Assembly: GCA_002841685.1 (NCBI GenBank)
Contig: PHAM01000008.1
Location: 1-39,228 of the forward strand
Direction of reading: 5' to 3'
DNA: 39,228 bases
From: Elusimicrobia bacterium HGW-Elusimicrobia-2
GTDB taxonomy: Bacteria; CG03
The translations under genes and the position numbers were made by a program. Shown piece by piece: positions 1 through 39,228 of the stretch. The notes under the pieces are model-generated. The model saw only the letters and a program-made list of their open reading frames with translations, did no database searches and was not told where the DNA came from. Every line of letters begins with the position of its first letter. Positions within the stretch are counted from its first letter, which is position 1.

Positions 1-118
1 TAATCCTTATCTTCTTTTCATATTCTTCCCCAAAACAAATCAACCTGATAAACCTATATTTCTTCCCAGGGGGGTCACGATGTCCCTTCCTATTCCCAGT
101 TTCGGCGCAATTAGGTCA

Positions 119-148
119 TTGACAAAATGGTCATTTATTTTTTATTTT
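119..148 (+). promoter_or_regulatory. Putative sigma70-type promoter of the polyamine operon
   Basis: A perfect -35 box TTGACA (119-124) is followed after 18 bases by TATTTT (143-148) in a very AT-rich stretch, about 50 bases before speD. A purine-rich ribosome binding site, AAAGGGGGTGAG (184-194), precedes the speD start. I see no gene and no clear terminator in the rest of bases 1-197. Confidence 0.5.
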
Positions 149-197
149 TACTCTGTTTTACGCGTTATGTAACTCGCGCGAATAAAGGGGGTGAGAA

Positions 198-611
198 ATG
201 GGCAAAACTCAGAAAAATGTCGGACGGCACATTGTTGCCGAGTTGTGGGGATGCAACAGCGAATATCTTGATGACGTTTCCATAGTGCAGGAGTTTATGA
301 ATAACGCCGCCCGCGCGGCGAACGCCACGGTTCTCAATTCCGTTTTTCACACTTTTATTCCTCACGGCGTTTCGGGAGCGGTGATAATAGCGGAGTCGCA
401 TCTGGCCATTCACACATGGAGCGAACTCTCGCTGGCCTCCATAGATATATACACATGCGGGGATAAAGCCGATCCGTGGAAGGCCTTTAACTACCTGAAA
501 GACGCTTTTCAGTCGAAAAAACACACCGTGACAGAGTTGAAGCGCGGTATTTTTGAAGCCGACAGCGATTTTGACCTGCAGCAGAATTATAAGGATCAGG
601 TCTGTGACTGA
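198..611 (+). CDS. speD: S-adenosylmethionine decarboxylase proenzyme
   Basis: This enzyme decarboxylates S-adenosylmethionine to supply the aminopropyl donor for polyamine synthesis. At 137 residues it is the short bacterial/archaeal class 1B form, which cuts itself to create a pyruvoyl cofactor. The cleavage site ESHLAIHTW is visible, with Ser67 as the future pyruvoyl residue, His72 as the processing base and Cys87 in the YTCG motif as the proton donor, so all three key residues are present. The start has a strong ribosome binding site. The 3' end overlaps speE by 8 bases, which implies coupled translation of the two partner enzymes. Confidence 0.96.
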   Translation: MGKTQKNVGRHIVAELWGCNSEYLDDVSIVQEFMNNAARAANATVLNSVFHTFIPHGVSGAVIIAESHLAIHTWSELSLASIDIYTCGDKADPWKAFNYLKDAFQSKKHTVTELKRGIFEADSDFDLQQNYKDQVCD

Positions 612-1500
612 GTGGCTCAAAGAAAAGTTCAGTCCTTACGAAACACACCTTCATAAATTCAAAAAAGTGGTAAGAAAGAAACGCACCAAATTCCAGAATA
701 TGGCTATAGTGGATACTTACAGTTTCGGCAGGTGCCTTGTTCTTGACGGTGAAATACAATCAGCGTTATCGGATGAAAAAATATATCATGAGCTTCTTGT
801 CCATCCCGCCGCGGGCTTTTGCGCGGTCAAGCCGGAAAAAGTCATCATACTCGGAGGAGGCGAAGGCGCTACGCTCCGGGAGGTGCTGAGGTGGAAGAGC
901 GTCAGTAAAGTTGTTATGGTCGATATCGACGGTGAGACGGTGGAGTTTTGCAAAAAATACCTCGAGCCCTGGCACAGAGGTTCTTTTCGCGATCCGCGCG
1001 CCGAAGTGGTTTACGCCGACGCGTATTCCTATATAAAGAATTCATCCGATGAATGGGATATCATAATTATGGATCTTCCCTGTCCTCTTAAAGGCGGCCC
1101 CGCCTTTAAGCTTTATACGCTTGAATTTTTTAAGATATTAAAAAAGCGCCTTGCGAAGGGCGGCCTTCTTGTTACTCAGGGCGGCGGCGCTTCGTCCGTG
1201 GATTCCGATTTTCATTTCGCGCTATATGCCACATTAAAGAAGGCTTTTAAACATCTTATGTCCTATCAGATGTTTGTGCCGTCTTTCGATGTGCCGTGGG
1301 CTTTTATCGCGGCCTCGGACCGCCGCTTTCCAGCGGGGAAAAAAGCGTGGGATAAAATCCGCCGCGCAGCGTCAGGGCCGTTTGACACGCTTAACTCCCA
1401 GCTGCTGGATGCCCTGGGAAAGAACCCCGAGTTTTTTAAAAAAGGCCTTAACAGCGGAAAGATAATTACAGAGCGTAAGCCGGTTTATTTTTTTAAATAA
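604..1500 (+). CDS. speE: Spermidine synthase-type aminopropyltransferase
   Basis: The protein transfers the aminopropyl group from decarboxylated S-adenosylmethionine to an amine acceptor. I place the start at GTG 604, inside the end of speD and behind AAGGATCAGG, giving 298 residues. The open frame extends upstream, but that part lies within speD and is not family-like. Family marks are LDGEIQSALSDEKIYHE (48-63), the glycine-rich nucleotide loop GGGEGATLREV (84-94) and the acidic strand end VDIDG (106-110). The catalytic loop, usually D-x-x-D-P, reads DLPCP (157-161): the first Asp is kept and the second is Cys. In characterised enzymes that second Asp contacts the acceptor amine, so the acceptor may not be putrescine. 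The decarboxylase gene directly downstream suggests agmatine as one possibility. Confidence 0.93.
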   Translation: MTEWLKEKFSPYETHLHKFKKVVRKKRTKFQNMAIVDTYSFGRCLVLDGEIQSALSDEKIYHELLVHPAAGFCAVKPEKVIILGGGEGATLREVLRWKSVSKVVMVDIDGETVEFCKKYLEPWHRGSFRDPRAEVVYADAYSYIKNSSDEWDIIIMDLPCPLKGGPAFKLYTLEFFKILKKRLAKGGLLVTQGGGASSVDSDFHFALYATLKKAFKHLMSYQMFVPSFDVPWAFIAASDRRFPAGKKAWDKIRRAASGPFDTLNSQLLDALGKNPEFFKKGLNSGKIITERKPVYFFK

Positions 1501-2943
1501 ATGGCCACAGGAGAGATCACTTTTTTAGCCGCGATGAAAAAATACATCGCGACTGAGAAACATTCGTTTCACACTCCCGGGCACAAGGCCGGCCGGGCTT
1601 TTGACGGCCAGTTCCGGAATTATATGAAGAGCAATCTGTTCTCGCTTGATATAACGGCGACGCCCTTTGTGGATTCAATACACAATCCATCGGGCCCGCT
1701 GCTTGAAACCGCGCGCCGGATCAGCGATCTCTATGAGGTGAAAAAAAGTTTTCTGCTCGTCAACGGTTCCACCACGGGGAATCTCGCCGCGTTCATATCC
1801 CTTTTTCGCGACGGCGACTCGGTGCTCATATCACGCAACAGCCATAAATCCGTCATAGGCGCCTGCATACTTTCAGGGGTGTATCCGGTCTGGATGAATC
1901 CCAGGATTCTTAAAAACGGCATCACCTGCGAGGTTAATTCGGAGGAGGTGGAAAAATATCTTAATTCATATCCGGAGGTAAAAGGCGTGTTCGTCACCTC
2001 CCCGACTTATCACGGCATTATCACGGATATAGAAAACATAGCGAAGGTGTGCAGGGAGCATAAAAAACTCCTTATTGTGGATGAGGCATGGGGGCCGCAT
2101 CTTTTTTTCAGTGAGGATAAAACTCTTTCGGCCGTTAATTACGCCGATTGCGTTATACACAGTTTCCATAAGATACTGCCTGTTTTTTCACAGGGTTCCG
2201 TCATGCATATCTGTTCGGATAATATCAATGTGGAAAACGTTGAAAAAGCTGTTTCGCTTCTAACCACGACCTCGCCTTTCTATCCCATGCTCATGACTCT
2301 GGATTACTGTTCGCTGATGCTGAAGCGCAAAGGCCTGAAAATGGTGGAGAAGATGCTCGCGCTGGGCAATCTGGCCATATCGGACATAAGGAAGATGCCT
2401 CTGGGTTACGCCATGGATTCTTCCGATCTGCCGGAAGGATACAGAATGGACACGAGCAAGGTGACGGTTGATTTTAGGGATCGGGGACTGACGGGTTTTT
2501 TTATTCAGAAACATCTTATGAAAGCGGGAATAGGAATAGATTGCGCGAATCCCCTCAATGTGATAGCGACACTGGGTTTGGGCAATACAAGAGGAGATAT
2601 ATCAGCGCTGACGGCGGCTCTCAAAAACCTGCCTCAGAAAAGGCCGATCAAGTTCACGGGTTTCCGTTTCCCCGAAACGCCCGCCGAAATTGTTTTGACT
2701 CCGCGCGAGGTGTATACGCGTTACCAGAAAAAAAAGATACACCTTGACGAGTCGGAAGGCCAGATATGCGCCGAGACCATCGCCCCCTATCCCCCCGGCA
2801 TACCGGTGCTTCTGCCGGGAGAAAGGATCACCGCGGAAGTCATAGAATACCTTGAAATGATAGACCGCTTCAAATGGTCGGTTTTCAGGTCTGGAAAAAA
2901 GACCAAAAATAAGTTAGAATTGATTTCAGTTATAGAAGTGTGA
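1501..2943 (+). CDS. PLP-dependent Orn/Lys/Arg decarboxylase family protein, probably arginine decarboxylase
   Basis: This 480-residue protein belongs to the fold-type I Orn/Lys/Arg decarboxylase family, in the short form without the N-terminal wing seen in Bacillus-type SpeA. Seen in the sequence: HTPGHKAGR near residue 24, the PLP-binding acidic motif VDEAWG (D194), and the cofactor lysine in HSFHK (K224). The C-terminal motif YPPGIPVLLPGE is also typical. The ATG abuts the speE stop codon (TAAATG) and has no ribosome binding site of its own, so it is probably translated by re-initiation. Substrate choice among arginine, ornithine and lysine cannot be read from motifs. Arginine to agmatine is favoured because this short form is most often SpeA. 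No agmatinase gene is in the window. Confidence 0.88.
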   Translation: MATGEITFLAAMKKYIATEKHSFHTPGHKAGRAFDGQFRNYMKSNLFSLDITATPFVDSIHNPSGPLLETARRISDLYEVKKSFLLVNGSTTGNLAAFISLFRDGDSVLISRNSHKSVIGACILSGVYPVWMNPRILKNGITCEVNSEEVEKYLNSYPEVKGVFVTSPTYHGIITDIENIAKVCREHKKLLIVDEAWGPHLFFSEDKTLSAVNYADCVIHSFHKILPVFSQGSVMHICSDNINVENVEKAVSLLTTTSPFYPMLMTLDYCSLMLKRKGLKMVEKMLALGNLAISDIRKMPLGYAMDSSDLPEGYRMDTSKVTVDFRDRGLTGFFIQKHLMKAGIGIDCANPLNVIATLGLGNTRGDISALTAALKNLPQKRPIKFTGFRFPETPAEIVLTPREVYTRYQKKKIHLDESEGQICAETIAPYPPGIPVLLPGERITAEVIEYLEMIDRFKWSVFRSGKKTKNKLELISVIEV

Positions 2944-2960
2944 GAGATTAGGAGAACATA

Positions 2961-3479
2961 ATGAAAAAAATCAAAAAGCTGAAAGTCCGCCGTGGCGGGA
3001 AAGAGCAGGCCCCTGCGAAGCGCTCCGTCTGCCGTGGCGGATCCGCCTCTGGCGGAAAAAAGAAATCAGCGGTTGTAAAAAAGGAGACTGTTAAAAAGCT
3101 GAAAGTCCGCCGTGGCGGGATCAAACAGCCGTCCGCCAAAGAAAAGGCGCTGAGGCACAAGCATCTTGCCGTAATAGTGTCGCAGCTGAAAGAGGAAAAA
3201 CTGTTCGTGCAGGAGCGTGTCGAGAAAGCCAAGCGGGACGAGTGGATAGGCTCGGTCAATGATGAGATAGACAATGCTGTGGCCTCCACCGAAAGGGACA
3301 TACTTTTTGAAAGGGTGGACAGGCTCATCCAGCGGCTGGACGAAATTGATAACGCTCTGAAAAAAGCGCAGCTTAAAAACTTCGGCATTTGTGAAACGTG
3401 CGGTATGGCAATATCGCTCAAAAGACTCAAACTGATTCCTTACGCGCGCTTCTGCTACAGGTGCATATCAAAAGACTGA
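2961..3479 (+). CDS. DksA/TraR-family zinc-finger transcription factor with repeat-rich N-terminus
   Basis: DksA proteins bind the RNA polymerase secondary channel and help ppGpp tune ribosomal promoters. Residues about 65-140 form the coiled coil, whose tip carries D101-x-x-D104-x-A106, matching the DxxDxA motif essential in E. coli DksA. The C4 zinc finger is C144/C147 with C165/C168. The first 60 residues are unusual: a Lys/Arg/Gly-rich segment encoded by two identical 28-base repeats plus further palindromes, with KKLKVRRGG appearing twice. At 172 residues it is somewhat longer than usual DksA. The start ATG has AGGAG at 2950-2954. The 3' end overlaps the next gene if that gene uses GTG 3461. 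Confidence 0.85.
   Translation: MKKIKKLKVRRGGKEQAPAKRSVCRGGSASGGKKKSAVVKKETVKKLKVRRGGIKQPSAKEKALRHKHLAVIVSQLKEEKLFVQERVEKAKRDEWIGSVNDEIDNAVASTERDILFERVDRLIQRLDEIDNALKKAQLKNFGICETCGMAISLKRLKLIPYARFCYRCISKD
2973..3120. repeat. In-frame palindromic repeat cluster inside the dksA-like gene
   Basis: A 28-base unit at 2973-3000 recurs identically at 3093-3120. Each contains the inverted repeat TCCGCC-GT-GGCGGA preceded by CTGAAAG. Between them lie a degenerate copy (3024-3041) and another clean palindrome, TCCGCC-TCT-GGCGGA (3042-3056). All are in frame and translated. Related copies occur outside genes at 9097-9112 and 12273-12311. Confidence 0.85.
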
Positions 3480-4921
3480 AAAGGATATTCACAAATCCCC
3501 CCGCGAATAAATTGACCCGGCGGATACTTTTTCCAATAGCGCTTTTTCTGCTGTTCTTATCCCCCGCTCGGGCTATAAAATTTGACAGCATATCGTGGAA
3601 AGCCGGAAAAATAGATCTCACCCGTCAAATTGAAAAAAAAGTGACGGTGATAAATGACGCGCGGGAAAACGTTGAGCTGCTGACCCGGGTTTCCTGCGAG
3701 TGCGTTGGTGTTTATCCGAAGACATTTTCTTTCCTTCCCGGCGAGTCGGCGACGCTTCGGATAATATTCAATCCCGACGGCGAAGAAGGGGCGGTCCGCC
3801 ACAGCGTGTATTTTGAGACGAGCGCCGGGGATTTCATCAATTACTTTATCAGCGTAGATGTGGAGCCGGTTTTTGATATCTATTTTTTTTATGACGAGAA
3901 TTGCGCCAAATGCGGCCGGATCATCAGGGAACTTGAGAAGCTCAAAGGCGAATATTCTTTCCGTCTCAGAAAACTGCTTATATCGGAACGGCGGAACTTC
4001 GAATTTATGGCCCAGCTTGAAAAAAGCTCGGATGTCAAAAAAGACAGATTTCCCGTACTCGCTGTCGGCGGCGTTCTTCTTGCCGGCTCGGATGAAATAA
4101 TTTCCGGAGCCGAAGCGGCTCTTGTTCAATTCAGCAGTTATCCGCCTGATACGCTTGTGTTTGACACGAATGCCGGCCGGGCGGCAATCCTGGACAAATA
4201 CGGCAAATTGAAGTTTCTTCCGGTGGCTGCGGCGGCTCTTATCGACGGGGTGAACCCCTGCGCTTTCGCGGGAATAATTTTTCTGATCTCTTATATGAGC
4301 TTTGTGATGAAAAAGCCGAAAAGGGAAATTGTTGTTTTCGGCGCCGGATACTGCTTTGGTGTCGGAGTACTGTATTTTCTCTTCGGCCTGGGTCTGCTTG
4401 AGATAGCCAGAGAGCTGGCGCTTATGAAAGCGGCCGGAAGGGTGTTTTATTTTTTAATGGGCGCGCTGACCTTTGTCCTGGCGGTTTTGAGCGTCCGGGA
4501 TGCCGTTGTTTTTCGCCAGGGCGGCGAAGCGGCTCTTAAGGTGCCGGATGCCGTCAGGGACCGGATGCGCAGGGTCAGTTCGAAGATGCTCGGCAGGGGG
4601 ACGACTTTTCTCTATGCTTTTTTGATAGGGGGCATTGTTTCATCTTTTGAGTTTGTCTGCACGGGGCAGATATATCTGCCGACAATAGCCTATGTGGTGT
4701 CAGCCACAGCCTATCGCGCTCAGGCGGTGTTCGCGCTTTTTCTTTACTCGGTTCTTTTTACGCTGCCGCTGCTGGCTGTTTTTGTTTTTGTTTTCGCAGG
4801 GATGTCGTCCGTCGGTATGATAACTTTTCTCAAGAAGCATGTTGTCGCGGCGAAGCTTTTGAACGCTTTTCTTTTCGGGTCTTTCGCGGCCTATCTTTTC
4901 TTTTTCGCGATGGGCGGATAA
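3461..4921 (+). CDS. CcdA/DsbD-like thiol transporter with DUF1573-like and thioredoxin-like N-terminal domains
   Basis: This membrane protein probably carries reducing equivalents across the inner membrane. With GTG 3461 it has 486 residues: a signal peptide (LTRRILFPIALFLLF...ARA, ending near 38), a DUF1573-like beta domain with an SCEC motif (78-81), and a thioredoxin-like domain with FFYDENCAKC (C148/C151). A CcdA/DsbD membrane domain from about 253 follows, with paired cysteines C267 (DGVNPCAFA) and C400 (FVCTGQIYLP). The start is uncertain. GTG 3461 and TTG 3512 both lie just before the signal peptide and neither has a good ribosome binding site. Upstream in-frame codons fall within the dksA-like gene and encode nothing family-like. 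It is followed after 13 bases by a secreted thioredoxin fusion, its likely electron acceptor. Confidence 0.82.
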   Translation: MHIKRLKRIFTNPPANKLTRRILFPIALFLLFLSPARAIKFDSISWKAGKIDLTRQIEKKVTVINDARENVELLTRVSCECVGVYPKTFSFLPGESATLRIIFNPDGEEGAVRHSVYFETSAGDFINYFISVDVEPVFDIYFFYDENCAKCGRIIRELEKLKGEYSFRLRKLLISERRNFEFMAQLEKSSDVKKDRFPVLAVGGVLLAGSDEIISGAEAALVQFSSYPPDTLVFDTNAGRAAILDKYGKLKFLPVAAAALIDGVNPCAFAGIIFLISYMSFVMKKPKREIVVFGAGYCFGVGVLYFLFGLGLLEIARELALMKAAGRVFYFLMGALTFVLAVLSVRDAVVFRQGGEAALKVPDAVRDRMRRVSSKMLGRGTTFLYAFLIGGIVSSFEFVCTGQIYLPTIAYVVSATAYRAQAVFALFLYSVLFTLPLLAVFVFVFAGMSSVGMITFLKKHVVAAKLLNAFLFGSFAAYLFFFAMGG

Positions 4922-4934
4922 TAAAGGGGGTATT

Positions 4935-6344
4935 ATGTTGACTTTGGTGAAATCCCGGCCTTGCCGGCCGGCCGGCGCTTGGGGCGTGAAAAAAATACTT
5001 GCGGTCTGCGCGTTGCTGCTGCTGAGCAATTTCCTTTCCGCTTTTCAGGAAGGTGAGAACATGCCTGATTTCGGTCTGCCCGCCTCGGACGGAAATTTTT
5101 ACATGCTGTCAGGTCTTCTGGAGAATGCTTCCGCGCTTGTATTTTCTTTCTTTGATTCCAACTGCGCCCCCTGCCGGAGAGAACTGCCGTCGCTCCTGGC
5201 GACGGAGAAAAAGTATGCCGCTGATAAAGGCGTGAGATTTTTTATGGTTTCTGTCGGGGAAGACAGGGAGACGGTCAAAAAATGTATAAAGGAATGGGGG
5301 ATCACCCAGCCTGTGCTCTATGATGAATCGGCGGATCTGGCGAAACAGTGCGGTGTCGTGGCAGGCTCTTTTAAGAACATCCCCCGCACATTTGTCGCGG
5401 ATAGAAACGGCAGGGTGACAAAAATATTCAAGGGTTATCAGGAAGGCCTGGTGAAAGCGATGTCAACGGAAATAGATAAAGCATCTTCGGCGTCAACCGG
5501 CACGGTGAAAACGATAAGGATACTTTACACGAACAGCGCCAACGGCATTATAGAAGCCTGTGACTGCCCGACCAATCCCTATGGGGGGCTGGTGCGGAGG
5601 CTGACTTTTTTTCAAAAGATAGCCGCTTCCGATATTAAGATTTCGGCGGGGGACTTTTTTTCTCCCAATGACGAACAGGTAAAAAACAGCTATGTGGCCG
5701 GGATAATGGCCAAGCTGGATTATGACGCCGTGTGCGTGGGCGATCAGGAGTTCCGTGCGGGGGCAGATGCTTTTCAAAGTATTTTGTCAGAATATGAACT
5801 GCCCATTGTTAATGCCAATATGCAGCTCTGCGATGAAAAAAGCTGCTCGGTATTCGGCAAACACTACATAATAAAAGAAGTGAATGGCGTGAAAATAGGG
5901 ATAACGGGCGTTACTTCGGAATCCTGCTTTCTGTTTTATCCGCAAAAAATAAAAGAGCGCCTGAAGATCACAATTCCGCCGAGGGAAGCGCTCGCCGAAA
6001 TCGTCCCGGTAATGCGGAAAAAATGCGATTATGTTTTCGTGCTGGTGCACGCCGGAGAAAAAGAGGTGGAGGAGATAGCCGGCGCGGTTAAGGGGATAGA
6101 TATTATTTTTTCCGGGCACACCCAGACGCTGACCTGTAAGAAAGGCAAGCCGCTCATCGTGCAGGCGGGCGCCGCCGCCCGCTATGTGGGGGAGCTGACA
6201 ATGCGTCTTTCCGGAGGGAGCGCTGTTTATGAAAACAAATTTTTCCCTCTCACCGATGACGTAATCAAGGACGAATGGGGGCTTTCCATCAGCGAAAAAT
6301 ATTTAATAGAATATAAAAAGAGTTTAGGAAAGTTTAAGCAGTGA
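4935..6344 (+). CDS. Secreted TlpA-like thioredoxin fused to a UshA-type metallophosphatase domain
   Basis: Of 469 residues, about 18-37 form a signal peptide core and 40-180 a TlpA/AhpC-type thioredoxin domain with active site CAPC (77-80) and a cis-proline loop NIPRTF (148-153). From about 193 a 5'-nucleotidase-like metallophosphatase domain begins (RILYTNSANGIIEACDCP, SAGDFF, GDQEF, SGHTQ). The usual GNHE metal motif reads GDQE (269-272), so the His ligand is missing and catalysis may differ or be lost. The first 17 residues are encoded by a GC-rich palindromic stretch before VKKILAVCALLLL; GTG 4986 is an alternative start. AAAGGGGG precedes ATG 4935. Substrate unknown. Confidence 0.75.
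   Translation: MLTLVKSRPCRPAGAWGVKKILAVCALLLLSNFLSAFQEGENMPDFGLPASDGNFYMLSGLLENASALVFSFFDSNCAPCRRELPSLLATEKKYAADKGVRFFMVSVGEDRETVKKCIKEWGITQPVLYDESADLAKQCGVVAGSFKNIPRTFVADRNGRVTKIFKGYQEGLVKAMSTEIDKASSASTGTVKTIRILYTNSANGIIEACDCPTNPYGGLVRRLTFFQKIAASDIKISAGDFFSPNDEQVKNSYVAGIMAKLDYDAVCVGDQEFRAGADAFQSILSEYELPIVNANMQLCDEKSCSVFGKHYIIKEVNGVKIGITGVTSESCFLFYPQKIKERLKITIPPREALAEIVPVMRKKCDYVFVLVHAGEKEVEEIAGAVKGIDIIFSGHTQTLTCKKGKPLIVQAGAAARYVGELTMRLSGGSAVYENKFFPLTDDVIKDEWGLSISEKYLIEYKKSLGKFKQ
4955..4984. repeat. GC-rich palindromic element in the signal-peptide region of the thioredoxin fusion gene
   Basis: The stretch contains nested GCCGGC/GGCCGG palindromes (core about 4962-4977) placed between the ATG and the hydrophobic part of the signal peptide. 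It adds a polar, Pro/Arg-rich n-region that such proteins do not need. It resembles the small palindromic elements elsewhere in the window but is a different sequence. Confidence 0.5.
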
Positions 6345-6355
6345 GGGGGCTATTT

Positions 6356-7792
6356 ATGATAAACAGGCGTGTTGCGGTTTTGACTTTGGCGGTCATTTGT
6401 ATATTAAACGGATCGGGGTGTGTCAGATCGGATCAGGCATGGAAGGCCGGCCGGAAAAAACCCGCGTGGGTATCAAAACCCCCGGAAAAGCCCGGTTATT
6501 ATTATTACGTCGGCATTTCACAGCATCAGGAGGATAGGGGAGTGGCCCTGCAAAAAGCTCTGGAAGAGGCTATGAAACAGGTGCTGACCACAATCGGGAT
6601 CACCGTGGGTACGCAGATGCGCCTGGATAAGGAAATAAGCGGAAATGAGGCGATCACGAAGATGCTGGACAAATACAGGGAGTCCGGACAGGCCAAGGTG
6701 CAGGGGCATAAGATAGATGATAGTTTTACGGAAGAATACCTCGACGGCGGCCGGCGCTTTTGTGACTTCTATCTGCTGTTGAGATATTCGGAGAGCGAGA
6801 TAAAAAAAGAAAGGCAGCGCATTCAGGATCAGCAGGCGCAAAACCGCATCGAGGCCGACAGGAAAATGAGAGAGTCCGATACTTTGCTGAAAGAGGGTAA
6901 GATATTGGCGTCGTTTGAGGAAGACGCGAGAATGTTTACAATGCTCGCCGACCAGCCCGGCATTTCGCAATACTCCCTCCTTCTAAACAGGATGAAGAAA
7001 CTGCTCAATTCCCTTGAGGCGGAAGCTGTCAGCGCCCAGGGGAAAAAACCCTCTGTCCGGCTTATCGCGAAAATGGACGGGAAAAGGGAAGCCGTCTCCG
7101 GGGTGAGGTTGCTTGCTTCTTTTGACACGGGTGAGGGCGAAGTCTATTCGCCCAAAAGCACGGCCGAGGATGGGATAGCCGTTTTCCCGATAGCAAAGAT
7201 AAAATTCGCCGGGGGTATAGCCAGGCTTAAAATCATGCCCATGGCCGAGCAGTTCACGGTGCCGCTCAAAAACGCCTATATGGACGACTCGGATTTTCAG
7301 TTTATAGAAGGGATATTGAACGGCCTTGAGATTTCATTGACCATTAAAGCGGCGGATTTCGGCGGAAGCAGATTCGCGCTGGTCGTTTGGGACGACAAGG
7401 GAAAAAGAGAGACTTCTTTTGAAACGGCGCTTTCCAAACAGCTCACCTCCGCGGGAATAAGCGTGCGGGCTTTTTCAGATATCGCTGTGGGCGTGAGCTT
7501 TGACAATTTTGAGAACGAGGAATTTTACGGTTTTCTCACTGCCCAGGGCATGGACAATTTGATTGTCGGGCGCGTCAATGTTATTGATAACGGTGATGTT
7601 TACAATCTTAAAAGTGTGACGTCCCAGGCGGACATGAAGGTCGTGGAATTAAAAACCCGGAAACTTCTGGCGGCGTTTGAAAAATCTAAAACAGGCGTAC
7701 AGATAAATTTTGAGAGAGCCAGGTCCAAGACTTCCAAAGAACTTGTTGAGGAAATAGCGCCTGAGCTTGTTGATATAGCCGGAGTGCAGTAA
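6356..7792 (+). CDS. Predicted lipoprotein, LPP20-like N-terminal region
   Basis: I choose ATG 6356 because GAGGGGG sits at 6343-6349 in front of it; a GTG at 6341 in the same frame is less likely. The product has 478 residues. It begins with a signal peptide ending near LNGSGC (C22), a loose lipobox, followed by a segment resembling LPP20/FlgP lipoproteins (AWVSKPPEKPGYYYYVGIS, then an alanine-rich helix). A coiled Lys/Glu/Gln-rich stretch spans about 145-190. The C-terminal half is beta-rich and unrecognised. It lies 11 bases after the thioredoxin-phosphatase gene and is probably co-transcribed. Anchoring in the outer membrane is inference; no function is assigned. Confidence 0.7.
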   Translation: MINRRVAVLTLAVICILNGSGCVRSDQAWKAGRKKPAWVSKPPEKPGYYYYVGISQHQEDRGVALQKALEEAMKQVLTTIGITVGTQMRLDKEISGNEAITKMLDKYRESGQAKVQGHKIDDSFTEEYLDGGRRFCDFYLLLRYSESEIKKERQRIQDQQAQNRIEADRKMRESDTLLKEGKILASFEEDARMFTMLADQPGISQYSLLLNRMKKLLNSLEAEAVSAQGKKPSVRLIAKMDGKREAVSGVRLLASFDTGEGEVYSPKSTAEDGIAVFPIAKIKFAGGIARLKIMPMAEQFTVPLKNAYMDDSDFQFIEGILNGLEISLTIKAADFGGSRFALVVWDDKGKRETSFETALSKQLTSAGISVRAFSDIAVGVSFDNFENEEFYGFLTAQGMDNLIVGRVNVIDNGDVYNLKSVTSQADMKVVELKTRKLLAAFEKSKTGVQINFERARSKTSKELVEEIAPELVDIAGVQ

Positions 7793-7850
7793 TCAAATCA
7801 AAACATCCAAATCAGCAGTCCGCGAAGCGAAAATAAAAAACATACCCTCT

Positions 7851-9074
7851 TTGCCGGGGGTGTATATTTTCAAGGGCGCAAAAGATAAAATCCTTTATGT
7901 TGGGAAGGCCGCTGATCTTAAAAAGAGGGTATCGTCTTATTTCAAGAGCGGGATAACAAATAAGACATTCCACCTCATGGCCGCCGCCCGCCGAGTTGAA
8001 TTCATAACTGTCTCAAGCGCCAAAGAAGCGCTTATCCTGGAAGAGAAACTCATAAAACTTTTAAGGCCGAAGTACAATGTTGTTCTGGCCGACGATAAAA
8101 ATTATCCTTATGTTTGCGTGACCGATGAAAGATATCCGAGGTTTTTATACAGCCGCGGGAGAAAAACAGCCAATTGCTTCGGGCCTTATCCCGACGCGTC
8201 ATCTTTGAAATTGTCAATGCGCCGGCTGCTTGGAATATTCGGCCTGCCCGTGTGCACAAGCCAGCAGTACGAGAGGATATCCCGCGTCGGCCGGGCGGAA
8301 AGCTGTATATATTTTCACATTGAGAAATGTCCCGCGCCCTGCTGCGGTAAAATACATGTTAAGGATTATATGCGCAGAGTGAAAGGGGTAATAAGTTTTC
8401 TGAAAGGAGAAAAGAAGATCCTGATAAACGAACTGCGGGGAAAGATGACCAAGGCCTCCGGTGAAACAGATTATGAAGAGGCTCTGCGTATCCGCAAAAC
8501 CATTGACGCCTTCAGGGAAGTGCAGGAGAGGGTCGATATCACCGCCGCCGACGCCGAAAAGTATTTGTTCCGTCCGGAGCAGGCGCTGCGTCAGATCAAG
8601 GGCTTGCTGGGTCTGCGATGTATTCCGGAAATGATAGACGGGATGGACATATCGCACATACAGGGTTCAAGCACGGTGGCCTCCGCCGTGCGTTTCGTAA
8701 ACGGCCTGCCGGATAAATCATCCTACAGAAAATATGCCATGCGCACGAAGGGGATAGACGATTGCGCGATGATAAGAGAGGCCGTCGCGAGGCGCTTCCG
8801 CAAAGAGAGCGCGGATCTTGTGCTCATAGATGGTGGTGAAGGTCAGTTAAATGCCGCCGTTGAGAGCATGAAAAAAATAAACAAAAATATTGAACTGATA
8901 AGCCTCGCCAAGCGCGCGGAAATCATATACAGAAAAAACGGCAAGACGCTGAAGCTGGCGAAAGATTCCCCTGCTTTGCGTTTACTCATGTATGTGAGGG
9001 ACGAGGCGCACCGCTTTGCGGTCGCCTATCACAGGCAGAAGCGGAGAAAAACGATAGAGGGGAAGGATCGTTAA
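7851..9074 (+). CDS. uvrC: Compact UvrC-like excision nuclease subunit
   Basis: UvrC makes the two incisions of nucleotide excision repair. Residues 2-85 form the GIY-YIG nuclease (PGVYIF, ILYVGKA, R26, E64, N76), C160-C165 a cysteine cluster, and 203-230 the UVR helix pair that binds UvrB. The RNase H-like nuclease begins at GMDISHIQG (D266) and includes LIDGGEGQL (D327) and DEAHRFAVAYHR (H387), so both nucleases look intact. At 407 residues it is far below the usual 600: about 100 residues between UVR and RNase H domains and the whole C-terminal helix-hairpin-helix are absent. TTG 7851 is the only ordinary start codon, but family-like residues (REAKIKNIPSLPGVY) are encoded upstream in the same open frame, so the true N-terminus probably lies near 7797-7833. 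Confidence 0.85.
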   Translation: MPGVYIFKGAKDKILYVGKAADLKKRVSSYFKSGITNKTFHLMAAARRVEFITVSSAKEALILEEKLIKLLRPKYNVVLADDKNYPYVCVTDERYPRFLYSRGRKTANCFGPYPDASSLKLSMRRLLGIFGLPVCTSQQYERISRVGRAESCIYFHIEKCPAPCCGKIHVKDYMRRVKGVISFLKGEKKILINELRGKMTKASGETDYEEALRIRKTIDAFREVQERVDITAADAEKYLFRPEQALRQIKGLLGLRCIPEMIDGMDISHIQGSSTVASAVRFVNGLPDKSSYRKYAMRTKGIDDCAMIREAVARRFRKESADLVLIDGGEGQLNAAVESMKKINKNIELISLAKRAEIIYRKNGKTLKLAKDSPALRLLMYVRDEAHRFAVAYHRQKRRKTIEGKDR

Positions 9075-9096
9075 GAAAAGCGGGCAAACTGAATAA

Positions 9097-9112
9097 CTGA
9101 AAGTCCGGCGCC
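9097..9112. repeat. Partial copy of the CTGAAAGTCCG repeat
   Basis: The gap between the convergent uvrC and queF genes (9075-9118) contains CTGAAAGTCCGGCGCC, sharing CTGAAAGTCCG with the repeats at 2979 and 12279. No convincing T-rich terminator is visible in this 44-base gap. Confidence 0.5.
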
Positions 9113-9118
9113 ACTTCC

Positions 9119-9511
9119 TCAGCGGGGGTATTTCGCCGTGATTTTTGAGGACATGCCGCCGCGGGCGTTGAACACGGCTTCAACCGTCGCGGTTTTTGGT
9201 TTTACATATTTGACAATATCTTCCAGCACTTTGTTGACGGCGTTTTCCTGGAAAATCCCCAGGTTCCGGTAGGCGATGAGATAGAGTTTCAGAGATTTCA
9301 TCTCAATACAGTATTTGTCCGGCACATAGCGTATGACAAGGGTTCCAAGATCGGGCAGGCCCGCCAGAGGGCATATCGTGTTGAACTCGGGATATTCTAT
9401 GACGATCTCGTATTTTTTATAAGTGTTCCGCCACACATCAACAGAGGGCAGTTTAGCGTCTATGCCGCTTTTAGAGCAGTCTTTGTAAGATTTGTTTTCA
9501 GGAGATCTCAT
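9119..9511 (-). CDS. queF: NADPH-dependent 7-cyano-7-deazaguanine reductase, type I
   Basis: QueF reduces preQ0 to preQ1 in queuosine synthesis. The 130-residue product is the short unimodular (YkvM-like) form. The thioimide-forming cysteine is C47 (TICPLAGLPD) and the proton donor D54. The QueF signature E70-x-KSLKLYL-x-x-YRN follows. The substrate-binding F-H-E motif reads FQE (87-89): Glu is kept but His is Gln. The C-terminal RGG (117-119) is present. It overlaps the upstream flavoprotein gene by 14 bases and has no clear ribosome binding site, so it is probably translationally coupled. No other queuosine gene is in the window. Confidence 0.93.
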   Translation of the reverse strand: MRSPENKSYKDCSKSGIDAKLPSVDVWRNTYKKYEIVIEYPEFNTICPLAGLPDLGTLVIRYVPDKYCIEMKSLKLYLIAYRNLGIFQENAVNKVLEDIVKYVKPKTATVEAVFNARGGMSSKITAKYPR

Positions 9512-10010
9512 TGTTGAGGATGTAATAGCTGCCCCTGTGAGTGACCCCGAGCGTATTAAAACAAGCTCTCACCGGCCTTGAGGCGCAGTCAAGATAATCT
9601 TTTGACTGTTCGCCGATGAGGACGAAATAGCCGTCGCAGTTTTTAACGGGCTTTATATTGTTTGACCAGTAAGCCTGACAGCGGTCTATAAGAGCCTTGA
9701 GCTGTGCGGGTACGGCGGTGAAGAACACGGGACTTATGATTATCAATACTTGTCTGTTGCTGATCAGGTTGATGAATTTACCGAAATCATCGCTCTGAAC
9801 ACAGTCCCCCGCCGCGCATTTGAGGCAACCCGTGCAAGGCTTTATGTCAAAATCCTTGAGGTTCACGGCGGAACTTCCGGGGATGTCTTTATTTATCAGA
9901 GCGGCCATTTTTCTGCAGCTGCCCGCCTCGCGGGGACTGGCGTTGACGGCGAGGGTGTCCTTATCAGAGATTAGGGGCGATATCTCTTCTAAAAATTCTT
10001 CCAGCTTCAT
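9498..10010 (-). CDS. NADPH-dependent FMN reductase / iron-sulfur flavoprotein-like protein
   Basis: The 170-residue protein has a flavodoxin-like fold of the NADPH-dependent FMN reductase family. LAVNASPREAGSC (20-32) is the FMN phosphate loop, and SPVFFTAVPAQLKALIDR is the second flavin loop. Between them C59-x2-C62-x2-C65-x4-C70 resembles the compact [4Fe-4S] motif of iron-sulfur flavoproteins. ATG 10010 is preceded by AAAGGAGAT; the TTG 10031 alternative would place that site inside the gene. It overlaps the end of the amidohydrolase gene by 47 bases. The natural electron partner is unknown. Confidence 0.8.
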   Translation of the reverse strand: MKLEEFLEEISPLISDKDTLAVNASPREAGSCRKMAALINKDIPGSSAVNLKDFDIKPCTGCLKCAAGDCVQSDDFGKFINLISNRQVLIIISPVFFTAVPAQLKALIDRCQAYWSNNIKPVKNCDGYFVLIGEQSKDYLDCASRPVRACFNTLGVTHRGSYYILNNEIS

Positions 10011-11322
10011 CCCATATCTCCTTTTCGTCAAAAACCTGTAATTGTTTATTTTTCACAACAATCTTTCCGTCGCAGATAACGTCGCTTGCGGTGAAATCCC
10101 TGCCGCAGAAAAGAAGCGCCGCGAGCGCATCGCCTGTCCCTCCGAAAGAAATATCACGGCAGTTGAACAGGGCTATGTCGGCGGCCTTACCCGGAGCGAG
10201 TTCGCCTATATCGCTTCGCCCGAGGGCTTTGGCTCCGCCTCTGGTGGCCATATAAAAAGCGTCCCTCGCCGGCATTGATTCCACGCCGGTCCGGACCCTG
10301 GCAACCATCATGGCGTTCCTGATCTCCAGCAGCATATTGGAGGAATCATTGGACGCGGAACCGTCAACGCCTATGGATACGGTGGCGCCGTTTTCCATCA
10401 GCGTTCTTATCGGCGCTATGCCGCTTCCGAGACGCAGGTTTGAAGTCGGGCAGTGCGCCACGCAGGATTTCGTGCCGCCCAGAAGTTTCATATCGTCATT
10501 ACTTAAATGAACACAGTGGGCAAAAAGGACATCCTCGCCCAGCCAGCCGACCCGTTCCATATATTTGACAGGGGTGTCACCGAATTTTTCCTTACAGAAA
10601 TTTTCTTCATCAACAGTCTCGGCCAGATGAGTGTGGGAGAGTATCCTATGCTTACGGGCGAATTTGATACTTTCCTTCATAATGCCGGTTGAAACCGAAA
10701 AGGGCGAGCAGGGGGCGTTCACTATCCTCGTCATAGCGAAGTCCTTATAATCGTGATATTTTTTTATCAGCCGCTCGGTGTCTTTGAGTATTTCTTCGTC
10801 TTTCTGCACGACGGAATCCGGCGGCAGGCCCCCGTCTTTGACCGAAAGCGACATGGAGCCTCTTGTCGGGTGGAATCTCACTCCGAGTTCCCGCGCGGTG
10901 TCGATCTCAATATCTATCAGATTTTCGCTTCTTTGCGGGAAGACATAATAATGATCCAGGGAAGTGGTACAGCCCGAAAGGAAAAGTTCCCCGACGGCGA
11001 GTTTTGTTGATACCTTCACCCATTCGGGGCTGAGGTGTTCCCATATACGGTAAAGATATATCAGCCAGTCAAAGAGTTTGGCGTCCGCAACCTGCGGCAG
11101 CACCCTGGTCAAGGTCTGGTAGAAATGGTGATGCGTGTTCACAAATCCCGGAAGGGCTATTTTATATCTGCCGTCGATGATTGTGTCTGCCGGCTCCTGT
11201 ATATTTTTCCCGATGCTCTTTATTCTGTTGCCTTCTATCAGTATATCGCAGTCTTTAATTTCCCGGGATCCATCATCCATACAGGCGCACAGGAAAATGT
11301 TCTTTATAAGTATTTTATTCAT
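9964..11322 (-). CDS. Amidohydrolase, probable 8-oxoguanine deaminase
   Basis: A 452-residue amidohydrolase of the cytosine/guanine deaminase-chlorohydrolase group. Metal and catalytic residues are visible: H64/H66 in NTHHHFYQT, the histidines of SHTHLAET and FAHCVHL, and the aspartate of GVDGSASND. The segments HHHFYQTLTR, KLFDWLIYLY, RFHPTRGSMSLS and GGLPPD match the pattern I know from 8-oxoguanine deaminases. This would be a cytosolic enzyme converting 8-oxoguanine to urate. Related triazine hydrolases cannot be excluded by reading. ATG 11322 overlaps the end of the upstream metallo-beta-lactamase gene; GTG 11334 is an alternative start. Confidence 0.85.
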   Translation of the reverse strand: MNKILIKNIFLCACMDDGSREIKDCDILIEGNRIKSIGKNIQEPADTIIDGRYKIALPGFVNTHHHFYQTLTRVLPQVADAKLFDWLIYLYRIWEHLSPEWVKVSTKLAVGELFLSGCTTSLDHYYVFPQRSENLIDIEIDTARELGVRFHPTRGSMSLSVKDGGLPPDSVVQKDEEILKDTERLIKKYHDYKDFAMTRIVNAPCSPFSVSTGIMKESIKFARKHRILSHTHLAETVDEENFCKEKFGDTPVKYMERVGWLGEDVLFAHCVHLSNDDMKLLGGTKSCVAHCPTSNLRLGSGIAPIRTLMENGATVSIGVDGSASNDSSNMLLEIRNAMMVARVRTGVESMPARDAFYMATRGGAKALGRSDIGELAPGKAADIALFNCRDISFGGTGDALAALLFCGRDFTASDVICDGKIVVKNKQLQVFDEKEIWDEAGRIFRRDIAPNL

Positions 11323-12238
11323 TGCTCTTCTCACCGCTTTTTTTGCTTTCTTTCAGGAGCTCGGCGCTGTATCTTTTTCCGTCAGTGGTAATGCGTATGC
11401 TCCCGTCACGGTCTGTCCTGAATATTTTACAGCCGTAATCCTGCAGCCTTTTCAACGTCGCTTTTTTCGGATGGCCGAAGCGGTTTTTGGCCCCCACGCA
11501 TATGACCGCGTAAAGCGGCTGAGCCCAGTCCATGAATTCCTGCGTTGTTGAAGACGTGGAGCCGTGATGTGCCACTTTCAGAACCGTGCATACCAGCTCT
11601 TTTTTGAAATTCTGCATCATGAATCTTTCGGATTGTTTTTCCCCGTCTCCGGTGAAAAAAAACGAGACATCCTTGTATATGAGTTTCAACTCCAGCGAAT
11701 TCTCGTTGGGTTCGGAGCCGCCCCTGAAATATCTGTCGCGGGGAGGATTGAACACTTTGAAATAGCAGTATTTGTCGAGCACGATCTTGTCACCCGCGCG
11801 CGCCTCCACATATTCGCAGCCTTTTTCTTCCACGAGTTCAAGCAGATTTTCATAAACATAGGAACCGTACTGAAAACCGGGATCCACAAAAGTGTCCACC
11901 GGTATAACTTTCAGTACTGACGGGAGTCCGCCTATGTGATCGTTATGGGGGTGAGACATGATCATATAGTCCAATTTTTTGATCCCGCGTTTCTTCAGGA
12001 AGGGCACGATAATGCCTGCTCCGGCGTCAAAACTGCTCCATTCCGTGGGGCCGTTTCCCGCGTCAATGAGGATGTTTTTCCCCTCCGGCGTCTCAATGAG
12101 GATGCTGTCTCCCTGACCGACATCTATATAAGTGACGGAAAGAACATTTTTTTTCAGAGGCGGCTCTTTCGCGAAAACACTTGCCGAGAGCGCTATAGCG
12201 GCAAAAACAGCGCCGAAGATTTTTTTATATTGATACAT
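11315..12238 (-). CDS. Secreted ComEC-type metallo-beta-lactamase-fold hydrolase
   Basis: The 307-residue product starts with a signal peptide (MYQYKKIFGAVFAAIALSASVFA) followed by a metallo-beta-lactamase domain of the ComEC/Rec2 C-terminal type. Marks are VTYIDVGQGDSILIE (VGQGDS 40-45), the zinc motif HPHNDH (96-101), FFFTGD and KVAHHGS. Such stand-alone domains resemble the DNA-degrading domain of the competence channel, but this one lacks the channel and competence domains, so the substrate is open. ATG 12238 is chosen over TTG 12274 because it begins the signal peptide. It is the first gene of the minus-strand operon and has a promoter almost touching its start. Confidence 0.82.
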   Translation of the reverse strand: MYQYKKIFGAVFAAIALSASVFAKEPPLKKNVLSVTYIDVGQGDSILIETPEGKNILIDAGNGPTEWSSFDAGAGIIVPFLKKRGIKKLDYMIMSHPHNDHIGGLPSVLKVIPVDTFVDPGFQYGSYVYENLLELVEEKGCEYVEARAGDKIVLDKYCYFKVFNPPRDRYFRGGSEPNENSLELKLIYKDVSFFFTGDGEKQSERFMMQNFKKELVCTVLKVAHHGSTSSTTQEFMDWAQPLYAVICVGAKNRFGHPKKATLKRLQDYGCKIFRTDRDGSIRITTDGKRYSAELLKESKKSGEKSNE

Positions 12239-12245
12239 TTGAAAA

Positions 12246-12274
12246 ATTGTAGTAACATTAGCTCGAAAAATCAA
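12246..12274 (-). promoter_or_regulatory. Promoter for the minus-strand operon, apparently leaderless
   Basis: On the minus strand TTGATT (12274-12269) and TACAAT (12251-12246) are separated by exactly 17 bases, a near-consensus sigma70 pair. The ATG at 12238 follows the -10 box by only 7 bases, so transcription would begin at or next to the start codon. No ribosome binding site is visible. Confidence 0.6.
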
Positions 12275-12311
12275 GAAGCTGAAAGTCCGCTGAAAGTCCG
12301 CCTGCGGCGGA
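12273..12311. repeat. Tandem CTGAAAGTCCGC repeat with palindrome abutting a ribosome binding site
   Basis: TGAAAGTCCGC occurs twice in tandem (12280-12290 and 12291-12301). The second copy continues into the palindrome TCCGCC-TGC-GGCGGA (12297-12311). AAGGAA (12311-12316), the ribosome binding site of the following gene, touches the hairpin. The element is shared with the repeats inside the dksA-like gene. Confidence 0.8.
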
Positions 12312-12324
12312 AGGAAATTTTAAA

Positions 12325-13137
12325 ATGGATAAAAAAGAAAATATAGAGGGTTTTGAGGAAGAGGCGCTGGAGATCCTTTCGGATGACGATTCGCCCGAGA
12401 AAAAGCTTCTGGGTCCGGAGCTGGACGCCATAGCGAGGGAAGAGAAATTCTTTTCCCACATAATACATTATCTCACTGGCCTGCGCACGGAAGAGGAAGA
12501 GGCCAGGGCGCTCTGGAGCGCCATACTGGATCACAAATACCTGATGAGCGAAAAACTCGCCAGGAATGTGGGATTTCGCGTAGCCGCGCTGGATTATTTC
12601 CTTAATATAGACAGGCGGCTGAAAAGAGTCAATTTTGTCGAGATCAACAAAATGAAAAAGATCTGGTTTGAGGCCTCGTATGATTCGCTGACGCGGGTTT
12701 TCAGAAAAAATGTGATGGACTACTGGTTTAGCCGTATGAAGGAAGAAGCGGCCGCGAAAAAACTTGCGGTCATTTTTTTTGATGTGGACGGATTCAAGAA
12801 ATACAATGACAGGCTGGGCCATCTTGCCGGCGACGCGGCGCTCTATGAGATCGCCAGGGTCATGCGAAAATTTTCGGAAAAGGTATTCAGGTTCGGCGGC
12901 GACGAGTTTGTGATCATGGTTCAGATGGGCCTTGCCAACGCGAGGGAACTGGCGGCGAAAATCACAAAAAAGATACGCGCTTCCACCCAGGCTCTTGAAA
13001 AAGCGGAAAGCTCAATAGGCATATCTTTCGGCGCGGCCGTTTATCCGGATGACGGCGCTTCTCTGAAAGAACTGCTCAATGCCGCGGACAAGAGGCTTTA
13101 TAAGAAAAAAAGCGAGCGTAAAAAAGACGCTAAATAA
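12325..13137 (+). CDS. GGDEF-domain diguanylate cyclase
   Basis: A soluble 270-residue protein with a helical, acidic N-terminal region (1-115) of unknown type and a C-terminal GGDEF domain. FFDVDGFKKYND (151-162) supplies the metal-binding aspartate, and RFGGDEF (189-195) is the intact catalytic loop, so cyclic di-GMP synthesis is expected. I see no RxxD inhibitory site just before the loop. There is no membrane segment or sensory domain I recognise. The stop overlaps the next start as TAATG, coupling it to a receiver-domain protein. Confidence 0.9.
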   Translation: MDKKENIEGFEEEALEILSDDDSPEKKLLGPELDAIAREEKFFSHIIHYLTGLRTEEEEARALWSAILDHKYLMSEKLARNVGFRVAALDYFLNIDRRLKRVNFVEINKMKKIWFEASYDSLTRVFRKNVMDYWFSRMKEEAAAKKLAVIFFDVDGFKKYNDRLGHLAGDAALYEIARVMRKFSEKVFRFGGDEFVIMVQMGLANARELAAKITKKIRASTQALEKAESSIGISFGAAVYPDDGASLKELLNAADKRLYKKKSERKKDAK

Positions 13138-13523
13138 TGTCAAAAAGAGTCATCCTGATCGCTGAAGATGAGCCTTATATCAGGGAAGTGCTCAAGGCCA
13201 TGGTCAACGAGCTGGGGGATTTTAATATCCTTGAGGCCGCCAACGCGGGGGAACTCGCGGATCTTGCGCGCAAAGTCCGGCCGGACCTTATAATAACGGA
13301 TGTGATAATGCCGGACGAGGACGCGTATCACGCGCTGGCGGAACTGAAAAAAGACCCTGAGTTTAAAGACATTCCCGTCATATTCGAATCGGCCCTTATG
13401 AGCGACAGGGCTGTTTTTGAGACGATGGCGCCCCCCGGCCCGGCCGTGTTTCTGGTGAAACCGTTTAAATTTGACGAGTTCGCCGAGGCCTTTAAAAAAA
13501 TGCTCCCTCCCGCAAATGAATGA
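13137..13523 (+). CDS. Stand-alone response regulator receiver protein
   Basis: This 128-residue protein consists only of a receiver domain. The acidic pocket (E10, D11, E12), the phosphoacceptor D55 in ITDVIMP, S85 and the K108-P109 pair are all present, so it should be phosphorylated normally. It has no output domain. Coupling to the diguanylate cyclase suggests that it regulates that partner. No histidine kinase gene is nearby. Confidence 0.92.
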   Translation: MSKRVILIAEDEPYIREVLKAMVNELGDFNILEAANAGELADLARKVRPDLIITDVIMPDEDAYHALAELKKDPEFKDIPVIFESALMSDRAVFETMAPPGPAVFLVKPFKFDEFAEAFKKMLPPANE

Positions 13524-13557
13524 GCGCGGGGATTATGGACAGGGCAATATTTAGTTA

Positions 13558-13587
13558 TTGACTTTTTTCCGGACAAATGTTTATTAT
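13558..13587 (+). promoter_or_regulatory. Strong promoter of the str/S10 ribosomal gene run
   Basis: TTGACT (13558-13563) and TATTAT (13582-13587) are 18 bases apart. The expected leader is about 35 bases and AT-rich, ending in the ribosome binding site AAGGAGAT (13612-13619) before rpsL. No clear terminator separates it from the receiver gene upstream. Confidence 0.65.
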
Positions 13588-13627
13588 AGGAACGTTTTGA
13601 AATTTTTTTTTAAGGAGATTGAATTAA

Positions 13628-14005
13628 ATGCCGACGACTAATCAGCTGATAAAGAGCGGAAGAGAGAGCTTTAAAAAGGCCAAGAAAAACAGGGCTCTTC
13701 AAAGATGTCCGCAGAGAAGGGGCGTGTGCGTTAAAGTCTATACAACCACACCCAAGAAGCCGAATTCGGCTCTCAGAAAAGTGGCCAGGGTGAAGCTCAC
13801 AAACGGTATGGAAGTAACAGCGTATATTCCGGGCATAGGGCATAATCTTCAGGAACATTCCATAGTCATGATAAGGGGCGGCAGGGTGAAAGATCTTCCG
13901 GGCGTGAGATATCATCTTGTCAGGGGAGTGCTCGATTCGGCGGGAACCGACGGCAGAAAGAAGTCCAGATCCAAATACGGCACGAAAAGAGGTAAGAAAG
14001 AATGA
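13628..14005 (+). CDS. rpsL: 30S ribosomal protein S12
   Basis: S12 lies at the decoding centre. The 125-residue protein carries the invariant [12 protein letters not shown] (40-51) and [13 protein letters not shown] (84-96). The lysines at 43/44 and 88, where streptomycin resistance changes arise, are wild type, and D89 is the residue usually methylthiolated by RimO. It is the first gene after the promoter, and its TGA overlaps rpsG by four bases. rpoC does not precede it, unlike many genomes. Confidence 0.98.
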
Positions 14006-14478
14006 GCAGGAAAAAAATAAAAATCCACACATCCAGAAGGCGGCTTCCGGACATCAAATACGGCAGCCTCATGATAACGCTGTTCATAAACAACATAATG
14101 AAAGAAGGCAAGAAAAACGCGGCCATGAGGATAATGTATGACGCCCTGGATGAGGCGTCCAAACAGCTCAAGGTGCCGCAGAAAGATCTTCTTGACAAAG
14201 CGGTGACCAATCTCCGCCCGCAGGTCGAGGTCAAATCGCGGCGCGTTGGCGGCGCGACATATCAGATTCCGCAGCCCGTGACCGATGAGAGGGGGCAGGA
14301 TCTGGCGATGCGCTGGATACTCGAGGCGGCCAGAAAGAGGAAGGGCGCCCCGATGCATAAGAAACTGGCGATGGAACTCATAGACGCTTATAAGGGTGAG
14401 GGCTCCGTCATGAAAAAAAGAGAAAACGTTCATAAAATGGCGGAGGCCAACAAGGCTTTCGCTCATTACAGATATTGA
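14002..14478 (+). CDS. rpsG: 30S ribosomal protein S7
   Basis: S7 nucleates the 30S head and contacts E-site tRNA. The product is 158 residues, the usual size, with [10 protein letters not shown] at the N-terminus, the beta-hairpin motif [11 protein letters not shown] and the C-terminal [10 protein letters not shown]. It is translationally coupled to rpsL through a four-base overlap. An 85-base gap with possible promoter and hairpin follows. Confidence 0.98.
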
Positions 14479-14507
14479 CTTTCTTGCGGAGGATGCGCTG
14501 ATTATAA
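14475..14507 (+). promoter_or_regulatory. Possible internal promoter for fusA
   Basis: TTGACT (14475-14480), overlapping the rpsG stop, is followed by an extended -10 element, TG-A-TTATAA (14499-14507). The spacing of 21 bases is long, but the extended -10 can compensate. A weak hairpin (ATCCC 14518-14522 with GGGAT 14531-14535) follows the expected start, and fusA lacks a recognisable ribosome binding site. Confidence 0.35.
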
Positions 14508-14563
14508 GAAAACTTTGATCCCTTTTTTTCGGGATTTTCAGGTTATAGTTCAGAAATAAATTT

Positions 14564-16642
14564 ATGGAAGTTGATATTTCAAAATTAAGAAACATAGGCA
14601 TTATAGCGCACATTGACGCGGGTAAGACAACCACAACCGAGAGGGTGCTCTTCTACACGGGGCGTATCTGGAGGATGGGCGAGGTGCATGACGGCACCAC
14701 GATCATGGATTGCCTTGAGGAGGAAAGGAAACGAGGCATTACCATACAGTCCGCCGTTACGGTGTGTTCCTGGGATTATCCCAAAGGCGTGAAGCATCAG
14801 ATAAATATCATAGATACGCCCGGCCATGTGGATTTTACCGCCGAGGTGGAGAGGTCGCTGCGTGTTCTTGACGGATGCGTGGTTGTTTTCTGCGCCGTGG
14901 GCGGCGTTGAGCCCCAGTCCGAAGCGGTCTGGTACCAGGCCACCCGGCACAGGGTGCCGATAGTGGCTTTCATCAACAAGCTCGACAGGGCGGGGGCGGA
15001 TTACTGGAAAGTTGTGAAACAGATGAGAAAGACTTTCTCTCAGAAAATATTGCCGATCGCCATTCCCGCCGGTGCCGAAAAGGATTTCATGGGCACGGTT
15101 GATGTCATAGAAGAAAAGATGAGGGTTTACGGAAGTGAGGCAGACGGCAGCAAGTGGACGGAATCCGACGTGCCGGATGACCTTAAAGATATATGCGAAA
15201 AGACCCGCGGGGAGCTGCTGGAAAGTTTGAGTGAAGTTAACGATGAGATACTGGAGCTTCTCGTTGAAAACAAGCCCGTTCCGGTGAAACTCATAAAAGA
15301 CGCGCTGAGGGACGCTGTCATAAACAAGCGCTTTGTCCCGGTGGTGTGCGGCTCGGCGTTCAAGAACAAGGGCGTTCAGTTTCTGCTTGATTCCGTTTGC
15401 GCATATCTGCCCTCGCCACTGGATGTGCCGGACACGAAAGTTTACAACCTGGAAACAAAAGAATACAGCATAATAAAAAATTCCGCTCAGGGGGATTTCA
15501 TGGCCCTCGTCTTCAAGATAGTGACGGATCAGTTTCTGGGTAAACTCGCTTTTCTGCGGGTTTATACCGGTTCTTTTGATTCGGGGAAGAGGCTGTATAA
15601 CACCAGCAAGGACAGGGTTGAAAAAATAGACAGGATATTTTCCATGCATGCCGATAAGAAGGAAATAGTAAAAAACATCACCGCCGGAGATATTGTCGCG
15701 GTAGCCGGTTTGAAAAACACGAAGACCGGCCAGACTCTCTCATCAAAAAATACGAATCTGGTTTTTGAGCCGCCCGTTTTTCCGGATCCGGTCATATCCC
15801 AGGCCATTGAGCCCGCCAAACCAGGCCAGCTTGACGCGCTGTCAATGGCTCTTTCAAAACTCGTTGATGAAGATCCCACTTTCCTTGTCAGGAAAGACGA
15901 AACATCCAGCGAAACGATAGTTTCCGGGATGGGAGAGCTCCACCTGGAAGTGAACATAGAGAGGATCAGGAGAGAGTTCGGCGTGCCCCTAAGGGTGTCG
16001 ACGCCGAAAGTCAATTATAAAGAAGGTATCACCTCGGAAGTGATAGAAAACGGTAAATATGTCAAGCAGACCGGCGGCCACGGCCAGTACGCGCACGTTG
16101 TACTGAAAATCTCGCCCAACAGCGAAGAAAAATTTGAGTTCAAGAATTCCATCAAAGGGGGGAATATTCCCTCACAGTTCATTCCCGCCATTGAAGCCGG
16201 CGTGAAAATGGGCATCGAGTCAGGGCCTCTGGCCGGTTATCCTGTCAGGAATTTAACGGTGGAACTTTTGGACGGCAGTTTTCACGAGGTGGATTCTTCG
16301 GAACTGGCTTTCAGGATAGGTTCCTTTGAAACGATGAAAAAGGCGCTGAAAAAAGCCGCGCCCATCCTGCTGGAACCCGTTATGGATATTGAGGTAAGAA
16401 CACCCACCCAGTATCTCGGAGATGTGCTCGGAGACCTGTCTTCCCGTCGGGGCAATACAGGGGGGTTGACAACAGAAGGCAATTTGACTATCATAAGGGC
16501 ATTTGTGCCGCTGGCGGAGATGTTCGGATACGCCACGGTGATAAGGTCTCTGACACAGGGAAGAGCGGGTTACGTTATGACGCCGAAAGGTTATGAGCGG
16601 GTCCCGGTGCAGGTGGCGGAGGCTGTAATAGGGAAAGGATAG
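14564..16642 (+). CDS. fusA: Elongation factor G
   Basis: EF-G is the GTPase that drives ribosomal translocation. The 692-residue protein has all G motifs: the P-loop AHIDAGKT (15-22), RGITI in switch II's approach, DTPGH and NKLD. It also has the domain IV tip GGHGQYAHV, so it is full length. The start ATGGAAGTTGATATTTC has no evident Shine-Dalgarno sequence, unusual for such a highly expressed gene; the AT-rich leader may serve instead. It sits between rpsG and tuf as in the classic str operon. Confidence 0.97.
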
Positions 16643-16645
16643 CAG

Positions 16646-16689
16646 TCGGCAGAGGTTTGCCGATATGACCGCTTCGGCGGTCAAGGAGG
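16646..16689 (+). promoter_or_regulatory. Two tandem hairpins directly before the tuf ribosome binding site
   Basis: The first hairpin pairs TCGGCA (16646-16651) with TGCCGA (16658-16663). The second pairs GACCGC (16667-16672) with GCGGTC (16677-16682) across a TTCG tetraloop, an especially stable form. The strong ribosome binding site AAGGAGG (16683-16689) begins at the very next base. There is no T-run, so these are not ordinary terminators. Translation control, RNA processing or mRNA stabilisation are possible roles. Confidence 0.6.
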
Positions 16690-16694
16690 AATTA

Positions 16695-17894
16695 ATGGCT
16701 AAGGCGAAATTTGAGAGGGGTAAGCCGCATGTTAACATCGGCACCATCGGACATGTGGATCACGGCAAGACAACTTTAACATCAGCTATTACACTACTGC
16801 AGTCGAAATTAGGCAAAGCCGCTTTTGAGAAATATGAGGATATTGATAACGCTCCCGAGGAAAAAGAAAGAGGGATTACAATTGCGATACATCATTCGGA
16901 ATATGAAACGGACACCAGGCACTATGCTCACATAGACTGTCCCGGTCACGCCGATTATATAAAAAACATGATCACCGGCGCCGCTCAGATGGACGGAGCG
17001 ATACTTGTTGTCAGCGCCGCCGACGGCCCTATGCCCCAGACGAGAGAGCACATACTGCTCGCCCGCCAGGTCGGCGTACCCAGCATGGTGGTGTTCATCA
17101 ATAAAACAGACCAGGTCGACGATCCGGAATTGCTGGATCTTGTGGAGCTGGAAATCAGGGAGCTCCTTTCAAAACAGGAATATGACGGCGACAATGTCAG
17201 AATAGCCAAGGGCTCGGCGATGAAATGCCTGGAATGCGCCTGCGGTAAGCCGGATTGTCCTAACTGCGGGCCGATATTGGAGCTCGTTAAGAACTGTGAT
17301 GAGGCCATACCGGAGCCCAAAAGAGATCTGGACAAACCTTTCCTCATGGCGGTGGAAGACATATTCTCCATCACCGGCCGCGGCACTGTTGCCACCGGAC
17401 GCGTGGAGAGAGGCCAGCTTAAGATGGGAGAGGAAATAGAAGTGGTGGGTTTCGGGGAAGTCATAAAGACCGTTGCCACATCCCTTGAAATGTTCAGAAA
17501 AATTCTTGATTCAACCCAGGCGGGAGATAACGTCGGAATCCTTTTAAGGGGTGTTGATAAGGAAAAGATAGAGAGAGGGATGGTGCTGGCAAAACCCGGC
17601 AGCATAACCCCGCACAAGAAATTTGTCGCGCAGGTTTATGTCCTCAAGAAAGAAGAGGGCGGAAGGCACACTCCCTTTGTGACCGGCTACAGGCCCCAGT
17701 TCTACATAAGGACCACGGATGTCACGGGAACGGTTCATCTTCCTTCGGGCCGGGATCTTGTGATGCCTGGAGACAACGTCGAGGTGACTGCTGAGCTCAT
17801 ATATCCGATAGCCATGGAAGAGGGCCTCAGGTTCGCCATCAGGGAAGGCGGCCACACCGTCGCTTCCGGCGTGATCTCGAAGATAATAGAATAA
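16695..17894 (+). CDS. tuf: Elongation factor Tu with a cysteine-rich insertion
   Basis: EF-Tu delivers aminoacyl-tRNA to the ribosome. The ATG at 16695, behind AAGGAGG, gives 399 residues beginning [14 protein letters not shown]. GTPase motifs are GHVDHGKT (19-26), DCPGH (81-85) and NKTD (136-139). After the G5 motif GSA (173-175) comes an insertion with C178, C181, C183, C188 and C191, spaced as C-x2-C-x-C-x4-C-x2-C, where most EF-Tu proteins have a short acidic loop. Zinc binding is plausible but inferred. Only one tuf copy is seen here. Confidence 0.97.
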
Positions 17895-17905
17895 AGGAAT
17901 AATAG

Positions 17906-18217
17906 ATGGAAAAAATCAGGGTAAAGGTTTTCTCTTACGATTACAGGCTTCTTGAAGAATCGGTGAAGACCATAATGGCGCAGCTCTCTCACAAGGGCAT
18001 CATTATAACGGGTCCGATCATTCTTCCGACAAAGAGAAAACTTTACACTGTTTTGAGAAGTCCCCATGCGGATAAAAAATCGCGGGAACAGTTTGAGACC
18101 AAAATCCACAAGAGGATGATAGAGATCAAGAATCCAACAAAGGAAGTGATGAATATCCTCCGCGATATCTCTCTTCCGGCGGGCATCGATATCACGGTGA
18201 AGGACCTGAGTCAATGA
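17906..18217 (+). CDS. rpsJ: 30S ribosomal protein S10
   Basis: S10 is a 30S head protein that also serves as NusE in antitermination. The 103-residue length is standard. ITGPIILPTKRKLYTVLRSP and the KKSREQFETKIHKR motif are diagnostic. It starts 11 bases after tuf, joining the str and S10 operons without a separate promoter that I can see, and overlaps rplC by four bases (ATGA). Confidence 0.98.
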   Translation: MEKIRVKVFSYDYRLLEESVKTIMAQLSHKGIIITGPIILPTKRKLYTVLRSPHADKKSREQFETKIHKRMIEIKNPTKEVMNILRDISLPAGIDITVKDLSQ

Positions 18218-18849
18218 CGGAAGCAAAGACCCCGAAACTGCCGAACGCCGTGCTTGGAATGAAGGGCGCCATGTGCCGTCTTTTCACCGATACCTCGGAA
18301 CTCGCCTGTACGGCGGTGGATGTGCCGCTCAACAGTGTTGTGGATGTCAAGACGGTTAAGAAAGACGGTTATCGGGCTGTCAAAATAGCCTGTGAGGGCG
18401 GGAAATCCAATAAAGCCATCGGCGGGATCGCCGCGAAGGCCGGTATGAAAAGCATAAAAGCTTCGCGTGAAATACGCGGAGAATTCTCCTGCGCGACCGG
18501 CGACAAAATACAGATAGCGGATGTCTTTGAAAAAGGATCTCTCGTCAGTGTCACCGGTATTTCCAAAGGGAAAGGTTTTGCCAGCACCCGTAAACGCTGG
18601 AATTTCAAGGGCGGCCAGAAAAGTCACGGCCAGAAGGATAAGTACAGGTCTCCCGGTTCCATAGGTTCGTCGTCATATCCGTCGCGGGTTTTGCCCGGGC
18701 TGAAAATGGCGGGCCGCATGGGCAGTGACAAAGTGACGGTTAAGAATATGAAAGTGGCGTCGGTTGATTCTGCGAACAACAAGCTGTATCTTACCGGAGC
18801 GGCTCCGGGAAGCCGCGGCGGCCTTCTGGTGATAAAGAAACTAAAATGA
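18214..18849 (+). CDS. rplC: 50S ribosomal protein L3
   Basis: L3 is an early assembly protein reaching the peptidyl transferase centre. The 211-residue product shows GKGF (tip region), [16 protein letters not shown] and [19 protein letters not shown], the core family signature. It is coupled to rpsJ and rplD by four-base overlaps. Several tip positions differ from the common W-loop consensus but the protein is complete. Confidence 0.97.
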
Positions 18850-19451
18850 ATAAAGCGAAAGTGATAGAAGAATCAGGGGAATTGGCAGGCGAGAAAATTC
18901 TGAGCGCCGACATTTTCGGCGTTTCCTATGATGACCGCTTTATCAATGAGGCTCTCAAGGAGTATCTGCGCAAAAATTTTACAGGCAGCACGAAGACCAA
19001 AGGGGAAGTGCGCGGCGGCGGCAAAAAACCCTACCGCCAGAAAGGAACCGGCAACGCCAGGCAGGGAAGCATAAGAACTCCTCTGAAACCCGGCGGCGGT
19101 ATCATTTTCGGCCCCCGGCCGAGAGTCAAAACCAACAAGCTCAGCAAAAAAAAGAAAAGCGCGGCTCTCAGACAGGTGCTTTCCAGGCTCGCCGCCGAGG
19201 GGAAGATTTATTTTATGGCATCAGCCGGTTTCAAGAAAACAGGGGAAGCCGCCAAATTCCTGTCTAAAAGTTTTAAAAAGGATAGCAAAATACTCATCGT
19301 GACAGAAAAACTGGACAGGGAATTTGCTCTGCCTTTTAGAAATATAGAAAATGTTTCGCTCGAATGTGTATTAGATCTTAATATGAGGAAAATCATATAC
19401 TGCGATGCCGTGATATTTGTGGACGGGGCTCTTGACGGGGTGAAGGCATGA
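18846..19451 (+). CDS. rplD: 50S ribosomal protein L4
   Basis: L4 lines the nascent-peptide tunnel. The 201-residue protein contains the tunnel loop with [15 protein letters not shown] and [11 protein letters not shown], then [13 protein letters not shown]. In E. coli L4 represses its own operon; no comparable leader is evident here because the S10 genes have no separate upstream leader. Start and stop overlap both neighbours by four bases. Confidence 0.97.
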
Positions 19452-19741
19452 AGCTCGCCAATTCTGCGGTGATACTCTGGCCGGCTTTTACGGAAAAATC
19501 CGAGCGTTTGCGCGCGGAAGCAAATATTTATGTATTCTTTGTGAATCCTAAGGCCACGAAAAGCCAGATCGAACAATCAGTCACCGAGCTTTTTGGCGTG
19601 AAAGTTGAGAGCGTGAAAACGGTCAACACCAAGCCGAAGCTGAAAAGAAGAGGCGCCCACGCCGGTTTCAGGTCGCGCTATAAAAAGGCTTATGTTAAAG
19701 TTGTTAAAGGCGAAACCATACAGGGGTTTGAAGCGGCATGA
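19448..19741 (+). CDS. rplW: 50S ribosomal protein L23
   Basis: L23 sits at the tunnel exit and docks trigger factor and the signal recognition particle. The 97-residue product has the motif [20 protein letters not shown], then a basic loop ([20 protein letters not shown]) and a C-terminal strand. The first about 20 residues are less conserved than usual. It overlaps both rplD and rplB by four bases. Confidence 0.96.
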
Positions 19742-20562
19742 AGTATTATAAACCGACAACGTCATCCAGGCGCGGCCGGACCGAGCCGACTGACAGAATA
19801 AGGGTCAAACCCCATCTGCCCCTGACGATTCCCGCGAAATCCAGCGCCGGCAGAAATAACACCGGCCGCGTGACAGTCAGATTCCGCGGCGGCGGACAGA
19901 AAAGAAGGATCAGGCTGATCGACTTTAGAAGAGATAAATGGGATATGCCCGGAATAGTTCAGAGTGTTGAATACGATCCCGGAAGGAGCTGCCGCATATC
20001 TCTCATAGAATACAGTGACGGCGAGAAAAGATATATACTTCATCCGGAAGGCCTGAAGACGGGCAAGACGGTTATCTCGTCAAAATCACAGGCTCCTCTT
20101 CATCCCGGGAATTCCATGCCTTTGAATTGTATTCCCGGAGGCACTTTTGTCCATAACATAGAGATAATTCCGGGCAAAGGCGGGAAGATAGCCCGTTCGG
20201 CGGCCGGTTTCGCGGTTATAATGAGTAAGGATGACACTTACGCTGTTTTAAAAATGCCGTCAGGAGAAACAAGAAAGGTTTTTGCGGCCTCGCAGGCCAC
20301 GATAGGCCGGCTCGATAATATTGAGCACGGGAGCAGAAAATTCGGATGCGCGGGGGCAAAGCGCCACACGGGCCGCAGGCCTCATGTGCGCGGTACGGCG
20401 ATGAACGCTGTTGATCATCCGCACGGCGGCGGCCGCGGCAGGAGTCACGGCGGAAATGTGCCGAGGTCTCCGCAGGGCATTCCGGCGAAGGGGTTTAAGA
20501 CGAGGAATCCCAAGAAGGCTTCAGGGTCTCTGATAATAGCCAGAAGGAAAAAGAGGAAATAA
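19738..20562 (+). CDS. rplB: 50S ribosomal protein L2
   Basis: L2 is needed for subunit joining and peptidyl transfer. The 274-residue protein carries RFRGGGQKRRIRLIDFRRDK, KPPxP-type segments in altered form, the central GNSMPL and the C-terminal AVDHPHGGGRGRSHGG containing the essential histidine. Its TAA abuts the rpsS start directly. Confidence 0.98.
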   Translation: MKYYKPTTSSRRGRTEPTDRIRVKPHLPLTIPAKSSAGRNNTGRVTVRFRGGGQKRRIRLIDFRRDKWDMPGIVQSVEYDPGRSCRISLIEYSDGEKRYILHPEGLKTGKTVISSKSQAPLHPGNSMPLNCIPGGTFVHNIEIIPGKGGKIARSAAGFAVIMSKDDTYAVLKMPSGETRKVFAASQATIGRLDNIEHGSRKFGCAGAKRHTGRRPHVRGTAMNAVDHPHGGGRGRSHGGNVPRSPQGIPAKGFKTRNPKKASGSLIIARRKKRK

Positions 20563-20850
20563 ATGAGCAGATCAACTAAAAAAGGCCCGTATGTCGACGA
20601 GCGTTTGCTTGATAAAATAGCTAAGCACAAAAAAGCGGACAAGAAACAGCCCATAAAGACATGGGCGAGGTCTTCAGTCATCATCCCCGAATGGGTGGGG
20701 TTGACTTTTCTTGTGCACAACGGAAAAAAATTTATACCGGTGTATGTGACAGAGGCCATGGTCGGCTACCGGCTCGGAGAATTTTCACCCACGAGGTTTT
20801 TCAAAGGCCACGGCCAGGGTAAAAGGGATGCTGTGGGCCTCAAAAAATAA
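20563..20850 (+). CDS. rpsS: 30S ribosomal protein S19
   Basis: S19 sits in the 30S head and, with S13, contacts the A-site. The 95-residue protein begins [15 protein letters not shown] and contains [31 protein letters not shown], of which the latter half is the family signature, and [11 protein letters not shown] near the C-terminus. It starts with no gap after rplB, and five bases separate it from rplV. Confidence 0.98.
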
Positions 20851-20855
20851 AAATT

Positions 20856-21179
20856 ATGGAATGTAAAGCAACCGCAAAATATGTGAGATTGTCGCCCAAA
20901 AAGATACAGCGCTATCTCAATATGGTCAGAGGGGCCGATGTTGAAACCGCCGTCGCCAAGCTTGAGGTGAAGAAAACTCCCGCGGCCGTGGCTGTGAAGA
21001 AGCTGATAAATTCAGCCGCGGCGCAGGGCTCGGGAAAATTATTTGTGAAAACCATATTTGCCACGCCCGCACCGGCCCTTAAGAGGATGAGGCCGGGGCC
21101 TTTCGGCCGCGCATGCCTGTATAAAAGAAGGTCAAGTCACATAACGGTGGCTTTGTCAGCAATGGAGAGCAAGAAATGA
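20856..21179 (+). CDS. rplV: 50S ribosomal protein L22
   Basis: L22 forms part of the exit-tunnel constriction through its long beta hairpin. The 107-residue product starts MECKATAKYVRLSPKK and contains the hairpin TPAPALKRMRPGPFGRACLYKRRSSHI in the expected place. No Shine-Dalgarno sequence is visible before ATG 20856. A 30-base gap with GGGAGCGGGGAAC leads to rpsC. Confidence 0.97.
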   Translation: MECKATAKYVRLSPKKIQRYLNMVRGADVETAVAKLEVKKTPAAVAVKKLINSAAAQGSGKLFVKTIFATPAPALKRMRPGPFGRACLYKRRSSHITVALSAMESKK

Positions 21180-21209
21180 TGAATTTTTTAACGGGAGCGG
21201 GGAACTGAT

Positions 21210-21920
21210 ATGGGCCAGAAGATACACCCTTACGGTGTCAGAATAGGCATTAACAAAAATTGGATCAGCAGATGGTTTGTTAAAGGCAGCGCCGCGGACT
21301 TTATTATGGAAGATGTGAAGATAAGGCGGGTTATTGAAAAAAAACTCGGCCGTTCGCAGATCTCAAAAGTGGAGATTGAAAAAGCATCAAATCAGATCGT
21401 TATAACTATTTGCACGGCCCGACCGGGCCTTGTCATCGGCCAGAAAGGCGTGACCATTGACGCGCTTCGCGAGGACATAGGCGCGGCGATAGGCAAAGAA
21501 GTGAAGATAAATGTCGCTGAGATCAAGCAGCCTTTCCTTGACGGGCCGATAATCGCCGAAATGGTGGCGGTGCAGCTGGAGAAGAAGATGCCGTTCCGCG
21601 GCGTGTGCAAACGGATGATCAAAAATGTAATGAGCGAGGGCGCGAAGGGAGCCAAGGTGATGGTATCCGGTCGTCTCGGCGGAAATGAAATCGCCAGAAA
21701 AGAATGGTTTAAAGACGGCAGCGTCCCTCTTCAGTCGCTCGCGAAAAATATCAGTTATGGTTTTTCCAAGGCTTATACCAAATACGGCGTTATAGGAGTC
21801 AAGACCTGGGTGCATATAAAAGACGCTCAAGTCCGGCCGGCGCTCAAAACCGGAGAAGTGGTGGCTGTAGCGGATGAATCCGCTACTATTCCGGCTGTTG
21901 GTATGAAGGATAGCGAATAA
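21210..21920 (+). CDS. rpsC: 30S ribosomal protein S3
   Basis: S3 is at the mRNA entry channel. The 236-residue product starts [18 protein letters not shown]. Its KH domain carries [17 protein letters not shown]. The C-terminal domain has [14 protein letters not shown] and [10 protein letters not shown] short acidic tail ends the protein. The stop overlaps the rplP start as TAATG. Confidence 0.98.
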
Positions 21921-22327
21921 TGCTGGCTCCGAAAAAAGTTAAACACAGAAAGGTGCAGAAAGGGCGTATCCGGGGCGTGGCCACGCGCGCTGTCGCGGTG
22001 TCTTTCGGGGAATGGGGACTCAAATCCCTTGGGGCTAAACAAATATCGGCCAGGCAAATAGAGGCATGCAGGATCGGCCTGGTCAGGAGCGTAAGGAAAT
22101 CAGGAAAAATATGGATAAGGCTTTTCCCGGATAAACCTATCACGAAAAAGCCGGCTGAAACGCGCATGGGAAAAGGGAAGGGCGCCGTTGAGGGCTGGGT
22201 GGCAATTATCAAACCGGGTCAGGTGATGTTTGAGATAGAGGGCATCCCCGAGGAAGAAGTTAAAAAAGTTTTTAAGTTGGTGACTCATAAACTGGGACTT
22301 AAAACGAGGATCGTGGAGAGGCACTGA
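21920..22327 (+). CDS. rplP: 50S ribosomal protein L16
   Basis: L16 shapes the A-site tRNA corridor. The 135-residue protein starts [19 protein letters not shown] and includes [28 protein letters not shown] and [10 protein letters not shown], all characteristic. It is coupled to rpsC and rpmC by one-base overlaps. The arginine that YcfD-type hydroxylases modify lies in the RMGKGKG region. Confidence 0.98.
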
Positions 22328-22548
22328 TGGCGAAGAAAATAAAGTTTGCGGAATTATCGGTCTCCGAGCTCGAAGACAAGCTCAGAGATTACGGAAAAGA
22401 GATCGTTCTTCTGAGAATGAAGAAGAAGCAGCGGGCGCTTAAGGATATTTCACAGATAGACAAGGTAAAAAAGAATATAGCCAGGGTATCGACTTATCTG
22501 ACCGCTCAAAAAACGGCGGCGAGCCGCAGCGGGGGGCAAAATGCGTAA
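22327..22548 (+). CDS. rpmC: 50S ribosomal protein L29
   Basis: This 73-residue two-helix protein sits near the tunnel exit beside L23. It starts [25 protein letters not shown] and has the second-helix motif VKKNIARVSTYL. The end overlaps rpsQ by eight bases. The C-terminal Ser/Gly-rich tail is an ordinary extension. Confidence 0.95.
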   Translation: MAKKIKFAELSVSELEDKLRDYGKEIVLLRMKKKQRALKDISQIDKVKKNIARVSTYLTAQKTAASRSGGQNA

Positions 22549-22810
22549 GAAATTAAAAGGGGTTGTTATAGGAGATAAAAATAATAAAACCAGAGTGGTG
22601 GAGATTAAGAAGGTTTATAACCATCCCAAGTATGATAAAGTTCTCAACAAGTTAAAAAAACTGCATTGCCATGACGAGAAAAATATTTCCGCCGCCGGCG
22701 ATACGGTTGTGATATCAGAGACACGGCCCATGAGTAAAATGAAAAAATGGTCTGTCGTGGAAGTGGTCAAGGGCGATGAGTCCAATAAATCTGCCGGAGA
22801 AAAAGAATGA
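22541..22810 (+). CDS. rpsQ: 30S ribosomal protein S17
   Basis: A primary 16S rRNA binding protein of 89 residues, with the OB-fold motifs [27 protein letters not shown] and the signature [21 protein letters not shown] (the end of the conserved core). A charged tail of about 15 residues follows. It overlaps rpmC by eight bases and rplN by four. Confidence 0.97.
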
Positions 22811-23175
22811 TACAGTTGATGACCCGGCTGACTGTGTGTGACAATTCAGGAGCCAAGATTGTTATGTGCATTCACTGTTTCGGAGGTTCAAAAAGAAGAT
22901 ACGCTCATGTGGGAGACCTTATAAAAGCTTCAGTCAAAAAAGCCGCGCCCAACGCTGCGGTTAAAAAGGGTGAAGTCGTCCGCGCTGTTGTTGTCAGGAC
23001 AGCTTTCCCCATAAGGCGCGATAACGGTATCAGGGTGAGATTTTCGGATAACGCCTGCGTGCTTTTAGATGACAAGATGGAGCCCCGGTCAACCCGTATT
23101 TTCGGACCCGTGGCCAGGGAACTGAGGGAAAAGGGGTTTATGAAGATCATATCTATGGCCCCGGAAGTGGTATAA
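22807..23175 (+). CDS. rplN: 50S ribosomal protein L14
   Basis: L14 forms an intersubunit bridge and is the RsfS silencing-factor site. The standard 122-residue length is kept. It begins [17 protein letters not shown] and contains [28 protein letters not shown] and the terminal [20 protein letters not shown], all family marks. The stop overlaps rplX as TAATG. Confidence 0.98.
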
Positions 23176-23480
23176 TGAAAAAACTTAAAAATAAAGACAA
23201 GGTCATGATGATGAAGGGAAAATATAAAGGTAAGATAAGCGAAGTGATCAAGGTTTTCCCTTCAACCGACAAGGCGCTTGTGGCCAAAGTGGCCATGGTC
23301 AAGAGGCACACCAAGCCGACTCAGAACGCGCCGGGCGGAATCCAGGAGAAGGAAAGGCCTGTCAGCTGTTCGGCTCTTAAGCTTATTTGTCCCCACTGTA
23401 ATGAACCTTCAAGAGTGGGGTTTAAAAATCTTAAAGACGGCAAGGCGCGATTTTGTAAGAAATGCGGAGAAATAATATGA
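23175..23480 (+). CDS. rplX: 50S ribosomal protein L24, cysteine-containing form
   Basis: L24 starts 50S assembly. The KOW motif KDKVMMMKGKYKGKISEV is at the N-terminus and HTKPTQNAPGGIQEKERPV in the centre. C72/C75 and C94/C97 form two CxxC pairs, as in zinc-binding versions of L24. The product is 101 residues. It overlaps rplE by four bases. Confidence 0.97.
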   Translation: MKKLKNKDKVMMMKGKYKGKISEVIKVFPSTDKALVAKVAMVKRHTKPTQNAPGGIQEKERPVSCSALKLICPHCNEPSRVGFKNLKDGKARFCKKCGEII

Positions 23481-24028
23481 GCGCCGAATACACTCCCCGT
23501 TTTATAGGGATAAAAAAAGAAGTTGTCAAGGAAATGGTGAAGAAATATAAATATGCTAACGATATGCAGGCCCCGCGCCTTGAGAAAATCGTTATAAGCT
23601 GTTCTCATAACGCCGCGAAAGAAGATGCCAAATATCTGGATGAAGCCGTCGCGCAGATAGAGCGGATAACCGGTCAGAAAGCCAAGCGTACCAGGACCAG
23701 AAAGGCCATATCAAATTTCAAAACCAAAGAGGGCCAGCCCATAGGATGCGCGGTGACGCTGCGCCGTTACCGTATGTGGGAATTTATGGACAGGTTCATC
23801 AACATAGCTGTGCCGAGGATGAGGGACTTCCGAGGCTTGAGTAAAAAATCTTTTGATAAGGCAGGGAATTACAGCATAGGCTTGAAAGACATCGCTATTT
23901 TTCCTGAAATGCAGATCAGAAAGGTCACGAAAACCGTGGGCGTGGGAATAACTTTTTGTATAAAAGCCTCGAGTGTGGATGAGGCCGTAACGTATCTTGG
24001 TATGTTGGGGGTACCGTTTAAAAAATAA
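23477..24028 (+). CDS. rplE: 50S ribosomal protein L5
   Basis: L5 binds 5S rRNA in the central protuberance. ATG 23477, behind GGAG and overlapping the rplX stop, gives 183 residues; an earlier in-frame ATG at 23462 lies within rplX. Motifs are [12 protein letters not shown], the tRNA-contacting loop [45 protein letters not shown] and the late GVGITF. It overlaps rpsN by one base. Confidence 0.97.
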
Positions 24029-24213
24029 TGGCTAAAACATGCAAAATTGAAAAATCCAAAAGAGTGCAGAAGTTCCGTGTCAGGGAAAAGAACAGGTGCC
24101 TCAGATGCGGCCGCCCGAGAAGTTATTACCGTGATTTCGGTTTGTGCCGGCTTTGTTTCAGAGAGCTTGCCCACCGCGGCGAGATCCCGGGCATAAAGAA
24201 AGCCAGCTGGTAA
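24028..24213 (+). CDS. rpsN: 30S ribosomal protein S14, zinc-binding type Z
   Basis: This 61-residue form of S14 binds zinc through C24/C27 and C40/C43 ([21 protein letters not shown]). It is the C+ version; the zinc-free alternative is about 100 residues. The C-terminal [13 protein letters not shown] is canonical. A 51-base spacer with a GAGCGAAGTCGAA element follows before rpsH. Confidence 0.98.
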
Positions 24214-24216
24214 AAT

Positions 24217-24234
24217 GGTGAGCGAAGTCGAACC
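24217..24234. repeat. Short TGAGCGAAGTCGAA-type repeat in the rpsN-rpsH spacer
   Basis: GGTGAGCGAAGTCGAACC lies in one of the few spacers of the ribosomal run. It belongs to a widespread class of short dispersed elements known to me from draft genomes of uncultivated bacteria. A related but interrupted version may lie in the 3' end of rpsE. Its effect on rpsH is unknown; AAAGGGAG downstream still provides a ribosome binding site. Confidence 0.5.
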
Positions 24235-24264
24235 GAAAATGAGAAAATTAAAGGGAGTGTTAGA

Positions 24265-24657
24265 ATGAGTCAGGATCCTATCGCTGATTTTTTGGCGGCT
24301 TTCAAAAATGGCTTGCTGAGAAATAAGACATATATAGATTTCCCCGCGTCCAAGATACTGGGAGATATTCTCAAGATCATGGAAAACAAGGGGTTTGTTG
24401 ATAATTTTAAGAAAATCACTGACAGCAAGCAGGGGTTCTTCAGAATATTCCCGAAATATGAAGGCAAAAAATCTGTCTTGCGGGGCGCCGAGAGGATATC
24501 AAAGCTCAGCGGCAGAAAATATGCCGCGGTTAAAGATATCCCTGTTGTTTTTGAAGGGTACGGCATATGTATTATGTCTACATCGCGCGGGGTTATGGAC
24601 GGAGAGGCTGCCCAAAAAGCGAATTGCGGAGGTGAGGTTATTTGTTACCTCTGGTGA
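24265..24657 (+). CDS. rpsH: 30S ribosomal protein S8
   Basis: S8 binds the 16S central domain and in E. coli represses the spc operon. The 130-residue product starts MSQDPIADFLAAFKNGLL and ends with the conserved STSRGVMDGEAAQKANCGGEVICYLW (its SRGVM and GGE parts are invariant). It is preceded by AAAGGGAG and separated from rplF by one base. Confidence 0.97.
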   Translation: MSQDPIADFLAAFKNGLLRNKTYIDFPASKILGDILKIMENKGFVDNFKKITDSKQGFFRIFPKYEGKKSVLRGAERISKLSGRKYAAVKDIPVVFEGYGICIMSTSRGVMDGEAAQKANCGGEVICYLW

Positions 24658-24658
24658 T

Positions 24659-25216
24659 ATGAGCAGAATAGCAAAAGTACCGGTTGTGATACCCAATGGC
24701 GTGGAAGTGCAGCTGACCGACGGCGGCACCTGTATAAAAGTCAAGGGCCCGAAGGGTGAGATGACCAAAAAATTCGCATCCGTGGTGAAGGTTGTCTCTG
24801 CCGACGGCAAACTCACTTTTGAAAAAACGGAAAACAGTAATTTCGGGAAGATGATGCTCGGTACCATCTCGTCCATAGTGCGCAGTATGGTAAAGGGCGT
24901 CCATGAAGGTTTTGAAAAAAAACTGAATATATTGGGTGTGGGTTACGGTTTTACTGTAAAAGGCCAGGAGCTTACGGTGGCCTGCGGTTATTCCAGCGAT
25001 GTGATCTTTCAGCTGCCCAAAGAAGTGAAAGCCGTGGCCGTGAAGACGGCTTTGACATTGACCTCCTTTGATAAAGAGATACTCGGCAAAACAGCCGCGG
25101 AAATCCGCGCTCTTCGGCCGCCTGAGCCCTACAAAGGCAAAGGGATACGTTATGACGGCGAGATCGTCAGGAAGAAAGCAGGGAAGTCCGCGGCCGGGGC
25201 AGGGGATGCGAAATGA
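24659..25216 (+). CDS. rplF: 50S ribosomal protein L6
   Basis: L6 lies near the sarcin-ricin loop. ATG 24659, one base after rpsH, gives 185 residues starting MSRIAKVPVVIPNGVEV; a longer open frame upstream lies inside rpsH. The two-repeat fold is marked by VKGPKGEMTKKF and the C-terminal signature RPPEPYKGKGIRYDGE. It overlaps rplR by four bases. Confidence 0.97.
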   Translation: MSRIAKVPVVIPNGVEVQLTDGGTCIKVKGPKGEMTKKFASVVKVVSADGKLTFEKTENSNFGKMMLGTISSIVRSMVKGVHEGFEKKLNILGVGYGFTVKGQELTVACGYSSDVIFQLPKEVKAVAVKTALTLTSFDKEILGKTAAEIRALRPPEPYKGKGIRYDGEIVRKKAGKSAAGAGDAK

Positions 25217-25542
25217 CAAAGAATATTAAAAAAATAAAAAGAGAACGCCGTCACGCGCATGTGGTGAAGAAGTTGAAAAAGGGCATTATAGACACCCTCC
25301 GCATTGTCGTGACCAAAAGCAACAGGAATGTGTTCGTCAGCCTCGTGGATGATATGAAGTTAAAAGTTATCACCGGCTGTGTCAAAAGTAAAAAAGAAGC
25401 CGGATCCGCCGGAATGGAAATAGCTGAGAAAGCCAGGAAACTGGGAGTGGAGAAGATAGTGTTTGACAGGGCCGGATACAAATATCATGGCGTGATCAAA
25501 GAGGTAGCGGAGGGCGCCAGAAAAGGCGGCCTGAAGTTTTAG
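25213..25542 (+). CDS. rplR: 50S ribosomal protein L18
   Basis: L18 binds 5S rRNA with L5. The 109-residue product has the basic N-terminus, LRIVVTKSNRNVFVSLVDD, the central GMEIAEKARKLGVEKIVFDRAGYKYHG (its FDRAGYKYHG is the family signature) and ends ARKGGLKF. AGGAA nine bases downstream serves rpsE. Confidence 0.97.
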   Translation: MTKNIKKIKRERRHAHVVKKLKKGIIDTLRIVVTKSNRNVFVSLVDDMKLKVITGCVKSKKEAGSAGMEIAEKARKLGVEKIVFDRAGYKYHGVIKEVAEGARKGGLKF

Positions 25543-25551
25543 GAAGGCAAA

Positions 25552-26124
25552 ATGAATTTTGTTCGCAAAAAAGAAGATGATCTGATACGGAAAACCGTGG
25601 ATATATCCAGAGTGTCAAAGGTCGTGAAAGGCGGTAAAAGGATGTCTTTCACGGCGCTCTGTGTCGTCGGTGACGGCGCGGGAAAAGTCGGTGTGGCAAA
25701 ACGCAAAGGCGCCGATGTGCGCATAGCGGTTGATAAGGCCAGTAAAAAAGCGCAGGAGAAAATGGTCAGGATAAATAAAGAGGGCTCCACAATTCCGCAC
25801 ACCATAACGGGCGTGCACTGCCGCAGCAAAGTGCTGCTGAAACCCGCCCGCCCGGGGACAGGCATCATCGCCAGCGCCCCTGTTCGCGCGCTGGTGGAAG
25901 CGAGCGGTATAAGCGATATCCTGACAAAAAGCCTCGGCAGCAAAAATATAATGAATGTTACATACGCGGCGCTTGACGGTCTTGTCAATCTGAAGGTTTC
26001 CAAAAAAGAAATACCGGGGATGGATGAGTTTGCTTCGATCAAAGAATCTGAAACACCTGCCGCCCCCGCGCTATCGAGCGTTCCTGAGCGTAAATCCCGT
26101 CGAAGCGTGAAGAAGGAGAAATAA
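25552..26124 (+). CDS. rpsE: 30S ribosomal protein S5
   Basis: S5 acts in mRNA helicase activity at the entry site and in decoding fidelity. The 190-residue protein has RVSKVVKGGKRMSFTALCVVGDGAGKVGVAKRKG (core of the N-terminal domain) and GSKNIMNVTYAALDGL in the second domain. The final about 25 residues (APALSSVPERKSRR...) are a non-conserved tail that may derive from a short repeat. Its stop overlaps rplO directly, so rpmD, normally found here, is absent. Confidence 0.97.
   Translation: MNFVRKKEDDLIRKTVDISRVSKVVKGGKRMSFTALCVVGDGAGKVGVAKRKGADVRIAVDKASKKAQEKMVRINKEGSTIPHTITGVHCRSKVLLKPARPGTGIIASAPVRALVEASGISDILTKSLGSKNIMNVTYAALDGLVNLKVSKKEIPGMDEFASIKESETPAAPALSSVPERKSRRSVKKEK
26083..26105. 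repeat. Possible degenerate repeat within the rpsE 3' end
   Basis: CCTGAGCG and GTCGAAG, separated by eight bases, resemble the two halves of the element at 24217. They encode part of the variable S5 tail. The match is imperfect and may be chance. Confidence 0.25.
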
Positions 26125-26630
26125 TGGCATTTGTCAGTTTGCCTGCATACAGCGGCGCCACCAAAGTAAAAAAGAGACGAAGGGGCCATGTCCACGGCAG
26201 ATATAACGGCCGCGGCCTTAAGGGCGAAAAATCACGCGGCGGCCGGACTCACCTGCCTCTTCTTGAAGGCGGCCAGATGCCTCTTGTGAGGCGCCTTCCC
26301 AAGCGAGGTTTTACAAACAGGCGTTTTGCCGAAAAATGTGATATTTTGAATCTTTCCGTTCTTGACTCTAAATTTGATGCCGGTGCCGAAATCAGCGTTG
26401 AGGCTCTTGTGAAAAAAGGCATTGTCAAAGGCAAAAACAAAGTGAAATTGCTCGGTAACGGAAAACTAACAAAAAATTTCAAGGTGCTGCTGGAAAATAT
26501 ATCCGAGGGCGCCGCGAAAAAAATAACCGAAGCCGGCGGAAGCGTCGCGAATCAGAAAAAAGCAGCTCAAAAAAAAAGTGAAAAGGCGCCCCCCGTCAAC
26601 GCGAGTTCCTTAGCTTCCGTGCCTAAATGA
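26124..26630 (+). CDS. rplO: 50S ribosomal protein L15
   Basis: L15 is a late 50S assembly protein. The N-terminal GATKVKKRRRGHVHGRYNGRGLKGEKSRGG-type glycine/arginine-rich arm and the GGQMPLVRRLPKRGF motif are present. LLGNGKLTKNFKVLLENISEGAAKKITEAGG (its GNG and AAKKI core) closes the conserved part. A tail of about 30 Lys/Ala/Ser residues brings it to 168. It follows rpsE with a one-base overlap and overlaps secY by four. Confidence 0.96.
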   Translation: MAFVSLPAYSGATKVKKRRRGHVHGRYNGRGLKGEKSRGGRTHLPLLEGGQMPLVRRLPKRGFTNRRFAEKCDILNLSVLDSKFDAGAEISVEALVKKGIVKGKNKVKLLGNGKLTKNFKVLLENISEGAAKKITEAGGSVANQKKAAQKKSEKAPPVNASSLASVPK

Positions 26631-27943
26631 TCAATTCTTTCGGCGACATTTTTAAAGTTCAGGACCTTAAAAGGAAAATAGGTTTTACTTTTCTTATTCT
26701 CGCTGTTTACAGAGTGGGAACAACAGTGCCTCTTCCCGGAGTTAACGCCGCGGCTTTGCAGGCCTTTTTCGCCAAGCAGGAAGGTGTTATGGGCTTTTTA
26801 AATATGTTTTCAGGCGGCGCCATGGCACGGCTTTCAATTTTCGCTTTGGGCATAATGCCCTACATCAATGCCTCTATCATCATGTCGCTGCTGCAGACGG
26901 CGATACCCTATCTTGAGAAACTTTCCAAAGAGGGCGCTCCCGGCAGAGAGAAGATAACGAGGGTGACCCGCTATGCCACTCTTCTCATCGGTTCCGTGCA
27001 GGCCTTCGGTTTGACATACTGGATACAGAGCATGAAAGCCCCCGGCGGAGAAGCCGTTTTGATGTTCACGGGTTTCGGGTTCAGGCTGCTCCTGGTTGTG
27101 ACAATGCTCACCGGCACAATGCTTGTCATGTGGCTCGGGGAACAGATAACGGAATCCGGTATAGGAAACGGCATATCGCTGATAATATTCACTGGGATTG
27201 TCGCGGGTTTTCCGTCTGGACTTAAAAACACTTATTCACTTCTCAGCACGGATGAGATATCGTTGTTCGCGCTCGCTCTCATCGGGGCTTTTATGCTCGC
27301 GATACTGGCTCTCACCGTTTTTATAGAAGAGGCCCAGCGCCGCATCCCGATACAGTACGCGCAGCGTGTCGTCGGGCGCAAGGTGTACGGCGGCCAGAGC
27401 ACTTATCTGCCTCTGAAAGTGGAATCTTCGGGAGTTATAGCAGTGATATTCGCTATGGCTTTTATGAGTTTTCCCCTGATGATAGGCCAGTTTTTTCCCG
27501 GTTCCGCGCTTTTTGAAAAGCTGCAGATATTCTTTTCTCCGGGCAACATCGTTTATATCATCGTTTACGCGGTGCTGATCGTGGCGTTCTGTTATTTTTA
27601 TACTCTTCTTACCTTTGATCCGAAAAACATAGCCGACAATCTGAAAAAATCAGGCGGTTTTATACCCGGCGTCAGGCCGGGAGAGCAGACCGCGGAAAAG
27701 ATAAAGACGGTGATGTACAGGATAATATTGATAGGCGCGCTTTTTTGTGTTTTCATAGCCATTGTGCCGATGATACTCAGGAATTTCAATATGCCTTTTT
27801 ATTTCGGCGGCACGGCGCTTCTCATTATTGTGGGTGTGGCGCTGGACACAATGGGCCAGGTCGAGTCCCAGCTGATCATGAGGCATTACGACGGACTGCT
27901 CAAAAAGAGCCGTCTCAAAGGGAGATATTTCAACATAAAATGA
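26627..27943 (+). CDS. secY: Preprotein translocase channel subunit SecY
   Basis: SecY is the ten-helix protein-conducting channel of the inner membrane. The 438-residue length is normal. The first helix region (LKRKIGFTFLILAVYRVGTTVPLPGV), the plug/helix 2 segment LNMFSGGAMARLSIFALGIMPYI, the helix 4-5 GNGISLIIF and the cytosolic ribosome-binding loop RRIPIQYAQR are all visible, as is KKSGGFIPGVRPG. It is coupled to rplO and adk by overlaps. Confidence 0.97.
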   Translation: MINSFGDIFKVQDLKRKIGFTFLILAVYRVGTTVPLPGVNAAALQAFFAKQEGVMGFLNMFSGGAMARLSIFALGIMPYINASIIMSLLQTAIPYLEKLSKEGAPGREKITRVTRYATLLIGSVQAFGLTYWIQSMKAPGGEAVLMFTGFGFRLLLVVTMLTGTMLVMWLGEQITESGIGNGISLIIFTGIVAGFPSGLKNTYSLLSTDEISLFALALIGAFMLAILALTVFIEEAQRRIPIQYAQRVVGRKVYGGQSTYLPLKVESSGVIAVIFAMAFMSFPLMIGQFFPGSALFEKLQIFFSPGNIVYIIVYAVLIVAFCYFYTLLTFDPKNIADNLKKSGGFIPGVRPGEQTAEKIKTVMYRIILIGALFCVFIAIVPMILRNFNMPFYFGGTALLIIVGVALDTMGQVESQLIMRHYDGLLKKSRLKGRYFNIK

Positions 27944-28578
27944 TTTGTATTTTTTTGGGAGCTCCCGGATCCGGTAAGGGCACGCAGGCCAAGAAGGTGT
28001 GTGCGGCGTTCGGGATGAAATATATAGGCACCGGAGAAATCCTGCGCGATAATGTCGCGTCCGGCACAGAGCTTGGAAAAAGAGTGAAGGTCACACTGGT
28101 TGCGGGGCATCTCGTCGATGATAAAACGATGATACAGATTATAGAGGAAAAAATAAAAAAAGAGGATTCTTTCCTTATGGACGGATTCCCGCGGACGGTG
28201 CCTCAGGCGGAAGCGCTGGACGGGCTTTTTGAAAAATACGGAAAGAAAGTAAACACCGTGATCTTTCTGGATGTTGACGCCAGGGAAGTGACAAAAAGGA
28301 TCCTCGGAAGATTTTCCTGTCCTTCATGCGGGAAAGACTACAATGTGTACACAGATGATATAAAAGACAGGCTCTGCCCCTCGGACGGAGCCCAGCTCAT
28401 CCAGCGGAGTGACGACACGGAAGAAACGGTGAGAGAGAGAATAGAAGAGTACTCGCGCAAAACCGCTCCTCTTAAAGAATTTTACGAGAATCGGAGGAGT
28501 CTCATAAATGTCCGCGGCACGGGAAGCCCTTCCGAGATATTTGAACGGATAACGGAGGCATTAGATAATAAAAATTAA
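27940..28578 (+). CDS. adk: Adenylate kinase, zinc-binding LID form
   Basis: Adenylate kinase interconverts AMP, ADP and ATP. ATG 27940, overlapping the secY stop as ATGA, gives 212 residues. The P-loop GAPGSGKGT (7-15), AMP-site TGEILRDN and DGFPRT (81-86) are intact. The long LID carries C127/C130 and C146/D149, the Cys-Cys-Cys-Asp zinc site of Gram-positive-like enzymes. A longer frame upstream is only secY read out of frame. GGAGG inside its 3' end probably serves map. Confidence 0.96.
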   Translation: MICIFLGAPGSGKGTQAKKVCAAFGMKYIGTGEILRDNVASGTELGKRVKVTLVAGHLVDDKTMIQIIEEKIKKEDSFLMDGFPRTVPQAEALDGLFEKYGKKVNTVIFLDVDAREVTKRILGRFSCPSCGKDYNVYTDDIKDRLCPSDGAQLIQRSDDTEETVRERIEEYSRKTAPLKEFYENRRSLINVRGTGSPSEIFERITEALDNKN

Positions 28579-29305
28579 AACAGCTTCCGAGATCGACGGG
28601 ATAAGAAAAAGCTGTAAACTATTGAAAAAAATGAGCGATATGATAAGAAAACACATAACAGAGGGCCGGAAAACATCGGATCTGGCGGCCCTGGCGGAGG
28701 AATTCATATATTCCAATCAGGCAAAGCCGGCGTTTACGCCCGAGGGTTTTCCCTCATGCATATGCGTTTCCGTCAATGACGAGGTTGTCCACGGCATTCC
28801 GGGGGATTATGTGATCCAGCACGGTGATCTTGTCAGCGTTGACATGGGCCTTATCCTCAGCGGTTATTATTCGGATATGGCCGTGAGCGCTGTCGCGGGC
28901 AATGCCTCGTCCGAGGCGCAAAACCTGATGGATGTCACGGAGCAGTCTCTTCGAAAGGGGATAGAGCAGTTTAAAGAGGGAAATCGTCTCGGCGATATAT
29001 CGCACGCCATAGCGTCGTTTGCGGAAAAAAACGGTTTCTCTGTTGTAAGGCAGTTTACAGGCCACGGCATAGGGCGGGAGCTTCACGAGGAGCCGCAAAT
29101 CCTGAACTACGGCCGCCCCGGCACAGGGCCTGAGCTCAAAAACGGCATGGTGTTCGCTATTGAGCCCATGATAAACGCCGGCAACTGGGAAGTGAAAATA
29201 GATGATAACGGCTGGACCGCGCGCACTTCCGACGGAAGCCTTTCCGCCCATTTTGAGCACACGGTCGCGCTCTTTGACGGAGAACCTGAGGTTTTGACAT
29301 CATGA
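28565..29305 (+). CDS. map: Methionine aminopeptidase type I, apparently starting at AUA
   Basis: Removes initiator methionine from new proteins. The metal ligands are present: the two Asp of [14 protein letters not shown], the His of [13 protein letters not shown], the Glu of AIEPM and of FEHTVAL. The first ATG/GTG/TTG in frame is TTG 28622, which would remove the conserved N-terminal helix. Reading from ATA 28565 gives [17 protein letters not shown], matching the usual M-x-I-K-T-x-x-E-I start, and GGAGG (28554-28558) lies six bases before it. I therefore place the start there, giving 246 residues, normal for the family. A single-base loss of an ATG or a sequence error is the alternative. 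Confidence 0.85.
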
Positions 29306-29547
29306 CAAAAGAAGAAAAGATAGAAATGAACGGAATGGTCGTTAAGGCCCTGGGCAACGCTGTTTTTAAGGTGCAGCTTGACGAAGCCCACGAGGTGCTG
29401 GCGCATATATCCGGAAAAATAAGAAGGCATTATATAAAAATTCTCCCGGGAGACAGGGTGAAGGTGGAGCTTTCGCCTTATGATCTCACCAAGGGAAGAA
29501 TAGTTTTCAGGGAGAACGCGAACCGCAATCAGGGAGAGGATCAATGA
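29302..29547 (+). CDS. infA: Translation initiation factor IF-1
   Basis: IF-1 occupies the 30S A-site during initiation. The 81-residue OB-fold protein has [54 protein letters not shown] (of which [18 protein letters not shown] is the diagnostic core) and a short polar tail. It overlaps map and rpmJ by four bases each, as often seen in this cluster. Confidence 0.97.
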
Positions 29548-29657
29548 AAGTTAAAGCATCGGTGAAACCTATCTGTAATAAGTGCAAGGTCGTCAAAAGA
29601 AAAGGCGTCGTGAGGGTTATATGCGAGAACCCCAAGCACAAGCAGAGGCAGGGCTGA
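29544..29657 (+). CDS. rpmJ: 50S ribosomal protein L36, zinc-binding form
   Basis: A 37-residue gene, easily missed because of its size. The start overlaps the infA stop (ATGA). The product [20 protein letters not shown], followed by [17 protein letters not shown], has the zinc ligands C11, C14, C27 and H32 of the C+ form of L36. The position between infA and rpsM is the standard one. Confidence 0.97.
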
Positions 29658-29664
29658 AAGAAAT

Positions 29665-29688
29665 ACCGCTGGGGCGGTGACAGGGGGA
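29665..29688 (+). promoter_or_regulatory. Small hairpin before the rpsM ribosome binding site
   Basis: ACCGC (29665-29669) pairs with GCGGT (29674-29678) over a TGGG loop in the 37-base rpmJ-rpsM spacer. The purine-rich site CAGGGGGA (29681-29688) follows three bases later. The arrangement resembles the hairpin before tuf, but the stem is shorter. Confidence 0.4.
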
Positions 29689-29694
29689 TATTGT

Positions 29695-30081
29695 ATGGCA
29701 AGGATTTCAGGAATTGAATTACCGCTGAATAAAAAACTCGCGGTGGGTTTAAGTTATGTTTACGGCGTCGGCAACACCACGGCACTGGCTATAATTGAAG
29801 CGTCCGGCATTGACGCTTCCAAAAGAATAAAAGATTTGTCAGATGCGGAAGTGGCGAAGATCCAGAAAATAATAAACGAAAATTATAAGGTTGAAGGTGA
29901 TTTGCGCCGGGAGGTGCAGGGCAACATCAAACAGCTCATGGAGATAGGATGTTACCGCGGCCTCAGGCACAGAAAGGGCCTGCCCGTGCGCGGCCAGCGC
30001 ACAAAGACCAACGCGCGCACGAGAAAGGGCAAAAAGAAAACCGTGATGGCGTCAAAAAAAGAAGCGCCGAAGAAGGGGTAA
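29695..30081 (+). CDS. rpsM: 30S ribosomal protein S13
   Basis: S13 contacts P-site tRNA and bridges to the 50S. ATG 29695, behind AGGGGGA, gives 128 residues starting [19 protein letters not shown]; the in-frame ATG 29677 lies before this binding site. The helix-two-turn-helix ([13 protein letters not shown]) and the C-terminal [25 protein letters not shown] ([14 protein letters not shown] core) are typical. Confidence 0.97.
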
Positions 30082-30086
30082 TATAA

Positions 30087-30467
30087 ATGGCTACAACAGC
30101 GACAAAGAAAAGAAAAATTCATGTGAAGGAAGGCAAGATTTATGTTCTGACCAGCTACAACAACACGATAGTGACGGTGACGGATATGAAAGGGAATGTT
30201 ATCGCGTCATCATCCGCCGGAGCTAATGGTTTTAAGGGTGCAAGGAAAGGCACGACTTACGCTTCCGGGGTTGTGGCCGCAACCGCCTCGCAGAAAGCCA
30301 GAGAAATGGGTATGGAAAGAGTGGACGTTTATGTAAACGGCCCCGGTTCCGGCAGGGAATCGGCGCTCAGATCCGTTCAGGGCGCCGGCATAAGGGTTTC
30401 TTCCGTGAGAGATATCACGCCCATCCCGCATAACGGATGCAGGCCGAAAAAAAAGAGAAGAGTGTAA
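30087..30467 (+). CDS. rpsK: 30S ribosomal protein S11
   Basis: S11 forms the 30S platform beside the mRNA exit. The 126-residue product contains YVLTSYNNTIVTVTDMKGN, SSAGANGFKGARKGTTYA and the invariant C-terminal PIPHNGCRPKKKRRV. Order rpsM-rpsK-rpsD-rpoA follows the classic alpha operon. GGGGGAA precedes rpsD. Confidence 0.98.
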   Translation: MATTATKKRKIHVKEGKIYVLTSYNNTIVTVTDMKGNVIASSSAGANGFKGARKGTTYASGVVAATASQKAREMGMERVDVYVNGPGSGRESALRSVQGAGIRVSSVRDITPIPHNGCRPKKKRRV

Positions 30468-30480
30468 GGGGGAATAGAGA

Positions 30481-31116
30481 ATGTCAAAATATACGGGTCC
30501 TAAATGCAAACTCTGTAAAAAATACGGAGAGAAACTTTATTTAAAGGGAGACCGCTGCTGGTCGGATAAGTGTCCTGCGGCGAAAGAAACTCCCAGCGGC
30601 GGAGGCAGCGGAACGAAAACTTTTCGGAAACAGAAATCCGAATACGCCATACATCTTCAGGAAAAACAGAAATCCAGAATACTGTTCGGGTTGGGGGAAA
30701 AACAGTTGAGAAAAGTGTTCAACGATGTGTCCCGCAAAAAAGGCATTAAAGGAGAAAATCTTCTCAGTGCCCTCAGCCGCCGTCTGGATAATGTGATTTA
30801 CAGACTGACAATGACATCCAGCCTTCCTCAGGCCAGGCAGATCGTGGGTCACAGGTTTGTTAAGGTTAACGGAAGAGTTTGTAATTTTCCCTCGAGGGAA
30901 CTGAAGACCGGTGATAAGATCAGTTTTACCGAAAAAGGCAAAAAAATAGATTCTGTTAAAAAATCGCTGGAACACAGCGGGTCCAAAAATATCCCGGATT
31001 GGCTGAAGCTGGAAAAAGATACGATGACGGGCACAATTGACAGAGATATTACTTCTGAAGATTTGATTCAGGCAGGAATAGACCAGCGTCTTATAGTAGA
31101 ATTCTATTCAAGGTAA
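30481..31116 (+). CDS. rpsD: 30S ribosomal protein S4, zinc-binding form
   Basis: S4 nucleates 30S assembly and in E. coli represses the alpha operon. The 211-residue product keeps the N-terminal zinc site C9/C12 and C26/C31 (CKLCKKYGE...CWSDKC). It also has the S4 RNA-binding domain with SRRLDNVIYRL and ARQIVGHRFVKVNGRVCNFPS. FGLGEKQLRKVF and the terminal LIVEFYSR are canonical. No mRNA pseudoknot for autoregulation was identified. Confidence 0.98.
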   Translation: MSKYTGPKCKLCKKYGEKLYLKGDRCWSDKCPAAKETPSGGGSGTKTFRKQKSEYAIHLQEKQKSRILFGLGEKQLRKVFNDVSRKKGIKGENLLSALSRRLDNVIYRLTMTSSLPQARQIVGHRFVKVNGRVCNFPSRELKTGDKISFTEKGKKIDSVKKSLEHSGSKNIPDWLKLEKDTMTGTIDRDITSEDLIQAGIDQRLIVEFYSR

Positions 31117-31126
31117 GGGAGGAAAA

Positions 31127-32071
31127 ATGAAAGAATTTATAATACCCGAAGGATATGTCATGGACGAGGCGACTGCGACGGAAAGTTACGGAAGTTTCAC
31201 CATAGCGCCTTTTGAGAGGGGGTTCGGCTACACGCTGGGAAATTCGCTCAGGCGGATATTGCTTTCTTCCGTGGCGGGAGCCGCGGTCAGCGGTATAAAA
31301 ATATCGGGGGTCCAGCACGAATTTTCCTCTGTTTTCGGCGTGAACGAGGATGTGGCGGAGATCGTACTCAACTTTAAAAAATTGAGGTTTTCAATGGCCA
31401 ATGATGAAAAAGTTATTTTGTCGCTTAAAACTTCGTCAAAAGGTCCGGTGACAGGCAAGGACATAGAACTGGTTTCCGGCGTTGAGCTAGCCAATCCGGA
31501 TGCTTATCTTTTCACCCAGGATAAACCGAAGAAAATGACTGTTGATATAGAGGTCACAAAAGGGATAGGATTCGTGCCTGTTGAAGCCCGCTCAGAGAGC
31601 GTTGATATGGGTTTTGTACCGATGGACGCGGATTATTCTCCGGTGAAAAAGGTGTCCTACACGGTTGAGAACACGAGGGTCAAGAGAGTGACGAATTTTG
31701 ACAAGCTGATACTTGAGATCAAAACGGACGGCACCGTTTCTCCCGAAGACGCGCTGAAAAAAAGTGCGGGCATCCTGAGAAAATGCGCTGAAGTTTTTGT
31801 TAAGCCCGTCGAAGCTGAGGAAGAGTCCGGCGACGCTTCAACCGCAAAAAACACTGACGCCCTTGACCAGTCTATAGAGGTGCTGGGGGTTTCCACAAGG
31901 ATACTGAACAGCCTGCGTACGAAAAAAATATCTGTTGTGAAGGAGCTCCTGCAGTACAGCGAGAAAGAATTCGGCACTTTTCCGAATTTCGGGCCGAAGT
32001 CCCTGTCGGAATTAAAAAAAGCGCTTAAAGAGTTCGCAAAGAAAGAAGGAATAGAGGTTTCTTTAAAATGA
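31127..32071 (+). CDS. rpoA: RNA polymerase alpha subunit
   Basis: Alpha dimerises to start polymerase assembly. The 314-residue protein has the N-terminal domain motif FERGFGYTLGNSLRRILLSS and a mid-domain KGIGFVPVE. An acidic linker (EAEEESGDAS) leads to the C-terminal domain, where TRILNSLR aligns with the UP-element-binding helix, keeping the Arg and Asn that match E. coli R265 and N268. NFGPKSLSELK is the second DNA-contact motif. It overlaps rplQ by four bases. Confidence 0.98.
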   Translation: MKEFIIPEGYVMDEATATESYGSFTIAPFERGFGYTLGNSLRRILLSSVAGAAVSGIKISGVQHEFSSVFGVNEDVAEIVLNFKKLRFSMANDEKVILSLKTSSKGPVTGKDIELVSGVELANPDAYLFTQDKPKKMTVDIEVTKGIGFVPVEARSESVDMGFVPMDADYSPVKKVSYTVENTRVKRVTNFDKLILEIKTDGTVSPEDALKKSAGILRKCAEVFVKPVEAEEESGDASTAKNTDALDQSIEVLGVSTRILNSLRTKKISVVKELLQYSEKEFGTFPNFGPKSLSELKKALKEFAKKEGIEVSLK

Positions 32072-32403
32072 AAAATTTAAAAGTGAACGCCGCTCACGGG
32101 CTTAGTATGATGAGAGGTATGGCGGAAGCCATGATAATGAACGAGCAGATAGAAACGACTGTCTCAAGGGCCAAGTTTCTCAGGGGTTTCGTGGAGAAAC
32201 TCATAACGACCGCGAAGGGATCCGGCATACATCCGAGGCGTCAGGCCGCGCGGCACATAAAATCGCGCGAGGCGATGGATAAGCTCTTTAAAGAGCTGGG
32301 CGTCAGGTATAAGGACAGGCCCGGCGGTTACACGAGGATAATCCGTCTGGGCAATCGACAGGGCGACGCCGCTGAAATCTGCAGAATAGAATTTGTTAAA
32401 TAA
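32068..32403 (+). CDS. rplQ: 50S ribosomal protein L17
   Basis: L17 lies near the tunnel exit. The 111-residue product shows HGLSMMRGMAEAMIMNEQIETTVSRAKFLRGFVEKLIT (IETT..A..LR...EKLIT core) and the end YKDRPGGYTRIIRLGNRQGDAAEICRIEFV-type strand. The N-terminal HR motif typical of the family is altered (NAAHGLS). It is the last gene of the alpha operon; only 23 bases separate it from mreB. Confidence 0.96.
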   Translation: MKNLKVNAAHGLSMMRGMAEAMIMNEQIETTVSRAKFLRGFVEKLITTAKGSGIHPRRQAARHIKSREAMDKLFKELGVRYKDRPGGYTRIIRLGNRQGDAAEICRIEFVK

Positions 32404-32426
32404 AGTTTGAGAAGGAGTGAGTCCTA

Positions 32427-33464
32427 ATGAGTAAAGTGACAGAATTTTTAAGCGGTCTTTTTAATAATGACATAGGCATGGATCTGGGAACTTCCAACAC
32501 TCTGGTTTATGTGAAGGGCCGCGGCATTGTTCTTCAGGAGCCTTCCGTTGTGGCGATAGACACCGCTCATGACAGGGTGATAGCCGTGGGCGTCGAGGCC
32601 AAGCGTATGCTCGGCCGCACCCCGGCCAGCATTATAGCTTTGAGGCCTCTGAAAAACGGCGTGATAGCCGATTTCGACGCCACAGAGCGCATGATAGCCA
32701 GATTTATCAAGAAGGCCCAGACAAATTTCAGCTTTCTCAGGCCGCGTGTTGTTATAGGCGTGCCTTCAGGCATAACGCAGGTTGAGAGAAGAGCCGTCAA
32801 GGAAGCGGCCGAGGGCGCCGGCGCCAGAGAGGTGCATCTGATAGAGGAGCCGAAGGCAGCGGCCATAGGCAGCGATATGCCAATCGCCGAGCCGTCCGGC
32901 AGAATGATAGTTGATATTGGCGGCGGTACCACGGAAATGGCGGTGATATCTTTAGGAGAGATGGTGATATCGCGTTCGATCAGGGTCGGCGGCGACGCGA
33001 TGGACGAGGCCATAGAAGATTTTTTCAAAAAAAAGCACAACCTTCTCATAGGCGAGGGCACGGCCGAACAGACAAAAATAAATGTGGGATCGGCTTTTCC
33101 CCTTGAGGATGAATTGAAAATGAACGTGAAAGGCCGCGATCAGGTTTCGGGCCTTCCCAAAACCATAGAGGTGAGTTCGCAGAATATAAGGCAGGCGCTG
33201 TCTGTTCCCGTGAAACGCATAGTGGACGCCATAAAAGCCACGCTCGAAGAGACGCCCGCCGAACTATCGTCCGACCTTGTGGAAAACGGTATTGTTCTCG
33301 CCGGCGGCGGATCACTGCTTAAAGGCTTTGAGAATCTTATACAGCAGGAAACATATCTTCCCGTGCGGCGAGCGCCGGATCCTCTGGTGTGCGTGGCTCT
33401 GGGCGCCGGCAAATACCTTGAAACTCTTGAGGAAATAAAAAGAGCCCAGAAGGAATATGCATGA
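32427..33464 (+). CDS. mreB: Rod shape-determining actin homologue MreB
   Basis: MreB filaments steer sidewall peptidoglycan synthesis. The 345-residue protein has the phosphate-1 motif [20 protein letters not shown], the phosphate-2 motif [16 protein letters not shown] and the adenosine motif [27 protein letters not shown] precedes the start and no promoter or terminator separates it from rplQ, so it may be read from the ribosomal transcript. It overlaps mreC by eight bases. Confidence 0.98.
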
Positions 33465-34266
33465 CGGCCGGCAGGGAAAGCTTTTTTTCATTGTCTTTCT
33501 CCTGCTTTCAGCCGTGCTGTGTTTCATCGTTCCGGCCAGATATACGCAGCAGTTGCGGCTTTTAACGAAGTACATATATTACACCCCTTACGCAAAGAGC
33601 CGCGAGGCGCTTTTAAACCTTTCTTCTTTTCCCGGTAAATTTTTTGATCTGGCCGATATGGACAGAAGGTTCCGCGCCTCTCAACAGGAATTATTTGAAA
33701 AGGACTATACTATCGCCCAGCTCAAACAGGAATTGGATAAATACAAAAGCCTGGAAGACGCTTTTAAAAATCAATTTTCAAAGAGATCAAAAATACTGCC
33801 GGTTTTTCCTTACGGCAGTATAGGTAAAAACGCGGACATTTTACTTCTCAGAAATGAGGACGGTGACTACAGGGAAGGCGACCCTGTGATTTGTTACAGG
33901 AATTCCGGATGGGCGCTTGCGGGCGTTGTGGGGAAGAAGGTTTCGGGTTCCGTGTCGGAATGCGTGCTGATCTCAAATAAATCATTCCGTGTTTCTGTCA
34001 CGGGGGAAAACGCTTCTTTCTGGGGGGTGCTGATAGGTTATTCCCAGGGACGCGGCTCTCTGGATTTTGTCTGGCCGTCAAGAGACATTATTGTCGAGAA
34101 GGGGATTGATCTGCTGACATCCGGCTGGGACGGGAAATTTCCTCCGGGGCTTCACTGCGGAACGGTTACAAAAGCGCTTAAAGGCGGCGCCGGAGAATAT
34201 GAGATCTCGGTTCAAACCGCTTATAACGCGAATGTGCCGGAAACTCTTTTTGTGCTGACACAATGA
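33457..34266 (+). CDS. mreC: Rod shape-determining protein MreC
   Basis: MreC is a periplasmic scaffold activating PBP2/RodA. The 269-residue product has one N-terminal membrane helix ([19 protein letters not shown]), a coiled coil at about 65-105 ([20 protein letters not shown]) and the beta-rich domain ([25 protein letters not shown]). AAGGA sits very close before the start, within mreB. It overlaps mreD by four bases. Confidence 0.93.
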
Positions 34267-34742
34267 ATACATTAATCACTGTTCTTTTTCTGCTTTGTGT
34301 TCCATATATACAGATCTTCCTATTGAATCCTCTCTCTCCGCGGAGTTTTCCGGATGTGAGCCCGTCTCTTTTTCTTGCGAGCCTCGTTCTTCTCTCGTCA
34401 AAGATACCCGCCGCGCACAGCTATATTTACGCTTTTCTCCTCGGGTGCGTTTCTTCAATTCTTTGCGGCCATCCGCTGGCTTTTGATTCAATGAGTTTTC
34501 TGGCCATTGTTTTTGGGGTTAAAAAATTCTCCGAGAATTTTGATATGACCGGTTTCGGGGGGCAATTTGTTTTGGGTTTCGCGTCGGCAATCTTCCATTT
34601 TGTTTTCCTGTATATATCACATCATTTTATTACGGTGAACCACCCGCCTTTTGCCGGAGTTCTTCCGGGCGCGCTGACCACGGGTATATTGCTCGCAGTG
34701 CTGTTCAATACCGTTTTGAAAAACCGAAAACAGATGCGCTAA
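34263..34742 (+). CDS. mreD: Rod shape-determining membrane protein MreD
   Basis: A 159-residue, very hydrophobic protein with about five membrane helices. Sequence conservation in this family is low; the call rests on hydropathy, the FPDVSPSLFLASLVLLSSK and YAFLLGCVSSILCGHPLAFDS segments (the latter matching the MreD G-x-x-x-D pattern), and its place between mreC and mrdA. One base separates its stop from mrdA. Confidence 0.88.
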   Translation: MNTLITVLFLLCVPYIQIFLLNPLSPRSFPDVSPSLFLASLVLLSSKIPAAHSYIYAFLLGCVSSILCGHPLAFDSMSFLAIVFGVKKFSENFDMTGFGGQFVLGFASAIFHFVFLYISHHFITVNHPPFAGVLPGALTTGILLAVLFNTVLKNRKQMR

Positions 34743-34743
34743 G

Positions 34744-36495
34744 ATGTGGTATAAGGACAGGGGATGGGATTATTTTGTCAAATATATCAGATTCATAAAA
34801 ATAGTTTTTATTGCCGCGTTTTTTCTGATTTTTTTCAGAGTTTTTCAGGTACAGATATTAAAAGGTTTCAAATTCTCGGAAAAATCCCGGGAAAATTATC
34901 TTAAAAGATTTATTGTGCCGCCGAACCGCGGGCGTATTATTTCCGCCGATGGGCAGGTCATAGCCACGACTTATATTTCATATGATCTCGTTTCCCAGAT
35001 AACCCCGCCGGAGAAACTGAAAAATGATGTGTGCGCCGTTACCGGGGTTCCCCGTAAAATCCTGGAAAGCTCTCTGGCGAAGTCGCTTAAAAAAGGAGAG
35101 ATCCTCAAAACGCTGATCCATGATCTTAAGGGGCGTTCGCTGATCGCGATGGCCTCGGTGATAAATGAATACCCCAACCTGAGGATCATCAAATCGCCCA
35201 AAAGGTTTTATCCCCACAAACAGACTTTCAGCCATGTGACAGGTTATCTCGGCGCGCCGCTCCGGAGCCGCTCGCGGGAGATGGGCTATTCCTATCCCGG
35301 CTCTCTTCACGGTAAATCGGGGCTTGAAAAAAACTTTGACAGTTATTTGTTCGGTTCGCCGGGCGGAGAAATCGTCGAGGTGGGCGCCGGCGGAGATGTG
35401 ATAGAGGTGAAGGGAAGAGTTCTCCCGTCGACGGGCGATGAAATAATACTCACTGTTGATTCGCGTTTGCAGAAAACAGCTTATGAGGCCTTTCAGGGAC
35501 GCCCCGGGGCGGCTGTGGCGCTGAACCCTAAAACAGGAGCTGTGCTCCTGTTTGTCAGTTCTCCGGGATTTGATCCCGGCGCGTTCGGGGATGACATGGA
35601 TGAGGTCTCCCGCATGATGATTTCCCCCGAGATACCCCTTGTGAACAGGGTCATACAGATGAAATATCCTCCGGGCTCCGTTTTCAAAATCTTCACCGCG
35701 GCGGCGGCCTTAAACGAGGCCCGGATAGACACTGAAAAGAAAATAGATTGCTCCGGCGTTTTTAAATACGGGAATCGCGAGTTTAAGTGCTGGAAAGAAG
35801 AAGGGCATGGAGAGATGAATTTTCTGGACGGTTTTTCACAATCCTGCAATGTGTATTTCTACAACACCGCGCTTGAGGTCGGTGCAAAAGATTTATCAAA
35901 ATACGCTCATATGATGGGGCTTGATCTCAACGCGCTCAAGGATATTTCCGGAGAACTTCCCGCGACCATACCGGAGCCTTCCTGGAAGAAAAAAAGATAT
36001 AAGCAAAGCTGGCTGCCCGGCGATACGGTTAATATGGGCATAGGCCAGGGCTTTTTATGGGTAACGCCGCTTCAAGTAGCGCTGGCCGTGGGCGGTGTGT
36101 CCAACGGCGGTGTTATTTACAGGCCCTATCTTGTGTCGAAAATTGTAACGGCCGGGGGAAAGACTGAATATGAGGCCCGCCCGGAACAGATGAAGCGGTA
36201 CAGCCTCCGCGAAGACACTTTTAAGCTCCTGAGGGAAGCGCTGCGCAAAGTCGTCACGGACGGCACCGGACGGGTACTGAATATAGAAGGTTGTGAAATT
36301 TACGGTAAAACCGGCACAGCGCAAAATCCTTCAGGAGATGATCACGCCTGGTTCGTCTCATTTGGCGGCGGTGATCTGGAAGATTTCGCGCTCACTGTTG
36401 TGCTCGAGCACGGAGGAAAGGGCGCCTCGGTCGCGGGGCCCGTGTCGCGGGCTATATGGGCGGAGTATATAAAAATCAAAAATGAAAAGATTTGA
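34744..36495 (+). CDS. mrdA: Penicillin-binding protein 2, rod-specific transpeptidase
   Basis: PBP2 crosslinks sidewall peptidoglycan with RodA. The 583-residue class B protein has an N-terminal helix (FIKIVFIAAFFLIFFRVFQV), the pedestal motif NRGRIISADG, and transpeptidase motifs S312-x-x-K315 (PPGSVFK), S367-C-N369 and K522-T-G (YGKTGTAQ). The HAWFVSF strand also fits. All catalytic elements are intact. It overlaps rodA by 14 bases. Confidence 0.97.
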   Translation: MWYKDRGWDYFVKYIRFIKIVFIAAFFLIFFRVFQVQILKGFKFSEKSRENYLKRFIVPPNRGRIISADGQVIATTYISYDLVSQITPPEKLKNDVCAVTGVPRKILESSLAKSLKKGEILKTLIHDLKGRSLIAMASVINEYPNLRIIKSPKRFYPHKQTFSHVTGYLGAPLRSRSREMGYSYPGSLHGKSGLEKNFDSYLFGSPGGEIVEVGAGGDVIEVKGRVLPSTGDEIILTVDSRLQKTAYEAFQGRPGAAVALNPKTGAVLLFVSSPGFDPGAFGDDMDEVSRMMISPEIPLVNRVIQMKYPPGSVFKIFTAAAALNEARIDTEKKIDCSGVFKYGNREFKCWKEEGHGEMNFLDGFSQSCNVYFYNTALEVGAKDLSKYAHMMGLDLNALKDISGELPATIPEPSWKKKRYKQSWLPGDTVNMGIGQGFLWVTPLQVALAVGGVSNGGVIYRPYLVSKIVTAGGKTEYEARPEQMKRYSLREDTFKLLREALRKVVTDGTGRVLNIEGCEIYGKTGTAQNPSGDDHAWFVSFGGGDLEDFALTVVLEHGGKGASVAGPVSRAIWAEYIKIKNEKI

Positions 36496-37714
36496 CCCCT
36501 TCATCCTTTTTCCCGCGCTGTTTCTCCTGGCAATGGGAAGCCTGCAGAATATTTCTTATGTGTCGGGCGATATGCTGTACAGGCATTTATTCGCTATAGC
36601 GCTGGGCTTCGCCGGTATGTTTATATTCACATTCACGAAATATAAATCTTTTTTGAGGTTCAGGGCGATAATTTTTTATGTTTTTGGGATAGCCCTTCTT
36701 ATCCTGACGCTTGCGGCGGGCTATTCCGTGCACGGCTCCTGTTCATGGCTTGGCGCCGGATTTATTGTTTTTCAGCCCTCGGAGATCGCGAAATTCACGA
36801 CGGTCATCTTCCTCACATACTACCTCAGCAAGCATTACACTTCGCGAAACAGTTTCAGGACCATATTCTTTTTAATATTTTTTTCGGCGCTGCCCTTGTT
36901 TCTGGTGCTGAAACAGCCGGATTTCGGCACAGGACTTGTGTTCGTTTTTATAGGATTTATGTTCCTTTATTTCAGCCAGAACATACGCCTGCTTGTATTT
37001 GTCTCTGTTCTCGGAGCGCTTCTGCTGGGGGAAATTGTTTTTTTCTGTATGAGGCCGAACGCGCTGATGTGGCTCGCGCGATGGGCCGCGGCTGCCTTCG
37101 CGGCACTCTATATCACCGTGCGTTTTCTTATGCATATTAAAAAATCTCACATAGCCGTTCTTGTTTTGTTCGGCCTTTTTTTTACGAGCTGTTTGTTTTC
37201 CCATAAAGTGGCGACGGGTTTTAAGAGTTATCAGAAAGACAGGATACTCAATTTCATCAGCCCGAACAGGGACGCTCTTAATTCCGGCTATCATCTTTCG
37301 CAGAGTTTGATAGCGATAGGTTCGGGGAAGGTCAAAGGCAAGGGCTACCGCCGGGGCACACAGGCGCGCCTTGGCTTTCTCCCCGGGAAATACACCGATT
37401 TTATGTTTGCGTCGATCGCGGAGGAATTCGGTTTCATCGGTTCTTTTCTGATACTGTTCTCTTATTTTATTCTCTTTTCGCGGATGATCAAAATAGCCGT
37501 TATGGCGCTTGACCAGCAGGGGACATTTCTGGCGTTTTCCATAGTAGGGGTGCTGTTTTTCCAGACATTCCTCAATATAGGGATGACGCTGGGGATGCTT
37601 CCCATCACGGGACTTCCTCTGCCTTTTCTCTCCTACGGCGGCACCGCTACAGTGGTTTATCTAATGATGCTGGGCGTGGTCATGAATGTTTACGCCACGG
37701 CCAAAGGTTACTGA
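36482..37714 (+). CDS. rodA: SEDS peptidoglycan glycosyltransferase RodA
   Basis: RodA polymerises glycan strands as partner of PBP2. The 410-residue protein has about ten membrane helices and SEDS marks: SWLGAGFIVFQPSEIAK, KQPDFGTGLV with the conserved Asp, the large loop with KDRILNFISPNRD...GYHLSQSLIAIGSG, and the C-terminal GLPLPFLSYGGT. An extra pair of hydrophobic segments around 185-235 makes it slightly longer than the E. coli protein. No ribosome binding site is seen, so it depends on mrdA translation. Confidence 0.96.
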   Translation: MKRFDPFILFPALFLLAMGSLQNISYVSGDMLYRHLFAIALGFAGMFIFTFTKYKSFLRFRAIIFYVFGIALLILTLAAGYSVHGSCSWLGAGFIVFQPSEIAKFTTVIFLTYYLSKHYTSRNSFRTIFFLIFFSALPLFLVLKQPDFGTGLVFVFIGFMFLYFSQNIRLLVFVSVLGALLLGEIVFFCMRPNALMWLARWAAAAFAALYITVRFLMHIKKSHIAVLVLFGLFFTSCLFSHKVATGFKSYQKDRILNFISPNRDALNSGYHLSQSLIAIGSGKVKGKGYRRGTQARLGFLPGKYTDFMFASIAEEFGFIGSFLILFSYFILFSRMIKIAVMALDQQGTFLAFSIVGVLFFQTFLNIGMTLGMLPITGLPLPFLSYGGTATVVYLMMLGVVMNVYATAKGY

Positions 37715-37734
37715 AAAATCAAGGTATCTTCTTA

Positions 37735-39228
37735 ATGGAAATTAAAAATCTTCTCGCCTATGAACGGCCGGCGCAGTACGCGGGCGGCGAGATGTTTTCC
37801 GTGAAAAAACCATGGAAGGAAACGCGCATTAAGGTTCTCCTTGTCAGCCCGGCTGTTTATCAGATGGGGGCATCATCCCTCGGCCTCGGTATTCTATACC
37901 ATATCATAAATTCCCGCCCGGACAGTCTCTGCGAGCGCGCTTTTATGCCGGAGCCGGATATGAGAGAGGCGATACTTTCCGGGAAAGAAAAATTCCTGTC
38001 TCTTGAGTCCGGCCGCTCACCCCGGGATTTTGATCTCATAGGCATAACCCTTCCCGCGAAAGGATGTTTTTTTGATATCCCGGGGCTTTTTGCCCTGATG
38101 GGCATTCCCGTTTCGGGCCGTGACGAATCGTATCCCGTTATAACGGCCGGCGGCCCCGGCGTTTCTAATTTTGTGCCTGTGGAGGGTTTCTTTGACGCTT
38201 TTATCGTCGGTGACGGAGAAGAGGTCATCGGAAAAATGCTGGATGAGGCGCTGTCAAGTTCCGGACGGGGCTCCCTTAAAAGAGCGCTCGCGGATATTGA
38301 GGGCGTCTATGTGGGCGGTATAAGCGGGAGTGTAAAAAAAGTTTTCTGCCAGCTAAAAAACGATTATTATCCGCTCAAGCCGGTTATCCCGAATATCAGG
38401 ACTTTGCAGGACAGGCTGGACATAGAGGTGATGAGGGGCTGTCCCAACAACTGCCGTTTTTGCGAGGCGAAAAGGTTTTATTCGCCTCTGCGCGTGAGGC
38501 CGGCGGAGGATCTTGAAAAAATAATCATCTCATCCCTTGAGAACACCGGCTGGAAGGGTTTGTCTCTGAGTTCTCTGAGCACACCTCAGCACCCGCGCAT
38601 AGGAGAAGTTGTTGACAGCGTCATCCCGCTGTTGAGAAAGAAGGGAATATCCCTTCAAATCCCGTCGCTGAGGCCGGAGAGGAAATCCCTTGAATGTGTT
38701 ATGAAAATACTCCCTCTCAATCAGGTGAACCTGACTTTCGCGCCTGAGACATTTTCTCCCCGTATGCAGGAGATAATAGGGAAAACAACGCCGCTCGATG
38801 AATTTGAAAAAATGATGGCGGAGATCAAATCCGCGGGTTTCAGGGATGTGAAGATATATCTGATGCTGGGCCTCCCCGGAGAAAGTGACGCGGACATGGA
38901 TGAAAACATAAAGGCCGTGAAAAGGATAAGAAAAACCGGATTGAAAGTGACGCTCACGCTCTCCCCCTTTGTTCCCGCCGCCCACACGCCCTTTGAGAGG
39001 GTGACTCTCTGGGATAGAGGCGAAATGGAGGAGAAACTGAAAAGATTCAAAATGGAACTGAGGGGCGTTGACCTGCGTCATCCCTCGCTGGAAGACGCTC
39101 TGCTCGAGAGCGCTCTCGCCCGTGGCGACGCGCGTCTTGGGGCAATCCTTCTGGATCTGCCGGCTGTTTTCACCGACAGCTCTGCGGACAAAATAAGAAT
39201 ACTGGATGAGGCGGGGCTGGATTCCGTC
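37735..39228 (+). CDS. Radical SAM protein with N-terminal B12-binding-like domain (TIGR03960-like), partial
   Basis: The frame stays open for 498 codons to the window end, so the 3' part is missing. The N-terminus (YAGGEMFSVKKPW, LVSPAVYQMGASSLGLGILY, FDLIGITL, TAGGPGVSNFVPVEGFFDAF, VGDGEEV) resembles the B12-binding-like domain of the uncharacterised family often found near rodA, rng and rplU. C236-x3-C240-x2-C243 (CPNNCRFC) binds the radical [4Fe-4S] cluster, and LTFAPETFSPRMQEIIGK and LMLGLPGE are further radical SAM marks. The reaction is not established. ATG 37735 follows AAGGT by 11 bases. Confidence 0.9.
   Translation, partial: MEIKNLLAYERPAQYAGGEMFSVKKPWKETRIKVLLVSPAVYQMGASSLGLGILYHIINSRPDSLCERAFMPEPDMREAILSGKEKFLSLESGRSPRDFDLIGITLPAKGCFFDIPGLFALMGIPVSGRDESYPVITAGGPGVSNFVPVEGFFDAFIVGDGEEVIGKMLDEALSSSGRGSLKRALADIEGVYVGGISGSVKKVFCQLKNDYYPLKPVIPNIRTLQDRLDIEVMRGCPNNCRFCEAKRFYSPLRVRPAEDLEKIIISSLENTGWKGLSLSSLSTPQHPRIGEVVDSVIPLLRKKGISLQIPSLRPERKSLECVMKILPLNQVNLTFAPETFSPRMQEIIGKTTPLDEFEKMMAEIKSAGFRDVKIYLMLGLPGESDADMDENIKAVKRIRKTGLKVTLTLSPFVPAAHTPFERVTLWDRGEMEEKLKRFKMELRGVDLRHPSLEDALLESALARGDARLGAILLDLPAVFTDSSADKIRILDEAGLDSV

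Follow-up and report, generated by a model that had tools for sequence, protein, structure and literature searches.

Rickettsia palindromic elements (RPEs) are inserted in frame into Rickettsia genes; they are about 150 bp long, encode a conserved peptide and are predicted to be compatible with protein folding (PMC10969869). The GTAG/CGTC REPs are palindromic repeats of 20-40 bp that at times lie inside genes, and RPE-4 and RPE-6 have been assigned to the CGTC repeats (PMC3733652); Elusimicrobia go unmentioned in the main text of that paper. TnpA-REP enzymes need a GTAG tetranucleotide tag and cleave at CT (PMC8266576).

The 21-bp element described here resembles RPE-1 to RPE-8 and the similar elements of Wolbachia in being palindromic, dispersed and carried in frame by unrelated housekeeping genes. 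RPEs measure about 100-150 bp and have a conserved peptide, however, whereas the Elusimicrobiota unit is 21 bp long and is read in five frames. Likened by description, the element may rightly be said to work like an RPE, and this much of the original prediction, which had noted the resemblance, stands, namely frame-preserving insertion into protein genes; membership in the RPE family is not supported (21 bp against about 150 bp, and another phylum), and common descent is unlikely because the element is restricted to one genus. With REPs and REPINs it shares a small palindromic repeat that is sometimes genic and the presence of Y1 transposase genes in the genomes that bear it, but it lacks the GTAG/CGTC tag, is mostly intragenic, occurs in tens rather than hundreds of copies, and flanks no RAYT. 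Unlike MITEs, it has neither terminal inverted repeats nor a consistent target-site duplication, and its palindrome is confined to the right half. The cyanobacterial small dispersed repeats (SDR), reportedly described by Elhai et al. in 2008 and cited in PMC3116915 and PMC2884548, are said to be about 20-27 bp long, dispersed, hairpin-forming and thought to be mobile. By description, the 21-bp element fits them in size, dispersal and mobility, although its isolated hairpin is weak and both lineage and sequence are different; its main feature is frame-neutral insertion in core protein genes with empty sites in a sister species. The mode is RPE-like, but RPE length, REP tag and RAYT association all failed, and the element is therefore neither RPE nor REP by definition; it is an intragenic palindromic mini-element, a kind already known.

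The window, the whole stretch of 39,228 nt that was analysed, lies in contig C45 of G000, a 1.78-Mb metagenome assembly. G000 to G003 are four genomes of one uncultured Elusimicrobiota genus, with G003 the sister species of G000, and these element-bearing MAGs are 90-97% complete. The features of the window are as follows.

2961 to 3479, forward strand: gene for a DksA-like protein of 172 aa (PF01258, E=5.8e-9, residues 140-168), with orthologs in six family members
2978 to 2998, forward strand: 21-bp element copy 1, in frame (K-LKVRRG-G), an exact copy of the genus-wide element
3017 to 3056, forward strand: older composite palindromic insertion GAAGCGCTCCGTCTGCCGTGGCGGATCCGCCTCTGGCGGA, in frame (RSVCRGGSASGG), common to G003 and absent from G002, G001 and other relatives
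3098 to 3118, forward strand: 21-bp element copy 2, in frame, with a clean empty site in G003
12279 to 12311, forward strand: intergenic partial plus full element (CTGAAAGTCCG-CTGAAAGTCCGCCTGCGGCGGA), just upstream of a GGDEF-like ORF at 12325, net 33 bp shorter in G003

The DksA-like protein consists of a disordered basic tail (about residues 1-58), a coiled coil with a DEIDNA (DxxDxA) tip and a C4 zinc finger. Tip and zinc finger are intact, which places the protein in the DksA/TraR family, and D101, D104 and A106 are invariant across seven orthologs. The AlphaFold model has a pLDDT <50 for nearly all of residues 1-53, followed by helices at 59-96 and 108-137. The original prediction had described two identical 28-base copies and two more palindromes within this gene. 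Identical stretches are indeed present at 2973-3000 and 3093-3120, both translated in frame, but the mobile exact core is the 21-mer listed above; the two further palindromes, TCTGCCGTGGCGGA and TCCGCCTCTGGCGGA, were likewise found and make up the single composite at 3017-3056. The proposal that palindromes build the first 55 residues went too far, as palindromes account for only about 27 of the roughly 60 residues in the tail; the remainder is a Lys-rich tail that is free of palindromes in relatives. Beyond the gene, an intergenic copy had been placed at 12273-12311; it is real, but spans 12279-12311, and a supposed partial copy at 9097-9112 proved to be only CTGAAAGTCCGGCGCC, with no hairpin, and was not counted.

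Comparison of the locus with relatives places the insertions within the history of the tail. Distant orthologs have a Lys-rich tail of ~40-75 residues with no palindromes, and the peptides KLKVRRGG and RSVCRGGSASGG are not found in the more distant relatives. G003 has the composite and neither 21-bp copy. At copy 2 it is empty (GTTAAAAA^GATCAAAC), the difference being exactly 21 bp or 7 codons, and at copy 1 the element is also absent (ATCAAAAA^GAAAAAGCC), with a nearby 30-nt length difference that leaves this site not clean. Across the family, protein-level conservation of the N-terminal extension goes no further than its being a low-complexity tail rich in Lys, and the copy-2 KLKVRRG is missing in the sister species. 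The likely order of events starts from a conserved basic low-complexity tail, which received the composite in the ancestor of G000 and G003; the two 21-bp copies were inserted later, in the G000 lineage.

The palindromic unit GCTGAAAGTCCGCCGTGGCGG has a conserved block of 21 nt, with loop variants of 22-24 bp; it begins with a conserved 5′ head, GCTGAAAGT in the consensus of 55 copies, and the palindrome spans the right half only. Across the 55 aligned copies, information content falls past position 20, with the following purine partly conserved. Genome copy counts are from pattern searches: with ≤1 mismatch and either C or G accepted at the variable position, the unit occurs 23, 19, 8 and 22 times in G000, G001, G002 and G003, respectively, and 0 times in 12 other Elusimicrobiota under the same pattern and limit, while the reversed-pattern control gave 0 matches in all 16 genomes (≤1 mismatch). 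Related patterns behave alike in G000, with 15 matches to CTGAAAGTCCGCC (reversed control, 1) and 43 to GCTGAAAGTCCGCCNNGGCG at ≤3 mismatches (reversed control, 2). Within the window, GTCCGCCNNGGCGG at ≤2 mismatches matches 22 times against 3.8 expected, and no shuffle attains 22. The repeats are thus not limited to the dksA-like locus, as a purely local feature would have been; the 21-bp unit is dispersed in the four genomes, confined to this genus in the set of genomes searched, and variable in presence between sister species. Pattern matches in loci L121 (at 3569, ABC transporter), L132, L133 and L135 were set aside as chance, being ordinary coding sequence or lacking the element structure. 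Viral carriage was rejected as well; the six exact 20-mer matches in IMG/VR have unrelated, GC-rich phage surroundings and lack the remainder of the element, and are taken as chance.

Stem pair 9/20 is C-G in 28 copies, G-C in 5 and G-T in 11, a compensatory change that is consistent with hairpin constraint, though the copies are kin. The single-unit hairpin is weak (-3.6 kcal/mol as DNA) and not above shuffles, and its stability, not being significant, was dropped as evidence; the complete dksA composite folds better than shuffles, with z about -2.

Mobility is visible in the comparison of filled and empty sites. The flanks of 35 copies were taken, and the orthologous DNA in G003, G002 and G001 was located and aligned, yielding nine clean empty sites with inserts of 21 bp (seven sites), 69 bp and 48 bp, to which pheT is added as a less clean case.

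dksA copy 2: 21 bp, empty in G003
ribF start region (C57): 21 bp, empty in G003
C72: 21 bp, empty in G003
Intergenic copy in C47: 21 bp, empty in G003
Small ORF at C85: 21 bp, empty in G001
sufD: 21 bp, empty in G003
DDE transposase: 21 bp, empty in G001 and G002
Gfo/Idh oxidoreductase, triple insert: 69 bp (24+24+21), empty in G003, G002 and G001
C73: 48 bp, empty in G003
pheT, less clean with diverged flanks: 24 bp, empty in G002 and G001, filled in G003

The left flanks at the nine cleanest sites are TTAAAAA, AGCGGAA, GAACGAA, GGACGAA, ATATGAA, ATCAAGA, TTCCGAA, AATGGAA and GGAAAAA, with A at -1 in 9/9, A at -2 in 8/9 and a purine at -3 in 9/9. The inserts therefore lie directly 3′ of R-A-A, once of RGA; over all copies, left flanks are less uniform, and gcg, gcc and others are also seen. 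No consistent target duplication was found at the clean empty sites, where the ambiguity is 0-3 bp only. Where a G000 copy had an aligned G003 ortholog, G003 carries the element in about 9 cases and lacks it in about 15, and element activity is therefore recent. The polarity of the change, insertion and not precise loss, is firm only for Gfo/Idh, the DDE transposase and pheT, at which several relatives are empty. Length differences within genes are multiples of three, and the sole clean non-multiple (23 bp, in C51) is intergenic. The sufD site, filled by one copy in G000 and empty in G003, holds in G001 a separate and different pair of related palindromes (L191), making this a possible insertion hotspot.

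Copies occur in intergenic DNA as well as in conserved protein genes, and about 23 of the 38 credible G000 copies are inside conserved ORFs, in both orientations. The host genes, identified by Pfam or orthologs, encode in G000 the DksA-like protein (two copies), glycerate kinase, PheT, IF-2, RimM, SufD, Memo, endonuclease V, the Gfo/Idh oxidoreductase (three copies), Ldh_2, a response regulator, a DDE transposase, TonB-dependent receptor (two copies), two O-antigen-ligase-like proteins, a FlgD_ig-containing secreted protein, a Glucodextran_C protein, a signal-peptide protein and a membrane protein; in G001, a copy lies in a DnaA-like protein just ahead of the AAA+ domain. The frames of the 23 genic copies were checked: in the sense direction, offset 0 (AESPPWR) is used 9 times, offset 1 (KLKVRRG) 6 times and offset 2, which begins with TGA, 0 times, and the antisense frames give RHGGLSA 6 times, PPRRTFS once and ATADFQ once. 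All five stop-free frames are used and the TGA frame is not; zero of 23 in one of six frames has a probability of about 0.015 if frames are assumed random and independent. The glycerate kinase insert corresponds to a 12-residue gap relative to the solved structure 3cwc. The insertion sites look tolerant, comprising disordered tails (dksA, IF-2 and the endonuclease V C-terminus), the linker before the AAA+ domain in the DnaA-like protein, and the glycerate kinase gap.

Related modules with other heads have the same TCCGCC...GGCGGA hairpin as the 21-bp element. The GAAGCGCTYCGTCYGCC module, which is the head module of the dksA composite, is present in 7, 6, 2 and 4 copies in G000, G001, G002 and G003, and in 0 copies in three other Elusimicrobiota searched. 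A sister family, GAAATGTTKCATCCGC, places a different head on the hairpin, with 12 matches in G000 against 0 for the reversed control. In G004, a member of the same family but another genus, 28 TCCGCC(N1-6)GGCGGA palindromes occur in 0.7 Mb without the GCTGAAAGT head, and the hairpin part is therefore older or wider than the 21-bp element. Over positions 4935-5030 of the window, the ORF at 4935-6344, next after the dksA-like gene, begins MLTLVKSRPCRPAGAWGVKK and apparently reads a different palindrome (GCCGGCCGGC-type) ahead of its signal peptide; this may be a further palindromic family within a coding N-terminus. Two unrelated genes, for the Ldh_2 dehydrogenase (L028, G000:C36) and the response regulator (L029, G000:C53), both start MLNKAESAPWRAKSACGGK; this common start stems from a shared composite of roughly 60 bp in which the ATG itself lies.

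Very probably, these sequences represent a family of very small mobile palindromic DNA elements amplifying in one Elusimicrobiota genus, whose genic copies survive when they preserve the frame, add no stop and lie at tolerant sites. The preferred target and the constant length both speak for a specific copying process, and we infer that copies are put in by one that is trans-acting and target-selective. It would perhaps work on a single-stranded hairpin, through a Y1/HUH RAYT-type transposase, or by template switching primed at GAA/GAAAG microhomology. Genic insertions would then persist only if they change the length by a net multiple of three, add no stop and fall at a structurally tolerant site; in dksA, KLKVRRGG may persist since the tail stays basic. 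More tentatively, the repeats may form a class of their own, comprising mobile elements of roughly 21 bp that select R-A-A^ targets, are unrelated to REP/RAYT and are moved by another mechanism. Such elements would be near-harmless in coding DNA, because their length is a multiple of three and only one frame of six bears a stop, and could so spread through essential genes.

As to the machinery, it is possible, though doubtful, that a REP-type repeat is moved by a resident RAYT (Y1/HUH) through ssDNA hairpin processing and insertion 3′ of a short target, as in IS200/IS605 and TnpA-REP. The small palindrome, the conserved 5′ head, the CT dinucleotide at the 5′ end and the one-sided RAA^ preference would suit such an enzyme, which does not need target duplication, and Y1 (IS200-like) genes are found in all four genomes. 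However, the element carries no GTAG or CGTC tag, Y1 loci L121, L122, L123, L125, L126, L127 and L128 have no element beside the Y1 gene, no Y1 ortholog is common to the four element-bearing MAGs (90-97% complete), and Y1 genes are present in element-free Elusimicrobiota too. For the operonic Y1-DnaA_C gene of G000, G001 and G003, none of the Y1 genes found in G002 is an ortholog, and G002 does carry copies of the element. Linkage was rejected, as the nearest Y1 gene (G000:C27) lies about 1.7-2.7 kb from element copies and is operonic, with no flanking repeat. The gene at 5219-6181 of L121 (G000:C27) encodes a RAYT-like Y1 transposase fused to a DnaA-type helix-turn-helix; it is a single copy in one conserved operon of G000, G001 and G003, with 96% identity to G003 and 75% to G001, and is probably domesticated.

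The main alternative, itself rather unlikely, is enzyme-free spread by replication template switching or microhomology-mediated copying between copies, with GAA/GAAAG at the left border. The A-rich left border matches the internal GAAAG of the element, and tandem 24-bp units (Gfo/Idh), partial plus full copies (12279-12311), nested copies and composite mosaics are what such copying could leave behind, but the insert measures exactly 21 bp at seven sites unrelated to one another and its right border is fixed, a regularity beyond what template switching would be expected to give. That the basic KLKVRRGG was amplified as a selected peptide module for nucleic-acid binding by the DksA-like tail is very improbable: the dksA inserts are indeed basic and every relative has a Lys-rich tail, yet unrelated proteins read the same DNA in five frames and both orientations into unrelated peptides (AESPPWR, RHGGLSA, ATADFQ, PPRRTFS), the element is also intergenic, and the sister species lacks both 21-bp tail copies. 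A local coding repeat or chance, with duplication within dksA only, would account for two identical copies in a single gene but is refuted by the genome-wide counts, since copies are found by the dozen outside dksA and the reversed control yields about zero, and its likelihood is negligible.

The 21-bp element is probably selfish and close to neutral, and not a conserved peptide module. With it, the in-frame invasion of proteins by palindromes is extended to a new phylum and a far smaller unit, and the empty sites in the sister species display the inserts at base resolution. For the genus itself, the copies amount to a natural experiment in the entry of new segments of 7-23 residues into essential proteins, among them IF-2, PheT, RimM, SufD, a DnaA-like protein and DksA.
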